From: Fervidobacterium gondwanense DSM 13020
GTDB lineage: Bacteria; Thermotogota; Thermotogae; Thermotogales; Fervidobacteriaceae
NCBI RefSeq assembly: GCF_900143265.1
Contig: NZ_FRDJ01000008.1
Location: 1-64,000, forward strand
Direction: 5' to 3'
Length of the DNA: 64,000 nucleotides
Shown here: in pieces, positions 1 through 64,000 of the stretch
How positions within the stretch are numbered: position 1 is the first letter of the stretch
How the letters are laid out: each line of letters starts with the position of its first letter
Position numbers and translations under genes: made by a program
The notes under the pieces: generated by a model
The model's database searches: none
What the model saw: the letters and a program-made list of their open reading frames with translations, nothing else
Told to the model about the DNA's origin: nothing

Positions 1-94
1 TACCTTGAGGAGAGTTCTCAACAGTCCCACTACCGATGAAATCAGAAAAGAAAGAAAGATAGTTCTTTGAGACATCAATAGCTAAAATAGCCAA
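1..94 (-). CDS. IS110-family transposase, N-terminal fragment cut by the window edge
   Basis: Reading the minus strand from a TTG at 94, preceded by GGAGGTGA at 101-108, gives 31 residues that run off the left edge. They contain A-I-D-V-S-K, the first catalytic Asp motif of DEDD transposases of the IS110 family, and later V-E-N-S-P-Q-G, which fits the F-x-N-T-P-E-G stretch found about 25 residues further on in that family. IS110 recombinases move DNA with a bridge RNA encoded beside the gene. Only the first strand of the RNase H-like domain is visible, so family assignment is likely but not certain. It is too short to show on length alone. It reads in the same direction as the chemotaxis genes upstream of it. 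Confidence 0.65.
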   Translation of the reverse strand, partial: MAILAIDVSKNYLSFFSDFIGSGTVENSPQG

Positions 95-112
95 AGGAAT
101 CACCTCCGGATT

Positions 113-187
113 GAGTACAGCCTTACAACCTCGCGGTACATAAGAAAACGAGGCAAAACATTTTCCGGCAAGTAAAAAGCTGTACTC
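113..187 (-). ncRNA. Structured leader upstream of the IS110-type gene; candidate bridge RNA stem-loop
   Basis: A perfect 9-bp inverted repeat (GAGTACAGC at 113-121, GCTGTACTC at 179-187) encloses a large internal loop and a second perfect 5-bp stem (129-133 with 149-153). It sits in the roughly 185-nt gap between the cheW stop and the transposase start, next to the transposase ribosome-binding site. In the IS110 subgroup the bridge RNA is encoded in this left-end position and same orientation, and is built of stem-loops with internal recognition loops. Seen: the stems. Inferred: the function. An alternative is a hairpin that simply limits transposase translation. Confidence 0.35.
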
Positions 188-280
188 TAGTTAGGCAATC
201 TTATTTAAGAGAACAAAGTCTCAAGGAGGGGCAACCTGAAACTATTTTACCAGAGGTGTTAAAAAATATGCATTCAATTT

Positions 281-1123
281 TCAAAGACCAATTTTAATTT
301 TTACCGAACTTATTATACGAGGAGGGTAGTAGATATCCTCTGGCATAAGCTTTACAACGCGCTCTACTTTACTGACTCCTATGCCAAATAATTTATTACC
401 ATTTCTGATAATCAAGAACCTTTTTTGTGTTTTATCAGTTTTACCTGCAAGCAAATATTCAGAACTTACGACTGGTACTAACACACCGTCAAATTCAATT
501 TTACCGATCACTTCTTTTGGAGCGTTGGCAACAGTGTGAACTTTTGCGTCCTTGATTATGTACTGAATTTCTGAAGAGCTGACAGCATAACTATTCTTGC
601 CTGATGAAAAAATTACGAACTCGTTTTCAGAAGTTTTTTGGAGCACTTCTTGCTCTGCCTTAATTATTTTTCCTTCCGCAAATTTTTCCTCTTTCATGTA
701 TTTTTTAAACAAGCTTTGAACATTCAATATGTTTATAACCACACCTTTTTCGACGTACTGATGCGAAACTATTACCCCTTCTGGTTCATTAGAGTGTTTC
801 AAATTGTTGCCTTCTACCTCCATTATGCCTTTCACTCTGTCGACAATTATCCCTATTTCAAGACCTTCGTTGTTCAATATAACTATTCTTGCGTTTTGAA
901 AGTTCTCCTCTCCACCCACAGCTTTTTCCGAATCTTTGATGAGTATTTTCAAATCGACTACTATCAGAATTTTTCCGTAATAATTTACAAGCCCTGCAAC
1001 TTCTTCTGTTGCGAGTGGTAACGGTGTTATGTTTGATATTTGAGCAATGCCTGAGACAAAATTCAAAGGAACGGCAAAATCATTTTCTTCTAAAGCAAAT
1101 ACGAGCATCTTCTCAGAGGGCAT
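281..1123 (-). CDS. cheW: Tandem double-domain CheW coupling protein
   Basis: 280 residues holding two CheW-type SH3-like domains in a row, about residues 5-140 and 165-275, where usual CheW has one of about 150. The first carries the typical core (F-A-V-P-L, then G-L-V-N-Y-Y-G-K-I-L-I-V-V-D-L); the second is more diverged. CheW links receptors to CheA. It is the last gene of the minus-strand operon, 11 bp after the MCP gene, so it probably couples the double-MCP receptor to the CheA of the same operon. The ATG at 1123 follows a GGAGGG site. An IS110-type element lies just downstream, so the C-terminal end may have been altered. Confidence 0.85.
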   Translation of the reverse strand: MPSEKMLVFALEENDFAVPLNFVSGIAQISNITPLPLATEEVAGLVNYYGKILIVVDLKILIKDSEKAVGGEENFQNARIVILNNEGLEIGIIVDRVKGIMEVEGNNLKHSNEPEGVIVSHQYVEKGVVINILNVQSLFKKYMKEEKFAEGKIIKAEQEVLQKTSENEFVIFSSGKNSYAVSSSEIQYIIKDAKVHTVANAPKEVIGKIEFDGVLVPVVSSEYLLAGKTDKTQKRFLIIRNGNKLFGIGVSKVERVVKLMPEDIYYPPRIISSVKIKIGL

Positions 1124-1134
1124 CTTTTTCCCTC

Positions 1135-3093
1135 CTACTTAACTATCTTTCGCAAGTTCTCAACGACATCAATTATTTCTTCTGAAACTTCATTTATCAC
1201 ATCAAGACCAGCGAGTTTGTTATTCATTGCCAGAGAGGCTTGCTCAATAGAGAATGCTGAATCTACAATGGCTATTTTCAGTTGTTCGAGCGCTTTGTTG
1301 CTTTCCTCTATTGCAGAGTTCACCGAATTCAGCTCGCTGCTCATAGCATTAAATGCGGTGTCAAGTGAAGTTATCTTTTCCTTGAGATCTTCAGTGTATT
1401 CAATTGCAAAATTCGACTTCTCAATTTCCTGTTCAGTTTCTTTAATAGAAGATTCTAACAAGTCCCATATTTTCGAGGCTGTTGGCAGGATCTTTTGGAG
1501 ATGATTTTTCATTTGTTCGGCATTGTTTTCAATTTCCAAAGCCAAATTTCGAATGTCGTTGGAGAGAACGATAAAGTTTTTCTTGTACTCTCCTGCCCTC
1601 GAGGCTTCAATGAAACCGCTGACGGCAAGTGTACCTGTCTTTAGTGCGATTTTATCTATCTTCGCGAGTATTCTTTCAACGTCATCGAAGTATGTCCTTA
1701 TTTTTCCGATGCCTTGAAGGAGTTTATCCAAAATATCATTTATATTAATTAGTTTTGCACTAAGATCTTGTACGGCGGAGAAATTTGCCTCTACAAATCT
1801 CAAGAGTTCTGGTATCATTCCTTTGTTATCGTTGACCATTTTCGTTATGTCAGTAGATTGATTCACAAGTTTTCCAGCTATATTTGAAAGTTTTTCAACC
1901 ATCTGACTCAAGAACGAGGACGATTTAGTAAGCTGATTAAGAGCTGCTCCAACTTGATGACTCGATGTTGAAATGTCCTGAACATAATCGCGCAATTCCC
2001 TTGCCGCGTTGGAAAGTTTCTGAGTTAGTAAAGGCAGATTTTTCGATGACTTTAACTCGCCCGAGAGAGAAAGCAAATTCTGTGAGTATTTGTTAAGGTT
2101 TGCAAAAGTTTTCACCTCTTGATTGAGCGCTGTTGAAGATTGTATAGTAGCACTTGCTATCTGCGATGCCTGTAGCTCAACTTCGAGGAAATTCCTCAGC
2201 ATTTGATCAGACAGTTCCTTTACGAGATCAAAATCCTCGTTTTGCTTTGAGATGCTGGAAATGAGATCCTGAAATTTGGTTGTTATCTCATCTAAGATTT
2301 GTGAAATCGCATCGCCTGTCTTTTTCAAATCTTGGGTAGCACTTGTCAGACTTTCACTGTTGTTTGCTATATCATTTGATGCCTTTTGCAGATTGTCGAA
2401 GACTGATTTTGCGGTCTCTGCCTGCTTTTCCGCTTCTTGGGCAAGATTTCTTATTTCATCGGCGACAACGGAAAAGCCTGCCCCCACTTCTCCCGCTCTG
2501 TTAGCTTCTGTTGCTGCATTCAAAGAGAGGATAGTTATGTCATCCGCTATGTCCAAAACGTCGCTAAGAATATGCGACAAATCAGCCAATTCTCTGCCAA
2601 GCGTACTGACAACGTTTAGAATCTCTGTGTTTCTTTTATTAATTATGTTAGCGGTTTTAATTATGTCTTGGATATAAAATGACGTGTTTTGCGATAACGT
2701 TTGCGAGTTCTCAGCATCTTCTTTAATTTTGGAGAGAGAGGCTTTTATACTTGCTACCGATTTGTTTATTTCGTTAACTGCTATCTTTGATTCTTCGGCT
2801 GTGGAAGCGTATTCTTGAGCCATTGTTGCCAACTGTTCCATTGTTTTTTGTATTTGTTGTATAGCTGCTGCGGATTCTTCGACAGTTGAGCTTAATTGCT
2901 CCGCCGCCCATATGATGCGCTCAGCAAAGGCTGTCTGTCTTGCACTCAATTTACTTTCCGATAAAGTTGTTTGCGCTTTCTGAATAGTTTCGCCGACATT
3001 CTCAGGTTTTTCCGTGCTAAGTTCTGATGGTTGTACATGAACATCTGCTATCTTCTTCTCACCATCTGGTACCTCGAGCCTCTTTTTATCCAT
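1135..3093 (-). CDS. Soluble methyl-accepting chemotaxis protein with two signalling domains
   Basis: 652 residues with no hydrophobic membrane segment and no periplasmic sensor domain. The first half has a good MCP hairpin tip (L-N-A-A-T-E-A-N-R-A-G-E, then G-F-S-V-V-A-D-E-I-R-N-L-A) at about residues 190-220. The second half, at about residues 490-525, carries a degenerate copy (G-F-I-E-A-S-R-A-G-E, later L-S-N-D-I-R-N-L-A). It is almost entirely coiled coil. Start ATG at 3093 overlaps the cheA stop by 8 bp and has its own GGAGGTGG site. Soluble receptors of this type, such as FrzCD, feed alternative (non-flagellar) chemosensory pathways; what it senses cannot be read from the sequence. Confidence 0.85.
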   Translation of the reverse strand: MDKKRLEVPDGEKKIADVHVQPSELSTEKPENVGETIQKAQTTLSESKLSARQTAFAERIIWAAEQLSSTVEESAAAIQQIQKTMEQLATMAQEYASTAEESKIAVNEINKSVASIKASLSKIKEDAENSQTLSQNTSFYIQDIIKTANIINKRNTEILNVVSTLGRELADLSHILSDVLDIADDITILSLNAATEANRAGEVGAGFSVVADEIRNLAQEAEKQAETAKSVFDNLQKASNDIANNSESLTSATQDLKKTGDAISQILDEITTKFQDLISSISKQNEDFDLVKELSDQMLRNFLEVELQASQIASATIQSSTALNQEVKTFANLNKYSQNLLSLSGELKSSKNLPLLTQKLSNAARELRDYVQDISTSSHQVGAALNQLTKSSSFLSQMVEKLSNIAGKLVNQSTDITKMVNDNKGMIPELLRFVEANFSAVQDLSAKLININDILDKLLQGIGKIRTYFDDVERILAKIDKIALKTGTLAVSGFIEASRAGEYKKNFIVLSNDIRNLALEIENNAEQMKNHLQKILPTASKIWDLLESSIKETEQEIEKSNFAIEYTEDLKEKITSLDTAFNAMSSELNSVNSAIEESNKALEQLKIAIVDSAFSIEQASLAMNNKLAGLDVINEVSEEIIDVVENLRKIVK

Positions 3094-5650
3094 GGTTGCC
3101 CTCCACCTCCGGTATTCTATCCTTATTTCTCAGTGACAAAGTCAAGAACTGCCAGAACCTGTCAGGATCAAGAATCAAGGCTACTGTTCCATCGCCGGTA
3201 ATCGTCGTTCCGCTATAGAAGTTTCCCGGACTGCCGTATGGAAGTTCCATTCCAACATATTCGCCTTCTTCTATTATCTTATCCACAGTTAGCGCAAACC
3301 TGCTTTTTTCTGTTTTGACAATCAAAGCGTAGTATTTGCCACGTTTATCAAACGTGCTTTGCGTAGATGGACTACCTGAACTGCTGAGCAAATCTCTTGC
3401 TGAGAAGATAGGTATTAATTCCGTCATATATCTGATGAATTGTTGATTCTTGTACGAATGGATGTCTTTGATGTGGATGTTCTGTACGGCCTGGAGGTAT
3501 TCCATTGGGATGGCGAATTTTCGATTTTCAACTTTAAATATCAGTGCTTTAATGTAGAGTGTATGTAGTGGTATTTTTAAACTTATTTTTGAACCCTTGG
3601 AGGGGATCCAGTCAAGATTGACCTGCCCGCCGATTTTGTTCATCGTTGACAATACTATATCCATTCCGTATCCGCGTCCGGAGATCTGACTGACTTGATC
3701 CTTTGTTGAAAATCCGGGAAGGAATATTAAATTCGCTACTTCCTTCTCTGAAAGCTTATCTGCTTCTTCCTTGCTAATAAGGCCTTGTTTCACGGCTTTT
3801 TCTTTTATCTTTTTCGTGTCAAAACCTCTCCCGTCATCGCTTATTTCAATCATTGCGAAGTTACCACTGTAGCTCGCAGAAATCTTTACAGTACCGGTTT
3901 CTGGTTTGCCGAATTGTTTTCGTTCTTCAGGATACTCTATTCCATGATCTACCGCATTCCTGAGCATGTGCGTTATGGGATCCACAAGTAACTCTACGAT
4001 ATCTCTATCAACCTCTACATCTTCACCTTCAACAATAACTTCTATTTTTTTGCCCAAGTTTTTAGCGAGCTCTCGTGTTGTTCTACGGAATTGGTTAAAA
4101 AGGTATCTTAACGGTATCTTTCTGACATCCAAAGCTACATTCGACAATTCGTACGTAAGCCTCGAAAACTTTCTCTCGAAATTCTCAATAACTTCTGCTG
4201 CATTATCAGTAAAGTGGCTTGTTCTAATAAGATGTCTGAGTTCGTTTTTCATCGTGATGAATTCACTTGCAATTTTGTAAATCTCGTAGATTTTAGTTTT
4301 TGCCACCCTTATAGTCTGGAGTTCTGAAGAGATTGGTGATTTTGGCTTTTCTGACTCTATTCGCGTTTTAGGTGTTTCTTGACGCTTTTCAGGTGCGATT
4401 CGCGGAGCCTCTTTGAGAATTGTATTCAGTTGTTCTAACGCACTCTTTACATCGCCTGAATCTAAGTGTTCCTTTATACTTGAAACGCGCAATGCTTCTT
4501 CTTTTCTGCCAAGTCTTTCAAATGTTTCGCAAATTGTTTCCGCCAAACTCAATGCGATTCGGGAAGTTTCTGATTTTTCAATCGGAGTTTTTGAATCAAA
4601 ATTGTTCAAAAGATTCATAAGCTCTGAAATCAGGTCATTTATCTGCGATTCTGATAAAGCTTCAGTTACTTTATATGGTTGTACTTTTGGTTTCTCGTGT
4701 TCTTTCTTACTGGTTGTTTCTGACAGTCTTTCCAGTAAAACGTTAAGTCTCTCGGTTTCTTCAAAAGGTGTATCGGAAGATATGGCGTTCTGAAATTCTA
4801 CAATAATATCGACTATTTCATAAAGAATTTCAATATCAGCATTTTCACCCAACTGAATTTTGCTCGACACGTACGTTTCAGCCAAATGCACTAATTCTTG
4901 GAGATTTTTGATGTTTTCTAACGACTTTATGATGTTTCCGATTTCTTGAGATAGGGAAAGTACCAACCTTGCACCACCTTTTATGCTGTGAAAAGTTCTC
5001 ATGATAGAGTGGGCTACGTCCTTTTCAAATGTCTTTTCATAATCCTGGATAAGTCGATCTAATTCCTGTATTCTATCTTCAAGCTCGTCTAAAAAATCTT
5101 TAAGAGTACTTTGTGCGAGTTCATGCTCGAATTTTTTCTCCTGTGTACTTGTTTGCTCTTCTTGTTTGCCTTCTGTGTTAGTGTTCTCTTTAACATTTTC
5201 CTCATCCTTGCTGTAACTCTCTTCTTTTTGTTCCGAAGGCTCTTCGTTTAGTGATTTTGCCTGAGTCAAAAGATTGCTGAGTTGAAAATTCTCTGGTTTT
5301 ATCTCTATAAATTCTGTGCTTTCGCGTACTATATCCTCAAGCTGAGAGCATATTTTCCGCACTTCGTTAATGCTGTCAAACATAAAATCGATAAGTTTGT
5401 GTGTTGGCTCAACGCCTGAATTAAGAACGTCTTTCAGTGAGCTCTCAATGAAATGTGAAAGTTCTACGACATCTTGCAATTGTAGGAAACCTACAACGCC
5501 CTTAATAGTGTGGAAAGCCCTTATCAAGTCAGTCAGCTGTGATTCAGACCACTGGTTTATTACTATTATCTCTTCTGCTTTTGAAAGCAACGTCTCCACC
5601 TCTTCAATTATTGCACGAACTATCTCAAATTCTTCTTTTTGGAATTTCAT
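3086..5650 (-). CDS. cheA: CheA histidine kinase with two Hpt domains
   Basis: 854 residues from an ATG at 5650 preceded by GGAGGAAGGAAAAGG; an upstream in-frame start is possible but its extra 39 residues are really the out-of-frame end of cheY. Order: Hpt1 with His47 in F-H-T-I-K-G, an acidic linker (about 135-175), Hpt2 with His221 in F-H-S-I-K-G-G, a third helical region (about 330-400), P3 dimerisation, HATPase (H-M-L-R-N-A-V-D-H-G; D-D-G-R-G; G-R-G-Y-G-M-D) and a C-terminal CheW-like domain. Ordinary CheA has one Hpt and about 650 residues, so this resembles the multi-Hpt kinases of twitching, gliding or other alternative systems. There is no fused receiver; the partner is the neighbouring CheY. 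Confidence 0.9.
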   Translation of the reverse strand: MKFQKEEFEIVRAIIEEVETLLSKAEEIIVINQWSESQLTDLIRAFHTIKGVVGFLQLQDVVELSHFIESSLKDVLNSGVEPTHKLIDFMFDSINEVRKICSQLEDIVRESTEFIEIKPENFQLSNLLTQAKSLNEEPSEQKEESYSKDEENVKENTNTEGKQEEQTSTQEKKFEHELAQSTLKDFLDELEDRIQELDRLIQDYEKTFEKDVAHSIMRTFHSIKGGARLVLSLSQEIGNIIKSLENIKNLQELVHLAETYVSSKIQLGENADIEILYEIVDIIVEFQNAISSDTPFEETERLNVLLERLSETTSKKEHEKPKVQPYKVTEALSESQINDLISELMNLLNNFDSKTPIEKSETSRIALSLAETICETFERLGRKEEALRVSSIKEHLDSGDVKSALEQLNTILKEAPRIAPEKRQETPKTRIESEKPKSPISSELQTIRVAKTKIYEIYKIASEFITMKNELRHLIRTSHFTDNAAEVIENFERKFSRLTYELSNVALDVRKIPLRYLFNQFRRTTRELAKNLGKKIEVIVEGEDVEVDRDIVELLVDPITHMLRNAVDHGIEYPEERKQFGKPETGTVKISASYSGNFAMIEISDDGRGFDTKKIKEKAVKQGLISKEEADKLSEKEVANLIFLPGFSTKDQVSQISGRGYGMDIVLSTMNKIGGQVNLDWIPSKGSKISLKIPLHTLYIKALIFKVENRKFAIPMEYLQAVQNIHIKDIHSYKNQQFIRYMTELIPIFSARDLLSSSGSPSTQSTFDKRGKYYALIVKTEKSRFALTVDKIIEEGEYVGMELPYGSPGNFYSGTTITGDGTVALILDPDRFWQFLTLSLRNKDRIPEVEGNHG

Positions 5651-6032
5651 CCTTTTCCTTCCTCCAATATTTGTTTTACCAATTCTATGATGGAGTCTGG
5701 TAGAATTGGTTTTATTACGTAGGCACTTGCACCAGATTCCTGGCAACTCTTTGTTCATTCCTTTCATCTACAGTGGTAACAACTATTATCGGTAAATTAA
5801 GCGACAGCTCTTTTCGTATTCTTTTTATCATAGTTATGCCGTCGAGTACCGGCATGTTTATATCGGTGATTATACACCTTATTGATGAATTCTGTGGGTG
5901 TGATACCAATATTTCAATAGCCTGTGAACCATCCACGGCTTCTAAAACCTCATAACCTGCGAATCTAAGTATATGCGCAAGGTAGTTTCTTGTAGTTTTG
6001 GAATCATCGACAATCAGGATTTTAGAGCTCAT
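5647..6032 (-). pseudogene. cheY: CheY-type response regulator split by an apparent one-base deletion
   Basis: The start (ATG at 6032) gives D9/D10, the phosphoacceptor D57 in T-D-I-N-M-P and T86/T87, but the frame ends early at 5715 after 105 residues and lacks the conserved Lys and last helix. One frame over, directly after R-V-A, the sequence continues E-S-G-A-S-A-Y-V-I-K-P to a TGA at 5647-5649. Restoring one base near 5742 (for example GCC AAG GAA for GCC AGG AA) gives a normal 128-residue CheY with Lys108, whose stop overlaps the cheA start as ATGA. Its 5' end overlaps cheR by 11 bp. Either a true mutation or a sequencing error. Confidence 0.85.
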
Positions 6033-6870
6033 CTGTCATCACCATTCCTGTAGGTTTTTGATAAACAACCACATTGTTTATCCTTCTTGTGTTGAAAGAA
6101 GTGGATATCCGCGCCAAAGACTCTACTTGACTTAAGAAGAGAAAGCCTCCCGGAACAAGCATTCTGTAAAATGTTTGGATGACATCTTTTTTGGATATGT
6201 CAGAGAAGTATATCAGAACATTCCTGCAAAATATGAAGTCATAGTTTTGACCAAGCATTAACATTCTTTCAGTGTCCATAAGGTTAACCTTGTAGAACTT
6301 TACAAAACGCTTTATTTCGCTATTTAAGACATAAGAGTTTCCATCTTTGAAAAAATACTTCTCCAAATATTTAGACGGTACATTCCTAACATCTCGTTCT
6401 TGATAAACACCTCTTACCGCCTGTTTTAATACGTTATCATCAATATCAATTGCATCGACCCAATAGGAAAAATCATCTTCTAACATTTCTCTCAAAATGA
6501 TTGCAAGTGTGTAGGGTTCTGCGCCATTCGAACAGCCAGCCGAAAGGACCTTGAATGTTCTATTGCCGTTTTCTATTAATTCCGGGATACAATACTCTGC
6601 AAATGTTTGAAGCTGTGGAAATTCCCTAAAAAAGTATGTTTCATTGATGGTGATGCTCTGTATCAATTCATTAAGCTCACTTTTATCTTTATCCAAGAAT
6701 TTTAAATATTTGAGGTATTCCCTGAAATCATCGATTCCAAGAACTTTTAGTCGTTCTTGCAACTTCAAGTTTGTTATGTACAGCTGTTCGTCATTGATGT
6801 AGATTCCACATTTCTGATAAACGATATCCCTTATTTCCTTAAATTCTCTGTAGCCAAGTTCCAAAGTCAT
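6022..6870 (-). CDS. cheR: CheR chemoreceptor methyltransferase
   Basis: 282 residues, the usual CheR length. An N-terminal helical domain (about 8-65) is followed by the SAM-binding methyltransferase fold with A-G-C-S-N-G-A-E-P-Y-T at about 110-120 and C-R-N-V-L-I-Y-F near 215. CheR methylates glutamates on MCPs for adaptation. It lies between the HEAT-repeat gene and cheY in one operon. No cheB methylesterase is visible in this operon. Start ATG at 6870; the next gene upstream ends 27 bp away. Confidence 0.93.
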   Translation of the reverse strand: MTLELGYREFKEIRDIVYQKCGIYINDEQLYITNLKLQERLKVLGIDDFREYLKYLKFLDKDKSELNELIQSITINETYFFREFPQLQTFAEYCIPELIENGNRTFKVLSAGCSNGAEPYTLAIILREMLEDDFSYWVDAIDIDDNVLKQAVRGVYQERDVRNVPSKYLEKYFFKDGNSYVLNSEIKRFVKFYKVNLMDTERMLMLGQNYDFIFCRNVLIYFSDISKKDVIQTFYRMLVPGGFLFLSQVESLARISTSFNTRRINNVVVYQKPTGMVMTDEL

Positions 6871-6897
6871 TCACCCCAGGAGAATATGTTTGAGAAA

Positions 6898-8001
6898 CTA
6901 ATAGTCACTTTCTAAGTTATGCAATGCCCGCATTGCCGCTACGTACAATGCAGCTTGTTCAAAGCCTTCAAGATTCTTTGATGCATCCTGGATTATTTCA
7001 AGTATTCTTGGCTTTACATGTCCGCATGATTTTAGGATGTCTGAATTTGCTGATCCGATAAAATCTAAGACAGCTACGACGATGTATTTGTCTTTGTTAT
7101 CAAGGAGTTCTGAAATATTTGAAATTAAGTAATCGGGTTCAAAATGAGCCATTAACCGTACAAGTTCGTATTTATTAACAGAAGGCGTTTGCTCAGAGTT
7201 GAGTAATTCGCAAGTGTATTTTATAAGCTTCAACTTCTCTGGCTTGTCCAATGAAGCGGCATACTTTGAGGTGTATGATTTGAGGAAGTCTATTAATTCC
7301 TTGTAATAAATGTCCTTCTGCTCGATGGCCTTTTCAATGAATTCGATGTCTTCTTTTCTTGATATGGCGCTCAAAAAACGCAAAAAGGAGGGGAGTATTA
7401 TTGGGGTATAAATATCTATCGGAGAGATTATCGATGGGAGTTTTGTAAAGCAGGTTTCGTCGCAGATTTTCTCAAGTGATTCTAAAGCTGTAGATATAAG
7501 CATCGGTTCATTTATTCGGTTCATAACGTCTATCATTTTGTCTACATACTTTGACTCGTAGTATTCGCCTATATATTCGACAGCAGCTATAACGTTGTTC
7601 AGCTCCGGATCATCTAATCCTTTTGCAATTATTTCTACCGCATCAGGACTTTGCGTCATGTTTAATATATCGAGTGCATGTTTTCGAATATGCTTGTTTG
7701 GATGCTCGACTAATTTTTCCAATGCTTCCCTCGAAGCTGGCCAGATTTGGGCTAATATAACCGACCCAACATTCCTCGCATGTGCATTTTCCGAGAAGAG
7801 TAAGGTTGCTACTTTATCCGCTATGTCAGGCGACTGAATCTTGGAAAGGATCAAAGAAGCTCGTTCAATGAGAACTCGTGGACTATCTGAATTTAGTATA
7901 TTGAGTAGGAAATCTATATCATCGTCCACGTAATTTTGCGTGATAATGTTTTTTTCTATTTTATCAAGCTTTTGAAATGTACCTTCTTCATAGGGGAGCA
8001 T
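6898..8001 (-). CDS. HEAT-repeat protein heading the chemosensory operon
   Basis: 367 residues, all alpha-helical in pattern, with repeated paired helices of HEAT/PBS-lyase type; one unit near residues 90-120 reads H-P-N-K-H-I-R-K-H-A-L-D and is followed by S-P-D-A-V-E-I-I-A-K-G-L-D-D-P. There is no signal peptide or membrane segment, so it is cytosolic. The ATG at 8001 is preceded by GGAGGG. HEAT-repeat proteins occur with alternative chemosensory systems and can serve as scaffolds or regulators of receptors, but I do not recognise a named family. It is the first gene after the promoter at 8037-8042. Confidence 0.7.
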   Translation of the reverse strand: MLPYEEGTFQKLDKIEKNIITQNYVDDDIDFLLNILNSDSPRVLIERASLILSKIQSPDIADKVATLLFSENAHARNVGSVILAQIWPASREALEKLVEHPNKHIRKHALDILNMTQSPDAVEIIAKGLDDPELNNVIAAVEYIGEYYESKYVDKMIDVMNRINEPMLISTALESLEKICDETCFTKLPSIISPIDIYTPIILPSFLRFLSAISRKEDIEFIEKAIEQKDIYYKELIDFLKSYTSKYAASLDKPEKLKLIKYTCELLNSEQTPSVNKYELVRLMAHFEPDYLISNISELLDNKDKYIVVAVLDFIGSANSDILKSCGHVKPRILEIIQDASKNLEGFEQAALYVAAMRALHNLESDY

Positions 8002-8036
8002 CCTATCCCTCCTGGGTGTTGAAAGTTCACATGAAT

Positions 8037-8042
8037 ATTATA
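8037..8042 (-). promoter_or_regulatory. Extended -10 promoter of the chemosensory operon
   Basis: Minus strand reads TGATATAAT, an extended -10 (TG-N-TATAAT), 36 bp before the ATG of the HEAT-repeat gene. No good -35 box is at the normal distance (TTTACA is only 13 bp away). Confidence 0.6.
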
Positions 8043-8095
8043 TCACTTTTTTATTTGTAAATACAGCTTAACAAAGAGTGCTTTTTTATGATGTA

Positions 8096-8126
8096 TGGTA
8101 AAATTATTCAGTAGAATATGTATTCT
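8096..8126 (+). promoter_or_regulatory. Extended -10 promoter of the flgA operon with a palindrome
   Basis: TGGTAAAAT at 8096-8104 is an extended -10 about 45 bp before the flgA ATG. Just downstream at 8113-8126 lies AGAATA-TG-TATTCT, a perfect 6-bp inverted repeat that could be an operator. No clear -35 is seen. fliF has a very similar TGGTATAAT element. Confidence 0.5.
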
Positions 8127-8148
8127 AATTCAAAAGGTGTGAGTGACT

Positions 8149-9096
8149 ATGAACAGGTACTTATTGCTCGTTGTTGTAGTGATCTTTGCTTCATCTACAT
8201 TTTTTCCTTACAATGTTTCATTTAAGAACTCCGTCGTTACTTCCGGCGGTCCGGTGACAATGTTGGAACTCACCGAGGCTTCAGACACTGATGTACCACC
8301 AGAAGTGCTTGAAAAGATAATCGTTGCATACTTGCCAGTTGGCAATTCGATATTGCTAAACAAGAGATATCTCGTGAATCTAATAAAAAAACGCGTCGGA
8401 GTTGTTGATGCTGTAATTGATGACGTGCCTGTCTTTGTACAAGCGAGGGCAACAGAGGTCAATCTTGAAGGCAGACAACAGGATATTTTAGATAGTCACT
8501 CATTACCTCAGAGAGTCATAGAAGAGTTATCAAAACACTATCCCAAAGATACCGTTTTCAAGTTGAAGAGCCAGACAGGTCAGTTGTTAGAGCACGATAG
8601 TTATCAAATTTCCGTTCAAGTTTCAAACAAAGCGTATCCGTTTGTTAGGGTGACATTCAAAAAGTCCGGCCGGACGGTTGGTTATGTGACTCTACAGTAT
8701 GATGCTATCTTAATTAGGAAGGTGGCATCTGTAAATAGAAAAGTAGATAAGGGAGAAATTATAGGTGTAAACGATGTAAAGTACGTTGAGGTCAATGTTT
8801 TAACCTTAAATAAAGTCCCTGTTTTTGAAGAAGATTTGCCACTCATGACTGATAAGGTCTTTCTCAAAGACGAGATTTTGGATCAAAGGTATATGAAAGA
8901 TGTCCCGATTATCGTCAAAGGTCAGCTTGTTAAAGCTTATAGTGTTGTAGGTGGAATAATGGTATCAACGTTAGTACAAGCTTTAGAGCATGGGTATGTA
9001 GGGAACGTAATTAGATTGAAGAATTTGGATAATGGGGCAATAATAACAGGTACTGTGAAAGAAGACGGAAGTGTGAGCGTTTTGGAGGTGAAGTGA
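8149..9096 (+). CDS. flgA: FlgA, flagellar P-ring assembly chaperone
   Basis: 315 residues from the ATG at 8149; a GTG two codons earlier is only 3 bp from the AAAAGGTG site, so the ATG with 9-bp spacing fits better. An N-terminal hydrophobic stretch (about 3-18) looks like a signal peptide. The C-terminal half is a SAF/ChapFlgA domain (V-N-R-K-V-D-K-G-E-I-I-G onward, then V-K-G-Q-L-V-K-A-Y and G-H-G/E-H-G-Y-V-G-N-V-I-R-L-K-N). FlgA helps FlgI assemble in the periplasm. It is followed 3 bp later by flgH. Confidence 0.85.
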   Translation: MNRYLLLVVVVIFASSTFFPYNVSFKNSVVTSGGPVTMLELTEASDTDVPPEVLEKIIVAYLPVGNSILLNKRYLVNLIKKRVGVVDAVIDDVPVFVQARATEVNLEGRQQDILDSHSLPQRVIEELSKHYPKDTVFKLKSQTGQLLEHDSYQISVQVSNKAYPFVRVTFKKSGRTVGYVTLQYDAILIRKVASVNRKVDKGEIIGVNDVKYVEVNVLTLNKVPVFEEDLPLMTDKVFLKDEILDQRYMKDVPIIVKGQLVKAYSVVGGIMVSTLVQALEHGYVGNVIRLKNLDNGAIITGTVKEDGSVSVLEVK

Positions 9097-9099
9097 CTC

Positions 9100-9705
9100 G
9101 TGAAGAAGATAAACTATCTAAGTTTTGTTGTTTTCTTTATTCTGTTTACATCCGTTGGTTTTTCAACATCTCTTTACACGTCATCCACAAATCCTCAGTT
9201 TCAAAATCTTTTAGGTACATACAAACCTTCAAAAGTTGGCGACTACGTAACTATAGCCGTTTATGAATCGCCGAGGATTTCAACTTCCTCGCAAGTTAAT
9301 TCTCTTACCGGTGCGTTTATAAATGCCATAAACACTGGGACAAAGCTCGTCGGACTCGACCTGAGCAAGTATTTGCCAGCTAATTCATCGAGCACAGACA
9401 AGAGGGACAACAAGAGCCAGGCTAATGCTGTCATCGAATTAACCGCAGTCGTCAAGGAAGTGGACGCGACTGGTAAGATGTTTTTAGAAGGTAGAAAGCA
9501 GATTAAGGTGGGAAATGACCTAAGAGAGATAATAATTACCGGCTGGGTGCACCCACAGGCGATAAAACCGGGAAATATAGTAAATTCAACAGACCTCATA
9601 AACGCACAAATTTGGGAAAACGGAAAGGTTGTTTTCCAGGATGACCCGCAGCAGAGTTCTTGGCTTGGTTTGTTACTCTCTGCCATCGCAGGTTTGTTCA
9701 AGTAA
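9100..9705 (+). CDS. flgH: FlgH, flagellar L-ring protein
   Basis: 201 residues from GTG at 9100. Hydrophobic N-terminal signal (residues 5-22), then K-V-G-D-Y-V-T-I-A-V-Y-E, the conserved start of the FlgH core, and a C-terminal part with I-T-G-W-V-H-P and D-L-I-N-A-Q-I. In Gram-negatives FlgH is a lipoprotein of the outer membrane ring; here no lipobox Cys follows the signal, so it is probably processed by signal peptidase I. It lies between flgA and flgI, the usual ring-gene order. A ring implies an outer envelope, fitting the toga of Thermotogota. Confidence 0.85.
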   Translation: MKKINYLSFVVFFILFTSVGFSTSLYTSSTNPQFQNLLGTYKPSKVGDYVTIAVYESPRISTSSQVNSLTGAFINAINTGTKLVGLDLSKYLPANSSSTDKRDNKSQANAVIELTAVVKEVDATGKMFLEGRKQIKVGNDLREIIITGWVHPQAIKPGNIVNSTDLINAQIWENGKVVFQDDPQQSSWLGLLLSAIAGLFK

Positions 9706-9734
9706 GAATAGTAAGGACAAGGAAGTGATAGGTG

Positions 9735-10736
9735 ATGAGAATGAAAAGGACGGTAGTTGTAATTCTAATCGCACTACTCAGCATATCGACAATTTTTGCA
9801 GCAAATGTGAGGATAAAAGACTTTGCAAAATTCCGCGGTGCAAGGGATAACCAGCTTTTTGGTGTTGGACTTGTTGTCGGTCTAAACGGTACTGGTGATA
9901 GCGGTACTTTGAATTCAACACTCCTGGCGAATATGATGAAAAATTTTGGCATAAGTGTGAATCCAAACGACTTAAAAACGAGGAACGTCGCTCTTGTCAT
10001 GGTCGTTGCTGATATACCACCGTTCTATAAATCCGGCATGAGGCTCGATGTTGAAATAGCAAGTATAAATGATGCGAAGAGCTTGAGAAATGGGATTCTT
10101 GTTCAAACACCGTTGTACGGTGCTGATGGAAATGTATATGCCGTTGCACAAGGTCCAGTTTCGGTTGGTGGCGAAGAAGTTAAAGGGACTGCAAACCTTC
10201 AAAAGAGATTTCCGGTTGTAGGCTACATACCGGGTGGTGCTATAGTTGAAAGAGAGATACCAATGAGCATCGTTGATGCTAATTCTATTACGATACTTTT
10301 GGATAGACCTGATTTTACAAACGCTGCAAGAACAGCTGTGGCAATAAATACAAAATTCGGAGTTAATATTGCAAAAGCAGTCGATGCAGCGAGCATAAAG
10401 GTGAATATACCGAACGTATTCGCTGATGATGTGATTTCTTTCTTGGCGCTCTTAGAAGAGATAGAAGTTCCACTTGATACAATCGCACAGGTTGTAATTA
10501 ACGAGCGAACTGGGACAATTGTCTTCGGTGGGGACGTGAAGATTTCTGATTTCGTACTTTCTTATGGTAATTTCGTCGTTGTTATATCCAACGGTCAGAT
10601 AGGCGACAAGCAGGCAACGATTGGAAACCTTGTTACAGCGCTTAAATCACTCGGCGCAACACCACAGGATATTATCGCAATCGTCCAGGAACTGTACAAA
10701 GCAGGTGCGCTCTTTGCTCAGCTGAAGATTATGTGA
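9735..10736 (+). CDS. flgI: FlgI, flagellar P-ring protein
   Basis: 333 residues from ATG at 9735, with AGGAAGTGA upstream; the codon before it is an in-frame GTG and another ATG follows at 9741. It has a signal peptide (hydrophobic to about residue 20, ending A-N-V), then the conserved G-V-G-L-V-V-G-L-N-G-T-G-D and P-L-Y-G-A-D-G-N-V-Y-A-V-A-Q-G-P motifs, and the usual length of about 340. FlgI forms the periplasmic ring around the rod. 26 bp after flgH and 35 bp before flgJ. Confidence 0.95.
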   Translation: MRMKRTVVVILIALLSISTIFAANVRIKDFAKFRGARDNQLFGVGLVVGLNGTGDSGTLNSTLLANMMKNFGISVNPNDLKTRNVALVMVVADIPPFYKSGMRLDVEIASINDAKSLRNGILVQTPLYGADGNVYAVAQGPVSVGGEEVKGTANLQKRFPVVGYIPGGAIVEREIPMSIVDANSITILLDRPDFTNAARTAVAINTKFGVNIAKAVDAASIKVNIPNVFADDVISFLALLEEIEVPLDTIAQVVINERTGTIVFGGDVKISDFVLSYGNFVVVISNGQIGDKQATIGNLVTALKSLGATPQDIIAIVQELYKAGALFAQLKIM

Positions 10737-10771
10737 TGTGAAACTCTCTGTTATTATGGAGGGAGCGGAAA

Positions 10772-11155
10772 ATGGGAATTGATATAAAGAAAATAGAGCA
10801 ACTTACAAAGAATTTCAATTCGCCAGAATATCAAAAACAGCTCCGGAAGGTCTCCGAGGAGTTTGCTGCTTGGTACGTGTACGAGGTATTCAAAAAGATG
10901 TATGATACAGTACCAAAGAGTGGACTTTTACAGGAAAGCTTTGGCGAGCGCTGGTTCAGAGAGATGCTCTTGCAACAGTACTCACTAAAAGCTGCAAGAA
11001 CAGACTTAAAGGACTTGTCGGATATGATATACAGAAGCTTGGGCGGTAAGACCTTGAGCGAAGATGTTAACTCGGCTAAGAGTTTCGAGAATAAAATGAA
11101 TATGTTAAACGCCCTGAACTCTCTGATTTCTCAAAATAAGGAATCTGGAGAGTGA
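10772..11155 (+). CDS. flgJ: FlgJ-type rod-binding protein without a muramidase domain
   Basis: 127 residues matching the N-terminal rod-binding domain of FlgJ: an E-E-F-A-A-W-Y helix followed by K-M-Y-D-T-V-P-K-S-G-L-L and a conserved R-E-M-L-L-Q-Q region. The glycoside hydrolase half found in proteobacterial FlgJ is absent, as in many other phyla. ATG at 10772 follows GGAGGGAG. The last gene of the ring operon; its last 51 bp overlap the 3' end of the opposite-strand clamp gene. Confidence 0.8.
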   Translation: MGIDIKKIEQLTKNFNSPEYQKQLRKVSEEFAAWYVYEVFKKMYDTVPKSGLLQESFGERWFREMLLQQYSLKAARTDLKDLSDMIYRSLGGKTLSEDVNSAKSFENKMNMLNALNSLISQNKESGE

Positions 11156-12205
11156 CGGCGAGCTGAAAAGTGTGAACTCACCTGAATTTCCTATCACTAC
11201 GTACTGACTTCCTATCCTGTTAAGTGCACTTCTCAGCAAGTATGCCTTTGTCTTCACTGAAAATTCAGCACTTGCCTCGGCGTTGACTGAACCTTTGTAT
11301 GCAATCGAGCCTTGCTGGGAGACTACAACGATTTCATCATGCCTTGAGTACACCTCTACATCGGAGAACCTTCCTGAGATGAGTGAACGGCGCAGAAGCC
11401 TTTGGATTTGTTCTTTGTACACGCGTGCGACAGGTACAATACTCCGCACGACTTCCCTAATTCTATCAGGTGCCCGCTCAGGTCTATCTCCACATATCGT
11501 GTAAACATCACCGCAGTATATAAGAAGCTTATCTGAATTTGGGTTATAAGAAAGCTCTATACTGTCGGTTTCTTCTGTATCTAATGCTTTTAGAAGATGT
11601 CTTGTTGAAACGTACGGAATGCTCAGAGAGAACCTTTCTGGTTTTTCGCCCGTACCATCGGATTGCTCATTTGTAGGCCTATTCTCAATCTTTGAATATG
11701 CAATAAGCCCAAGATGGCTTGATACAATCTCAAGTCGGTCAAAAGCGTAGAATAAATCTGTATAGCTACCTTCTTCAAGAAAGCATGAAACAAAATCAAG
11801 CTCAGAGAGGATACGCTTTTTTTGGAAAACTACTTTGTTCTCAAACCTTGGTAATTTAATCTCTTCTTGTATAAAGTTCATTCTCAGGCGCAAAAGCTCA
11901 TTTTGGGACTTGAGCGTAAGTATTCCATCTTGGAATGACAACGTGAGTTTACCGTTCAGTTCAGATACGAACTGTTTCACAACATCGAGTGGTATCTCGA
12001 ACGGATGGAGTGATTTGTAGAAAAATGTGGTGAGAGGGAAGAATCCGGTAAAGCAACCATCTGAAGCTTTCAGATAAAGCTTCTCATTTTCCGCAAAGAA
12101 TGTGAGCTTTCTCATAGAAGGCTCAAGTGTGCCGCAAACCTTATCTGCCTTTTTGATAGCTTGCCTGATTTGTTCTGAGTCGACCTCGATTATGTAATTT
12201 CCCAC
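11105..12205 (-). CDS. Divergent DnaN-like sliding clamp paralogue
   Basis: 366 residues, the exact size of bacterial beta clamps, with three domain-sized parts that follow the clamp pattern: an N-terminal helix with R-Q-A-I-K-K-A, then K-L-Y-L-K-A-S-D-G; a central part with L-S-I-P-Y-V-S-T-R-H-L-L-K-A-L; and a C-terminal part starting after G-D-R-P-E-R-A-P-D and ending in L-S-R-F-L-I-L. Standard clamps end in a Y-x-V-M-P-M/I-R motif; here it is weak. So it may be a diverged copy rather than the replicative clamp. It follows clpX and tsaD on the minus strand, 42 bp after tsaD. Assignment rests on pattern, not on strong motifs. Confidence 0.5.
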   Translation of the reverse strand: MGNYIIEVDSEQIRQAIKKADKVCGTLEPSMRKLTFFAENEKLYLKASDGCFTGFFPLTTFFYKSLHPFEIPLDVVKQFVSELNGKLTLSFQDGILTLKSQNELLRLRMNFIQEEIKLPRFENKVVFQKKRILSELDFVSCFLEEGSYTDLFYAFDRLEIVSSHLGLIAYSKIENRPTNEQSDGTGEKPERFSLSIPYVSTRHLLKALDTEETDSIELSYNPNSDKLLIYCGDVYTICGDRPERAPDRIREVVRSIVPVARVYKEQIQRLLRRSLISGRFSDVEVYSRHDEIVVVSQQGSIAYKGSVNAEASAEFSVKTKAYLLRSALNRIGSQYVVIGNSGEFTLFSSPSLSRFLILRNQRVQGV

Positions 12206-12247
12206 CTATCTCACCACTTGCTCACCACTGAATTCCTACCATTTTCT

Positions 12248-13261
12248 TCACCATTCATCTCCAATCATTTCAAAGAGATTTGGCGACGGTTCAAGTCCCA
12301 GTCCATCGTTTTTGCCGTCTTCAAGCAATGCCATTCCAGCACGGGCTATCATTGCGGCGTTGTCTGAGCAAAATTCAAGAGGAGGAATGAAAAAGTTAAA
12401 TTCCAAAGTGTATTCAGCAAGTTTCTCGCGAAGGCGGCTATTCGCAGCAACGCCACCTGCGAGGACTATATTTTCTATTCCGAAATCCTTAGCTGCTTTT
12501 GTGGTTTTGTGCAACAACACATCGATCATTGCTTCTTGAGCACTTGCTGCGAGGTCTTTAATCGGAAGTTCTTCAATCCCTGCATCCTTTAATCTCTTGA
12601 TTTCGTAGAGCACGGAAGTTTTCAACCCGGAGAAGCTGAAGTCGTAGTCGGGATCGTACATCTTCGGTCTTGGAAATCCAAAAGTCTTTGGATTACCATC
12701 TTTTGAAATCCTGTCGATTTCTGGACCGCCAGGATATCCAAGTCCAAGCAGCCTTGCAACTTTGTCAAAAGCTTCACCGACTGCGTCATCTACGCTTCTA
12801 CCGATTATCTTTATGTGCATCGATTCATTGACTTTCAGTATTAACGTATGCCCTCCCGAAACCATCAATACGATGTACGGAGGTCTGAGTTCTGGGTAAG
12901 CGAGATAATTGGCATAAACGTGTCCAACGATGTGATTCACACCAACAAGAGGTTTGTTGTATCTTATAGCGAGTCCCTTGGCAAAAGAAACGCCAACAAG
13001 GAGTGCACCGATAAGTCCAGGACCTTTCGTAACTGCTATTCCATCGATTTCATTGATGTCTATTTGTGTTTCTTTCACGAGTTGAGAAAAAAGAATCGGG
13101 AGCTTTTTCAAATGCTCCCTTGCAGCGATTTCCGGCACAACTCCGCCGAATTTCTTATGAGTTTGTATCTGCGAATAGACAAGGTTAAGAATAACATCGT
13201 TGTTGTTAACAAGTGCAATCGATGTTTCATCGCAGCTTGTTTCTATTCCGAGTACGAGCAT
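12248..13261 (-). CDS. tsaD: TsaD, tRNA N6-threonylcarbamoyladenosine transferase subunit
   Basis: 337 residues, normal length. G-I-E-T-S-C-D-E-T-S at the N-terminus, the metal-binding H110-I-V-G-H114 motif (commonly H-x-E-G-H, here Val), V-S-G-G-H-T, and D-N-A-A-M-I-A-R near the C-terminus. With TsaB, TsaC and TsaE it transfers threonylcarbamoyl to A37 of ANN-reading tRNAs. Start ATG at 13261; 15 bp downstream of clpX in the same operon. Confidence 0.95.
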   Translation of the reverse strand: MLVLGIETSCDETSIALVNNNDVILNLVYSQIQTHKKFGGVVPEIAAREHLKKLPILFSQLVKETQIDINEIDGIAVTKGPGLIGALLVGVSFAKGLAIRYNKPLVGVNHIVGHVYANYLAYPELRPPYIVLMVSGGHTLILKVNESMHIKIIGRSVDDAVGEAFDKVARLLGLGYPGGPEIDRISKDGNPKTFGFPRPKMYDPDYDFSFSGLKTSVLYEIKRLKDAGIEELPIKDLAASAQEAMIDVLLHKTTKAAKDFGIENIVLAGGVAANSRLREKLAEYTLEFNFFIPPLEFCSDNAAMIARAGMALLEDGKNDGLGLEPSPNLFEMIGDEW

Positions 13262-13276
13262 GTCAGATTCCTCTCA

Positions 13277-14509
13277 TTATGCTGATTCTTTCATATATAT
13301 CTTCGGCTTTTCGCGTTTTGTTACGCATTCTTCTGTGATGATAACCTTTTCAACCGCTTTGAGGTCTGGTATATCGAACATGATGTCTATCATTACCTCT
13401 TCAAACACGCTCTTTAAGGCTCTTGCGCCAGTTCCCCTTCTCAGTGCTTCCTTCGCTATGGCGTACAGTGCCTCTTCCGATATCTCAAGCTCAACGCCAT
13501 CAATTTCGAAGAGTTTTCTGTACTGTTTAAGAACGGCGTTCTTTGGCTCTTTGAGGATGCGAACCAAGTCTTCAACGCTGAGGTCACTGAGCGTACCTAT
13601 GACTGGGAACCTTCCTACGAATTCCGGCATGAGTCCGTACTGGACGAGGTCATCAGGCGTGACATGCTTGAGTATCTCGCCAAGGCTTAATTGCTCTTTG
13701 CTCTTTATTGGTGCGTTGAATCCGATTGTGCTGCCTTCGATTCTTCTCTTGATTATCTCATCGAGTCCGTCGAAAGCACCGCCGACGATGAAGAGTATGT
13801 TAGTCGTGTCAACTTTAATGAATTCTTGATATGGGTGCTTTCTTCCACCTTGCGGTGGAACGTTTGCGATTGTTCCCTCGACAATTTTTAGTAAGCCTTT
13901 TTGGACACCTTCACCACTTACATCTCTTGTTATAGATGGGTTTGGCGATTTTCTTGCAATCTTGTCTATTTCGTCTATGTATATGATTCCGTACTGTGCG
14001 CGTTCAACGTCAAAGTTCGTCACTTCGAGCAGTCTCAATACAACGTTTTCAACATCTTCACCGACGTATCCAGCTTCTGTTAGAGGTGTTGCATCTGCGA
14101 TTGCGAAAGGCACATCAAGAATCTTGGCAAGGATTCTTGCCATCAATGTCTTACCGCTTCCTGTTGGTCCTATGAGGATTATATTCGATTTCTCAATCTC
14201 GACATCTGACGTGTCTTTACCGAAGAACACACGCTTATAGTGATTGTATACCGCAACGGAGAGTATCTTCTTAACGCGCTCCTGTCCGATTACGTACTTA
14301 TCGAGCTCCGCTTTTATCTGTGATGGAGTTGGTAATTCTTTCCTTTCTCTTGTACCTATTCCTGCTGGTTTAATTTTCTTATCACTCTGCAATATATCGT
14401 GGAAGAGCTCAACACACTCGCTGCAGATGTAGACATTTCCGGGTCCTGCTATGAGTTTTTCCACCTTATCCGCTGCGCGTCCGCAGAAAGAACAAAACTT
14501 TTGGGCCAT
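13277..14509 (-). CDS. clpX: ClpX, ATPase subunit of the ClpXP protease
   Basis: 410 residues. A zinc-binding domain with C6, C9, C29 and C32 is followed by the AAA+ module: Walker A G-P-T-G-S-G-K-T, pore loop G-Y-V-G-E-D, Walker [16 protein letters not shown] region and G-F-N-A-P-I. ClpX unfolds tagged proteins and feeds ClpP, which is not in this window. ATG at 14509 follows GGAGGT, and a near-consensus promoter lies 72 bp upstream. First gene of clpX-tsaD-clamp paralogue. Confidence 0.96.
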
Positions 14510-14580
14510 ACCTAACCTCCTTCAAACTTACCTTATCCGATTCGGCTTTCGAACAGATAGCAATACTATTATACGATGAT

Positions 14581-14609
14581 ATTATAAACCAAAATAAAAG
14601 TTTTTACAA
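14581..14609 (-). promoter_or_regulatory. Sigma-70 type promoter of clpX
   Basis: On the minus strand TTGTAA (14604-14609), a 17-bp spacer and a perfect TATAAT (14581-14586), reading towards clpX. Confidence 0.75.
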
Positions 14610-14645
14610 ATTCTAAGAAGTTAAGAGTAAATAAAATTTTGTTAA

Positions 14646-14674
14646 TAATAAAAACCGGCACCATTGGTGCCGGG
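14646..14674 (-). terminator. Rho-independent terminator of the yceD-rpmF-plsX-glmS operon
   Basis: 8-bp G+C-rich stem CCGGCACC/GGTGCCGG at 14655-14673 with a 3-base loop; on the minus strand it is followed by TTTTTATTATT. It lies 22 bp after the glmS stop. Confidence 0.85.
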
Positions 14675-14694
14675 ATTTCTGCTTTTTATGTTGA

Positions 14695-16506
14695 TTACTC
14701 CACCGTCACGCTCTTTGCCAGGTTTCTTGGCTTGTCTGGGTCGTAGCCTCTCTTATCGGCTATGTAGTAAGCAAACAATTGAATTACTGGTGCGATTACC
14801 AACGGGTACAGATCTTCATGGACTTCAGGTACGTACAGTACATCGTGCGATATCTTCTGTATTTCGGTGTCGCCTTCGGTAGCGATTGTGAGTATCCTTG
14901 CGTTTCTTGCCCTTGTTTCTTCTATGTTACTCCTCATTTTTTCATACAGACTGTCTTTTGGAGCTATTGCGAACACTGGGAATGTTGGGTCGAGGAGTGC
15001 TATAGGACCATGTTTTAATTCGCCTGCGGGGTATCCAACGGCGTTGATGTAGCTTATTTCTTTCAGTTTGAGAGCACCTTCGAGCGCAGTTGCCGTGTTT
15101 ACTCCTCTTCCGATATACATGAAGTGTTGGTAGTTTTTGTAGTGGTCAGAAACTCTTTCTATCTCTTTATTTGAGATTATCTTCTTTATAAGATTTGCCG
15201 ACGAAACTATTTGTTTTGCAATCTTTTTGTGCTCTTCTGTCCAGAGGTTTCTTTTCTTAATCATGTAGAGTGCAAGTGTGTAAAGGAGTATAAGCTGGTT
15301 GACGTAAGTTTTGGAAGCGGCAACACCGATCTCTGGACCTGCGTTCATATATAAAGTAACGTCGCTTTCTCTTGTGATTGTTGAACCAACGACGTTAGAA
15401 ATGGCGACGACTTTTCCGCCGGCTTTTTTAACAGCTCTTATGCTTTCAAGCGTGTCAGCTGTTTCGCCAGATTGCGATATGGCTATGGTCAGTGTTTCAT
15501 CGTCAATTCTTATCGGTCTGTATCTGAATTCGGAAGCAACGTCTATCAGGACGTCGACGTTAAGGTATTTTTCTGCAAAGTACTTGAACACTAAGCCTGC
15601 ATGGTAGCTTGTACCGCAAGCTACGAGGAGTATTCTCTTTATCTTTTCTATATTAAATTCATCGAGTTCGTGCATGACTGGATTGTAGTCGTCGTCAAAG
15701 CGTCCGACCAACGCGCTTTCTATCGATTCTGGTATTTCATCAATTTCTTTGAGCATGAAGTGTTTGAATCCGCCTTTTTCAGCGGCAGATTCGTCCCAAG
15801 TGATGTTTGTATGTTTTCTTATCACAGTATTACCCGAAAAATCTGTGATTTTCATTTTGTTGCCTTCTATAAACACAACATCGCCGTCTTCGAGGAAGAC
15901 GACATCTCGTGTGTATTTGATGATTGGCGTGACGTCAGAAGCTAATACGCAGAGTTCGTTGTTGCAACCGACAACAAGCGGGCTTCCTTTTCTTGCACCA
16001 ACCATTACGTTAGGATGGTCTGAGTGGATAACAGCTATTGCGAATGCACCTTTAAGGTGTTTTAAGGTATCAAGAACAGCCTTGTATAAATCACCCTTGT
16101 AATTTTCCTCTATTAAGTGGGTTATTACTTCTGTATCTGTTTCTGATTTAAATTTATGACCTTTCTGGATAAGCTCCGTCTTTAGCTCTTGGTAATTCTC
16201 GATTATTCCATTATGCACAACTGCTATTTTGCCTGTACAGTCTGTGTGTGGGTGTGCATTCCTATCGCTCGGAGCACCATGCGTAGCCCAGCGTGTGTGC
16301 GCAATCCCGCCCTTTATGACTTTATTTTCTTCAACAACACTTCTTAAAGTATCAACACGACCAACGCTTTTGCTCAAGAAAAGTTCCTGACCGTTAACAG
16401 CTGCCAATCCAGCTGAATCATATCCTCTGTATTCGAGTTTTTTTAGTCCGTCAATTAGATCAGTTACCTTAAATTCATGTCCAATAATTCCAACAATTCC
16501 GCACAT
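14695..16506 (-). CDS. glmS: GlmS, glutamine-fructose-6-phosphate aminotransferase
   Basis: 603 residues. Cys2 after the initiator Met is the glutaminase nucleophile (M-C-G-I-V-G-I), with H-T-R-W-A-T-H-G and H-N-G-I-I-E-N-Y typical of the amidotransferase domain (1-220). Two SIS domains follow (about 285-420 and 455-590; G-T-S-Y-H-A-G, S-Q-S-G-E-T-A-D-T), ending with the conserved K-S-V-T-V-E. It makes glucosamine-6-phosphate for cell wall synthesis. Start directly abuts the plsX stop. No ribozyme leader is present because the gene is internal to an operon. Confidence 0.97.
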   Translation of the reverse strand: MCGIVGIIGHEFKVTDLIDGLKKLEYRGYDSAGLAAVNGQELFLSKSVGRVDTLRSVVEENKVIKGGIAHTRWATHGAPSDRNAHPHTDCTGKIAVVHNGIIENYQELKTELIQKGHKFKSETDTEVITHLIEENYKGDLYKAVLDTLKHLKGAFAIAVIHSDHPNVMVGARKGSPLVVGCNNELCVLASDVTPIIKYTRDVVFLEDGDVVFIEGNKMKITDFSGNTVIRKHTNITWDESAAEKGGFKHFMLKEIDEIPESIESALVGRFDDDYNPVMHELDEFNIEKIKRILLVACGTSYHAGLVFKYFAEKYLNVDVLIDVASEFRYRPIRIDDETLTIAISQSGETADTLESIRAVKKAGGKVVAISNVVGSTITRESDVTLYMNAGPEIGVAASKTYVNQLILLYTLALYMIKKRNLWTEEHKKIAKQIVSSANLIKKIISNKEIERVSDHYKNYQHFMYIGRGVNTATALEGALKLKEISYINAVGYPAGELKHGPIALLDPTFPVFAIAPKDSLYEKMRSNIEETRARNARILTIATEGDTEIQKISHDVLYVPEVHEDLYPLVIAPVIQLFAYYIADKRGYDPDKPRNLAKSVTVE

Positions 16507-17508
16507 TTATTTCCACCCCTCAAGTTCCCTTTTTAGATTTTCGTTCAGCCCGCCTTCGACTCCTTTTAAGGCAACGTTTAAAGCGTTTTTGATGGCTATT
16601 CTATCTGAGTTGCCGTGTGCTTTAACGACTATTCCATCGACGCCTAAGAAAAATGTGCCACCATAAGTTCTTGGATCCAAGTTTTTCTTGAGTTTTTTTA
16701 GCACTCTCGAGAACAGGAAAGCCCCTAAAATTCCATCAATGCTCTTTTTGGCTTCTTGCTTTAATATATGTGAAATGAGTTTCGCAACCCCTTCCATTGT
16801 TTTCAAAGCCACGTTTCCGGTGAAACCATCAGTTACGACAACGTCTACAGTTCCAAGAGCTATGTCGTTTCCTTCAACATTCCCGTAAAATGTATTATCG
16901 AATCGCTGTTTTAAGAGCGCATAAGCCATTTTTTGCATCTCGGTACCTTTATTTTCTTCTGTACCGACGTTTAGTAGACCTACTTTTGGGAATCTTTTCC
17001 CGAGAATCTTAGCGTATTCGATGCCCATTGCAGCAAATTGTGGTAAGTAATCAGGTCTTATTTCAGCATTTGCACCGCCATCAATTAAGACAGTGAAGCC
17101 GTTCAAACTTGGAATCGGGACTGCAAGTGCCGGTCTTTCTATTCCGGGAATTCTTCCAACCACAAGTGTAGCGCAAGCCAATAATGCTCCCGTATTTCCA
17201 GCGCTTACAAAAGCATCAATTTTTTTATCTCTGAGCAACTGAGCACCAACATACATGGAGCTTTCTTTTCTTCTGAGCGCGTCCGTTGGTTTGATATCCA
17301 TAGGCAGGTAATCTCTGGCTATTTCGATGGAGAAATAGCTCTTGAGCGGATGGTTCTCAAGATCTTTTAAATCATTTTCAGTACCTATAAGCACGAGGTG
17401 GACATGTTTTTTTGATTTTTTAATTTCCTCGGCAAACAACAAAGCGCCGGCTTTCGTCTCTTCCGGCGCCTTATCTCCACCCATTACATCCAGTGCTATG
17501 CGAATCAT
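16507..17508 (-). CDS. plsX: PlsX, phosphate acyltransferase
   Basis: 333 residues with A-L-D-V-M-G-G-D-K-A-P at the N-terminus, V-S-A-G-N-T-G-A-L, D-G-G-A-N-A, L-N-V-G-T-E and V-V-T-D-G-F-T-G-N-V, all PlsX signatures. It converts acyl-ACP to acyl-phosphate for phospholipid synthesis. It overlaps the rpmF stop by 4 bp and abuts glmS; the yceD-rpmF-plsX order is widely conserved. Confidence 0.96.
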   Translation of the reverse strand: MIRIALDVMGGDKAPEETKAGALLFAEEIKKSKKHVHLVLIGTENDLKDLENHPLKSYFSIEIARDYLPMDIKPTDALRRKESSMYVGAQLLRDKKIDAFVSAGNTGALLACATLVVGRIPGIERPALAVPIPSLNGFTVLIDGGANAEIRPDYLPQFAAMGIEYAKILGKRFPKVGLLNVGTEENKGTEMQKMAYALLKQRFDNTFYGNVEGNDIALGTVDVVVTDGFTGNVALKTMEGVAKLISHILKQEAKKSIDGILGAFLFSRVLKKLKKNLDPRTYGGTFFLGVDGIVVKAHGNSDRIAIKNALNVALKGVEGGLNENLKRELEGWK

Positions 17509-17687
17509 TTCGCTACCTCAAACACCTGCTTCTTGCCGTAGTAGCCGCAGTTGAGGCATACTCTGTGTGGTTGTTTTGGAGCGCCACAGTTTGGGCATGT
17601 TGTCACTGCAACACTGAATGCTTTGTAAATCTTTGCTCTTTTGTGGTGTGTTCTGCTGTGAGAACGTTTCTGCTTTGGTACTGCCAT
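17505..17687 (-). CDS. rpmF: Ribosomal protein bL32
   Basis: 60 residues, basic N-terminus (A-V-P-K-Q-K-R-S-H-S-R) and a four-Cys zinc ribbon: C-P-N-C-G then C-L-N-C-G-Y-Y. This is the normal size and the zinc-containing form of L32. Overlaps plsX by 4 bp and starts 2 bp after yceD. Confidence 0.97.
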   Translation of the reverse strand: MAVPKQKRSHSRTHHKRAKIYKAFSVAVTTCPNCGAPKQPHRVCLNCGYYGKKQVFEVAK

Positions 17688-17689
17688 GG

Positions 17690-18232
17690 TTATCCCTCCT
17701 GTTTATTCTTGATTTTCAACAATTTTTCGAATCTCGGATCTATATTTTCCTTTGGAGCATGTTCGCAAACATGGTCAGGCTCTTCGTTCAAATCGGCACC
17801 ACAATATGGACACAACCCCTTACAGTCTGGGTTGCAAACAAAAACATCCGGCGCACTGCTTACAATGGCCTCGACAATTCGCTCTTCTAAGTCTATTATA
17901 TCACCATTCAGTGGTATTTCGTTAGTGAGATCTTTGAGCTCCTCATTTCTTGGAAGCTGTTTCTTCTGAAAAGTATACACCGCTTCGATGACTCCGTCAA
18001 TGTACATTTCAGATATTTTCAAACATCTGTCACAAGGTCTCTCAACATATCCTCTGACATATCCGCCAAGAACTATTTTATCATCAGCATGAGCGAGCAC
18101 CATTCGAACTTTGAAACCATCGTGTAAAACTTTATAGGTGCCGGTGTGGAGTTCTATGTTCTCAGGTTTGTAGTATCCTTCAATAACCTTTCCTTTTTCT
18201 TTTATTACCTCTTTCACATTGATTTCCCACAT
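17690..18232 (-). CDS. yceD: YceD/DUF177 family protein
   Basis: 180 residues from ATG at 18232 with CGAGGTGA 5 bp before; a GTG three codons earlier overlaps this site and is less likely. The DUF177 pattern is clear: C-D-R-C-L early, a central I-D-L-E-E-R-I-V-E-A, and a C-terminal C-N-P-D-C-K-G-L-C-P-Y-C-G zinc-like motif followed by D-P-R-F-E-K-L. Members are linked to 23S rRNA accumulation and nearly always precede rpmF. Confidence 0.9.
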   Translation of the reverse strand: MWEINVKEVIKEKGKVIEGYYKPENIELHTGTYKVLHDGFKVRMVLAHADDKIVLGGYVRGYVERPCDRCLKISEMYIDGVIEAVYTFQKKQLPRNEELKDLTNEIPLNGDIIDLEERIVEAIVSSAPDVFVCNPDCKGLCPYCGADLNEEPDHVCEHAPKENIDPRFEKLLKIKNKQEG

Positions 18233-18261
18233 TGAAATCACCTCGGAACTTTGGTATGATA

Positions 18262-18289
18262 ATTATAGCCTGTTTTTGGGATTTGTTAA
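18262..18289 (-). promoter_or_regulatory. Promoter of yceD-rpmF-plsX-glmS
   Basis: Minus strand TTAACA (18284-18289), 16-bp spacer, perfect TATAAT (18262-18267), 30 bp before the yceD ATG. It is divergent from the fliF promoter. Confidence 0.65.
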
Positions 18290-18312
18290 GTGATAAAATA
18301 TTAATAAAGTGT

Positions 18313-18339
18313 AAATTTTTGAAAATTTCATGGTATAAT
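18313..18339 (+). promoter_or_regulatory. Extended -10 promoter of fliF
   Basis: TGGTATAAT at 18331-18339 (extended -10), 32 bp before the fliF ATG. A weak TGTAAA lies 18 bp upstream. No sigma-28 or sigma-54 type box is evident. Confidence 0.6.
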
Positions 18340-18371
18340 TGTCAATTGGCTTGGGAAGTGGTGGTGAATTA

Positions 18372-19979
18372 ATGGACTGGTTTAGAAAATTTTTGGACTG
18401 GTTTGCGAATATTCCGAAGTGGTGGAGTGGTATATCAAAATCACAAAAGCTAATAATCATCATGATTGCAGCCTCAGTAATATTGGCTGCAGTGTTTCTT
18501 GCTATTATAAATGCGCCAAAATACGTGTTATTACTTACAACTAAGACGGAGCAAGATGCAGGTCCTGTTATACAGCAATTAGAGTCATTGGGAATACCTT
18601 ACATAGTAGAAGCCGGAAACAAGATATTGATTCCTTCAAATTACAACGTATACGAAGTTAGAATGCGACTGGCTTCTGCCGGAGTGCTTGGAGGTTCTAA
18701 AAGAGGATTTGAAATACTTGATGAAACTTCCCTTGGTGCCACAAGTTTTGACAAACAAGTAAGGTATCAGATAGCTCTGCAGGGTGAACTCGAGAGAACT
18801 ATTTCTACTATTCAGGGCGTTGACTCAGTTCGAGTTGTTTTAACCTTACCGAAATATACATACTATGTCCGTGGCGAGATGTCGGAACCGCGCGCTTCTG
18901 TTATGGTCGTTATGAAACCGGGGCAGAGTTTAGCAAAGGAACAAGTTGTTGGTATAGTCTCCTTGGTTCAGGGTGCGGTCGAAGGTATAAAACCTGAGAA
19001 TATAAAGGTTGTTGATCAAACAGGTAGAGATTTGAGCGGTCTTTTAAACCTCGATACTTCAACAGCTCTCGCTTCAACTAAAATGGAATTGAAGGTGAAT
19101 TTGGAAAATTATTACAAGCAAAAGATAAAAGCGCCGCTTGAAAATGTATTCGGACCAGGCCGAGTGGAAGTCATTACAGATGTAAAACTGAACTGGGAGA
19201 AGATTGAAAAACAGATTACCACATACACTGCGCCAAACAAGAAAGAAGGGCTTGTGAGGAGCAAAGAAACTGAACAGGAGTATTCTACAAATCAAACAAG
19301 TGTTGGTGGTCCAGTGGGTACTGAATCAAATATTCCTCCAACAACATACGAAACAACATCGACGGGTGGTCAAACTACTTATCAGAAATCACATGAAATT
19401 GTTAACTACGAACTAAATCAGATTGTTGAAAATATAGTCAAAAATTCTGAAGGAGAAATAGAAAACGTTACACTTTCTGTAATCATCGACGCATCCTCGA
19501 CGGTTTTAGAGAGAACACCCAAAGACCAAGTTGAGAATCTGATTAGCTCGATAATCCAAAAATCAGTTGACGCAAATACGCCTGAAGGTTCAGTGACTTA
19601 TGCTATAGCTTTCATTCCGTTTAGCAGAGAAGTCGAAGAAAGCCTCTACCAGCAAGTCCAAAGCATGACAGAATTGCAAAAGATGCGCACAAGGCTTGTT
19701 CTCTTATTGCTCGCATCAATCTTGATATTCTTCGCCACGTACCTTGGATTACTGCAATATCGTAAGGTAAAAGCTCGCAAGTTAATGATGCAGCGTTACA
19801 AAGCACTCCAAGAAGAGGCGCAAAGAACAATCGAGGAACTTACGCAGGAAGAAATTCCAGCGGGAGCCGAAGAGGAAGCACTCTTGGAACAGCTTAAAGC
19901 TTATTTACAGCAGGTTGCAGAATCTGCGCCAGAAGATGTTGCTACTGTTTTAAAGGTTTGGATTGCCGAGAAAGGATGA
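18372..19979 (+). CDS. fliF: FliF, flagellar MS-ring protein
   Basis: 535 residues from the ATG at 18372 (GGTGGTGA upstream). Membrane segments at about 32-52 and 448-468, with a large periplasmic region between carrying YscJ/FliF motifs (L-L-T-T-K-T-E-Q-D-A-G, N-Y-N-V-Y-E-V-R-M-R-L-A, R-Y-Q-I-A-L-Q-G-E-L-E-R-T-I). The cytoplasmic tail (about 500-535) binds FliG. First gene of the long plus-strand string. fliE is not in front of it. Confidence 0.95.
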   Translation: MDWFRKFLDWFANIPKWWSGISKSQKLIIIMIAASVILAAVFLAIINAPKYVLLLTTKTEQDAGPVIQQLESLGIPYIVEAGNKILIPSNYNVYEVRMRLASAGVLGGSKRGFEILDETSLGATSFDKQVRYQIALQGELERTISTIQGVDSVRVVLTLPKYTYYVRGEMSEPRASVMVVMKPGQSLAKEQVVGIVSLVQGAVEGIKPENIKVVDQTGRDLSGLLNLDTSTALASTKMELKVNLENYYKQKIKAPLENVFGPGRVEVITDVKLNWEKIEKQITTYTAPNKKEGLVRSKETEQEYSTNQTSVGGPVGTESNIPPTTYETTSTGGQTTYQKSHEIVNYELNQIVENIVKNSEGEIENVTLSVIIDASSTVLERTPKDQVENLISSIIQKSVDANTPEGSVTYAIAFIPFSREVEESLYQQVQSMTELQKMRTRLVLLLLASILIFFATYLGLLQYRKVKARKLMMQRYKALQEEAQRTIEELTQEEIPAGAEEEALLEQLKAYLQQVAESAPEDVATVLKVWIAEKG

Positions 19980-19983
19980 TTAT

Positions 19984-20988
19984 ATGGCAGGTAGGTTAAC
20001 GGGAAGGCGAAAAGCGGCAATATTGTTGGTTACGATGGGTCCTGAAAAAGCTGCTAAAGTTTTGAAAAATCTTGAGGATTCCGAGGTAGAAGCTCTTACA
20101 ATAGAGATTGCAAATCTTGGGAAAGTAACAAACGATGAACGCAGGGCTGTCCTTGAAGAATTCCAAAACTTAACAAAGGCACGTGAGATGATAATTAGCG
20201 GTGGCATAGATTATGCGAAAGAAATGTTAATAAAGGCATTTGGACCTGAAAAAGCAATGCAAATAATAGAACGACTAGTCTCTAACTTGTCTGTCAAACC
20301 ATTTGAGTTCATGAAAACTGCTGACGTTGTTCAGATAGTAAACTTCTTACAGTCAGAACACCCTCAAACAATAGCCCTTGTCCTGAGCTTTTTGGAACCA
20401 AGAATCGCTGCTCAGGTACTTGGAGCTCTGCCGGAGAATTTACAGCTGGATGTAATAAAGAGAATATCTTTGCTTGAAAGAGCATCACCGGATGTTGTAA
20501 AAGAAGTAGAGAAGCTACTGGAGAAAAAGTTTGCTGGAGTTGCGACACAGACAATGAGTGCAGTTGGCGGTCTTGATACGGCTGCAGAAATCATGAACAG
20601 CCTTGACAGATCAACCGAAAAGACGATAATGGAGCGCTTAACGTACGAGTCGCCTGAACTTGCAGAAGAAATCAGAAGAAGAATGTTTGTGTTTGAAGAT
20701 ATCCTTAAGCTCGATGATAGGTCAGTGCAGCTTGTTCTGAGGGAAGTTAACTCGCAGGATCTTGCTGTCGCTCTGAAAGGCGCTTCAGAAGAGCTCAAAA
20801 ACAAGATATTCAACAATATGTCAAAGCGTGCCCAACAACTATTAAAAGATGAGCTTGAATTCATGGGACCAGTTCGTGTGAAAGACGTTGAAGAGGCACA
20901 GCAAAAGATAATTAACGTTATTAGAAGACTTGAAGAAGCTGGTGAAATAGTTATTGCGAGAGGTGGAGGAGAAGAGTTAATAACATAA
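19984..20988 (+). CDS. fliG: FliG, flagellar motor switch protein
   Basis: 334 residues, the family length. G-R-R-K-A-A-I-L-L-V-T-M-G at the N-terminus, the middle-domain E-H-P-Q-T-I-A-L-V-L-S motif and the C-terminal torque domain with charged residues (L-D-D-R-S-V-Q-L-V-L-R-E-V). It couples MS-ring and stator. ATG at 19984 with AAAGGATGA; the fliF stop is 4 bp before. Unusually the next gene is a nuclease, not fliH. Confidence 0.96.
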   Translation: MAGRLTGRRKAAILLVTMGPEKAAKVLKNLEDSEVEALTIEIANLGKVTNDERRAVLEEFQNLTKAREMIISGGIDYAKEMLIKAFGPEKAMQIIERLVSNLSVKPFEFMKTADVVQIVNFLQSEHPQTIALVLSFLEPRIAAQVLGALPENLQLDVIKRISLLERASPDVVKEVEKLLEKKFAGVATQTMSAVGGLDTAAEIMNSLDRSTEKTIMERLTYESPELAEEIRRRMFVFEDILKLDDRSVQLVLREVNSQDLAVALKGASEELKNKIFNNMSKRAQQLLKDELEFMGPVRVKDVEEAQQKIINVIRRLEEAGEIVIARGGGEELIT

Positions 20989-21033
20989 CCAACCGTGGTT
21001 TTTGGACAAAACTTACTAAGGGAGAACAGAATT

Positions 21034-21603
21034 GTGATCTGGGATGAAAATGTGTACTGCGCTGTTGACATAGAGACAACAGGCATAGACCCTTCTGCTG
21101 GAGATCGAATTATCGAAATTGCAATCATACCAGTTTACAAAGGCAAGATTGTCAAAGAATGGATTTACTCATCGCTCGTGAACCCAAAAGTTGGAATACA
21201 AACGTATGCTCAGGGTGTTCATAAAATCTCGATAAAGGATATAGAGCAAGCTCCAGGATTGGATGAAATCCTCTCAATCGTTAGGAAGTATTCGAAAGAC
21301 ACGATTTTTGTTTTTCATAATGCAAGGTTTGACCTGACATTCCTTGACTACGCTGCAAAAGAAGTCGGACAGCTACCATTAGATATTTTTTACATAGATA
21401 CTCTCGAGATATCTCAAAATGTTTACGGAAAACGCAGAAAACTGGAGAGCTTAGCCGTCGAGATGAAAATTAATCATAAGGTTACACACAGAGCATTTGA
21501 CGATGCTTATGTTACTGCTAATGTTTTTATTAAGTTTTTTGAAAAATTTGGCTGGGAGATTATACACGAATTCTTGAGAAGGTGGGCGGGGAGGGAGTAT
21601 TAA
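21034..21603 (+). CDS. DEDDh 3'-5' exonuclease, DnaQ/epsilon-like
   Basis: 189 residues from GTG at 21034 with AAGGGAGAA upstream; a GTG at 20995 is in frame but has no site. ExoI motif A-V-D-I-E-T-T-G, ExoII F-H-N-A-R-F-D, ExoIII H-R-A-F-D-D-A, so all DEDDh residues are present. It lacks a polymerase, so it acts alone or as a proofreading subunit. It overlaps the next gene by 3 bp (TAATG). Whether it serves DNA or RNA processing is not shown by the sequence. Confidence 0.85.
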   Translation: MIWDENVYCAVDIETTGIDPSAGDRIIEIAIIPVYKGKIVKEWIYSSLVNPKVGIQTYAQGVHKISIKDIEQAPGLDEILSIVRKYSKDTIFVFHNARFDLTFLDYAAKEVGQLPLDIFYIDTLEISQNVYGKRRKLESLAVEMKINHKVTHRAFDDAYVTANVFIKFFEKFGWEIIHEFLRRWAGREY

Positions 21604-22841
21604 TGGTAAAGAATTTCATACTCGATACAAATGTTTTGATACACGACCCGGAAGCGGTTTACGCGTTTCAAGATAACAACGTTTTCAACCCTTTGCCAGT
21701 TCTTGAAGAACTCGATAAGTTAAAACGTGAACAAGGAAGAGTTGGGAAAAACGCAAGGCAAGCAATAAGGGTTTTGGAAGAACTAAGAAATAATGGAAAC
21801 TTGCACGATGGTGTAAAACTTGAAAATGGTGGTATGCTTTTTATATCGGTACTAAGTGAATCAGATTTTGACAAGCATCAGGTAAAATTCTTATTCGAAA
21901 AGTACGTTGACAACTGGATCATTTCCTACGCAATGTATCTCAGGCAGACCAGGAAAGAACCAACAGTGATCGTTTCGAAAGACATTAGTTTGAGGCTGAA
22001 GGCCGGAGCTCTTGGGTTACACGCTGAAGATTACCTGACTGATAAAAGTGAACTTTCACGTCTTCCTGTCGGCTACATGGTGGCGGATAAATTATCGGAT
22101 ATTGATAAATCCTTACTGTATCCAAATTTATATGTGGAATGCAATGATGGATTCTTTAGATTCAATGGTGAAGATTTTGAGAAAGTAGATTCCAAAATAA
22201 AAGTATTTAATGTAACCCCCAGAAACAAAGAGCAGTTATTCTCGCTTGATGCTCTGCTAAACGATGAGATTAAACTTGTTTCGCTTATCGGTATAGCTGG
22301 AACAGGTAAAACTTTTCTTGCGCTTGCAGCGGCTCTGCAAAAGATTTTGACAGAGGGTGTTTACGATAGGATTATCGTTGCGAGACCATTAATTCCAATG
22401 GGCGGGAAGGATATAGGTTATCTGCCTGGAGCACTTGAAGAGAAAATCTCGCCTTGGATGAGCGGGGTTATGGATAATCTCGAGTATCTCTGCAGGTTGA
22501 ACAGTATTAGCTTTAAGGAATTGATGAAGAAAGATGTTATTGAGCTCGAAGCTCTAACATATATCAGAGGACGTTCGATACCAAGACAATTCATAATAAT
22601 AGACGAAGCTCAGAATCTTACACCACTAGAAGTCAAGACGATTTTAACACGAGCTGGAGAGGGTACGAAGATAGTTCTTACTGGTGATCCGTATCAGATA
22701 GATACCCCATATCTTGACGAAAGCAGTAACGGTTTGGTCCATGCAGCTTCTAAATTCAGAGGCAAGGAACTTGCTTGTCACATAGTACTTAGTAAAGGTG
22801 AAAGGTCTGATTTGGCAAGTTTGGCCGCAGAATTGTTGTAA
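21603..22841 (+). CDS. PIN-PhoH fusion, YlaK-type ATPase/putative RNase
   Basis: 412 residues from ATG at 21603. N-terminal PIN nuclease domain (about 1-130) with D8 in I-L-D-T-N-V-L-I, E-E-L-D-K-L-K and S-K-D; then a PhoH ATPase with Walker A G-I-A-G-T-G-K-T (about 222-229), I-P-M-G-G-K-D-I-G-Y-L-P-G and Walker B F-I-I-I-D-E-A-Q-N-L. PIN-PhoH proteins are thought to be ATP-driven ribonucleases. It overlaps the DEDD exonuclease stop, so the two are probably translated together. Confidence 0.88.
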   Translation: MVKNFILDTNVLIHDPEAVYAFQDNNVFNPLPVLEELDKLKREQGRVGKNARQAIRVLEELRNNGNLHDGVKLENGGMLFISVLSESDFDKHQVKFLFEKYVDNWIISYAMYLRQTRKEPTVIVSKDISLRLKAGALGLHAEDYLTDKSELSRLPVGYMVADKLSDIDKSLLYPNLYVECNDGFFRFNGEDFEKVDSKIKVFNVTPRNKEQLFSLDALLNDEIKLVSLIGIAGTGKTFLALAAALQKILTEGVYDRIIVARPLIPMGGKDIGYLPGALEEKISPWMSGVMDNLEYLCRLNSISFKELMKKDVIELEALTYIRGRSIPRQFIIIDEAQNLTPLEVKTILTRAGEGTKIVLTGDPYQIDTPYLDESSNGLVHAASKFRGKELACHIVLSKGERSDLASLAAELL

Positions 22842-22879
22842 CACAATGCAGAACTTCTGGATAAAGGGGAGGAATAGGT

Positions 22880-23425
22880 GTGTTAGTTGAGGTTAACAAT
22901 TTAGCTTTATACGATGTTTATAGCGGTTTTTCCAAATACAGTGAGCAGATATTCCAATGCAAGGTCAATTTGTTGATAAAGCTCTCGAAAACCTATCAAG
23001 ATGCGCATTTTGTTTTCTATAACGTAACTGGACAGTATGGACTTTTTGAGGATGTATATAGGATTCTTGAGGATCTATTCGATTCTTTCGAGATTTCAAA
23101 CGACTCAGTTGATAAATTCAACTCCTCCCCAATCAACAATTTTCCAAAAATTAGGGTTGATGGTAACTTGGTAGAAATAAATGACTGTGAGACGATAGGT
23201 TTAAAGAAGATATTGAAGGTTGAAAACCTGAAATGTGAGTACAGTACATGCTATTATTACTTAGAAAATCCAAGTGAGAAAGATTTGGATGAGAAGATTT
23301 TCGGTATAAAAGTTGAAATTTTGCCGAAGAAATTTATAGAATCAGACCTTTTAAACTCACTGGATAGTACTGGCAAACGTTATCTTGTTTTGAAGCTTCT
23401 CAGAGGTGAAGAGATATGTTTGTAA
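22880..23425 (+). CDS. Hypothetical protein paired with the YhaN-like ATPase
   Basis: 181 residues starting at a GTG at 22880 after GGGGAGGAATA. I do not recognise a family. The protein is acidic, without signal peptide or membrane segments, with an opening beta-rich stretch (V-E-V-N-N-L-A-L-Y-D-V-Y) and a run of aromatic residues. Its end overlaps the start of the large ATPase gene by 10 bp, suggesting translational coupling and a shared job. The metallophosphoesterase that usually partners such ATPases (SbcD/YhaO) shows conserved D-x-H and G-N-H-D motifs, and those are absent here. Confidence 0.7.
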   Translation: MLVEVNNLALYDVYSGFSKYSEQIFQCKVNLLIKLSKTYQDAHFVFYNVTGQYGLFEDVYRILEDLFDSFEISNDSVDKFNSSPINNFPKIRVDGNLVEINDCETIGLKKILKVENLKCEYSTCYYYLENPSEKDLDEKIFGIKVEILPKKFIESDLLNSLDSTGKRYLVLKLLRGEEICL

Positions 23426-25878
23426 GAAAAATTCATATTGACGGCTTTGGAAAGTTTGTTGATAAAGACTTTCAGTTCGGTCCGGGTTTAAATGTTGTCT
23501 ATGGTCCAAACGAGAGTGGAAAAACTACACTCTCTAAATTTTTACTTTATTCATTGGCAAGAATAAATACAAATGTTTCTAAGTACAAACCATGGGGATT
23601 AGATGTCTTTGGGGGTTATGTTGAAACCTCTGATGGAAGGTACATATTTGGAGATGATGAGAACACGGCTCAGAAGTATGAAATGTCTGTTCTTGAGAAC
23701 GTTGCATTTTTGCTTGAGGATGATGATTTGGAAACCATCCAAATCGATAAAAATATTTTAGAAAGCTCTCTTAGGAAGAAAACAGAGAAAAGCGAAGAGG
23801 GAAGATTAATCAAAGAAGCTATAAGACGTGCTGAGCGTTTGAATCTAAATGCTTGCTTATCCGGTTTGAATGAAAAGCTTAAAGAGGTAGAAAATGAAAT
23901 TTCCGCAATCAGTGCAGAAATTAAGAAAAAAAACGAGGTTTTCGTCCAAATAAGAAAGTTGTTGGAAAGCAGTAGAAAGGTTGAAAGAGAGATAAATGAA
24001 CTCAACATTGTGCTCGGCAATTTGAGAGAAGGACAGAAAGCAGAACTCCAAAGTAATATCTTTGAATTGAAAAAAGAACTTGAAAGCGTTAAATTGGAAC
24101 TTTCAAAGTATTCTTGGATTGAGAGTATAGAGCCATCTGTTGTTGAGGAAATACAAAATCTTATATTGCGCTCCAATTCCATCAGCGCCCAACTTGATAA
24201 TGTTGAGAATGAAGAAAAGATTTTAAGAGAAAAACTTGAGCAGAAGGAAAGAGAAATAGAAGATAAATTGAAGACCTTAGGAGAGACTTCGCAAGAGGAG
24301 TTGGAAAGCGTTGGTTTACGCCTGAAACATTTAAACTTGTTATCGAGAATGTATAGTGAAAGGGTCCAGAACGTTAGTGAAGAAGAGCCTTTATGGAAAG
24401 TGTTCCTCGAAAATCCAAACATACTTGACGATGTTGAGGAGGAAGAGCAAAGATACCGTGAAGAAGTCTCAACAATCGAATCCCAAAAGCTTGCGATCCA
24501 AGATGAGATCGAAAGGAACGAAGCAAGAGCCAAGTATTCACGGGACTTAGCCGTGCTTTCTACAAGCGCTGGAATCGTACTCTTTGTTCTCGGTCTCCTA
24601 TTCAAGAATCTTTCAATCTTCATGTACGCTCCTTCCGCACTTTTCCTACTGCTTGCGGTCTTATTAGCTATAAATTGGAAAAAGAAGATATCATTAGTAT
24701 CTGTACTACAAGAAAAACTGTTGCAGGTTTCAATGAGTACTCCAAAGCAACCTCAAACTCTGAAAATTCTCAGTAGCTATGGAATAGGCAATATCAAGCA
24801 ACTGCGCAAGAAGTATGCGGAATTCTTAGAATGGAAAGTTCAAAACATTGAGAGGCAAAGGCAAATAAATGAGCTTAAAGACATTGAGCAAGAGATAATA
24901 AGGGAGCTTTCAAAATTTGGCGTTACTGGGGCGGCGCAGATGATAGTGTCCGCTGTTGAGAATTTACAGAGAGTATTTAATGAACTCCAAGAAGTTCTAT
25001 ATGAAAAGGAAACTTTGGAAAGGAAAATTACTCAACTTCGTGGTGAATATCTCTCGTTGCAGAAGGAATATAAGAATATTGTAGAAGTCATTTCTGCTAA
25101 GCTTGAAAATTACAAGATAGGCAAAGAAGAGATTGAATTGTACAGAGCAAATTATGAAAGATACCAGACATTAAAAACAAGACACAGCGAACTGACTTCT
25201 TTAATAAGGCAGTTAAATGAGGAACTGGACAATGAGGATGTAAATCCAAAAATTCTTGAACTAAAAATTATCTTAGGAGAGCAGATAAGAAGAAAAGGAG
25301 AGATTGATAAAAAGATTGGTGAGCTGAATAGCCTCTATTCTTCGATAACAGTTGACAAAACAAAGTTGAGTGAGCTTTTTGCAGAGAAGGATATTTTGGA
25401 GCTCAGAATTGGCATAATCGGCAATTTAATTGCAAAACTCGGAGAGGTCAAGGAATTCTTGAACGAAAAGTTTGAAGCATTTGTTCAGGCTTACCATACA
25501 GTTTTTAACGACAAGTTTGTAAGATTCTTCGATAGAATTTCCGGAATGCCAAGGAATTTTGTTGTGATGCCAGATCTTTCTATCAAAATTGTTATTGAGG
25601 GGGACGTTAAAGACCCGGGAGAATATTTGAGCGGCTCAACGAAAGATTTGCTAATTTTTGCAATAAAGGACGCTCTTTATAAAACATTCTACGATGGAAA
25701 CTTGCCACTTGTCATAGATAATACGCTAATTCGCTTTGATGATGACAGGCTAAAACGAATCTGTGAGTTCTTAAGGACTGAATCTGATTACAGGCAAATA
25801 ATCCTGTTGACAAGCGACAGAAGGATACTTGATATATTCAAAGACTCAAACGTTCATATGATAAATCTGGAGGGGTGA
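23416..25878 (+). CDS. SMC/SbcC-like ATPase of the YhaN type with membrane hairpin
   Basis: 820 residues. N-terminal F-G-K-F and Walker A G-P-N-E-S-G-K-T (about 34-41), long coiled coils (about 135-370 and 440-700), and a C-terminal L-S-G-S-T-K-D signature (about 739) followed by Walker B L-P-L-V-I-D-N and D-loop F-D-D-D-R. In the middle (about 375-415) two hydrophobic helices form a likely membrane hairpin, as in YhaN of Bacillus. The Walker B has D-N where most members have D-D. Overlaps its neighbours by 10 bp and 4 bp or less. Role probably in DNA-end or membrane-linked DNA processing; inference only. Confidence 0.82.
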   Translation: MFVRKIHIDGFGKFVDKDFQFGPGLNVVYGPNESGKTTLSKFLLYSLARINTNVSKYKPWGLDVFGGYVETSDGRYIFGDDENTAQKYEMSVLENVAFLLEDDDLETIQIDKNILESSLRKKTEKSEEGRLIKEAIRRAERLNLNACLSGLNEKLKEVENEISAISAEIKKKNEVFVQIRKLLESSRKVEREINELNIVLGNLREGQKAELQSNIFELKKELESVKLELSKYSWIESIEPSVVEEIQNLILRSNSISAQLDNVENEEKILREKLEQKEREIEDKLKTLGETSQEELESVGLRLKHLNLLSRMYSERVQNVSEEEPLWKVFLENPNILDDVEEEEQRYREEVSTIESQKLAIQDEIERNEARAKYSRDLAVLSTSAGIVLFVLGLLFKNLSIFMYAPSALFLLLAVLLAINWKKKISLVSVLQEKLLQVSMSTPKQPQTLKILSSYGIGNIKQLRKKYAEFLEWKVQNIERQRQINELKDIEQEIIRELSKFGVTGAAQMIVSAVENLQRVFNELQEVLYEKETLERKITQLRGEYLSLQKEYKNIVEVISAKLENYKIGKEEIELYRANYERYQTLKTRHSELTSLIRQLNEELDNEDVNPKILELKIILGEQIRRKGEIDKKIGELNSLYSSITVDKTKLSELFAEKDILELRIGIIGNLIAKLGEVKEFLNEKFEAFVQAYHTVFNDKFVRFFDRISGMPRNFVVMPDLSIKIVIEGDVKDPGEYLSGSTKDLLIFAIKDALYKTFYDGNLPLVIDNTLIRFDDDRLKRICEFLRTESDYRQIILLTSDRRILDIFKDSNVHMINLEG

Positions 25879-25880
25879 AA

Positions 25881-26582
25881 ATGTACAAGCGTGTCTTATT
25901 AAAACTCAGTGGTGAAGTCTTGAGTGGGGAGTCACAAAAAGGATTTAGTGAAGACCATGTTGAATATCTTATAAGGGAAATTAAAGCGGTCTCTGAGTAT
26001 GGAGTTAAACTCGGAATAGTTATAGGTGCAGGTAACCTTTTCAGGGGTAGAGATTTCGAAGGTCTTCGGCCGACGATATCTGATCAGATAGGTATGCTTG
26101 GAACAGTAATAAATGCGCTGTATCTTAAAGATAGGTTCGAGCATGCTGGGATAAGAACTGTTGTTGTTTCGCAAATAGTCAGCCTTCCAAGCGTAAAACT
26201 TATAAATTATGATGATATAGATCTTTACTTTGATGCGGGGTATGTTGTGATCTTTGCTGGTGGTACGAGCAATCCTTTCTTCACAACTGATACTGGTGCG
26301 GCGTTGAGGGCAGTTGAAATGAAGGCAGAGCTGTTAATTAAGGGCACAAAGGTTTCAGGGATCTATGATAAAGATCCGAAAGTATACAACGATGCTGTTA
26401 AGTACAGCGTTATAACCTACGACGAAGCGATTGAAAAAGGTCTGAAAATAATGGATACAGAAGCATTCTCGATATGCAAGAGGTACAACATGAAGATTCT
26501 TGTAATGAACTTTTTCGAAAATAATAATTTGATAAAAGCTATTCGTGGAGACAATGTTGGAACCCTTGTTGTTCCAAAGTAA
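25881..26582 (+). CDS. pyrH: Uridylate kinase
   Basis: 233 residues from ATG at 25881 (GGAGGGG, 7-bp spacing; a GTG two codons earlier is possible). V-L-L-K-L-S-G-E near the N-terminus, G-A-G-N-L-F-R-G, T-D-T-G-A-A-L-R and K-V-S-G-I-Y-D-K-D-P-K identify a bacterial UMP kinase. It makes UDP for RNA and DNA precursors. It is not next to tsf or frr as in most bacteria, but sits between the YhaN-like ATPase and rbgA. Confidence 0.96.
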   Translation: MYKRVLLKLSGEVLSGESQKGFSEDHVEYLIREIKAVSEYGVKLGIVIGAGNLFRGRDFEGLRPTISDQIGMLGTVINALYLKDRFEHAGIRTVVVSQIVSLPSVKLINYDDIDLYFDAGYVVIFAGGTSNPFFTTDTGAALRAVEMKAELLIKGTKVSGIYDKDPKVYNDAVKYSVITYDEAIEKGLKIMDTEAFSICKRYNMKILVMNFFENNNLIKAIRGDNVGTLVVPK

Positions 26583-26606
26583 TTTTAGGAGGTAAGGTAA
26601 TCCCTG

Positions 26607-27401
26607 ATGGATGAAAATAAAACAAGCATATGGTATCCTGGGCACGTTCAAAAAGCAAAAAGGCAACTCAAAGAAAACTTAAAGAAAGTTGATATAGTTG
26701 TTGTGGTGCTTGATGCTCGAGCTCCTGTTGCCACAACAAGTTTTGAGTTAAAAATATTCAAAGATAAGAAAGTAATAATACTGTTAAATAAATCTGATCT
26801 GGCTAATGAGGAACTTAATAAAGAATGGCAAAAGGAGATATCAAAATATTTTCCGGTAATTCTCGTAAACAAGAATACCGATAGAAGGAACATAATCCGC
26901 CTTATTAAAAGTGTTCCGGTAAAATCTCCAAATCCAAGAATAGTGGTTGTCGGGGTGCCAAACGTTGGAAAATCTACCATAATAAACAAGATAATCGGAC
27001 GGCACAAAGCAAAGACGGGAGCACAGCCTGGAGTTACTCGTGGAGTTCAGTGGATAATGGTGGATGGGTTTACAGTTCTTGACTCTCCGGGGATTCTTTT
27101 TTCTGAAGTTTTTTCAAAGGATATTGCAGCTAAACTGCTTCTAATAGGTTCTGTTCCTGTTGAGAATGTCACAGATGAGATATATAATCGTGCTTTTGCA
27201 ATATATGCCGAGGTAGCAAATGTTGGGGAAGATATGGATATATATTTGAGAAACTTCGGAAAACAGCGTGGATTCTTGAAAAAGGGTGGAGAAGTTGATA
27301 TTGAAAGAGCTAAGAATCTGTTTTTCAAAGAACTTTCCGAAGGTAAGTTCGGAAGGTTTACATACGATGTTGACATCAGCAAATTCGAGGAGGTGCTTTA
27401 A
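26607..27401 (+). CDS. rbgA: RbgA/YlqF circularly permuted GTPase for 50S assembly
   Basis: 264 residues. G motifs in permuted order: G4 N-K-S-D (about 69), then G1 G-V-P-N-V-G-K-S-T (about 117) and G3 D-S-P-G. N-terminus has W-Y-P-G-H-V-Q-K-A, a family hallmark. It assists late large-subunit ribosome assembly. RBS GGAGG 18 bp before; its stop TAA directly touches the cheX ATG. Confidence 0.93.
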   Translation: MDENKTSIWYPGHVQKAKRQLKENLKKVDIVVVVLDARAPVATTSFELKIFKDKKVIILLNKSDLANEELNKEWQKEISKYFPVILVNKNTDRRNIIRLIKSVPVKSPNPRIVVVGVPNVGKSTIINKIIGRHKAKTGAQPGVTRGVQWIMVDGFTVLDSPGILFSEVFSKDIAAKLLLIGSVPVENVTDEIYNRAFAIYAEVANVGEDMDIYLRNFGKQRGFLKKGGEVDIERAKNLFFKELSEGKFGRFTYDVDISKFEEVL

Positions 27402-27869
27402 ATGGTCGACGTAAGGATAGTTAACTCTGTTTTGGCTTCTGCGCAAGGAACATATGAAGCGGTGTTGCAGATGCAAGCTCAATTTGGTAAGCCACAAGCA
27501 GTTAAGAATATAACCCCTAAGTACAATATAGTTACAGTCATAGGTTTCCTTGGTGATATTGAAGGTAATTTTGTCTATTCATTTAGCGAGACGACAGCGT
27601 TAAACATAGTTTCTAAGATGATGGGAATGGAATATAATACTTTAGATGAGCTTGCTCTAAGTGCAATAGGGGAGCTTGGTAACATGACTTCAGGCAGTAT
27701 AGCAATGAACCTTGAAAAGCTCGGCTACAAGATCGACATTACGCCACCAACGGTAATTACAGGTAAAGATATGATGATTACTGCTGAAGGGTTAATAATT
27801 AGACTTCCAGTTTCGCTATTTGAAACAGAGGATTTAGAACTTCACATTGCTATACGAGGAGGTAAGTGA
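27402..27869 (+). CDS. cheX: CheX, CheY-P phosphatase
   Basis: 155 residues. The single catalytic helix reads A-I-G-E-L-G-N-M-T-S-G (about 84-94), matching the E-x-x-N motif of CheX/CheC phosphatases; CheC would have two. P-V-S-L-F-E near the end also fits. It dephosphorylates CheY-P and would act on flagellar signalling. RBS GAGGTG sits within the end of rbgA. A small stem-loop lies after the stop. Confidence 0.88.
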   Translation: MVDVRIVNSVLASAQGTYEAVLQMQAQFGKPQAVKNITPKYNIVTVIGFLGDIEGNFVYSFSETTALNIVSKMMGMEYNTLDELALSAIGELGNMTSGSIAMNLEKLGYKIDITPPTVITGKDMMITAEGLIIRLPVSLFETEDLELHIAIRGGK

Positions 27870-27883
27870 ACCTCAAATAAGAT

Positions 27884-27903
27884 CAGTGAGTTTTCACTGT
27901 TTG
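27884..27903 (+). terminator. Weak stem-loop after cheX
   Basis: CAGTGA-GTTT-TCACTG followed by TTTG. The stem is short and A+T-rich, and the T run is poor, so it may only attenuate. Confidence 0.3.
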
Positions 27904-27948
27904 ACATTGTTGAATATTCTTTATTGAAGAAAACGAGGTGTTATATAG

Positions 27949-28596
27949 ATGGTCGTTGTGACTGGTGTGCTGAAAGAAGAAATAGTGGGCGTTTTTAGAG
28001 AGATGTTACCTCTGCTTGAGAACGGCGAACTGATAAAAAGAAATTATGCACGTGGGATAATCGGTGGAAATGAGGTAGTCACTCTCTACGGTTTAGTTGG
28101 TAAGGTTGAGAGTGCAATGCTTGCACAGGCGATAATAGATAAGTTCAACCCAAGGTACATTATACACTGCGGTTCAGCTGGAGCCATTCATCCTGAACTG
28201 AAAATTGGAGATTTAGTCTGCGGTAATGTGTACTTCGAGCATGATTTTAAATCAGAAAAGAAAGTTCCTATAGAAGCATCAACAGCTCTAATAGAAAAAA
28301 TATCGGACGTTTACGACAGTATAAACTTTGGACCTATAGTCAGCGGAGACGTTTTGGTAAGTGACAAGGAAACGAAGATGAGGCTTTACGAAACTTTTGG
28401 CGCGTATGCTGTTGATATGGACAGCGCAGCCATTGCAAAGGTTTGTTACCAAAATGGGGTTGAATTCTGTTCACTTAAGGTCATCGTTGATACAAGCGAA
28501 GAACAAGCTCGCATCGAGTATGAACAAAATTTCAGAAAGTTTGCAAGCTTACCCTCAACGATCATTTCTGAATTGCTTGATAAACATCTTTTGTGA
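27949..28596 (+). CDS. 5'-methylthioadenosine/S-adenosylhomocysteine nucleosidase-like protein
   Basis: 215 residues of the PNP/UDP phosphorylase fold in MTAN form: C-G-S-A-G-A (about 66), G-D-L-V-C-G, and V-D-M-D-S-A-A-I-A-K-V (about 159) followed by V-I-V-D. The usual glutamate of the M-E-S/M-E-G motif is replaced by aspartate, a conservative change that could shift substrate preference. ATG at 27949 after GAGGTG. It would salvage MTA or SAH, the product of methylation reactions such as CheR's. Confidence 0.75.
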   Translation: MVVVTGVLKEEIVGVFREMLPLLENGELIKRNYARGIIGGNEVVTLYGLVGKVESAMLAQAIIDKFNPRYIIHCGSAGAIHPELKIGDLVCGNVYFEHDFKSEKKVPIEASTALIEKISDVYDSINFGPIVSGDVLVSDKETKMRLYETFGAYAVDMDSAAIAKVCYQNGVEFCSLKVIVDTSEEQARIEYEQNFRKFASLPSTIISELLDKHLL

Positions 28597-28627
28597 AGAA
28601 GTACGAATCAGCAACGGGGTTGAATAT

Positions 28628-29614
28628 ATGAGAAAAATTCGCACTAATAAGTCGGAAACTGAAAGTACAAATATCGATTCTGATTCCAAGGTTTCGTCAA
28701 ACGTATTTATTGTTGACGAAAGTAATTATTTTTCGCGTATTGACAAATTCCTGAGGAACGCGCTCAAGAATGTTCCGCTGAGCGCTATTTATAAAATCTT
28801 GCGAACAGGAAAGGTATACATCAACGGCAAAAAAGCAAAAGAGCCTTCGGAGAAGATCGAAATAGGTGACAGAATAGAAATAAGGGGCGAAGATGTATCA
28901 AAGTATAACCGAGATTTCAAAGAACTCAGACCCGCAAAGATGAAGCTGAATATACTGCTTGAAGATGAAGATATAATAGTTCTCAACAAACCAGCGGGGG
29001 TATCTGTCCATCCTGGAAAGTTCGTTAATAAACCATCACTCATAGAAGGTCTCAAATACTATGGTGAGAAGAATGGATTCGAACCCTTTCTTGTGCATAG
29101 ATTAGATAAGGACACTTCAGGTGTCCTTATTGTTGCTAAGAATCGACAAGTAGCACGAGAGTTAAGTGAACTCATATCCTCACGAGATGTTGAAAAGGTT
29201 TACATCGCATTGGTGTTTGGAATAGTCAAACCTCAGAGGATCACACTGCCTGTTGATGGACAAGAGGCGGTTAGTGTTGTTAGCCCGATTAATACATTCA
29301 AATCGAGATTATCCTCAAAAGCACAGGATTTAACTCTACTGCGTGTTGAGATTGAAACTGGGAGAAAACATCAAATTAGAAAGCACCTTGCTGGAATTGG
29401 CGCGCCAATTGTTTGTGACAACGATTACGGAGACTTCAGAATGAACAGAGAATTCGAGAAGAAGTACGGACTTAAGAGACACTTTCTGCACTGCAATAGA
29501 ATGTCGTTTTACTTCAAAGGTAGGTACTACAATTTGGAAGCAGAGTTGGGCGATGATCTAAAACATGTTCTAAAAGTAGTGGAATCAGAAAACTCTCGAA
29601 ATCCTAAGAGGTGA
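28628..29614 (+). CDS. RluD/RluC-family pseudouridine synthase
   Basis: 328 residues from ATG at 28628; a longer in-frame reading upstream overlaps the nucleosidase gene and is not believed. An S4 RNA-binding domain (about 40-100; G-K-V-Y-I-N-G-K-K) is followed by the catalytic H-R-L-D-K-D-T-S-G motif and G-R-K-H-Q-I-R-K-H-L. It modifies rRNA uridines. Which site it targets cannot be told. Ribosome-binding site is weak (GGGG). Confidence 0.88.
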   Translation: MRKIRTNKSETESTNIDSDSKVSSNVFIVDESNYFSRIDKFLRNALKNVPLSAIYKILRTGKVYINGKKAKEPSEKIEIGDRIEIRGEDVSKYNRDFKELRPAKMKLNILLEDEDIIVLNKPAGVSVHPGKFVNKPSLIEGLKYYGEKNGFEPFLVHRLDKDTSGVLIVAKNRQVARELSELISSRDVEKVYIALVFGIVKPQRITLPVDGQEAVSVVSPINTFKSRLSSKAQDLTLLRVEIETGRKHQIRKHLAGIGAPIVCDNDYGDFRMNREFEKKYGLKRHFLHCNRMSFYFKGRYYNLEAELGDDLKHVLKVVESENSRNPKR

Positions 29615-29620
29615 TAAAAA

Positions 29621-30889
29621 TTGAAACTCCCGCTCTTTCCTAAAAACGAGAAATACGTAAATACAGTCATAACAGTTTTTGCGGTACTGGCTTCGATTTT
29701 CATTATATTTCGAATGCCGAACGATAAGGCTAATCTTTCCGTAGCGGTTTATTTTGAAAATGATAAAAGCATATTGTTTTATTCAGGCACTGAAAAAATA
29801 CCAGACACTGTCAAAATAGTAGTGCCTGTTGAAGGGATAAAGGACTCTCCAAAAGATTTTTTAGAAAAGGTTAATAATAAATACGTTGGAGTTATGGAAT
29901 TTTATGGCGATACGAAGTTCATACAGGAATTCTACAGAACCACCGGGTACAAGAATATAGTAAAGGTTCATTACGTAAAACCTCAAGAGCTATCGAGGTA
30001 TAATTCTTATACACTCTTCAAGAGACTTTGGAGAGCCGTTATGGAGAGAAGCATAAATGTGATAATTCTGCCGGAAGGGGAATTATCCACACAGGCTCTA
30101 AGCGAGTTCAAAAAGTTCTTTCAAGTTGAGTCTAACATACCAAAACCAGATGATACGACTTGGAAAAACAAAGTATTTGGAATCGTACTTGCAATGTATG
30201 TGATTGCCCAAGCACCTATTGGTGTTTTATCATTTCTTTTCTTCAATAATTATTGGCTGTTTGTCAGTGTTATTAGCATTTTCGGAACGGTAGTGGCATA
30301 TTTTATTTCCCAAAACAGATTTACAAAAGTCGCAAATGTGTTTATCTTGGGAGTCTTAACGAATTTCGCTTTGTACAAATTTGAATATCTGAACGATATA
30401 GAAGTGTACAGAGGTGTAAAACTTTCCCTGACTGTCCTCCCCTTTATAGTTGCTCTAATAACGTTTCGAGATTTGTACAAAGAGAAATCTATAAAAAGGT
30501 GGCATATTATAACAACTGGTGTTGTTGGAATTGCAGCAGTTGGTTATATGCTTTTGCGCAGTGGTAACTATGGCTATGTTTTGGACTTTGAAGAAAATCT
30601 ACGGATAATGCTTGAAAACATGTTCATTATCAGACCGAGGATTAAAGAGTTGTTATTCTTACCGATGTTTTTCATTGCGGGAAATGTTGAAAACAAATTC
30701 ATTAGCGGTATCCTTACCTTTTTCGGCACTTTCGGTTTTGTCTCGATATTCAATTCATTCTGTCATTTAAAAGCACCGATATACATAGTTTTTTATAGGG
30801 AATTTACCACCGTTCTTGTCTCGATCGTGGTATACTTGGTACTTACTATTTTCAAGAGTCTTCTCATGATTTGGACAAACAAAAAATAA
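29621..30889 (+). CDS. Polytopic membrane protein, resembling DUF5693
   Basis: 422 residues from TTG at 29621 with AAGAGGTGATAAAAA in front. One membrane helix at about 14-32, an external domain of about 150 residues, then about seven membrane helices from 185 onward. The stretch L-F-K-R-L-W-R-A-V-M-E-R-S-I-N-V-I-I-L recalls proteins labelled DUF5693, of unknown role. Last gene of the fliF string, ending 2 bp before a strong terminator. No function is proposed. Confidence 0.65.
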   Translation: MKLPLFPKNEKYVNTVITVFAVLASIFIIFRMPNDKANLSVAVYFENDKSILFYSGTEKIPDTVKIVVPVEGIKDSPKDFLEKVNNKYVGVMEFYGDTKFIQEFYRTTGYKNIVKVHYVKPQELSRYNSYTLFKRLWRAVMERSINVIILPEGELSTQALSEFKKFFQVESNIPKPDDTTWKNKVFGIVLAMYVIAQAPIGVLSFLFFNNYWLFVSVISIFGTVVAYFISQNRFTKVANVFILGVLTNFALYKFEYLNDIEVYRGVKLSLTVLPFIVALITFRDLYKEKSIKRWHIITTGVVGIAAVGYMLLRSGNYGYVLDFEENLRIMLENMFIIRPRIKELLFLPMFFIAGNVENKFISGILTFFGTFGFVSIFNSFCHLKAPIYIVFYREFTTVLVSIVVYLVLTIFKSLLMIWTNKK

Positions 30890-30890
30890 A

Positions 30891-30913
30891 AGCGGCTAAA
30901 AGCCGCTTTTTTA
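30891..30913. terminator. Bidirectional terminator between the membrane protein gene and tRNA-Val
   Basis: AGCGGCT-AAA-AGCCGCT at 30891-30907 followed by TTTTTT on the plus strand; on the minus strand the same stem is followed by TTTTATTTTTT. It serves both the fliF string and the tRNA. Confidence 0.9.
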
Positions 30914-30917
30914 TTTG

Positions 30918-30992
30918 TGGTGGGTGTGGTAGGAATTGAACCTACGACCCCTTCCTCGTGAGGGAAGTGCTCTTCCACTGAGCTACACACCC
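30918..30992 (-). tRNA. tRNA-Val(CAC) with encoded CCA
   Basis: All arms fold: acceptor GGGTGTG/CACACCC, D stem GCTC/GAGC, anticodon stem CTTCC/GGAAG with loop CTCACGA (anticodon CAC), variable GGGTC, T stem GTAGG/CCTAC with TTCAATT loop, discriminator A and CCA at 30918-30920. It reads GUG valine codons. Confidence 0.96.
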
Positions 30993-31013
30993 TGAGAAAC
31001 TAAGGCTACGTTT

Positions 31014-31041
31014 ATTTTATCATATACTCTCCAAATTTCAA
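31014..31041 (-). promoter_or_regulatory. Promoter of tRNA-Val
   Basis: Minus strand TTGAAA (31036-31041), 16-bp spacer, TAAAAT (31014-31019), 21 bp before the mature tRNA 5' end. Confidence 0.65.
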
Positions 31042-31055
31042 GTATTTAAAGGAGA

Positions 31056-31511
31056 TTAACTGAGGTTAGCTAAAGCAACTTTCTCTTCGCTGGTTAAAAG
31101 GCTGTCTACCTCAAGAGTCAAAATCATCTCATTTGGAAGTTTTATAACTCCTGAAATAAACTTCGCATTAGCCATTCCGGCAACATGAGCAGGTGGTTCG
31201 TCTATAACATCCTCAGTCACAGTCAAAACTTCCCTGACATCGTCTACGAGGAATCCTACTTTCTTTCCGTTTTCGAGCTTCACAACAATGACTTTAGTTT
31301 TTTCTTTATTATCAAAATCTTCAAGCATGAACTTTTTTCTAAGATTAATAATTGGAATAATCTCACCCATAAGATTTATTATTCCTTCAACATAGTCCGC
31401 TATATTTGGCATTCTTGTTGTCTTTTCGTACTCTTTAACTCTTTCTACTTTCATTATATTGATAGCAAAAACTTCTCTACCGAGATGAAACGTTAAGAAT
31501 TTCAGTTCCAT
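31056..31511 (-). CDS. cheW: Single-domain CheW coupling protein
   Basis: 151 residues from ATG at 31511 after GGAGGTGGGG; an in-frame ATG 12 codons earlier has no site. Typical CheW order: F-A-I-N-I-M-K-V-E-R-V, then M-P-N-I-A-D-Y-V-E-G-I-I-N-L-M-G-E-I-I-P-I-I-N-L-R (split over two strands), and V-D-D-V-R-E-V-L. It is of ordinary length, unlike the tandem CheW at the left end, and lies downstream of fliS, so it probably serves the flagellar chemotaxis array. Confidence 0.93.
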   Translation of the reverse strand: MELKFLTFHLGREVFAINIMKVERVKEYEKTTRMPNIADYVEGIINLMGEIIPIINLRKKFMLEDFDNKEKTKVIVVKLENGKKVGFLVDDVREVLTVTEDVIDEPPAHVAGMANAKFISGVIKLPNEMILTLEVDSLLTSEEKVALANLS

Positions 31512-31587
31512 AACCCCACCTCCAAAAATTTGTGTAAATTGATGCACATCATATATTCTATCACAGGTGTGGGGGAAAAGTGAATAT

Positions 31588-31797
31588 TCATTTAAAAAGC
31601 GAAATTATTACTGAAAGTGCAAATGAAATACCAGCATACATCAACCAGCGAAATCCAAGAGCATTGCTCTCTTTCGACTTTCGTTCGTTTTGGTTTCTAT
31701 ATGCTCGAAGTCCGATTTCAAAAAATACTATCGCCACTACCATAGCTGCAACAAAGGCTATGAAAAAAATATTTGAAATAATATATGATATTCTCAT
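31588..31797 (-). CDS. Small two-helix membrane protein
   Basis: 69 residues from ATG at 31797 with GGGTGATGAT before it. Two hydrophobic helices (about 4-24 and 49-66) flank a polar, charged loop (R-N-Q-N-E-R-K-S-K-E). Unrecognised. It lies 23 bp after fliS in the same direction, and 76 bp before cheW, so it belongs to a motility-linked operon; a longer reading on the opposite strand is its shadow. Confidence 0.6.
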   Translation of the reverse strand: MRISYIISNIFFIAFVAAMVVAIVFFEIGLRAYRNQNERKSKESNALGFRWLMYAGISFALSVIISLFK

Positions 31798-31820
31798 ATC
31801 ATCACCCAAATAGTCGTAGT

Positions 31821-32228
31821 TTAGAACGCAAGGTTTATCTTCGGTTTGTTAACATCTATCTGACTCGCAGTACTACCTGCAAGTTTCATAGCTTCACGCC
31901 ATGTTGTGAGCAAATCTTCCAGCAACACCTTTACATCATCGAGCTTCTTTTTATCTTTCTTGATATTCGCTTCTACTAGTGTTCTAAACATGTAATTGTA
32001 AAGGGCTCTTAAATTGTGTGCTATTTCTCCGCCTTTCTCCATGTCTAATGAGAGGTTCAATTCCATAATTATATCCTGAGCCCTCACAATCTTTGCGTTA
32101 GCGTTGTTGAAATCTTTTTCGTCTATAAGCCTCTTTGCTTCTTCAATTACGCTTATACCTTTTTGAATAAGAAGCTCTATAAGCTTTGCCGGACTTGCGG
32201 TTAAAACCATCTGTTCTGTGTAATCCAT
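31821..32228 (-). CDS. fliS: FliS, flagellin export chaperone
   Basis: 135 residues, all helical, with V-L-T-A-S-P-A-K-L-I-E-L-L-I near the N-terminus and L-D-M-E-K-G-G-E-I-A-H-N-L-R-A-L-Y-N-Y-M (two halves of one helix pair), which are the FliS hallmarks. It binds the flagellin C-terminus and prevents premature polymerisation. fliD and flagellin genes are not adjacent. Confidence 0.9.
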   Translation of the reverse strand: MDYTEQMVLTASPAKLIELLIQKGISVIEEAKRLIDEKDFNNANAKIVRAQDIIMELNLSLDMEKGGEIAHNLRALYNYMFRTLVEANIKKDKKKLDDVKVLLEDLLTTWREAMKLAGSTASQIDVNKPKINLAF

Positions 32229-32245
32229 ATGTCATACCTCCTTGT

Positions 32246-32839
32246 TCAGTTTACATGTTCAATAGTTTCGAGTACTTTGGAAAAGTATTCTATATAGTAA
32301 TCTAACACGTCTGGGATTTTATTTTCGATTACATCAGAAATCTCAAAATTATCCCTTCTATCAAGGACTTCGACAAGCTCTTTCAGAATCAGTGTAACGT
32401 CTGATTTATTTGTACCAAGTGCGAGTTCGTTGTCACTGAGCTTTGTAATCTGAATCGTAGAATTTCTAAGGTTTTCCATCGCTGAAAGCCCTTCAGCGAG
32501 ATCCTTTATCGCCTTCCACCCTGCTTCTTCACCAGTAAGTATGCTGCTTGCAACTTGCGGTAGCAAAGTCTTGACGTGTTTTATATATCCTAAAACATCA
32601 TTCAAGGTTTCTTTCAGAAAACTCATCGTATCTTGCGTTTCTAACTCGATGAGAAGCTCTTCGTCCAATCTTGCTCCTTTCAGCTCATCTACAAAAGCTA
32701 CAGGAATGTCCTTACTGTTTATTCTCAGGGTCTTTAAGACATGTCCCTCTGGCAAAACACTTTTCAAAAGCTCGCCAAAACTCTCAAAGAGCCCCGATTC
32801 GAACTCCTTTTCAATACCGTTCAGAATGACTTTAACCAT
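32246..32839 (-). CDS. Hypothetical protein next to fliS
   Basis: 197 residues from ATG at 32839, GAGGTG 6 bp before. The first 75 residues look like a small beta-grasp-type fold (V-K-V-I-L-N-G-I-E-K-E-F, ending I-E-L-E-T-Q-D), the rest is helical. No signal or membrane segment. 17 bp before fliS. I do not recognise a family; its position suggests a motility-associated cytosolic protein, possibly a FliS partner. Confidence 0.65.
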   Translation of the reverse strand: MVKVILNGIEKEFESGLFESFGELLKSVLPEGHVLKTLRINSKDIPVAFVDELKGARLDEELLIELETQDTMSFLKETLNDVLGYIKHVKTLLPQVASSILTGEEAGWKAIKDLAEGLSAMENLRNSTIQITKLSDNELALGTNKSDVTLILKELVEVLDRRDNFEISDVIENKIPDVLDYYIEYFSKVLETIEHVN

Positions 32840-32860
32840 CCTTTTCACCTCTTCAAATAC

Positions 32861-33403
32861 TTAAATCTTTTTCATTTCCTTGAACTTAAAGTAAGCCCTC
32901 ATAATACCCGCAACTGTCTTTGCGTCAGTTATCTCGCCACTTATACATTTCTGCACAACATGTTCGAAATCCTCAATCTTTGTTTCAATTATCTCATCTT
33001 CGTCCGGATTAGAATCTCCGGGCGTTAATCCCTGCGCCAAGTAAAGATGTATTACTTCATTTGAAAAACCGGGCGTTGTGTGTATATAGCCTAAATAAGT
33101 ATAAGATTTTGCTGTGTAACCGGTTTCCTCCTCCAGTTCACGCTTGGCACATTCAAGAGGGTCTTCACCGGGCTTGTCAAACTTACCTGCAGGGATTTCC
33201 AATAGTTTTGACTTTATTGGATATCGGTATTGTTCAACGAGAATAACTTTTCCATCATCGGTTACCGGGACAATAGCAACTGCACCCGGGTGGAGTACGT
33301 GTTCTCTTGTGCTCATCGCTCCATTTTCAAGGACCACTTCGTCTCTGAGTACAGTCAAAAGCACGCCACTGAATATCACCTTTGAACTTATCGTCTTTTC
33401 CAT
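32861..33403 (-). CDS. Nudix hydrolase, ADP-ribose pyrophosphatase type
   Basis: 180 residues. Nudix box G-K-F-D-K-P-G-E followed by R-E-L-E-E-E-T-G (about residues 68-92), with one more residue than the canonical G-x5-E spacing; downstream T-P-G-F-S-N-E is the Gln/Pro loop typical of ADP-ribose pyrophosphatases. It likely cleaves ADP-ribose to AMP and ribose-5-phosphate. ATG at 33403, GGAGGTTAAG before it. Confidence 0.88.
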   Translation of the reverse strand: MEKTISSKVIFSGVLLTVLRDEVVLENGAMSTREHVLHPGAVAIVPVTDDGKVILVEQYRYPIKSKLLEIPAGKFDKPGEDPLECAKRELEEETGYTAKSYTYLGYIHTTPGFSNEVIHLYLAQGLTPGDSNPDEDEIIETKIEDFEHVVQKCISGEITDAKTVAGIMRAYFKFKEMKKI

Positions 33404-33434
33404 ACGTTTTCTTAACCTCCTACATTTGAATTTT

Positions 33435-35990
33435 CTAAAAATTTATCATCGATTTTACATCAGTTGTCAGAATATTCTTACCGTCAGTTGTTATTATCAA
33501 TCCAAGAGATTTTGAAAGCGCAATCGATAACACGGACTGCCTGAAATCGGAATAGGTACCTATGCTATTATAATTCTCATCCCATACTTTGAGAAGATTA
33601 TCAGAGCCTGCGGTAATTATTTTTCCATCGTAAAGGATAACCTTGAATATAGTTGAATTGTGCCCTTTAAAGCTTTTTATGTCTTTCAGTTCCTCGTTCA
33701 AAACAAACACCCTACCGTCCCAGCCAGCAGTATAGATTCTTACTTTTCCGTTTCCATCAGCCACACCTTCGATAGTCCAAAGTGTCTGCGGTGACAATTT
33801 CAGGCTGGAGATTCCCTTATTGCTAACTGACACAACGTACCCTTCCAGAGTGGAGATGTATGCTGTTGAGCTTGAATAGGACCAAATATCAGTTGCAGAG
33901 AATTTTATGTCGTAAATTGCTTTCAGAGAATAATCCTTCAAATTCCAAAATAAGACCTTCCCATCCCAGCCACCGCTTATGAGCGTATCTCCCACAACGA
34001 ACAAACTCCAGACGTATCCAGTATGCCCAACCAACGTTCTTTTCAGCTTTCCTGTCTTCAAATCCCAAAACTTTATAGTTCTATCGTTGGAAGCGGATAT
34101 AACTGTATCTTTGTATCTCACAACTTTCTTTACCGAATCTGCGTGGTCATCAAGTACCATAGATAATTCTAACTTCCCGCCGACGTACTTCCATACGCTC
34201 ACTTTTCCATCTTCATGTCCACATACGATTATGTCATCAGCATATATAGTAGATATCTTCCCAATATCGCCTGAAAATTTCCTGCTGGGCATAACGTTAG
34301 TGAGCTCTACAACCACACCGTTTGACAGAACCGCATACAGAACATTGCTTGCCTTTTCATCTTTTACGACATCGAGAACAGGTGCTTCGAAACTCAGAGA
34401 TTTATCTTTAATCTTGATACCGTTCCCTACCAAAATAAGATCTTTTCCGGATAAATATACACTGTAGAGTGGAGAAATTTCGGAATTCTTGAGCTGCCAG
34501 CTCTTGCCGTCAAAGATAGCGTATTTGCCATCGAAGAAGAAAGCATAAAGACTGCTATTCACCATCAAGATAGAAACAGCACAACTTGGATAGTTGTAAA
34601 TTCTCGAAGCCTTTCCGTTTTTTGTATCAAAAGTGTATACATTTCCCGCGTTTGTGCCTATGTATATCACATTGCCACTGTATGATAGAGCCGTTATCCA
34701 CTCGCCCTCGAGTTTTAAGACAGGTTTAATGCTCCACCTGTCTGTTTTCTCGAGCAAATAGACTTTTCCGAGTGAGCCTACGTAAAAGAGATTATCTTTG
34801 AGCTTTAGGTAACTGATTAAAGCGTCTTCAGTTACGATAGACGCAGTCAATTTTCCGCCTTTCAATAAAAAGAGCTTTCCAGAGCCTGAGCCGACTACGA
34901 TTTCATCCTTTGCCTCAGCAACGAATCGTGCAGATGTGCCTATATTGTATGACCATTTAAGCAAACCCGTTTGAATGGAATAATTCTCAACATTTCCATT
35001 TTCCCTTGCAACGATAAGTTCATTATTCTTGTAGGATTTTATTATCTTGGCTGAAGAGAAGAAATGCCTTGGCGACTTAGCTTTATAATCACCCGTAATT
35101 GAATATGAATATATCTCCCCCTGCCTGTTGCCTGCAAAAATCGTTGCTCCAACAACCTTCAGAGTACTTACCTCCGATGGCGAAACATTAATCTTACGCA
35201 TCTTCTTAAAAGATCCAGCTTTCTTCTCAAATAAAAAAACACTGCCCAACTGTGAAACATAAAGATAGTTACCTTGACTATCGATTGCCTCGACAGGTGA
35301 ATCCAAAGAAAGTACCTTTCTGTATTTAACATCCCTGCCAACTATCTGAAACTCATAAACAGTACCATTTGCTGTTCCCACGATGAGAGAACTCTCCATA
35401 ATACTCATCGCATTAACCATAGAACCCAACTCGAACATTTTCACCAAAGAAAAATCAGCTATGTTGGAAAAAACAACACGCCCATTCTCATCTCCGCTGA
35501 CTAAGAAATCACCAAAGACAACGATCTTGCGTACCCACGCATCGTGGTACTTCAAACGTTTAAAAAGCTTGAAATCTTTCCATACCAAGATACTGTTGTC
35601 CGAACCGCCTGAAAACAGATAGTTCTTGTAGAAAGATAGCGTAAAAACAGAAGCTGTATGCCCCTTTAACGTATAGAGGAATTTTAGGTTCGATTTATCG
35701 TACACCCTAATCTCATTATCTGGCTTATACCCTCCAACAGCTATATATTTATCACTCAGCGCAACGCACCTTGCCCAGCTACTGTGAGTTGTAACTGTGT
35801 TTAGGAGCACGAGCTCCTTACTCCACACTTTTAACGTTTCATCTGCGCTTACTGAATAAATCAAATTACCGTCTGTTTGGAGCTCCCAAACGGCATCTTT
35901 GTGACCAAAGAGGACGAAATCGAGGGGGAATGAAAGTGTTGTCAGCAAAATAACGAAGACGAAAATAGCAGGAAATGGACTTCTCTTCAT
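33435..35990 (-). CDS. Exported WD40-type double beta-propeller protein
   Basis: 851 residues from ATG at 35990; 13 more residues upstream are in frame but would put charges before the signal. A signal peptide (hydrophobic about 8-27) is followed by many WD40-like blades, such as G-H-K-D-A-V-W-E-L, T-L-K-V-W-S, and near the C-terminus H-A-D-S-V-K-K-V-V with R-T-I-K-F-W-D-L-K-T-G. The two clear WD40 sets lie at the ends, with more PQQ-like blades between, about 14 in all. It is likely periplasmic or toga-facing and binds partners. No enzyme motif is seen. It is separated from the Nudix gene by 31 bp. Confidence 0.8.
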   Translation of the reverse strand: MKRSPFPAIFVFVILLTTLSFPLDFVLFGHKDAVWELQTDGNLIYSVSADETLKVWSKELVLLNTVTTHSSWARCVALSDKYIAVGGYKPDNEIRVYDKSNLKFLYTLKGHTASVFTLSFYKNYLFSGGSDNSILVWKDFKLFKRLKYHDAWVRKIVVFGDFLVSGDENGRVVFSNIADFSLVKMFELGSMVNAMSIMESSLIVGTANGTVYEFQIVGRDVKYRKVLSLDSPVEAIDSQGNYLYVSQLGSVFLFEKKAGSFKKMRKINVSPSEVSTLKVVGATIFAGNRQGEIYSYSITGDYKAKSPRHFFSSAKIIKSYKNNELIVARENGNVENYSIQTGLLKWSYNIGTSARFVAEAKDEIVVGSGSGKLFLLKGGKLTASIVTEDALISYLKLKDNLFYVGSLGKVYLLEKTDRWSIKPVLKLEGEWITALSYSGNVIYIGTNAGNVYTFDTKNGKASRIYNYPSCAVSILMVNSSLYAFFFDGKYAIFDGKSWQLKNSEISPLYSVYLSGKDLILVGNGIKIKDKSLSFEAPVLDVVKDEKASNVLYAVLSNGVVVELTNVMPSRKFSGDIGKISTIYADDIIVCGHEDGKVSVWKYVGGKLELSMVLDDHADSVKKVVRYKDTVISASNDRTIKFWDLKTGKLKRTLVGHTGYVWSLFVVGDTLISGGWDGKVLFWNLKDYSLKAIYDIKFSATDIWSYSSSTAYISTLEGYVVSVSNKGISSLKLSPQTLWTIEGVADGNGKVRIYTAGWDGRVFVLNEELKDIKSFKGHNSTIFKVILYDGKIITAGSDNLLKVWDENYNSIGTYSDFRQSVLSIALSKSLGLIITTDGKNILTTDVKSMINF

Positions 35991-36042
35991 CTCGTACAAC
36001 CTCACAATGACAATCATAGGGATATTCACCTTGTTCAGAGTT

Positions 36043-36048
36043 ATTATA
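36043..36048 (-). promoter_or_regulatory. Possible -10 of the beta-propeller gene
   Basis: Minus strand TATAAT, 53 bp upstream of the ATG at 35990. The -35 region (GTTAGA, 16 bp away) is poor. Confidence 0.4.
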
Positions 36049-36114
36049 CACCTATTGTTAAGAATCTAACTTTATCTCTAAGCAATATAAAGATTTCAAT
36101 AAAATTAATTGTGA

Positions 36115-36144
36115 TTGACTTTAACAAGTCAAAAGTGATAAAAT
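36115..36144 (+). promoter_or_regulatory. Promoter of the coiled-coil/helicase cassette
   Basis: TTGACT (36115-36120), 18-bp spacer, TAAAAT (36139-36144), about 66 bp before the first ATG. The cassette therefore has its own promoter as well as its own terminator. Confidence 0.65.
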
Positions 36145-36209
36145 TCATATAGATATAAACTGAAACAGGCAAAGTGAAACAGTATTGTATCTGAAAGGGG
36201 ATTGATATT

Positions 36210-36929
36210 ATGTCTCTTGATTCGCTAGTTGGTTATATGATGTTTTCTGTAATTATCTCTGTTGTTACTCTAGTACTTGCAATTGCCTATGGCGTCGTGA
36301 TTTATTTTGCCATAAGGAAAACAAGAGAAATGTTGTTAGAAATTCATTCATCATCAAAGCAATTATTCGAAATTGTTCAGCGCATTGAACAAAGGAGTGA
36401 AGTACTAAATACTGTGGACTTAAGGTTACAAGCCATAGAGATGCGACTGAAGGAGCTCAAGGAAGCTGTTTCTAACCAATTCTATGAAACAAAAACAAAC
36501 TTATCAGAAATAGGTAGCTCCTTAGATGATACCATGAATCACATAGGGGAGATTGATTCTAAACTTATTAGACTAAACCAAATTTTCGAACAAAATAAGG
36601 AAACTATAGAAAGACAGCTGAAAGAAATCGGAGAAAACGTTTCTAAACGATTTGATGAAACAAAACTGAATATATCCAAAATAATTAATTCCTTGGATGA
36701 AACTAAGAGTCGAATAGAAGAAGTAGATTCTAAATTATTAAGGCAAAACCAAATTCTTGAACAATACCAAGAAACTCTAAAAGAGTTACTTGAATTAAAT
36801 ACTAGAACGAGCGATTTGATTTCACAAACGGAAATGCTAAAGATAGAAATTCAAAGACTCAGGGACGTTCTAAACGAACCATTAGATCTCTCAGAGTGGG
36901 TTGATGGAAATGGAACAAGCAAAGAATGA
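36210..36929 (+). CDS. Membrane-anchored coiled-coil protein with an internal 57-residue repeat
   Basis: 239 residues. One long hydrophobic helix (about 10-35) then coiled coil to the end. Residues 91-133 and 148-190 are a tandem repeat of period 57: both read E-T-K-x-N-x-S-x-I, then S-L-D-[DE]-T and [DE]-S-K-L-x-R-x-N-Q-I. The DNA repeats with the same period of 171 bp. Start ATG after GAAAGGGG. Its last 26 bp overlap the start of the helicase gene, so it is likely a translationally coupled membrane partner. No family recognised. Confidence 0.75.
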   Translation: MSLDSLVGYMMFSVIISVVTLVLAIAYGVVIYFAIRKTREMLLEIHSSSKQLFEIVQRIEQRSEVLNTVDLRLQAIEMRLKELKEAVSNQFYETKTNLSEIGSSLDDTMNHIGEIDSKLIRLNQIFEQNKETIERQLKEIGENVSKRFDETKLNISKIINSLDETKSRIEEVDSKLLRQNQILEQYQETLKELLELNTRTSDLISQTEMLKIEIQRLRDVLNEPLDLSEWVDGNGTSKE

Positions 36930-39900
36930 GACTATAATAAATTACATAGCCTATTTACGTGACATAAGCAGGAAGATCGGAACCAAAACAGATTTTGCTA
37001 AGATTTTTACGAACGCCCTTAAGAGAAGGGGAATGGGCAGCTACGTGATTCCGATATCTAACAGTCAGGAGTTTAAAGTGGTATCAGAAGATACTGTTGA
37101 TATCAGGCGGAATAGTAGACTTTATGAAGCACTCCTCAAAATCTATCCGACGTTGGAAAAATATTCAGATAAGAAGTTGTTTCTCGGTGTAGGAGGTGTA
37201 TTTGGTCAAAGGAAATATGCTGGTCCATTTTTAGTTGCTGAGTGCGAAATTGAAGCTTATAAAGGAAGTGGTTTTTCTTTATACATAGACGTTTCATCGT
37301 CAGTACTCAACTATGACCTAATTTCAAAGTTACTTGACAAAAAACGAGTTGTTGCGGATGATGAGGAAGAGTATGTTGACCCCGAGTTAGAGAAAGAAAT
37401 TGAAGCTATAAGTGACATAGAGGATAAATTATCAGTCATAAGCGGAATTTCCGAGCTCTTAGAATTTGGTCAAAAAGCTTTCAAACTATTACAAGACAGT
37501 CTGAATGATTTCAAAGACATATTTGATGTTTCCAAAACGTGTTTAATCAATTTACCTGAAAATGATACCTTACATTCAAAAGATTTTGAAGATCATGAAT
37601 GGATTGATAGATTGGATTTTCTTTACAAATCAAGCAAAATTCTCTTCTTAAACGAAGGATATTTATTCATGGCTCAGGTTCCCAATGAAATATCTACCTA
37701 TCAATCTTTAAGCCGATTGATCGATGAAGTTAGAAAAAATGAGAGCTTTGAGAATAGAGTGCTTGAGAAATTGCTGAACGGTTCCTTTTTCAGCGATATT
37801 CAACGTACCGAGTATGAACCAGAGGAATTTGAAAATATATCAACAGTTATAGAAAAACTTATGCCAATTCCCTTGTCACCGGCACAAGTGAGAGCCTTGC
37901 AAAATGCTTTCAGCCACGATATGAGCTACATTCAAGGTCCTCCAGGTACCGGAAAGTCTCACACGATTTCTGCAATGGTTTTAGCGGCAATATTAACAGG
38001 AAGAAAAGTTTTTGTTGTATCACAAAAACCACCGGCAGTAAAAGTTGTAAAAGAAAAAGTAGAAGGTGTTTTGAAGGATAATGACTCTAACTTAAAGATT
38101 TTACCGCTCATATACTTTGACAAACAAACAAAAGCTGATCTTAAAGATTCATTGAAATCTCTACTGAATGAATATTCTAATCCGTATTACTTGGAATCGA
38201 GAATTAAGACTATAAGAACCAAGAAGCAAGAAATAGAAAATCAACTTCAGTCAAAGATTACTGATCTTAATAGGATTCAGAATGAGTATGAAGAAAGTTT
38301 AAGAAAACAGAAGCACTTTATCAATTTAAGCAATGAGCTTCAAAAGATGAAAGACAAGTTCAGATATGCTTATAACTATGATTTGTCAAAGGAGGTGTTA
38401 GCAAACGTATCTGATGACAACTTGAAGAAAATATCAAAGCTATCTGTGCTAGCGAGAAAGCTTGACAACATTTCAGAAAATAGGGTCACAATACTTTACA
38501 AAATAAACCTTGGAAAGGTTGTCATGAAAATATCACCTGTTAAACTTAGTGGAAGAGTAATATTAAACATTCTCAAAAGAAGGATTTTCCACCAATTTCT
38601 TCAAGACATTATCAACGTTGGTTCTCTGAATCTAAGTATTCGTCGCACAACAATTAAGGACCCGGCCTTTTTACAAGAGGAAATATCAAGGATAAAGAAA
38701 GAGCTTTGGGACTTGAAAAGGCACTATATAGTGCTGGAGAATCAAGTTAGAATCTTGGAAGGTATTCGTACATCTCGTGAGCAGATAGAGTATTTTTCAA
38801 AGCTTTTATCGTACAAGAAACCAACACTAATTAAAGAATACCAGTCATATATCGACTGGGAAAAGATATTGGAAGTATTTCCTGTGTGGATTTCTGAAAT
38901 CAGGAATCTCACAGAGATTTTACCGGTGAAAGCAAATATGTTCGATTTAGTTGTAGTCGATGAAGCTTCACAAGTTAACTTAGCTGAAATTATTCCCGCT
39001 TTTTATAGGGGAAAGAAAATATGTATAGTTGGTGATCATAAGCAACTCAACCTAAATGCCACAGGGTTAGATTTTCTTATTAGCAAGAATCTTGACAGAC
39101 TGACGTGGGAAAAGTATCGTCCAAACAACCTGACATATCAGGAAGCTCGTGCAAAACAGCTTACTGTAACAACTTCTTCAATATTAGATTTCATAATGCA
39201 GGACGAGAGAGCTTTAGCACTTCCTCGTACGATGTTGGATGAGCATTTTAGATCCCTACCCGCCTTGGCTAAATTTAACAACGAGAAGTTCTATGAGGGA
39301 AAGCTTAAAATAATGACTGAAACACCTGAAAAGATTTCATTAACGTGTTTCTTCCCAATAAAGGTTAACGGAAGGAGACAAAGCGATAAAACTGTTATTG
39401 AAGAGGCTGAGAAAGTAATAGAGATTATTACTGAACTTATCAAGTATAGAAAATGCAAAGACTTTGAACTCCATCATTTGGTACCAAAGGATTTTACCAT
39501 AGGTGTGGTATCGTTTATTAGAAATCAAGTAGAACTAATCAAAGACCTAATTTATGAAACATTCGACCCTGATACTACAGGAAAACATGATATTATTACA
39601 GGAACTCCTGAAGAGTTGCAAGGTCATGAAAGAGATATAATGATACTTTCATTGGCTTTGGATGAGAGTTCATCGAGGAGTTCAACATTCTATGAGAATA
39701 AAAATCGATTTAACGTTGCAACTAGCAGAGCTAAGTACGTTACCTTTGTTGTTTATTCAAGTGTACCTGATAATTTTGCTTTAACGAGAGCATATTTCAG
39801 CAATTTTGGATTTGAACCCAATGTCTTTGGTAGTACCGAGCAACAGAAATTTACATCACCAATAGTTTGGAAGCTGGACTTAATGGCAATGGAATCGGAA

Positions 39901-40275
39901 TTTGAAAAAATCGTATTCAAATACCTAAATGAGTACATACAAGGGAGAAAAGAAGTATCTGAACTTAAAATATTCAATCAGGTAAAGTCTTGTGGTAAGA
40001 GGCTGGATTTTGTAGTTTATAATCCTCGAAATGGTCATTATGTTGCGGTAGAAGTTGATGGAGTACATCATTTTGTTGAAGATGGTCGAAACTATTCAGA
40101 AAGCCATATCGAAAGGATGGAAATGCTCAGAAGGGCTGGTTGGAAAATAATTAACACGCCGTACTATAAGTGGTACAATCATGGATGGCTTGATGAAAAT
40201 TCTGAAATCTTAAAAAGAGAAATAGAAAGGATCTATAAGGAACTTGATAAATCGCTTGGCATAAGAATAGATTAA
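36904..40275 (+). CDS. Superfamily 1 helicase fused to a Vsr/DUF559-like nuclease
   Basis: 1123 residues from ATG at 36904. Walker A G-P-P-G-T-G-K-S at 345-352, long coiled insert (about 420-650), Walker B V-V-V-D-E-A-S-Q (about 682), and late helicase motifs including G-T-P-E-E-L-Q-G-H-E and R-F-N-V-A-T-S-R-A-K, typical of the UPF1/DNA2-like group. The last 130 residues are a PD-(D/E)xK-type domain of the Vsr/DUF559 kind: D1035 in R-L-D-F-V, E1050-V-D1052-G-V-H-H, then R-R-A-G-W-K-I-I. Such fusions occur in defence islands and DNA repair. The role is inferred. Confidence 0.85.
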   Translation: MEMEQAKNETIINYIAYLRDISRKIGTKTDFAKIFTNALKRRGMGSYVIPISNSQEFKVVSEDTVDIRRNSRLYEALLKIYPTLEKYSDKKLFLGVGGVFGQRKYAGPFLVAECEIEAYKGSGFSLYIDVSSSVLNYDLISKLLDKKRVVADDEEEYVDPELEKEIEAISDIEDKLSVISGISELLEFGQKAFKLLQDSLNDFKDIFDVSKTCLINLPENDTLHSKDFEDHEWIDRLDFLYKSSKILFLNEGYLFMAQVPNEISTYQSLSRLIDEVRKNESFENRVLEKLLNGSFFSDIQRTEYEPEEFENISTVIEKLMPIPLSPAQVRALQNAFSHDMSYIQGPPGTGKSHTISAMVLAAILTGRKVFVVSQKPPAVKVVKEKVEGVLKDNDSNLKILPLIYFDKQTKADLKDSLKSLLNEYSNPYYLESRIKTIRTKKQEIENQLQSKITDLNRIQNEYEESLRKQKHFINLSNELQKMKDKFRYAYNYDLSKEVLANVSDDNLKKISKLSVLARKLDNISENRVTILYKINLGKVVMKISPVKLSGRVILNILKRRIFHQFLQDIINVGSLNLSIRRTTIKDPAFLQEEISRIKKELWDLKRHYIVLENQVRILEGIRTSREQIEYFSKLLSYKKPTLIKEYQSYIDWEKILEVFPVWISEIRNLTEILPVKANMFDLVVVDEASQVNLAEIIPAFYRGKKICIVGDHKQLNLNATGLDFLISKNLDRLTWEKYRPNNLTYQEARAKQLTVTTSSILDFIMQDERALALPRTMLDEHFRSLPALAKFNNEKFYEGKLKIMTETPEKISLTCFFPIKVNGRRQSDKTVIEEAEKVIEIITELIKYRKCKDFELHHLVPKDFTIGVVSFIRNQVELIKDLIYETFDPDTTGKHDIITGTPEELQGHERDIMILSLALDESSSRSSTFYENKNRFNVATSRAKYVTFVVYSSVPDNFALTRAYFSNFGFEPNVFGSTEQQKFTSPIVWKLDLMAMESEFEKIVFKYLNEYIQGRKEVSELKIFNQVKSCGKRLDFVVYNPRNGHYVAVEVDGVHHFVEDGRNYSESHIERMEMLRRAGWKIINTPYYKWYNHGWLDENSEILKREIERIYKELDKSLGIRID

Positions 40276-40306
40276 ATTATCGAATTTGGAGCTGCAAATA
40301 ATTCTA

Positions 40307-40336
40307 AGCCCTGGATTGTCCAGGGCTATTTGTTTA
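40307..40336 (+). terminator. Terminator of the coiled-coil/helicase cassette
   Basis: 9-bp perfect stem AGCCCTGGA/TCCAGGGCT at 40307-40327 with a TTG loop, followed by ATTTGTTT; 31 bp after the helicase stop. Confidence 0.8.
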
Positions 40337-40383
40337 ATCTTAACCTGAACGGCGATCCAAATGTTTGCAATAAGCAGAAGAAT

Positions 40384-41692
40384 GTGATTAAATATTATAA
40401 GCTTCAATAACTTCTTTCTTCAAGGAGCTGGTCTTACGAAACGATACTGGGTTAAACTGAATCCTATTGTCTACATCGTATTTGGCGGATTACTGTTTGC
40501 CAATTTTCTTATCTACAACAAATACATATGGCTACTCGATATAGCTGCCGCAGGTTTCGTTTGGCATTACCTTAACCTGCTTAACACTGCAAAGAGAGTC
40601 GCAGTAAACGTAAAAGCCAGGGCAAGGGTTTTTGCAAATGAACCTTTTGAGCTAAGCATTGAGTTAATCTCCAAGAACAGAAGTAGCGTAACCATTGAAG
40701 TGATTCCGCCCGTGATTATAAAAAAAGAGCCAGTCTTCATCACGCTTCAACCAGATAAAAGAGAAGTCGTCACATTCACAACGGCATTCGGCACGAGAGG
40801 AATCAAGAAGTTGGGGGCTTATTCTGTTAGAATCAAGAGTTTCACAGAACTTTTCAGCATTTATATAACAGAGGAAATAAATTCAGACGTGAGGGTACTG
40901 CCAAATCTGGAAGAAGCCGACGCCTCGGTTGAGAGGATATTGGAAATGTTGCCCGTTTTGAAGAGCAAGTACAAACTCGCAGAGGATATTTCGTACATAA
41001 AAAACATACGGGAATACCAAAACGAACCGATGAACCGCATCCACTGGAAACAGAGCGCAAGGATGGACAAACTGATGGTGAAGGAGTACGAATACTCAGG
41101 AACTGCGAAAAATTACATCGTCTTGGATTTGAATTTACCGGGTGGGATATATTCAAAAGAAGCTTGGAGATACATCCATAAAAAATATCAAGAAGAGTCC
41201 ATCAAGGCAGTTGCGGGTTTGGTTAAGCACTTCTCCGAAAGGCACGAAAAGACTAATCTCTTCATCTCGCACTCGAAAGGCATATACGACATCACAGACA
41301 GCGACTACGTCTTCTTCTTTGACTACCTTTCGGAAGTTGAGGGAGCTATCGATAACAATAATTCCACCACGGAACTGCTCGAGCATATCATAGAAGGCGT
41401 TCAGCCGACTGATACGGTGCTGGTAATAAGCATGTTCTTGACGAAAGAGGAAGTGGAGAAACTGATTAGACTGCGTTCAAGATGCGGCAGGGTTCTTGTC
41501 CTACTCATGCCGTATGGATATCGCGAAGCGACAACGAAAAAATTCAAGTCGTACTTTGACGTCCCGGTTGAAATCAGAGAACTCTACAAATTCGCAAGAA
41601 CACTGGAAGAGGAGAACATAATCATCCAGATATGGCACGAGAACACGAGCTTGGTGGAAGGGCTGTTGAAGATATCAGGTTCTGAAATGTGA
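40384..41692 (+). CDS. DUF58 membrane protein with an apparent 5' frameshift
   Basis: The frame ending at 41692 is open from 40388 and codes for about 434 residues: two membrane helices (from N-P-I-V-Y-I-V-F and I-W-L-L-D-I), then the von Willebrand-like DUF58 region with R-I-H-W-K-Q-S-A-R-M-D-K-L. No ATG, GTG or TTG lies in frame before the helices; the first is at 40700, too late. A GTG at 40384 starts V-I-K-Y-Y-K-L and then stops; removing one C at about 40405 joins it to N-N-F-F-L-Q-G in the main frame. So either a one-base insertion or a rare ATT/ATA start. DUF58 proteins accompany MoxR ATPases. Confidence 0.7.
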
Positions 41693-41715
41693 ACAGAAGG
41701 TGAGCTGATGATATT

Positions 41716-43182
41716 ATGACATTAGCTTTATCAAAATTCTTAATTATGTTCTTTTCATTTGCCAGTATTGAAAAGAGCTTAATACTCAATATCCATTTTT
41801 GGATATACTTAGCTCTTGCCATAATATCAATCATATTTATGTACAACAAAAAGAAACTACTCACTTCAATTTTTTCGATTGTAACAATACTATTCAGTAT
41901 CTCTTTCTTGGAAACATATGTACTTGCTTGTATATCAGCACTGTTGCTCGTTTTAGCCTCGCTGAGCAAAAAATACTCGAACAAATGGTTGATAAGCTTT
42001 ATCTACATATTTATCCTCAGCTTAACGCACCATTCACTGTCTCCGATTCTTGCTCTGATCTACATCTTGCTGACATTCCCTGAATTGATGCAACCTAAGA
42101 GAAATGGAGAAAATAAAATATGGATATTTGTATTGTTGATAGCATTAATCTTTATTGCTCCCTTACCTGATTTAAGGTTCAACACGGACGCTTTGAAAGA
42201 AGATAACGGTGTTGTGTATACACCTAAGGATTTAAATGTTACTCCAGAACAAAGCGGAAATACTCAAGCAGTGCAAACAAACAAGAAAAACACCGCTGAG
42301 AACTTGAACAAATCGGAAAGCTTAACTGCAGATGCTTATGCGGAGAGAATTTCGCTAATCAGAAAAATAGATTATTTTATCAACATTGACTTCATTGTCG
42401 GACTCGTAATAGGCTTGATATTCATAGCATACATCTTTACATCTGTCCTGAGAACTTCGGACAGCAAGCAGAAAAAGAAATTGGTAAAATCACTTGTCCT
42501 AAGCTTAGCAGTTTTGATAACCTTCTTTGCAATTTTTCCATTTGTTTTGAACATAGCTGGAAATAGAACAGTAGAGAATATAAACCAGATGAGAACTGCA
42601 ACGAACTCAACATCATCAGGAACATCAGGCTTAAATTCTGTTGCGCAAATCCCAAAAACTTCACAAAATAACACTGCTGAGATTACTAAGAACAGCTTGA
42701 ACGATGAACTCAACAAACTAAGGCTCATACTCATATTCAAATTCATCACAGCGGTGATTGGAGTGGCTTCTCTAATTTGGATTGGGAAATCTTTCGTAGA
42801 GATGTTAATGACAAAAGAAGTAGCACAAGAACAGGCGGAAAGTGCCAACGCTCAGGGTGAGGCTACCGGATACAGAACACCGCACAGTTACGATGAGATA
42901 TTAAAAATGAACGGTGCACAATTCGTGCACCATGCGTACCACTATATACGCCAGACATTTTATCCAACGCTCAATCACTTGACGCCGTATGAGCTGCTTG
43001 AAAAATTCCCTTCAAAAGAATTGAGGAACTTAACCGATGCATATGTCTTGGTTGAGTATGCCTTTAAAGTTAATGTCGAAGATGAAAATATAGAATCTCT
43101 TAAACTCAGCTTTTCACACTTTATAAAAGAAATGGAAGCATTGCTATTTGCAAGAGATGACAACAGAGAACAATTCATTTGA
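41716..43182 (+). CDS. Membrane protein with DUF4129-like C-terminus
   Basis: 488 residues with about six membrane helices in the first 160, and more at about 225 and 255, separated by low-complexity Ser/Thr/Asn-rich loops (about 165-210, 285-325). The C-terminal 110 residues (P-H-S-Y-D-E-I to the end, with a helical L-T-P-Y-E-L-L-E-K) resemble the DUF4129 tail of TgpA-type proteins, but there is no transglutaminase Cys-His-Asp core. It follows DUF58 by 23 bp. MoxR-DUF58-DUF4129 sets are thought to act in envelope or complex assembly. Confidence 0.65.
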   Translation: MTLALSKFLIMFFSFASIEKSLILNIHFWIYLALAIISIIFMYNKKKLLTSIFSIVTILFSISFLETYVLACISALLLVLASLSKKYSNKWLISFIYIFILSLTHHSLSPILALIYILLTFPELMQPKRNGENKIWIFVLLIALIFIAPLPDLRFNTDALKEDNGVVYTPKDLNVTPEQSGNTQAVQTNKKNTAENLNKSESLTADAYAERISLIRKIDYFINIDFIVGLVIGLIFIAYIFTSVLRTSDSKQKKKLVKSLVLSLAVLITFFAIFPFVLNIAGNRTVENINQMRTATNSTSSGTSGLNSVAQIPKTSQNNTAEITKNSLNDELNKLRLILIFKFITAVIGVASLIWIGKSFVEMLMTKEVAQEQAESANAQGEATGYRTPHSYDEILKMNGAQFVHHAYHYIRQTFYPTLNHLTPYELLEKFPSKELRNLTDAYVLVEYAFKVNVEDENIESLKLSFSHFIKEMEALLFARDDNREQFI

Positions 43183-43187
43183 TAAAC

Positions 43188-44120
43188 TCATTCTTTGCTT
43201 ATAACGGCAACCTTACTTAGTATACTTTCTATAATCTCCTCTTTCGTTTCCCTAAGAATTTTCGATTCTGTAGTTTGGATTATTCTGTGGACAAGTACGT
43301 ACGGAGCAACGTTTTTAACATCGTCAGGCAAGACAAAGTCGCGGTTGTTCAAGTAAGCCCACGCCATGCTCATGTGCATCAATGCCAGACTGCCCCTTGG
43401 GCTCGCGCCGTATTTGAGTGATTCGTGATTTCTCGTAGCATCGACTATGCTGACTATGTATTCTTTCACCTCGTCGCTAACTCTTACGCTTCTTACTTTG
43501 CTTTTTTCCTGTGCAAACAACTCACCGTTACCAACAGGTTTGAGTTCTTCAATTGGATGTCTAACTTTTTGCGATTCCAGAACTTCCATTTCACTTTCTT
43601 TATCGGGATACCCAATGCTTATGCGTACCATGAACCTGTCAAGCTGAGCTTCTGGCAGAGGGAAAGTGCCTTCGTATTCTATTGGGTTCTGGGTTGCGAT
43701 GACAAAGAAGTTGTTCGATAGTTTTCTGGTTACGCCGTCTACTGTGACTTGTCTTTCTGCCATCGCTTCAAGTAGTGCGGATTGTGTTCTTGGCGTAGCG
43801 CGGTTGATTTCATCGGCTAAGAGTATGTCTGTGAATATAGGTCCTTCTTTGAATGTGAATGTGTCGTTTTTCCTGTCGTAGATGGACAAGCCTGTTAGGT
43901 CTGTGGGCAACAAGTCGGGAGTAAACTGGACACGTTTGAAATCCAGTCCTAAGGATATCGCAAGTGCACGTGCGAGGATTGTTTTGCCTACGCCCGGGAC
44001 GTCTTCCAACAAAACGTGCCCGCCAGCGTACATTGCGGCAAGTACGAGTCTAATCTTTTCGTCTTTTCCCTTTATTACTTTCTTGACGTTTTCTAAAACT
44101 TTTTCATGCAATTTTTCCAT
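43188..44120 (-). CDS. MoxR-family AAA+ ATPase
   Basis: 310 residues: Walker A D-V-P-G-V-G-K-T (about 38-45), D-L-L-P-T-D-L-T-G, Walker B I-L-L-A-D-E-I-N-R and sensor A-T-Q-N-P, all standard for MoxR. These ATPases act as chaperones with vWA/DUF58 partners. Here the gene runs towards the DUF58/DUF4129 pair with only 5 bp between stops, instead of leading them in one operon. ATG overlaps the preceding stop (TAATG). Confidence 0.93.
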   Translation of the reverse strand: MEKLHEKVLENVKKVIKGKDEKIRLVLAAMYAGGHVLLEDVPGVGKTILARALAISLGLDFKRVQFTPDLLPTDLTGLSIYDRKNDTFTFKEGPIFTDILLADEINRATPRTQSALLEAMAERQVTVDGVTRKLSNNFFVIATQNPIEYEGTFPLPEAQLDRFMVRISIGYPDKESEMEVLESQKVRHPIEELKPVGNGELFAQEKSKVRSVRVSDEVKEYIVSIVDATRNHESLKYGASPRGSLALMHMSMAWAYLNNRDFVLPDDVKNVAPYVLVHRIIQTTESKILRETKEEIIESILSKVAVISKE

Positions 44121-44326
44121 TATTTTCTTCCCCTGTCTCTTATGAAGTTTTCAATCGACCTGTCCCAAGTTCTTTCCCCTTCTTTTGTGAAGAAGCAACC
44201 CGGTATTTCGCCGAGGCTTCTGTGATAAGCCACACACTCGCAGCACTTTCCTCTTTTGTCGCACGATGTGTAGGTGCATGTACAATTCTTGAGGTTCCTT
44301 TCGAGTGATGGACAACCTGTCGGCAT
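44120..44326 (-). CDS. Small cysteine-rich protein, DUF6485-like
   Basis: 68 residues from ATG at 44326 after GGGGGG. Seven or more cysteines in a pattern C-P-S-L, C-T-C-T-Y-T-S-C-D-K-R-G-K-C-C-E-C, then A-Y-H-R and, near the end, W-D-R-S-I-E-N-F-I, matching the small DUF6485 family. The clustered Cys suggest metal binding. It overlaps moxR by one base and is probably co-transcribed from the promoter at 44379-44406. Confidence 0.7.
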   Translation of the reverse strand: MPTGCPSLERNLKNCTCTYTSCDKRGKCCECVAYHRSLGEIPGCFFTKEGERTWDRSIENFIRDRGRK

Positions 44327-44378
44327 CGATATTCCCCCCATTCTTGTTTTCTTACTTTGTAACAATAGTTCATATATT

Positions 44379-44406
44379 ATTATATCGAACCTTCTAAAAA
44401 TTCCAA
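44379..44406 (-). promoter_or_regulatory. Promoter of the DUF6485-moxR pair
   Basis: Minus strand TTGGAA (44401-44406), 16-bp spacer, TATAAT (44379-44384). The -35 lies inside the end of nagA, so the pair can be expressed apart from the salvage operon. Confidence 0.55.
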
Positions 44407-45449
44407 GTCTTCTTTATGTTCAGTTCTCTATCAACTAACACAAGCCTTGCCGGATATCCTTCTGCGATTCTTCCACCTTTCAAGTTTAAGTCTATGCACG
44501 TGTTGTATGAGCTTACCTTTGCAAGCTCTGTCAGGGAACATTTGGTAAATTTTGCGAAGTTCTTGAGTGCCTGAGAAAATCTCAAGGTGCTACCTGCAAG
44601 TGTGCCATCCATTAGTCTTGCAATTCCATCTTTTACTTCAACAGGCAAATCACCAAGGACATATTTTCCATCTTTCAATCCTGCAGCTGAGATGCTGTCT
44701 GTTACAAGCATTATCTTGTCAGCGCCTTTTATTTTGTAAACTAATGCAACAAAGTCTGGCGATGAATGTATCCCGTCTGCTATTATTTCAAGCGTGAAGT
44801 CAAAGTATAGACCTGCACCGGTAACACCCGGCTCCCTGTGGTGTAGTGGACTCAACGCGTTCGGAAAGTGTGTTATTCTCTTGAAACCTTTTAGAAAAGC
44901 CTCCTTTGCTTGGCTGAACGTTGCGTTTGTGTGACCTATGGAGATCCTTATTCCCCTATCTTCGCAACTTCTTGCGAACGATTCGAATGTATCGTATTCT
45001 GGGGCGACGGTTATCATACTGATTTTAGATAAGTCGATGTATTTTTCGAGTTCTGTGATGTCATGTGGTGGCTTTCTGATATAGCTTTGGTTGTGAGCTC
45101 CTTTCTTGTCTGGTGATATGAAAGGTCCTTCTATGTGTAATTTTAGGTCGTCGCATATCTGAATTTCTGAGAGTTTTTCAATGGGGCATGTCACTGTGGT
45201 CGGCTGGAAATACCAAACGCCTTCGAGCGCTTCATATTCTTTGAATTTTCCATAGTCTTCCAAAGAAGCGGTCATGGTATCGATGCCTTTGATACCATGT
45301 ATGTGCGGGTCTACGAATGCAGGTAGAAGAATGTGTTCGTATGATGTCTTGTTCTCTTTTTCAATTTTCAGTATGATATCGTCAAACTCAACTGAACCTA
45401 CGTATTCACCATCGACAGGATCGACGATGAGGACGTTCTCAATAACCAT
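44394..45449 (-). CDS. nagA: N-acetylglucosamine-6-phosphate deacetylase
   Basis: 351 residues from ATG at 45449 (AAGGGA before; a TTG six codons earlier is possible). Amidohydrolase motifs: D-P-H-I-H-G, L-H-I-E-G-P-F, G-H-T-N-A, T-H-F-P-N-A and V-T-D-S-I-S-A-A-G, which give the metal ligands and catalytic Asp of NagA. It removes acetate from GlcNAc-6-P, feeding the deaminase encoded just upstream. It is last in the minus arm of the salvage island. Confidence 0.94.
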   Translation of the reverse strand: MVIENVLIVDPVDGEYVGSVEFDDIILKIEKENKTSYEHILLPAFVDPHIHGIKGIDTMTASLEDYGKFKEYEALEGVWYFQPTTVTCPIEKLSEIQICDDLKLHIEGPFISPDKKGAHNQSYIRKPPHDITELEKYIDLSKISMITVAPEYDTFESFARSCEDRGIRISIGHTNATFSQAKEAFLKGFKRITHFPNALSPLHHREPGVTGAGLYFDFTLEIIADGIHSSPDFVALVYKIKGADKIMLVTDSISAAGLKDGKYVLGDLPVEVKDGIARLMDGTLAGSTLRFSQALKNFAKFTKCSLTELAKVSSYNTCIDLNLKGGRIAEGYPARLVLVDRELNIKKTWNF

Positions 45450-45473
45450 CCGGATCCCTTCTTTCAAGAGATT

Positions 45474-46409
45474 TCAGTTATCCAAAATCACTGACTTGCT
45501 CAATCCCTTCGGTTTATCTGGATTTAAGCCTTTGAGTATCGCTCTTTTGTATCCTAATAGCTGACCATAAAGAGTCAAGAATTGAACCTCAAACTCTGGT
45601 CTGTCTGTCATCGCGTTCAGTATATGCACACTGCCTCCTCGACTTACAATATCGTTAGCCAGGTCTGTCTCCAATTTGTGAGGTTCTCGATATTTAGAGA
45701 AAATTACTACGTGCGCGTGAGGTGATAGCAGTGCAATAGGTCCGTGCCTGTATTCGAGAGTTTCGTAAAATTCTGTATGGTCCAGAGACATCTCTTCAAC
45801 TTTCAATGCACTCTCTTTTGCTACATAGTATCTTTCTTGGCATCCTAAGAAGACGAAATGAGATTTTTCTTTCAGCAATTCTTCGCTTAGGAGTGAATCA
45901 TAGCTTTCTAGATATTCATCAGGTGATATTGGGTATCTCTCAATTCCGTTGAGAAATAATCTCAAAATCGCAGAAAAACTCGAAGTCATTACAACGGATT
46001 CTTCATGTGCAAAATCGAGTTCGTAATTCATATCACACAAGGCACTTAAAGGGCTATCCTTTTCACAAGTGATACCTATGCTTTCTATCTTACCTTTCAG
46101 CATTTCAGCAACCTTTAACGTCTCCGTTGTTGTTCCGGTGCGCGACAACAAGAAAGCTACATCGAACTTTCTCGCAATTTCATCAGCGGTATTTTCCAGC
46201 AACACTTCACCAGAACTCGCAGCCTCTGCAAAAATCCCTTGTTTTTTCAAAATTTCAGATAAGATTAGCCCGGCGTTATACGAACTTCCACAGCCGATGA
46301 AGATGTATTTCTTACTTTTTGAAAAGCTTGGTGGGGTCAAGTTATTAGCCATACCAATTAGATTGTTGACCCTTATGATTTCTTCGTAAGTTTTGTAACC
46401 GAAATCCAT
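45474..46409 (-). CDS. SIS-domain glucosamine-6-phosphate deaminase, NagB-II type
   Basis: 311 residues made of two SIS domains like the C-terminal half of GlmS, without the glutaminase part: G-C-G-S-S-Y-N-A-G (about 39), S-R-T-G-T-T-T-E-T, H-T-E-F-Y-E-T-L-E-Y-R-H-G-P and the GlmS-like end K-G-L-S-K-S-V. Proteins of this form next to nagA are known as NagB-II and convert GlcN-6-P to fructose-6-P and ammonia. No classical nagB is seen. A sugar isomerase is the alternative. Confidence 0.78.
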   Translation of the reverse strand: MDFGYKTYEEIIRVNNLIGMANNLTPPSFSKSKKYIFIGCGSSYNAGLILSEILKKQGIFAEAASSGEVLLENTADEIARKFDVAFLLSRTGTTTETLKVAEMLKGKIESIGITCEKDSPLSALCDMNYELDFAHEESVVMTSSFSAILRLFLNGIERYPISPDEYLESYDSLLSEELLKEKSHFVFLGCQERYYVAKESALKVEEMSLDHTEFYETLEYRHGPIALLSPHAHVVIFSKYREPHKLETDLANDIVSRGGSVHILNAMTDRPEFEVQFLTLYGQLLGYKRAILKGLNPDKPKGLSKSVILDN

Positions 46410-46428
46410 GTCTTAACCTCCTCTAATT

Positions 46429-47562
46429 TTAAAGTGGCAAAGCTAATTTGCCGAGAATTGATGTTTTCATTGCTCCAGTAACTACTTTTTCATGAGCCAA
46501 ACCCCTTAGGAATAGCTCTCCCAAGAACGCAATTGCTGTTGCTTCTCTAAAGTCTATCAACCACTTGTCAGGAACAGTAATTTCATAGCCAAGGGTTTTT
46601 ATATCCCAGAGCAGTGTTTTGTTGTATGCTCCTCCGCCAACAACTACAAGTTTCTGTGTATTTGGCAGGTGTTGTTTTAAATTAATTGCTATCATCTCTG
46701 CTGTAAAGCGCGTTACCGTTCTTAATAGATCTTCTTTAGATGTTGAAACGGGTGTTTTTAGAAATCCTTCGTTGTAAACTTCTCTTCCAGTTGTTTTAGG
46801 TGGCTTTTTGTGTATGTAGTCAGTATTTTTTTCAATCAAGTATTCCAACAGTTCATTATTTATCCTTCCTTGTGCTGAGAGTTTGCCATTATTGTCATAT
46901 CGGATGTTGAAATGTTTTTGGCAAACTAAATCAATCAAGCAATTACCTGGTCCGGTATCAAATGCCACAAGATTGTTGTTATTGTCATATGCTGTAACAT
47001 TGGAGATTCCACCTATATTCAATACAGCTGTTTGTTGGTCCGTTAGCAAGAAAACTGAATCTAAATATGCACTAATAGGTGCTCCTTGCCCGCCTAAAGC
47101 TACGTCCTTTTTTCTAAAATCGTAGATCACAGGTTTTCCAAGCTGTGTAGCCAAAACATCGGCTTCTCCTATTTGAAGTGTTGCCCCATGCTCTGGTAGG
47201 TGGTAAATAGTTTGTCCGTGGTATGCTACAAAATCATAATCCCAACCCAGCTGGTTAATCATTTGAGCGTGTATCTGTGCGAGTTCAAAGTTTAGAAGTG
47301 TTATATTTTCAACATTGGAAAGAGATTTATTGTATGAATCCACTATCTTTTTTTGAAGTTCTTCTTCATATGGAATCGTTAAAGCACTTTCTACACGAAA
47401 GTTTATAGCCTCGTAGTTGTATGTAAAAACAACATTGGCAATATCGAGACCATCTGCAGAAGTACCGGACATCAAACCGAGTACTTTATGCACAGGCTTG
47501 TTGATTGAGCTGAGGAACTCGTTCCAATCCCAGATTTTGATTAGCTTGTTCAATCTCTTCAC
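46429..47562 (-). CDS. anmK: AnmK, 1,6-anhydro-N-acetylmuramic acid kinase
   Basis: 377 residues with the family opening G-L-M-S-G-T-S-A-D-G-L-D (commonly S-L-D-G), V-L-N-I-G-G-I-S-N-V-T and D-T-G-P-G-N-C-L-I-D. It opens the anhydro ring and phosphorylates anhMurNAc to MurNAc-6-P, the substrate of MurQ, encoded in the other arm. Its presence implies the cell meets products of lytic transglycosylases. Spacing of 19 bp to the SIS gene and 22 bp from the amidase gene. Confidence 0.93.
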   Translation of the reverse strand: MKRLNKLIKIWDWNEFLSSINKPVHKVLGLMSGTSADGLDIANVVFTYNYEAINFRVESALTIPYEEELQKKIVDSYNKSLSNVENITLLNFELAQIHAQMINQLGWDYDFVAYHGQTIYHLPEHGATLQIGEADVLATQLGKPVIYDFRKKDVALGGQGAPISAYLDSVFLLTDQQTAVLNIGGISNVTAYDNNNNLVAFDTGPGNCLIDLVCQKHFNIRYDNNGKLSAQGRINNELLEYLIEKNTDYIHKKPPKTTGREVYNEGFLKTPVSTSKEDLLRTVTRFTAEMIAINLKQHLPNTQKLVVVGGGAYNKTLLWDIKTLGYEITVPDKWLIDFREATAIAFLGELFLRGLAHEKVVTGAMKTSILGKLALPL

Positions 47563-47584
47563 CTCACTGAAAGATGCATACGCG

Positions 47585-48595
47585 TTAGCGTAGTAAACGA
47601 GAGAATATAACGTTATGTAGTAGAGTGCGGATTCTTTGGATTCTGTCGTCCCATCGATTGTAAAAGACTTTGTTGGTTAGGAAGATTACGTGGAGTCCTT
47701 CTTTGGTAATCCAGAGGCTTGTTCCGGTGAAGCCTGTGTGGCCGAACATGGTCTCGTTTCCAAAATCGCCTGTGCTACCACCCTTGACAGGTGCCATCCA
47801 TCCTATGTGCCTTTTGAAACTCGGGTCAGCCGGGTCTTGAACCAAAGTTTGAGTGAAGAGTCTTACAACGTTCTTCGTTACGTATTCTCCACTGAGCAGT
47901 CTTTTAACAAACGTATGTATGTCTCTGACTGTGGAGAAGAGTCCGGCGTTTCCACTCACGCCACCGAGGTAGTACGCAAGTTCATCATCAGGTTCGCCTC
48001 TAAGCCTCTTGCCCTCTCTTTCACTCGTCGGTGCACAGCATTCTATATCCTTAGGTTTGAAACACGTATCTGGCAAATTAAGTAATTTACTTACATAGGA
48101 ATCAAAACTTTCGTTGGTGATTTTCTCTACAATCGCCATTAGGGTTATGAAGTTCAAGCATGAATACTGCATCTTACCTTTGCACGTAGGCTGTATCCTG
48201 AGCACTTCTCTCTTTAGATCTTCACCCTTCAGTATACGCCATAAGTCGCTGTAAGGTTGCATTCCGGAAGTGTGTGTTAAGAGTTCGAATATCGTGATAT
48301 TTGCTTTTTCACCTTCAACGTCTAAGAAATGCCCTACCTTGTCATAGAGGTTTAAATACCCTTCTTCAAATAATTTCATTATTCCAGTAGTCGTGGCGAT
48401 GACTTTTGTTAGACTCGCCAAGTCATAGATTGTGTTCACATCGGTTGATTTAATTTCATCAACGGTGCCGTACGTCTTTTCATAGAGAGTCTCGTTCTCA
48501 GTTCCAACGAGCAGAACCGCACCTGGATAGATTTTACTTTCAATGCCTGATTGTATGATTCTATCGACGTTGCTCCAAAGATTAGCAGATGCCAC
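47585..48595 (-). CDS. AmiE-like serine amidase of the beta-lactamase fold
   Basis: 336 residues from GTG at 48595 with AGAGGTG 6 bp before; a longer start would overlap oppF. S61-L-T-K64 is the catalytic Ser-x-x-Lys; the second motif reads Y144-S-C where most have Y-x-N/D, and H-T-G-F-T-G serves as the third. Family: serine beta-lactamase/class C esterase. In Bacillus the homologue AmiE (an N-acetylmuramyl-L-alanine amidase) is in the murQ-nagZ-namZ cluster, so this protein probably strips peptides from MurNAc. It has no signal peptide, so it would act in the cytosol, unlike AmiE. Confidence 0.75.
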   Translation of the reverse strand: MASANLWSNVDRIIQSGIESKIYPGAVLLVGTENETLYEKTYGTVDEIKSTDVNTIYDLASLTKVIATTTGIMKLFEEGYLNLYDKVGHFLDVEGEKANITIFELLTHTSGMQPYSDLWRILKGEDLKREVLRIQPTCKGKMQYSCLNFITLMAIVEKITNESFDSYVSKLLNLPDTCFKPKDIECCAPTSEREGKRLRGEPDDELAYYLGGVSGNAGLFSTVRDIHTFVKRLLSGEYVTKNVVRLFTQTLVQDPADPSFKRHIGWMAPVKGGSTGDFGNETMFGHTGFTGTSLWITKEGLHVIFLTNKVFYNRWDDRIQRIRTLLHNVIFSRLLR

Positions 48596-48627
48596 TTCAA
48601 ACACCTCTTTTTTCTGAGCTGCTCTTT

Positions 48628-49605
48628 TTATGTTCCCTGCGGAAAGTAGCAAGCCACTTTGTGGTCTTCTCCTAATAACTGTGGTTTTTCTGACTTACAT
48701 ATATCCTGTACGTATGGGCACCGCGGATGGAATGGACAACCTGACGGTGGGTTTATTGGACTTGGTGGTTCTCCTGTCAAAGTTACTTTGCTGAACTTTC
48801 TCTGCCTCGGATTCCAGCCCGGTACCGCTTGAACGAGAGATATTGTATAAGGATGCTGAGGATTCGTGAAGATTTCCTCCGCCTTACCCTCCTCAACCAC
48901 ACTGCCAAGGTACATGACGTATATTCTGTCGCTCAAGTACTGCACAACATCCAAGTTGTGCGATATGAATAGATAGCTCATCTTGTATTCGTCGCGGAGC
49001 TTAAAGAGTAGATTAATTATCTGGTTTTGAACTGACACGTCGAGTGCTGAAGTTGGTTCGTCACAGAGAATCAGCCTTGGTTTAAGTGCTATGGCACGAG
49101 CAATAGCTATTCTCTGCCTTTGACCACCTGAGAATTCATGTGGGTATCTCTCTAACATATCGGTGTTCAGACCGACTCTTTCTAAGAGTCCTTTTACGTA
49201 ATCTTTCTCTTCGTTTTTGTTATCAAAGAATTTGTGCGCTCTAAGAGGTTCTGATATTATATCGTAAATGCTCATTCTCGGGTCGAGCGAATCGAACGGA
49301 TTTTGGTATATCATCTGAACGTCTCTTCTGAACGTGCTGTGTATCCGCCCGAGCTTGTAAGTTATGTCGTGCTCACCATTCTTGTGAAATATTATCTTTC
49401 CATCTGTCGGCTCGTGTATTTTTACTATCAGCTTTGCAAGGGTTGTTTTACCGCAGCCTGATTCCCCCACAACGCCTACAACACTATTTTCTTCAATCGA
49501 CATGGTTACATTTTCTAATGCTTTAACCCAACCTTGCACTTGTAGAAAGACTCCACCTCTTATTGGAAAGTACTTTCTAAGATTTATTACATCAATGATT
49601 TTCAT
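48628..49605 (-). CDS. oppF: OppF-type ATP-binding protein of the first peptide/muropeptide transporter
   Basis: 325 residues: Walker A G-E-S-G-C-G-K-T, signature F-S-G-G-Q-R-Q-R, Walker B L-I-L-C-D-E-P, and the C-terminal oligopeptide extension with C-P-F-H-P-R-C and a later C. It energises the OppBC channel with OppD. It follows oppD by 23 bp. The adjoining salvage enzymes suggest that the cargo includes muropeptides. Confidence 0.92.
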   Translation of the reverse strand: MKIIDVINLRKYFPIRGGVFLQVQGWVKALENVTMSIEENSVVGVVGESGCGKTTLAKLIVKIHEPTDGKIIFHKNGEHDITYKLGRIHSTFRRDVQMIYQNPFDSLDPRMSIYDIISEPLRAHKFFDNKNEEKDYVKGLLERVGLNTDMLERYPHEFSGGQRQRIAIARAIALKPRLILCDEPTSALDVSVQNQIINLLFKLRDEYKMSYLFISHNLDVVQYLSDRIYVMYLGSVVEEGKAEEIFTNPQHPYTISLVQAVPGWNPRQRKFSKVTLTGEPPSPINPPSGCPFHPRCPYVQDICKSEKPQLLGEDHKVACYFPQGT

Positions 49606-49628
49606 CTAATTTCACCTCACAAGATCCA

Positions 49629-50624
49629 TTAAACTTCGGCTCTTTCTTTGGTATAAAGATGGCAACTGACAAATTGTGAGTTCACACGTGTTATCTCTGG
49701 TTCGACATTTTTGCAAACGTCCATAGCGTGTTTACACCTCGGGTGGAACGGGCAACCTTGGGGAATCTTTGTTGAGCTTGGCACGAACCCGGGTATGTAC
49801 GGTAATTCCTTGCCCTTCGCGGAAGATTTTATATTCGACTCAAGAAGTCCGCGCGTGTAAGGGTGGAGAGGTGATTCGAAAATGCTATACACACTGCCTT
49901 GCTCAACTATTTTGCCGGCATACATGACAATAACTCGGTCAGCAATCTCGGCAACAATTCCTAGGTCATGGGTTATGAATATCGTGGACATTTTAAATTC
50001 TTCTTTTAATTCACTCATCAGGTTTAGCACTTGAGCCTGAATTGTTACGTCGAGTGCTGTTGTTGGCTCGTCTGCGATGAGAATTTCTGGATTTGTTATC
50101 AGGGCTAAAGCTATCATTATTCGCTGTAGCATGCCACCGCTCATTTGGTGTGGATATTCATCATAGCGTCTTTCTGCATCTGGAATGTGAACCTTCTTAA
50201 GCATTGAAATTATGAGCTCTTTAGAGTCTTTTTTCTTTATACCGAGGTGTTTCTCAACAACCTCTGCTATCTGGTGTCCAATGGTGTAGAGAGGGTCAAA
50301 TGATGACATTGGCTCTTGGAAGATCATAGTAATGTTTTTTCCACGAACTGAATTCACGACTTTCTGAGAATCTAGCGGCGTGGATTTGAACTTAATTTCC
50401 CCGGAAATTATTGCCGGTGGGGATTTCAATAATCCTATTATGGCCTGAGCTGTTACGCTCTTTCCACAGCCTGATTCACCTACTATGGCCAAGGTCTCCT
50501 GTCTTCCGAGAGCGAAGGATATTCCATTAACAGCTCTTACGATTCCTTCGGGTGTCTTGAAGTGTACTTTCAGGTCTATTACTTCGAGAATATTTTCAGA
50601 ATTCTTGTTTTCGTGTACTGTCAT
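49629..50624 (-). CDS. oppD: OppD-type ATP-binding protein of the first transporter
   Basis: 331 residues from ATG at 50624, 9 bp after AGGAGG; an ATG touching that site is unlikely. Walker A G-E-S-G-C-G-K-S, signature M-S-G-G-M-L-Q-R, Walker B I-L-I-A-D-E-P and a Cys-rich C-terminal extension (C-P-F-H-P-R-C). It pairs with OppF in the same operon. Its start lies just inside the spacing after oppC (14-bp overlap of the longer reading disappears with this start). Confidence 0.92.
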
Positions 50625-50637
50625 AGGCGACATCCTC

Positions 50638-51717
50638 CTATACCTTTTCAACGGTCCTGTATGGGTCGATTGCGTCTCTTAAGCCATCACCCATGAAGTT
50701 GAAAGCCAAGACAGAAATCATAATGAATGCACCTGGAATTATAAGCCACGGGTGTACTGCAATCTCCGTGAGTGATTGAGCGTCTTTTAGCAATAATCCC
50801 CAGCTTGTCATTGGTTCTTTGATTCCAAGCCCAAGGAAGCTGATAGTGCTTTCACCTAGTATCATCCCGGGAATCGATAGAGTCGCGACGACTATTAAGT
50901 AGCTCGATAGGTTTGGTATGATGTGTCTTGTTATGATTTTGAAATCTTTAGCACCGCACACCTTTGCAGCGAGGACGAAATCCTTTTCTTTTAGGCTCAA
51001 GGTCATTCCACGTACGACCCGCGCAACTCCAGTCCAGCCAATGAACGAGAGAACGATTATTATTCCAATGTATACCCAAGTGCTTGGCCAGCTTGGAGGG
51101 AGGATAACTGATAGAGCAAGCCAGAGCGGAATGCGTGGGAATGACCTCAATATCTCAATAAACCTCTGGATAGCTATGTCTATCCAGCCACCGTAATATC
51201 CCGAAATCGCACCTATTATCGCTCCTATGACCAAACTAATGAACGTGCCAAGTAGACAAGCTGTCAGAGAAACTTTCGAGCCGACGAGTGTTCTTGAGAA
51301 AACATCTCTTCCAAACCTATCCGCACCGAATAAGAGTATCATTGCCTCCTGAGGGTCTGCCTCAAGTCCGAAAAGATGCAACTGACTCTTAATTCCGAAG
51401 AATGAATATTCTTCGCCTTTTACGAACAGTCTTATCTTGTAGATCTGAGACTTGTCCTCTTGGTAGTTGAGCAGAAAGGTTATTGGGTCTCGTTCTTTCT
51501 TCAAACCGTACACAAATGGACCTACGAACTTCCCCTCGTGGAAGAGATGGATCTTCGTTGGTGGAGCGTAAGAAAACTTTGAATGAGTCGTCTTGTAGCT
51601 GTATGGGGCTATAAAATCGCTGAAAATCATCAAAATATACAAAAAGACGACTATCCAAAAACCGAAAACGCCGAGTTTGTGTTTTTTAAATTGTCTGATT
51701 ACTCTCTTAGAAATCAT
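50638..51717 (-). CDS. oppC: OppC-type permease with a large external insert
   Basis: 359 residues from ATG at 51717 (AAGGGGTGG, 7 bp). First membrane helix at about 17-35, then an external insert of about 85 residues, then the permease core with G-A-D-R-F-G-R-D-V-F-S-R and an E-A-A-like loop (A-A-K-V-C-G-A-K-D). Most OppC are near 300 residues, so the insert is longer than usual and may contact the binding protein or bulky cargo. Confidence 0.9.
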   Translation of the reverse strand: MISKRVIRQFKKHKLGVFGFWIVVFLYILMIFSDFIAPYSYKTTHSKFSYAPPTKIHLFHEGKFVGPFVYGLKKERDPITFLLNYQEDKSQIYKIRLFVKGEEYSFFGIKSQLHLFGLEADPQEAMILLFGADRFGRDVFSRTLVGSKVSLTACLLGTFISLVIGAIIGAISGYYGGWIDIAIQRFIEILRSFPRIPLWLALSVILPPSWPSTWVYIGIIIVLSFIGWTGVARVVRGMTLSLKEKDFVLAAKVCGAKDFKIITRHIIPNLSSYLIVVATLSIPGMILGESTISFLGLGIKEPMTSWGLLLKDAQSLTEIAVHPWLIIPGAFIMISVLAFNFMGDGLRDAIDPYRTVEKV

Positions 51718-51729
51718 CGTTTCCACCCC

Positions 51730-52707
51730 TTAAGCAACCCTGATTCTTGGATCCACAAGGGCTAATGTTATATCAGCGAGTAAATTGCCTATCTGTGTTA
51801 TCAGAGCGATGAACATGAGAAATGACATAACTAAATATTGGTCATGATTGAGTAGGGCATTGTAAAAGAACGGTCCTATCGTTGGCAAGTTTAAGACAAT
51901 AGATGCGAGGATTGTTCCGCTAAAGACATTCGGAAGTTCCATTCCTGCAATGCTTACAAGCGGGTTTAGTGCATTCTTTACCGCATGTCTTCTTACAGTT
52001 CTTTCATCCAGTCCCCTCGCTCTGAGTGCGTTTACGAATGGTGAGCCAACAGTATCGAGCAGATTTGCACGCATTACACGATACAAACCTCCGACGCCAC
52101 TAACACCGATTACTATAAGTGGTATCCACAGATGTTTTAAAAGGTCAATGAATTTAGCCACTGACCACGGTGTGCCTATGAATTCTGGCGAAAATAGTCC
52201 ACCTATGTAGGTATATCTTGCGTTGAGTGCGAAAAACATTAAGAGCAGTGCCAAGAAGAATTCTGGAATAGATATACCAACAAAGGCGATAACGGCAAAA
52301 GTGTAATCCCAAAAGCTGTAAGGATGGAAGGCCGAAAAAATTCCAAGAGGAATAGCTATAACCCATTGGAGAAGTATGGTCATTAAGGAAATTCCAACTG
52401 TCCAGCCCATTCTTTCCCATATCAAATCAAAGACAGGCCTCTGGTAAGAAAAGCTGTAACCGAAATCCAGCTTCGTTACGATATTCTTAACCCACAGCAT
52501 GTATCGATAGTAAGCGGGCTTGTCAAGACCAAGCTCCTGGCGTAATGCTTCAATCTGTTCAGGAGAGATTCTCGGATTGTCAAGGTACTGAGAAAGGAAA
52601 TCACCCGGTTGAAGCTCGGTTATTATAAAACATATTATCGAAATAATTACCATCATTGGAATCATTATGAGTACCCTTCGAATAATGAAGCTTGTCAAAT
52701 TGCTCAT
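51730..52707 (-). CDS. oppB: OppB-type permease of the first transporter
   Basis: 325 residues with six predicted helices, starting at about residue 10 (V-L-I-M-I-P-M-M-V-I-I), the L-R-A-R-G-L-D-E-R-T permease loop and the usual end D-P-R-I-R-V. ATG at 52707 follows GGAGGG. It stands behind the attenuator-like stem-loop after oppA. Confidence 0.93.
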   Translation of the reverse strand: MSNLTSFIIRRVLIMIPMMVIISIICFIITELQPGDFLSQYLDNPRISPEQIEALRQELGLDKPAYYRYMLWVKNIVTKLDFGYSFSYQRPVFDLIWERMGWTVGISLMTILLQWVIAIPLGIFSAFHPYSFWDYTFAVIAFVGISIPEFFLALLLMFFALNARYTYIGGLFSPEFIGTPWSVAKFIDLLKHLWIPLIVIGVSGVGGLYRVMRANLLDTVGSPFVNALRARGLDERTVRRHAVKNALNPLVSIAGMELPNVFSGTILASIVLNLPTIGPFFYNALLNHDQYLVMSFLMFIALITQIGNLLADITLALVDPRIRVA

Positions 52708-52734
52708 CCAATTCCCTCCAATGTACAGCTTCTT

Positions 52735-52763
52735 AAAAAACGAGGGGAGCGAAGCTCCCTCTC
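52735..52763 (-). terminator. Attenuating terminator between oppA and oppB
   Basis: On the minus strand GAGGGAGC-TTC-GCTCCCCTC (one bulged C) is followed by G then TTTTTT. It sits in the 86-bp gap between oppA and oppB, where partial termination commonly makes the binding protein more abundant than the permeases. Confidence 0.75.
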
Positions 52764-52793
52764 TTTTGGTTAACTTCGCATATTGTGGATCCT

Positions 52794-54566
52794 TTATTTT
52801 CTAAATGTTGTCCATACGGTGAATGTTGGTAATCCTTCCTTCGATTGGACAACATTTCCTATACTCTTGTGACAGCCAAAGAAGTTCATCTGCCTTGCTA
52901 CGAAAATTACTGGTAAGTACTTGTAATACAGTTCCTGCCACTCATCGTATAGAGTTTTTCGCTTTTTTTGATTCATTTCGATCTGTGCTTTTTCAAATAT
53001 GTCCCAAATTCGTTTCTCCCAATCAAACATTTCAGAGAATACAGGTGATGGAGGATTCGTATTCTTATCCATTGTTGAATAGTGCCAGTAGTACAGCTGC
53101 TGACCTGGTTGCCATATTGCTTTCCTAAGCTGTGGGTCTGGTTGGTTACCGAATGCGCGGATACCACATTCGAAGTTACCTGCGCCGAACATTTGTCCAA
53201 CGACTGACGAATCAAGTATTTGGAGATTTGTTTTAACGCCTATTTTCTTAAGTTCCTCACTGAATACATAAGCAATTTGTTGGTAATCTTTTGGTTGGTT
53301 TTGAACAAGTATTGTGAATTCAAACGTTGTGCCGTCGGGGAAGTCTCTTAAGCCGTCCTTGTTTTTATCAACTAACCCGAGTGAATCAAGAATGCTCGCG
53401 GCTTTCTTCAAATCAAACGACCTCATCAACTGCTCAACCTTTGGATTGTAGAACGCTTTATTCGTCGGTAGTACAAGACCACCACCAGGAATTGCGAGGC
53501 CATTGTAGATTTCTTCAATTATCCTTTCTCTGTTTAAAGCATATTCCATAGCTTCTCTGAATTCAGTTTTCCTGAACAACTCTCTTAGCTTTGGATTAGC
53601 GACATCAAAGTTGAAAGCTATGTGGACTGGGCTTGGAGTAGAGCCTATTGGTTTGGAAGCAAATAGTAGATATGGGGCATTCCCAGCAACTTCGATTTGC
53701 TTTAGTCTTGGATAATCTGATGCCGAAACAGCAGTGTAATCTATTTCACCAGCAATAAATTTAGCTAATCTTATCTCTGCGTCCTTTATGATTAGATATT
53801 CCAGCTTATCGAAGTAGGGAAGCTGGTTGCCGTATTTATCTTTTTTCCAGAAATAAGGGTTCTTCTCAAGGACGATTTTCTGGTCAACTATAACTTGTGA
53901 AAGTTTATATGGTCCATTGACTACGATCTCAGAAGGAGGGGTATTTGTTAGCCAGAGTTTATTAACAGATGCTAAGTCGTTCTTATCAATAAGGGGTTCG
54001 AGCTTGTGTTTTGGATATATGTACACGGCGGTTAAGACTGTTAAGAATGCGCCATATGGTGATGGTAAGTCTGCTCTTACAACCTTGTTGTTAATCTTCG
54101 TCCATGTGACGGGTTTATTCACGCCCTTTTCATCTGGTATCGTGAACCTGTCGACCGAATTACCGCGAGCATATTTGTTCATGACAAAGTATTGCATCGT
54201 AAATATCACGTCATCTGCCGTTATCGGTTTGCCATCAGACCAGTATGCATCTCTTATGTAAAACCATACTTGCTTTCCATCACTTGAGACAGTCCATGAT
54301 TTTGCAATTGCAGGTCTAATCTCGTTTGTTATAGGATGGTATTCAACGAGTGGGGACATAAGTGGTCCCATGATAACACTGTACGCCGATGAATCAAGCG
54401 AACCGTAGAGCAGGAATGATTCAGGTGTTGAAGGCAATGCTAATCTTAAAGTACCACCGAGTTTCGGCTGAGCAGAATTTGTTAACATTGCGTCTTCTAT
54501 GAAGAAATCCGTTGCCGTGAAAACCACCGCTATCAGAATCCACAGAACAAAGAGAACCCTTTTCAT
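52794..54566 (-). CDS. oppA: OppA-type solute-binding protein
   Basis: 590 residues, family 5 of bacterial solute-binding proteins (about 540-600 residues). Signal peptide about 1-20 without a lipobox Cys, so the mature protein is likely free in the periplasm or toga space. Core motifs: P-L-V-E-Y-H-P, W-T-V-S-S-D-G-K, W-S-D-G-K-P-I-T-A-D-D-V. ATG at 54566 with GGAGGTGAAGGGG. Such proteins bind peptides or glycans; the salvage genes around it point to muropeptides, by inference only. Confidence 0.9.
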   Translation of the reverse strand: MKRVLFVLWILIAVVFTATDFFIEDAMLTNSAQPKLGGTLRLALPSTPESFLLYGSLDSSAYSVIMGPLMSPLVEYHPITNEIRPAIAKSWTVSSDGKQVWFYIRDAYWSDGKPITADDVIFTMQYFVMNKYARGNSVDRFTIPDEKGVNKPVTWTKINNKVVRADLPSPYGAFLTVLTAVYIYPKHKLEPLIDKNDLASVNKLWLTNTPPSEIVVNGPYKLSQVIVDQKIVLEKNPYFWKKDKYGNQLPYFDKLEYLIIKDAEIRLAKFIAGEIDYTAVSASDYPRLKQIEVAGNAPYLLFASKPIGSTPSPVHIAFNFDVANPKLRELFRKTEFREAMEYALNRERIIEEIYNGLAIPGGGLVLPTNKAFYNPKVEQLMRSFDLKKAASILDSLGLVDKNKDGLRDFPDGTTFEFTILVQNQPKDYQQIAYVFSEELKKIGVKTNLQILDSSVVGQMFGAGNFECGIRAFGNQPDPQLRKAIWQPGQQLYYWHYSTMDKNTNPPSPVFSEMFDWEKRIWDIFEKAQIEMNQKKRKTLYDEWQELYYKYLPVIFVARQMNFFGCHKSIGNVVQSKEGLPTFTVWTTFRK

Positions 54567-54600
54567 GCCCCTTCACCTCCAAAGTGAGATAGTCAAACTT

Positions 54601-54628
54601 ATTATATTCCCTATTCCACTTTTCTCAA
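54601..54628 (-). promoter_or_regulatory. Promoter of the oppA arm with an overlapping inverted repeat
   Basis: Minus strand TTGAGA (54623-54628), 16-bp spacer, perfect TATAAT (54601-54606). The -35 is one half of an inverted repeat TCTCAA-N12-TTGAGA (54623-54646), which could be an operator for the GntR regulator encoded in the other arm. Confidence 0.65.
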
Positions 54629-54899
54629 AATAAAGAAAAATTGAGAGAAGAGGAGCTTATGAACAATAATTGACCTTATTTTTTGATTTCTTATGTTATG
54701 TCAAAAAAGCAAGAAATTGTTAAAAGATATAAATGTTATATCATTAAGATATACGTCTGAAACTCTGCCAATCACTTCTTTGGCCTTGATTTAGATTTGA
54801 CCTGAAATCGTAATGTCATACCTTTGAATACGTTTTATGCTTTAGAAAGATTTAATTTTACATATATGAGTGTAGTAGTAAGTAGTAATAGGTAAGGTA

Positions 54900-55827
54900 T
54901 GCACGCTTTTTACGGTTGATGTTATTTCCGATCTGAAGGAATGGTTCTTTGGAGCGCACTGCGTCGATAGTACGAATAGTCAAGTTTGTTTTGCAATCAA
55001 ACAGTCTCAGATATTGTCCATGCTTCTTGAGATAAAACTGGGGTGAAATAACTAGTGTAGATGGTAAGCCAGTAGACACTGTAGTTTATTTTTAGACATC
55101 TGTGGATTCATGTTAAATTCGAAAGAAGTATGAAGTGAGTAGAACGGCAATTTCCGAAGTTCAGCCGCACCTTATCTGAAATCAGACAAACAGCACTTTA
55201 AGTGCCGAAAGAGATGAATCCTTCTGGTTGAAGTTCTTTAAAGGATTTTGGGTAGTGGAAAAGAAATTGTTCAATTCTTGCGATATGGAATCACCTTGGT
55301 TCAGATGGAAAATCACGATGTCACGCGAAGAGTTTGAACAGAGTATCAGTAAGAGACTTCCTGCCAGAGAAAAAGCAGACCAAATATTGAAAGTGGATGC
55401 GGTGAGAACAGTTGAAGGTAAAGTTATACATGTTAACGAGCTCAACTCTCAATGGTGAACATAAAGATTTAATCGCCATTTGAAGAGGTAAGAGTGGCTT
55501 AGTCATAACCTTGCGGATCATAGCAGAGAACGGTGTGTACGATGTTGATAAAGAGTACAACATACGTTTCGTTAGAAGGCTGACTAAATCGATAACAGGC
55601 TTTTCAAGAGACATTCTTCTCGAAAGCAACGCTTTGACAATTGTAAACGACTATTCAGTTGTGCCGAGTGGTTACTTCGAGCTTCTCGTTGAAAGAAGAG
55701 ACAATAGAATACCTCAGGTTACATTCTACGGGGTGGCAATGACCACGATGTTGGTATGAGTCAGTATGGTGCTAATAACCTGGCAAGAAGGGGAAGAGAT
55801 TATCAAGAGACTCTTAGTGCATTGTAA
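54900..55827 (+). pseudogene. Decayed SpoIID-type lytic transglycosylase gene
   Basis: Pieces of a SpoIID/LytB domain lie in order in different frames. From 55042: G-E-I-T-S-V-D-G-K-P-V-D-T, then three in-frame stops, then E-S-P-W-F-R-W-K-I-T-M-S-R-E-E-F (55288 on) to a stop at 55458. From about 55500 in another frame: V-Y-D-V-D-K-E-Y-N-I-R-F-V-R-R. From about 55737 in a third frame: H-D-V-G-M-S-Q-Y-G-A, the hallmark end motif, to TAA at 55827. Upstream of 55040 only weak similarity remains, so the start is uncertain. SpoIID cleaves glycan strands with anhydroMurNAc ends. The rest of the 1.3-kb gap (54629-54900) holds nothing I can name. Confidence 0.8.
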
Positions 55828-55870
55828 GAAGAGGAAACTGTGAAAATGGATTAATTCAATCAGGAGGACA

Positions 55871-56953
55871 ATGAAGATGGTAAGGAATGGAATCGATGTG
55901 CTTGATTATCAGTCTCTCAAAAATTACAGAATAGGCTTGGTCAGTAATTATTCTTCAGTTAATTCTAAGGGTGAACTGCTTACAGACATACTTCTAAGTA
56001 AGGGATTAACTCTTAGAAAACTCTTTATACCAGAGCACGGACTTTATCTAGCAGCAGACGGAATGGAGATATCTGATTTTTTTCACCCTAAGTTAGGAAT
56101 TCCAGTTATAAGCGTTTACGGAACTAGAGATGAAGTCTCTTGTGAGATGCTCGAAGATGTCGATTTGATAATGTACGACATTCAAGACGTGGGTCTTAGA
56201 TATTACACCTTCATCTACGCTTTAGCCAATATGATGAAAGCTGCAGCAAAGTGCGGCGTAAAATTTCTCATCTTAGACAGGTTTAACTTGCTTGGAAGAA
56301 AGGTCTTTGGCCCAAGAATGCCAGAGGGTATTAATTCAATAATCGGCGGTTATGAACTTCCTGTACAGTATGGCCTGACAACGGGTGAACTCGCATTGTA
56401 TTACAAGAAATACCTTAAGCTCGATATAGATTTGGAGATTGTACGGTGCGAAAATTGGAACGGGGAGGCGTTTCCAGAAACAGGAATTTTTTGGAACGTT
56501 CCTTCCCCTAATCTTCCAACGTTTTCATCACTATTGTGCTACGCAGGCATATGCTTTTTCGAAGCAACTAATTTGAGCGTTGGAAGGGGCACTACAAAGC
56601 CTTTCGAATTCTTAGGTGCACCCTGGGTTGATGAAAATGACATGTACGAGTATCTCAAGCATAGATTTCCGAATCTTTTCTGCCGGAAACGGCAGTTTAT
56701 ACCTCAGTATAGGGAATACGCACAAAATGTATGTAACGGCGTTGAATTTTTCCCAAAGCAGGATGATAACTTCTTTGAAATCGCGGTTGCATTGTTTGAG
56801 TATTTTGAAAAATATGAAGAGTTTAAAGTTGATTATCAAAGGTTGGAAGTTTTCACAGGTGTGAGGGAATTCATGAAAAATAAAGAAAAATTCTTGAGTT
56901 TTGACCTTTGTTCATACCTCGAGTATGTGGAGGATCTACTCTTGTACAATTAA
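55871..56953 (+). CDS. namZ: NamZ-type exo-beta-N-acetylmuramidase (DUF1343)
   Basis: 360 residues from ATG at 55871, or 358 from the ATG at 55877, which has better spacing from AGGAGG. Family motifs: E55-H56-G, Y-D103-I-Q-D106-V-G-L-R-Y-Y-T-F, D-R-F-N-L-L-G (usually D-R-P-N-P), and E-A-T-N-L-S-V-G-R-G-T-T-K-P-F-E. NamZ releases MurNAc from the non-reducing end of peptidoglycan fragments. The Bacillus enzyme is secreted; this one has no signal peptide, so it probably works in the cytosol. Starts the plus arm, 25 bp before nagZ. Confidence 0.9.
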   Translation: MKMVRNGIDVLDYQSLKNYRIGLVSNYSSVNSKGELLTDILLSKGLTLRKLFIPEHGLYLAADGMEISDFFHPKLGIPVISVYGTRDEVSCEMLEDVDLIMYDIQDVGLRYYTFIYALANMMKAAAKCGVKFLILDRFNLLGRKVFGPRMPEGINSIIGGYELPVQYGLTTGELALYYKKYLKLDIDLEIVRCENWNGEAFPETGIFWNVPSPNLPTFSSLLCYAGICFFEATNLSVGRGTTKPFEFLGAPWVDENDMYEYLKHRFPNLFCRKRQFIPQYREYAQNVCNGVEFFPKQDDNFFEIAVALFEYFEKYEEFKVDYQRLEVFTGVREFMKNKEKFLSFDLCSYLEYVEDLLLYN

Positions 56954-56978
56954 AACCGGAATCTTAGGAGGGGATTTA

Positions 56979-58487
56979 GTGAGAAGGATAAACGAGGAAA
57001 GTATCGGAAAACTATTTATGATTGGCATTTACGGTACGGAGCTAACAAAAGAGACGAGAGATGTTCTTGCACACATAAGACCTGGGTCTGTCATTCTTTT
57101 CTCTCGCAATATAGTAGGTCCAGAGCAAGTTAGGAAACTGATAGATGATATATCCAACTTCCTTGGTTACAAACCTATCATCGCTGTTGACCAAGAAGGC
57201 GGGAATGTTGTGAGGCTGAAAGATGGATTCAACACCCTCCCAAGTCCAATGGCTTGTGCTGCAAGCCGCGATGTAGAGCTCTTCAAGAAGGCAGTCTACT
57301 TAACATCCTTGGAGATGAGAGCAGTCGGTGTGGATTGGAATTTGGCCCCTGTTGTAGATATAAACGTTAATCCGTTGAATCCAGTAATCGGAATACGCTC
57401 TTTTGGCGACGAGCCAGAAATTGTAACTAAGTTTTCGAACGCTTTCGTGGAAGCGTCGGAAGAGGCAGGAGTTGCGACGTGCTTAAAACACTTCCCCGGT
57501 TTGGGAAGCGTTTCAATCGATCCGCACTTTGACCTGCCAGTCATAAACAAGACAATTGATGAACTACTCAATTTTGATTTGGTACCTTTCAAAAATGTGA
57601 AATGCAATGCATGGATGCCGTCTCATGTGTACTTTCCAAGAATTCAAAAAGATGGTCTGCCAGCCTCTCTATCTTCAGAAATAGTAGATATAGCCAGAAT
57701 TAGACTTGGTTTCGACGGTGTTATAATAGTTGATGATTTACTTATGGGAGGTACTGGCAAATTTACAATAGAAGAAAAAACGTTGAAAGCATTCAACGCG
57801 GGGAACGATATCTTGACTATCTGCCACGAACCGGAAAAACAAATAAGAGCATTCGACAATTTCTGTGAATACGTTAACCAAAATACTGACCTGAAAAGGC
57901 GAATCATAGAAAGTTTAGATCGTATAGAAAATTCATTCAGCAAGGTTAAGTCTCACGCTCTTTTTGAACACATAGATAATGGACGTTTTGTTAGAGAAGC
58001 AAAGGGAACGATAGATGAGCTCGTTAGAAAATCCATCACCATTGTAAATCTGCGCGATTATTCATTGCCTCTCGAAGAGGTAGACATGGTATTAACAATG
58101 CTTGGTGTTCCTGGTTCTCCAGTTGTGGATCAATCTCTGCCAGTTCCTCAGATAACGCAAGAACTTTCAAGACTATTCAACGCTTATTTTGAGATTATCT
58201 CTGATACGAAATTGCCAGAAATAGAGAAAGTTAAGGGTAAAAAAATCCTCTTATTCACTTTCGATATGTACAGAAGCAAGTCACTCGTTAATTTCATAAA
58301 AGAGCTCGACTCATATTCCAAACTGCTACTTATCGCTCTTAAAAATCCATATGATGCTTTTTATTCGAGAAACTCTATTGTCCTTTACGGTTCATCGGCG
58401 ACACATCAGAGAATATTGCTTGACGTACTTTTAGGAAAAGTACATGCCGAAGGTAAACTACCAGTCAAACCATTGGAGGTGGTGTAA
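56979..58487 (+). CDS. nagZ: NagZ, GH3 beta-N-acetylglucosaminidase
   Basis: 502 residues from GTG at 56979 with AGGAGG 7 bp before. GH3 TIM barrel (1-330) with K-H-F-P-G-L-G, the acid/base dyad D181-P-H183 (usually D-S-H), and nucleophile D252 in I-I-V-D-D-L-L-M. A second domain (about 370-502) follows, as in Bacillus-type two-domain NagZ. It removes GlcNAc from muropeptides. No signal peptide, so cytosolic. Overlaps murQ by one base. Confidence 0.92.
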   Translation: MRRINEESIGKLFMIGIYGTELTKETRDVLAHIRPGSVILFSRNIVGPEQVRKLIDDISNFLGYKPIIAVDQEGGNVVRLKDGFNTLPSPMACAASRDVELFKKAVYLTSLEMRAVGVDWNLAPVVDINVNPLNPVIGIRSFGDEPEIVTKFSNAFVEASEEAGVATCLKHFPGLGSVSIDPHFDLPVINKTIDELLNFDLVPFKNVKCNAWMPSHVYFPRIQKDGLPASLSSEIVDIARIRLGFDGVIIVDDLLMGGTGKFTIEEKTLKAFNAGNDILTICHEPEKQIRAFDNFCEYVNQNTDLKRRIIESLDRIENSFSKVKSHALFEHIDNGRFVREAKGTIDELVRKSITIVNLRDYSLPLEEVDMVLTMLGVPGSPVVDQSLPVPQITQELSRLFNAYFEIISDTKLPEIEKVKGKKILLFTFDMYRSKSLVNFIKELDSYSKLLLIALKNPYDAFYSRNSIVLYGSSATHQRILLDVLLGKVHAEGKLPVKPLEVV

Positions 58488-59431
58488 TGAAAAAAGATGA
58501 TTTCAAAGAAGAGAAGACAATGTTCGAAGGACTCGAAACAGAGAGAGTCAATCCTGTCTCGCAGGAAATAGACAGGTTAGACGTAATGAGCATTTTGCGA
58601 ATAGTAAATGATGAGGATAAAAAGGTTGCAAATGCTGTTGAAAAAGTTATTAACAAAATCGCCATGGTGATTGATTATTGCATTGAAGCGATAAAGAGTG
58701 GCGGCAGGGTTATATATGCCGGAGCAGGTACGAGCGGGAGAATAGGTTTTATCGATGCGGTTGAAGTTGTACCAACGTTTGGGGTACCTGAAGGTGTTTT
58801 TGTACCTTTAATAGCTGGAGGAGAAGAAGCACTCAGAAGGTCTGTTGAAGCAGTTGAAGATAACTTCGAACTTGGACGTGAAGACGCAAGAAGGATAGAG
58901 ATAAACAGCAACGATATGGTTATAGGCATAACCGCAAGTGGTAGGACCCCTTATGTTGCGGGTGTTTTGGACTACGCCCGGGAAAACGGTGCACGTACAG
59001 CATTGATTTGCAATGTCAATAAACCAGCACTTTCTGGGTTTGCCGATATTGTTATCTCCATAGAAACTGGACCTGAAGTTATATCTGGAAGCACGAGGAT
59101 GAAAGCAGGTACATCACAGAAGATGGTCTTAAATATGATAAGCACTACAACAATGATTAAATTGGGAAAAGTATACAAGAACTACATGGTTGATGTGTTA
59201 GTGCTTAATGAAAAACTGCGTGAGCGAGCAATAAGAATCATAATGAAAACAACAAGTACTGACTACAAAACGGCTTCAGAATTCCTTGCGAAAGCTAACA
59301 ACTCACCAAAGATAGCAATCCTCATGATACTAACCGGCAAGAGTAAAGAGGAGTGTCAACAGCTATTTGGAAAATACACAAGTATATCTGACGTGCTATT
59401 ACATCTGTTAGACAAGAAAAATGAGTGCTGA
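58487..59431 (+). CDS. murQ: MurQ, N-acetylmuramic acid 6-phosphate etherase
   Basis: 314 residues. SIS domain with G-A-G-T-S-G-R-I-G and D-A-V-E93, and A-V-E124, at the places of the two catalytic glutamates of E. coli MurQ; G-P-E-V-I-S-G-S-T-R-M-K-A-G-T is the family hallmark. It cuts the lactyl ether, giving GlcNAc-6-P and D-lactate. Start overlaps the nagZ stop (TAATG). Confidence 0.97.
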   Translation: MKKDDFKEEKTMFEGLETERVNPVSQEIDRLDVMSILRIVNDEDKKVANAVEKVINKIAMVIDYCIEAIKSGGRVIYAGAGTSGRIGFIDAVEVVPTFGVPEGVFVPLIAGGEEALRRSVEAVEDNFELGREDARRIEINSNDMVIGITASGRTPYVAGVLDYARENGARTALICNVNKPALSGFADIVISIETGPEVISGSTRMKAGTSQKMVLNMISTTTMIKLGKVYKNYMVDVLVLNEKLRERAIRIIMKTTSTDYKTASEFLAKANNSPKIAILMILTGKSKEECQQLFGKYTSISDVLLHLLDKKNEC

Positions 59432-59446
59432 AGGGGTGGTTGATAA

Positions 59447-60163
59447 ATGGACAAAAATGTTATTCCATTATACTATCGCATATACAACGAACTTCGTAAC
59501 AGGATACTAAGTGGATATTACAAAGATGGAAAACTTCCACCCGAAATGGAACTCTGTGCCGAATTTGATGCGAGTAGAATAACAATAAGAAATGCCCTAG
59601 AACAGCTGAGAAGAGAAGGACTAATATCGCGTTCTAAAGGACTTGGGACTTTCATCAAGAAGTTCGAAAGTGAAGAGCAGTTGACAAAGTTAACCGGTTT
59701 TACTGATGAAATGAAAGGTCGAAAAGTAACATCTAAGGTGCTTGAGAATCGTCTTGTCAATATTCCGGCAGAAGCGCAAGAATGCTTTGGCTTAGCATCG
59801 GGAACACTTGTTGTGTTGTTAAAGAGAATTCGTTACATTGACGAAAAGCCCATTGCTATTGAATCAGCTTATCTCAATCCATCTGTTGATTTGAGGTTGT
59901 TGAACGTTCTTCACAAGGACATGGAGAAGGAATCCCTTTACCACTTCATCCAAAACGAACTGTCCATCAACCTGGCATATGCAGAAGAAATTTTGGAAGT
60001 TACTAAACTCTCTAAAGACGAGGCTAATTTACTTGGCGTAAAACCAGGTGAATGTGCGATACTCAGAAAAAGGTTTACTTATACTGATACACAAAAATGT
60101 ATCGAGTACGTTCTCTCAATTTACCGCGGTGACGAATACAAATTCAAAGTTGTAAGAAAGTGA
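59447..60163 (+). CDS. GntR/HutC-family regulator of the salvage island
   Basis: 238 residues: an N-terminal winged helix (Y-R-I-Y-N-E-L-R-N-R-I, later A-S-R-I-T-I-R-N-A-L-E-Q-L-R) and a C-terminal UTRA ligand domain (about 85-235). Members of this subfamily sense sugar phosphates such as GlcNAc-6-P or GlcN-6-P (NagR). Inside the operon between murQ and the kinase, it most likely represses both arms. ATG at 59447, AAGGGGTGG upstream. Confidence 0.88.
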   Translation: MDKNVIPLYYRIYNELRNRILSGYYKDGKLPPEMELCAEFDASRITIRNALEQLRREGLISRSKGLGTFIKKFESEEQLTKLTGFTDEMKGRKVTSKVLENRLVNIPAEAQECFGLASGTLVVLLKRIRYIDEKPIAIESAYLNPSVDLRLLNVLHKDMEKESLYHFIQNELSINLAYAEEILEVTKLSKDEANLLGVKPGECAILRKRFTYTDTQKCIEYVLSIYRGDEYKFKVVRK

Positions 60164-60172
60164 GGAAAGCGG

Positions 60173-61054
60173 ATGATTGCTCTTGGCATAGACGGCGGTG
60201 GAACGTCTACAAAGGTTTGCTTAGCTATTCCAGATAGAAAGGTTGTGATATTGGAGTTCTCGATACCATGTGGAATCAACCTTACTTCCACGCCGTCTGA
60301 TATTCAGCTGGAAATTCTAAACAAAATACGAGATGAGATAAATAGGAGAACCTCAGGATTAGAGTTTTTTGATAGTGTAATAATCTCAATCTCTGGTGGT
60401 GGTTCGTCTTCGAGAAGACTCAACTTCAAAAATCTCGTTTCTACTGTTTTTAGAGCGGGAAAGATAATTGTGCTTTCAGACATCGAAGTGTTAAAGGAAA
60501 TAGTTTTGAAAGGCAGAACTGGTATATTGGTGATATGCGGCACTGGGAGCATAGCCATCTCTCACACAGGAAAAAGAGTGGGTGGTTGGGGACACCTGTT
60601 TGGAGATGAAGCAAGTGCGTTTTCGATTTCTTTGGAAATATTCAGAAGATTTTTTGAATATATAGATGGAGTTGAAGAATACGACAAGATTTTTGATGTG
60701 CTCTTAAACTTTTACAAAGTCACTAGCGTATTTGACTTGACTACTATCCAGCTCGAAAGTGATTTCAAAAGAAAGATAGCGTCCTTTACCGAACATGCAC
60801 CGCTAACGCCTCTTGTTAGGAAAATTATAGATGAACAGCTAACTAAACTCACGCAGAAAATTTCCTACCTCGCATCCACAGAGAATGTGTCCGATATATA
60901 CTATTTCGGTGGAACGTTTAAGAACGAATACTTCACTCAAGTGTTTTGCAAAAAACTCCACCGTTTCAACCTCCATTATTCTGACATAAAACCGCACGTT
61001 GAACTTGCACTTGATGCGCCTCATTTTTTGGAAGCAAGCAAAAACAATACGTGA
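60173..61054 (+). CDS. BadF/BadG-family amino-sugar kinase, MurK/NagK-like
   Basis: 293 residues with the ASKHA phosphate-1 loop G-I-D-G-G-G-T-S-T-K at the N-terminus, S-I-S-G-G-G-S-S and C-G-T-G-S-I-A, then V-G-G-W-G-H-L-F-G-D-E-A-S, the GlcNAc-kinase hallmark. Enzymes of this family phosphorylate GlcNAc, and MurK from Clostridium acts on MurNAc as well. No MurNAc-PTS is seen, so this kinase would supply both GlcNAc-6-P for NagA and MurNAc-6-P for MurQ. RBS GAGGAAAGCGG. Confidence 0.87.
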   Translation: MIALGIDGGGTSTKVCLAIPDRKVVILEFSIPCGINLTSTPSDIQLEILNKIRDEINRRTSGLEFFDSVIISISGGGSSSRRLNFKNLVSTVFRAGKIIVLSDIEVLKEIVLKGRTGILVICGTGSIAISHTGKRVGGWGHLFGDEASAFSISLEIFRRFFEYIDGVEEYDKIFDVLLNFYKVTSVFDLTTIQLESDFKRKIASFTEHAPLTPLVRKIIDEQLTKLTQKISYLASTENVSDIYYFGGTFKNEYFTQVFCKKLHRFNLHYSDIKPHVELALDAPHFLEASKNNT

Positions 61055-61113
61055 CGAAATGGTAAAACAATCAATCCCGAACTGGTAAGTGATAACATTT
61101 ATTAGCAAGAATT

Positions 61114-61140
61114 GGCATTTGCATGTGGTTTGCAATTGCC
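61114..61140. other. Stem-loop after the kinase gene
   Basis: GGCATTTGCA (61114-61123) and TGCAATTGCC (61131-61140) form a 10-bp stem with one mismatch and a 7-nt loop. No T run follows, so it is not a classic terminator. Confidence 0.35.
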
Positions 61141-61173
61141 TAGCGACGCATACTTAACTCTCAAGACAAATTT

Positions 61174-61206
61174 AAACAGCTCATGGATTTCAACCACGAG
61201 CTGTTT
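61174..61206. terminator. Possible terminator between the converging salvage and second opp operons
   Basis: Perfect 9-bp repeat AAACAGCTC/GAGCTGTTT around a loop that can form a further TGG/CCA pair. The following bases (ATGGTTTAGATTTATAATTT) are T-rich but broken. Convergent genes lie on both sides. Confidence 0.5.
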
Positions 61207-61243
61207 ATGGTTTAGATTTATAATTTCAGTGGCATGAATGCAC

Positions 61244-62188
61244 TTAATACAGTACACATCTTATTTTTCTACCGTTCACTTGTCGTAGTTCCACGGGGTT
61301 TTTGCACTCTAGTTTTGAAAATTTGCACCTTGGTTCGAATGGGCAACCTGGTGGTGGGGTAATAAGGCTTGGCGGCTCTCCTATATCAACCATTTTTGTC
61401 GTATTTGCCTTTTCCGGGTCAGGTGCCGCTTCTTTGAGGAGCATTGTGTATGGATGCATTGGTTTGTTCACTATATCCTTTGCATTTCCCTCTTCAACAA
61501 CTAAACCTGCGTACATGACAGCTATTCTATCTGAAACGTACTTGGCAGCTGCCAGGTCGTGTGTTACATGAATAAATGAAATGTGAAATTCTTCTTTTAG
61601 TTTAATCATAAGGTTTAATATGCCAGATTTGATTGAAACATCAAGCATTGAAGTTGGTTCGTCCGCTAATATTATCCTTGGCTTGGTTATGATCGCTCGA
61701 GCAAATACTACTCTCTGTCTTTGACCGCCGGACAGCTCGTGTGGAAACTTTTCTAAGTAATTGTCAACAGGTGTGAGCTCCACTTCGGTCAGGACGTTTT
61801 CCAGGGTCTGGCTTTTGTCTGGAATTTTGTGAATTTTCAGTGGCCTTTCTAATATGTGCGATAGTCTCTTAGTTGGATTTAGTGAAGCGAACGGGTCTTG
61901 GAAGACCATCTGAACCTGCCTTCTAAATTCAAGTTCTTCCCTCCGATTCATTTTACTTGGAACCTGTTTTCCGAATAATTCAATACTTCCTGACGTTGGT
62001 TCGTATATTCTTGCAAGAACTCTCAAAAACGTTGTTTTGCCACAACCGCTTTCTCCAACAACTGATACTATTTCATTTTCGTAGAGTTCTAAATCTATTC
62101 CACGTAAAGCTTTTAGGGTGAACATTTTGAATCCTTTTCTGATTAAGAATTCTTTGGTTAGGTTCTTTACAATCAGTATAGATGACAT
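61244..62188 (-). CDS. OppF-type ATP-binding protein of the second transporter
   Basis: 314 residues from ATG at 62188 (AGGTGGG); a GTG three codons earlier is possible. Walker A G-E-S-G-C-G-K-T, signature L-S-G-G-Q-R-Q-R, Walker B I-I-L-A-D-E-P, and the C-terminal C-P-F-E-P-R-C extension. Its start overlaps the OppD2 stop by 16 bp. The closest relatives are oligopeptide or oligosaccharide importers; in Thermotogota many such systems carry sugars, so the substrate is open. Confidence 0.9.
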   Translation of the reverse strand: MSSILIVKNLTKEFLIRKGFKMFTLKALRGIDLELYENEIVSVVGESGCGKTTFLRVLARIYEPTSGSIELFGKQVPSKMNRREELEFRRQVQMVFQDPFASLNPTKRLSHILERPLKIHKIPDKSQTLENVLTEVELTPVDNYLEKFPHELSGGQRQRVVFARAIITKPRIILADEPTSMLDVSIKSGILNLMIKLKEEFHISFIHVTHDLAAAKYVSDRIAVMYAGLVVEEGNAKDIVNKPMHPYTMLLKEAAPDPEKANTTKMVDIGEPPSLITPPPGCPFEPRCKFSKLECKNPVELRQVNGRKIRCVLY

Positions 62189-63126
62189 GAGACCCACCTA
62201 CCATTTTCTCCATCTTCCAGCAATCTCAGTCCTGGCTTTTCGATTTCACATCTATCGAAAGCATAGGGGCACCTTTCTCTAAACGGACAGCCCTTTATCT
62301 GTAGGGAAAGGTCTATGGGTCTTCCCGGAATGCCCTTGTATGATTCGAGGTCTTTTGAAATACTCGGAAGAGCCTCAACAAGACCCTTAGTGTACGGATG
62401 AAATGGCTTGGAGTATACTGATTTTGCAGCCCCTGTTTCTACAAGCTCACCTGCGTACATTATAGATATTCTATTCGCCAGTTCAAAAAGCAAAGATATG
62501 TCGTGGGTTATAAATATTGTTGAGAACTTTTCTGTCTTTCTTAGTTCTTCGATTTGTTGCAAAATCGACCTCTGTACAACAACGTCTAAAGCTGTTGTTG
62601 GTTCGTCCATTATTATTACGTTAGGTGATAACAGAAGTGCCATAGCGATAACTACCCTTTGTCGCATACCACCAGACAATTGATGTGGATAGCTCTCCAT
62701 TCTTTCGATAGGTATACCAACTAACTGTAATTTTTCTCTCACCAGATTGTATGAATCTTGCTTTGAATATCCGTGGTTTTTTATTAATGCGTCAGCCATC
62801 TGGTCCTTTATTTTCAAAACTGGGTTAAGGGAATTCATAGAACTTTGTGTAACCAGCGAGAATTTTTTCCAACGTTGTTTTCTTAGCTCAAATTCAGATA
62901 AACTAAGTATATCTGTACTATCTATAATGACCTTTCCTGAGATTATTTTTCCGGGTTTTCTCAGTAACTTAAGAGCAGCAAGGACAAGTGTCGATTTTCC
63001 ACAGCCCGATTCACCTGCGATACCATGGAACTCACCTTTTTCTACTTTTAGAGAGACATTCCTTACAGCGTGTACAAATTTATTTCTGAATTCATATCCT
63101 GCATTAAGATCAACTATCTCGAACAC
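62173..63126 (-). CDS. OppD-type ATP-binding protein of the second transporter
   Basis: 317 residues from GTG at 63126 with GGGGTGA before. Walker A G-E-S-G-C-G-K-S, signature L-S-G-G-M-R-Q-R, Walker B I-I-M-D-E-P, C-terminal C-P-F-R-E-R-C. It is 22 bp after the permease gene. It is shorter at the N-terminus than OppD of the first set. Confidence 0.9.
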   Translation of the reverse strand: MFEIVDLNAGYEFRNKFVHAVRNVSLKVEKGEFHGIAGESGCGKSTLVLAALKLLRKPGKIISGKVIIDSTDILSLSEFELRKQRWKKFSLVTQSSMNSLNPVLKIKDQMADALIKNHGYSKQDSYNLVREKLQLVGIPIERMESYPHQLSGGMRQRVVIAMALLLSPNVIIMDEPTTALDVVVQRSILQQIEELRKTEKFSTIFITHDISLLFELANRISIMYAGELVETGAAKSVYSKPFHPYTKGLVEALPSISKDLESYKGIPGRPIDLSLQIKGCPFRERCPYAFDRCEIEKPGLRLLEDGENGRWVSCHLY

Positions 63127-63148
63127 AGTATCACCCCAGTTTTAGCAC

Positions 63149-63955
63149 CTATTTAGAGCGTAGCCTTGGATTAGTTATTTCATCAATAGAAAAGCTTATC
63201 AACGCAAATGCCGTTCCAAGTAATACAATGCACAAACCCGGCGCAAGTACCCAGTACCACATGCCATTTAGAAGTGCATTTGCATTCTGTGCCCAATAAA
63301 GCATTGTACCCCAAGTGATTTTGCTTACGTCACTCAAACCGAGGAATGAGAGTGAAGCTTCACCTATTATTGCATAAAGGACTGAGTTGAAGAATATCGA
63401 CGCAATTAGAGATAGCATATTTGGCAACAGCTCTACGAAAATTATATATAGATTGCTTTCCCCAATAACCTTTGAAGCAACTGTAAATTCTCTGTTTTTT
63501 AAAGAAAGCATTTGAGATCTGATTATTCTTGATCCAGATCCCCAGCTTGTAAACGCTATTACTAAAATCACCATAAGTGGACCTCGTACCCTCATGTATG
63601 AGCTAATAACTATCATCAACGGCAAGCCTGGAATAACGAGGAATATGTCAGTAATGGTTGAGAGAATTCTATCAACAATACCACCATAGTATCCTGAAAT
63701 CATGCCTACAGCGGTAGCAATTAACGTCATCATTAAGCCGGTGGAGATTCCTATCGTCAGTGATAGTCTTGAACCATAGAATACTTGCGAAAGAATATCA
63801 CGCCCGAGTCTGTCCGTTCCTAACCAGTGTTCGCTTGACGGAGACTGATAGGGTAAACCTACCGTGCGAGTAGGTTCATATTTAGAAAGTAGCGGTGCAA
63901 GAATGGCCATCAGGATGAACATTAAGATTATTGCCAAACCGATTTTCCACTTCAC
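63149..63955 (-). CDS. OppC-type permease of the second transporter
   Basis: 268 residues from GTG at 63955 (AGGGGGT, 7 bp). Normal-length OppC with first helix at about 5-22, G-T-D-R-L-G-R-D-I-L-S and the permease loop A-S-K-V-I-G-E-S-N. It lacks the long external insert of the first OppC, so the two transporters are not recent copies. Confidence 0.88.
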   Translation of the reverse strand: MKWKIGLAIILMFILMAILAPLLSKYEPTRTVGLPYQSPSSEHWLGTDRLGRDILSQVFYGSRLSLTIGISTGLMMTLIATAVGMISGYYGGIVDRILSTITDIFLVIPGLPLMIVISSYMRVRGPLMVILVIAFTSWGSGSRIIRSQMLSLKNREFTVASKVIGESNLYIIFVELLPNMLSLIASIFFNSVLYAIIGEASLSFLGLSDVSKITWGTMLYWAQNANALLNGMWYWVLAPGLCIVLLGTAFALISFSIDEITNPRLRSK

Positions 63956-63960
63956 ATGAA

Positions 63961-64000
63961 TTACCCCCTAACGCGTGGATCCAAGAAGGCGTATAGAAAG
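63961..64000 (-). CDS. OppB-type permease of the second transporter, C-terminal fragment
   Basis: The last 12 codons are in the window and read F-L-Y-A-F-L-D-P-R-V-R-G before a TAA at 63961. This is the usual end of OppB permeases (Y-A-x-L-D-P-R-I-R). The rest lies beyond the right edge, where the binding protein is presumably also encoded. Confidence 0.75.
   Translation of the reverse strand, partial: FLYAFLDPRVRG

Follow-up and report, generated by a model that had tools for sequence, protein, structure and literature searches.

The region 54918-55845 (+) of the window, which is the whole 64,000-nucleotide stretch analysed here, is a SpoIID/LytB-family pseudogene, the spoIID2 remnant. Its family is known and the pseudogene itself is unremarkable; the interest lies in its setting, a peptidoglycan salvage island. 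The results favour, with a probability of about 0.85, the reading that the remnant is a dispensable, island-linked paralogue, likely the former leader of the namZ operon, which was lost by ordinary decay. The features are summarized in Table 1.

Table 1. Features of the remnant and of the surrounding salvage island (window positions unless a locus is named)
Feature	Position	Strand	Remarks
anmK, anhydroMurNAc kinase, intact	46429..47562	-	PF03702 265 bits
oppA1, solute-binding protein	52794..54566	-	heads the oppA1BCDF-serine hydrolase-anmK-SIS-nagA arm (down to 44394)
Candidate operator TGTTATATCA, between oppA1 and remnant	54734..54743	+	motif shared with congeners; putative function
Other TGWTATAWCA sites	L035:6730-6739; L013:10269; L036:2558; L151:9203
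SpoIID2 pseudogene, residues 168-480 of a 482-aa exported SpoIID/LytB protein	54918..55845	+	5' third deleted, 6 frameshifts, 6 stops
C-terminal hallmark piece GGNDHDVGMSQYGANNLARRGRDYQETL, part recognised by a SpoIID profile	55732..55824	+	TIGR02669 E=9.4e-9 on the last piece alone
namZ, exo-beta-N-acetylmuramidase family	55871..56953	+	PF07075, PF20732; no signal peptide seen
nagZ-type beta-N-acetylhexosaminidase	56901..58487	+
murQ, MurNAc-6-phosphate etherase	58487..59431	+	NF003915 386 bits
GntR/UTRA-family regulator	59447..60163	+
BadF-family sugar kinase, probably for MurNAc/GlcNAc	60173..61054	+	PF01869; weak NagK match

Identity and lesions of the remnant

Translation of the three plus-strand frames gave SpoIID/LytB pieces that are collinear across the region. 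In the congener G007 the intact protein has 482 aa, and the frame-aware protein-to-DNA alignment placed the remnant on its residues 168-480; 181 of the 306 codons were identical, with six in-frame stops and six frameshifts, and 169 of 306 identities were obtained against the SpoIID2 of G024. The alignment with G007 scored 789, while eight shuffles of the DNA scored between 31 and 43. The three pieces were jointly retrieved by tblastn with E=7e-66. In the whole-genome profile scan TIGR02669 (SpoIID_LytB) matched 55555-55818 (E=1.1e-9) with 39 bits; a fragment is expected to fall short of the curated cut-off, as this one does. The alignment and the profile match bear out the sequence-only reading, which had described SpoIID fragments in order in three frames with several stops; its placement of the remnant also stood, with the limits corrected from 54900-55827. 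The Pfam profile PF08486, which it had proposed as a check, gave no match on the remnant because this profile covers mainly residues 122-213, mostly deleted here; the TIGR02669 match and the full-length comparison, taken as decisive, were positive. The RNA family search over 54500-55900 found none.

The remnant starts at residue 168, so that residues 1-167, holding the signal-like N-terminus and the motif PSEVPSWFEKEAIKAQ with the catalytic Glu, are absent. Neither a continuous open reading frame with an export signal nor an N-terminal SpoIID domain with the catalytic Glu is left. Of the intact protein, E144 is missing together with the larger part of the PF08486 region; G007 and G008 have both. 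By the alignment offset with 5txu, E144 aligns with E101 of C. difficile SpoIID, which needs this residue for activity (PMC6221140). The gap of 351 bp from oppA1 to the remnant is too small to hold the missing 5' third, and the search for a second spoIID2 piece in this gap, upstream of oppA2 or in G001 gave chance-level scores only. The C-terminal hallmark, earlier given as VGMSQYGA, is present in altered form, GGNDHDVGMSQYGA compared to GGNGHGVGMSQYGA in the intact copies; against the GHGVGMSQYGA hallmark the remnant shows NDHDVGMSQYGA, with two Gly to Asp replacements.

Over the same part of the gene, divergence at second codon positions was 23.9% between the remnant and G007, compared to 11.8% for the intact G007-G024 pair, while divergence at third positions was alike (57.2% and 58.5%, respectively). 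This codon pattern fits a long evolution under selection followed by loss of selection.

The salvage island and the intact SpoIID2 of relatives

The left arm of the island on the minus strand carries oppA1BCDF, a beta-lactamase-fold serine hydrolase, anmK, a SIS-domain protein and nagA. The right arm on the plus strand carries namZ, nagZ, murQ, gntR and the BadF-family kinase, and is followed by a second opp set on the minus strand. Every gene neighbouring the remnant is open and undamaged, and profile matches revealed NamZ, NagZ, MurQ, AnmK and NagA all to be intact. Together with the alignment, this upholds the earlier view that the salvage island for wall sugars is real and that a dead SpoIID gene separates its two arms. 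A gap of 25 nt separates the 3' end of the remnant from the start of namZ downstream, and the two run in the same direction. The motif TGWTATAWCA was found upstream of namZ in the window's genome (G000, before the remnant), G001 and G007, and also upstream of oppA2 in G000 and G007; it is a candidate operator for the GntR/UTRA regulator.

The remnant resembles the SpoIID/LytB proteins (TIGR02669, PF08486; SpoIID of B. subtilis, C. difficile and Waddlia) in its C-terminal hallmark and fragment order, and differs from them in its deleted catalytic region and broken frame. Like the murQRP-amiE-nagZ-ybbC (namZ) cluster of B. subtilis (PMC5061867), the island groups NamZ, NagZ and MurQ with a serine-hydrolase gene. 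Unlike that cluster, it has ABC importers of the Opp type in place of the MurP PTS, together with a BadF-family kinase, a GntR regulator and AnmK, and its enzymes appear cytoplasmic. The Agrobacterium YejBEF-YepA system, from another phylum, is comparable as far as its description goes in tying peptide-type ABC import to recycling enzymes (PMC9790009).

Intact 482-aa SpoIID2 orthologues with a signal-like N-terminus are present within the same salvage island in the congeners G007 and G008. The island of these two is the same gene for gene, but oppA1 and namZ stand head to head without spoIID2 between them, and the intact gene lies at the outer island end upstream of oppA2, from which it is separated by a terminator-like sequence. 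The proposed check for an intact orthologue at the same spot in related species was therefore positive for the island and not for the spot. The intact orthologue passes TIGR02669 (158 bits, cut-off 83.3) and scores 133.4 bits against the sporulation equivalog TIGR02870, under its cut-off of 234.75; it is thus not the sporulation SpoIID proper.

Among 45 genomes of the order, intact SpoIID2 was found in G007, G008, G024 and G043, and the remnant only in the window's genome. No second genome with spoIID2 adjoining namZ was found among the genomes compared. The SpoIID2 of G024 (L037, 9591-11024), a member of another family of the order, shows 66% identity to that of G007 and lies outside any salvage island. 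No other member of that family among those compared has it, and lateral transfer is possible. When named genomes were scanned with the SpoIID2 alignment, the matches were one member of the order (Thermotogaceae AUK250, G043) and distant proteins of Bacillota, with no namZ in the vicinity; a scan with the window's NamZ gave no match. The sporadic distribution of SpoIID2 suggests lateral movement or repeated loss.

The placement of the remnant also bears on an alternative which is unlikely, though the strongest of the rivals: that a 5'-truncated copy was moved beside namZ by rearrangement and was never functional there, the original being lost separately. The position unlike that in G007 and G008, the missing 5' third and the lack of any SpoIID2 trace upstream of oppA2 agree with it, while the direction of the remnant, the short gap to namZ and the candidate operator at 54734 would suit a gene that once headed the operon.

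Other strand cutters and AnmK

The sequence-only reading had held that the strain lost its own strand-cutting step. This was contradicted by the genome, which retains SpoIID1, an intact 813-aa SpoIID/LytB protein (L001, C2:158783; TIGR02669 184.6 bits) carrying the catalytic Glu motif SSEMPSTYHLEALKAQ and FGHGIGLSQ, and two SLT-type lytic transglycosylases, which are intact and show the E-S and GLMQ/GMMQ motifs expected of such enzymes. MltG/YceG is widespread in bacteria. As an alternative cutter, MltG/YceG (PF02618) was absent from all 21 related genomes searched, and the argument for redundancy therefore relies on SpoIID1 and the SLT proteins.

AnmK was found in 27 of 61 related genomes, with a SpoIID domain in seven of the 27 and without any in the other 20, including the congener G001 and the family member G009; three related genomes have SpoIID without AnmK. 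AnmK thus does not require SpoIID. Waddlia SpoIID is a muramidase on denuded strands and gives non-anhydro ends (PMC6635528), hence a SpoIID enzyme need not feed AnmK. The claim that AnmK needs such an enzyme was not sustained on either count.

The proposal that loss of SpoIID2 removed the cell's own strand cutting, and turned a recycler of its own wall into a scavenger of other cells' walls, is accordingly very improbable. It draws on the import and cytoplasmic breakdown arms being intact and on the death of the exported cutter dedicated to the island, but the retained SpoIID/LytB protein and SLT transglycosylases and the persistence of AnmK without SpoIID speak against it, and no positive evidence for such a change was obtained. 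That the gene is functional and was broken by sequencing or assembly error, a general possibility with a 26-contig draft, has a negligible chance given twelve disabling lesions in 930 bp, the deletion of one third, the Gly to Asp changes in the hallmark and neighbouring genes that are all open.

Decay of spoIID2 and erosion of the island

Under the favoured reading of ordinary decay, the ancestral spoIID2 would most likely have been first in a namZ-nagZ-murQ-gntR-kinase operon. This former membership is suggested by the position of the remnant; against it, spoIID2 of G007 and G008 stands at the outer end, with the terminator-like sequence before oppA2. Its product would have been an exported glycan-strand cutter freeing wall fragments outside the membrane, which the Opp transporters of the island would have imported for breakdown inside. 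With a second SpoIID protein and two SLT transglycosylases in the cell, the gene was probably dispensable. It would then have lost its 5' third, and stops and frameshifts would have gathered without selection. The remnant presumably has no protein product now and could serve at most as an untranslated leader before namZ.

The island is also eroded elsewhere in the genus. G001 keeps most of it, with namZ cut to residues 11-86 and opp1 gone. The namZ scrap of G001 is of 76 residues (L151, C1:203500-218474, at 8832-9059 on the minus strand); nagZ, murQ and anmK remain, and the opp1 transporter is missing between the scrap and the serine hydrolase. G002 keeps the serine hydrolase, anmK, SIS and nagA genes intact and has opp1 in shards. 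At 10082-12883 (-) of this locus (L152, C4), oppB1 and oppC1 are shards, oppD1 is missing and oppF1 is shortened. G004 and G006 are without namZ and anmK. An IS110-family transposase gene lies between oppB1 and oppC1 in G007 (L036, 5691-6845, minus strand) and is absent at the near-identical locus of G008 (L039).

The genus is thus losing this island bit by bit, and the decay of spoIID2 is one example. A wider reading is offered tentatively and is rather improbable: the genus would carry a wall-sugar salvage island that includes an exported SpoIID-type cutter of its own, a pair of Opp importers and a common operator, and every species would be losing it from another gene (spoIID2 here, namZ in G001, opp1 in G002), so that the present species would have to rely on general transglycosylases or outside wall fragments to supply the pathway.

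The dead spoIID2 does not show a change of lifestyle, and its loss looks like ordinary gene decay. The remnant marks a clear stage in how a thermophilic genus loses a pathway of peptidoglycan salvage. Its intact counterparts in the congeners make a candidate for a SpoIID enzyme linked to salvage in a lineage that does not sporulate.
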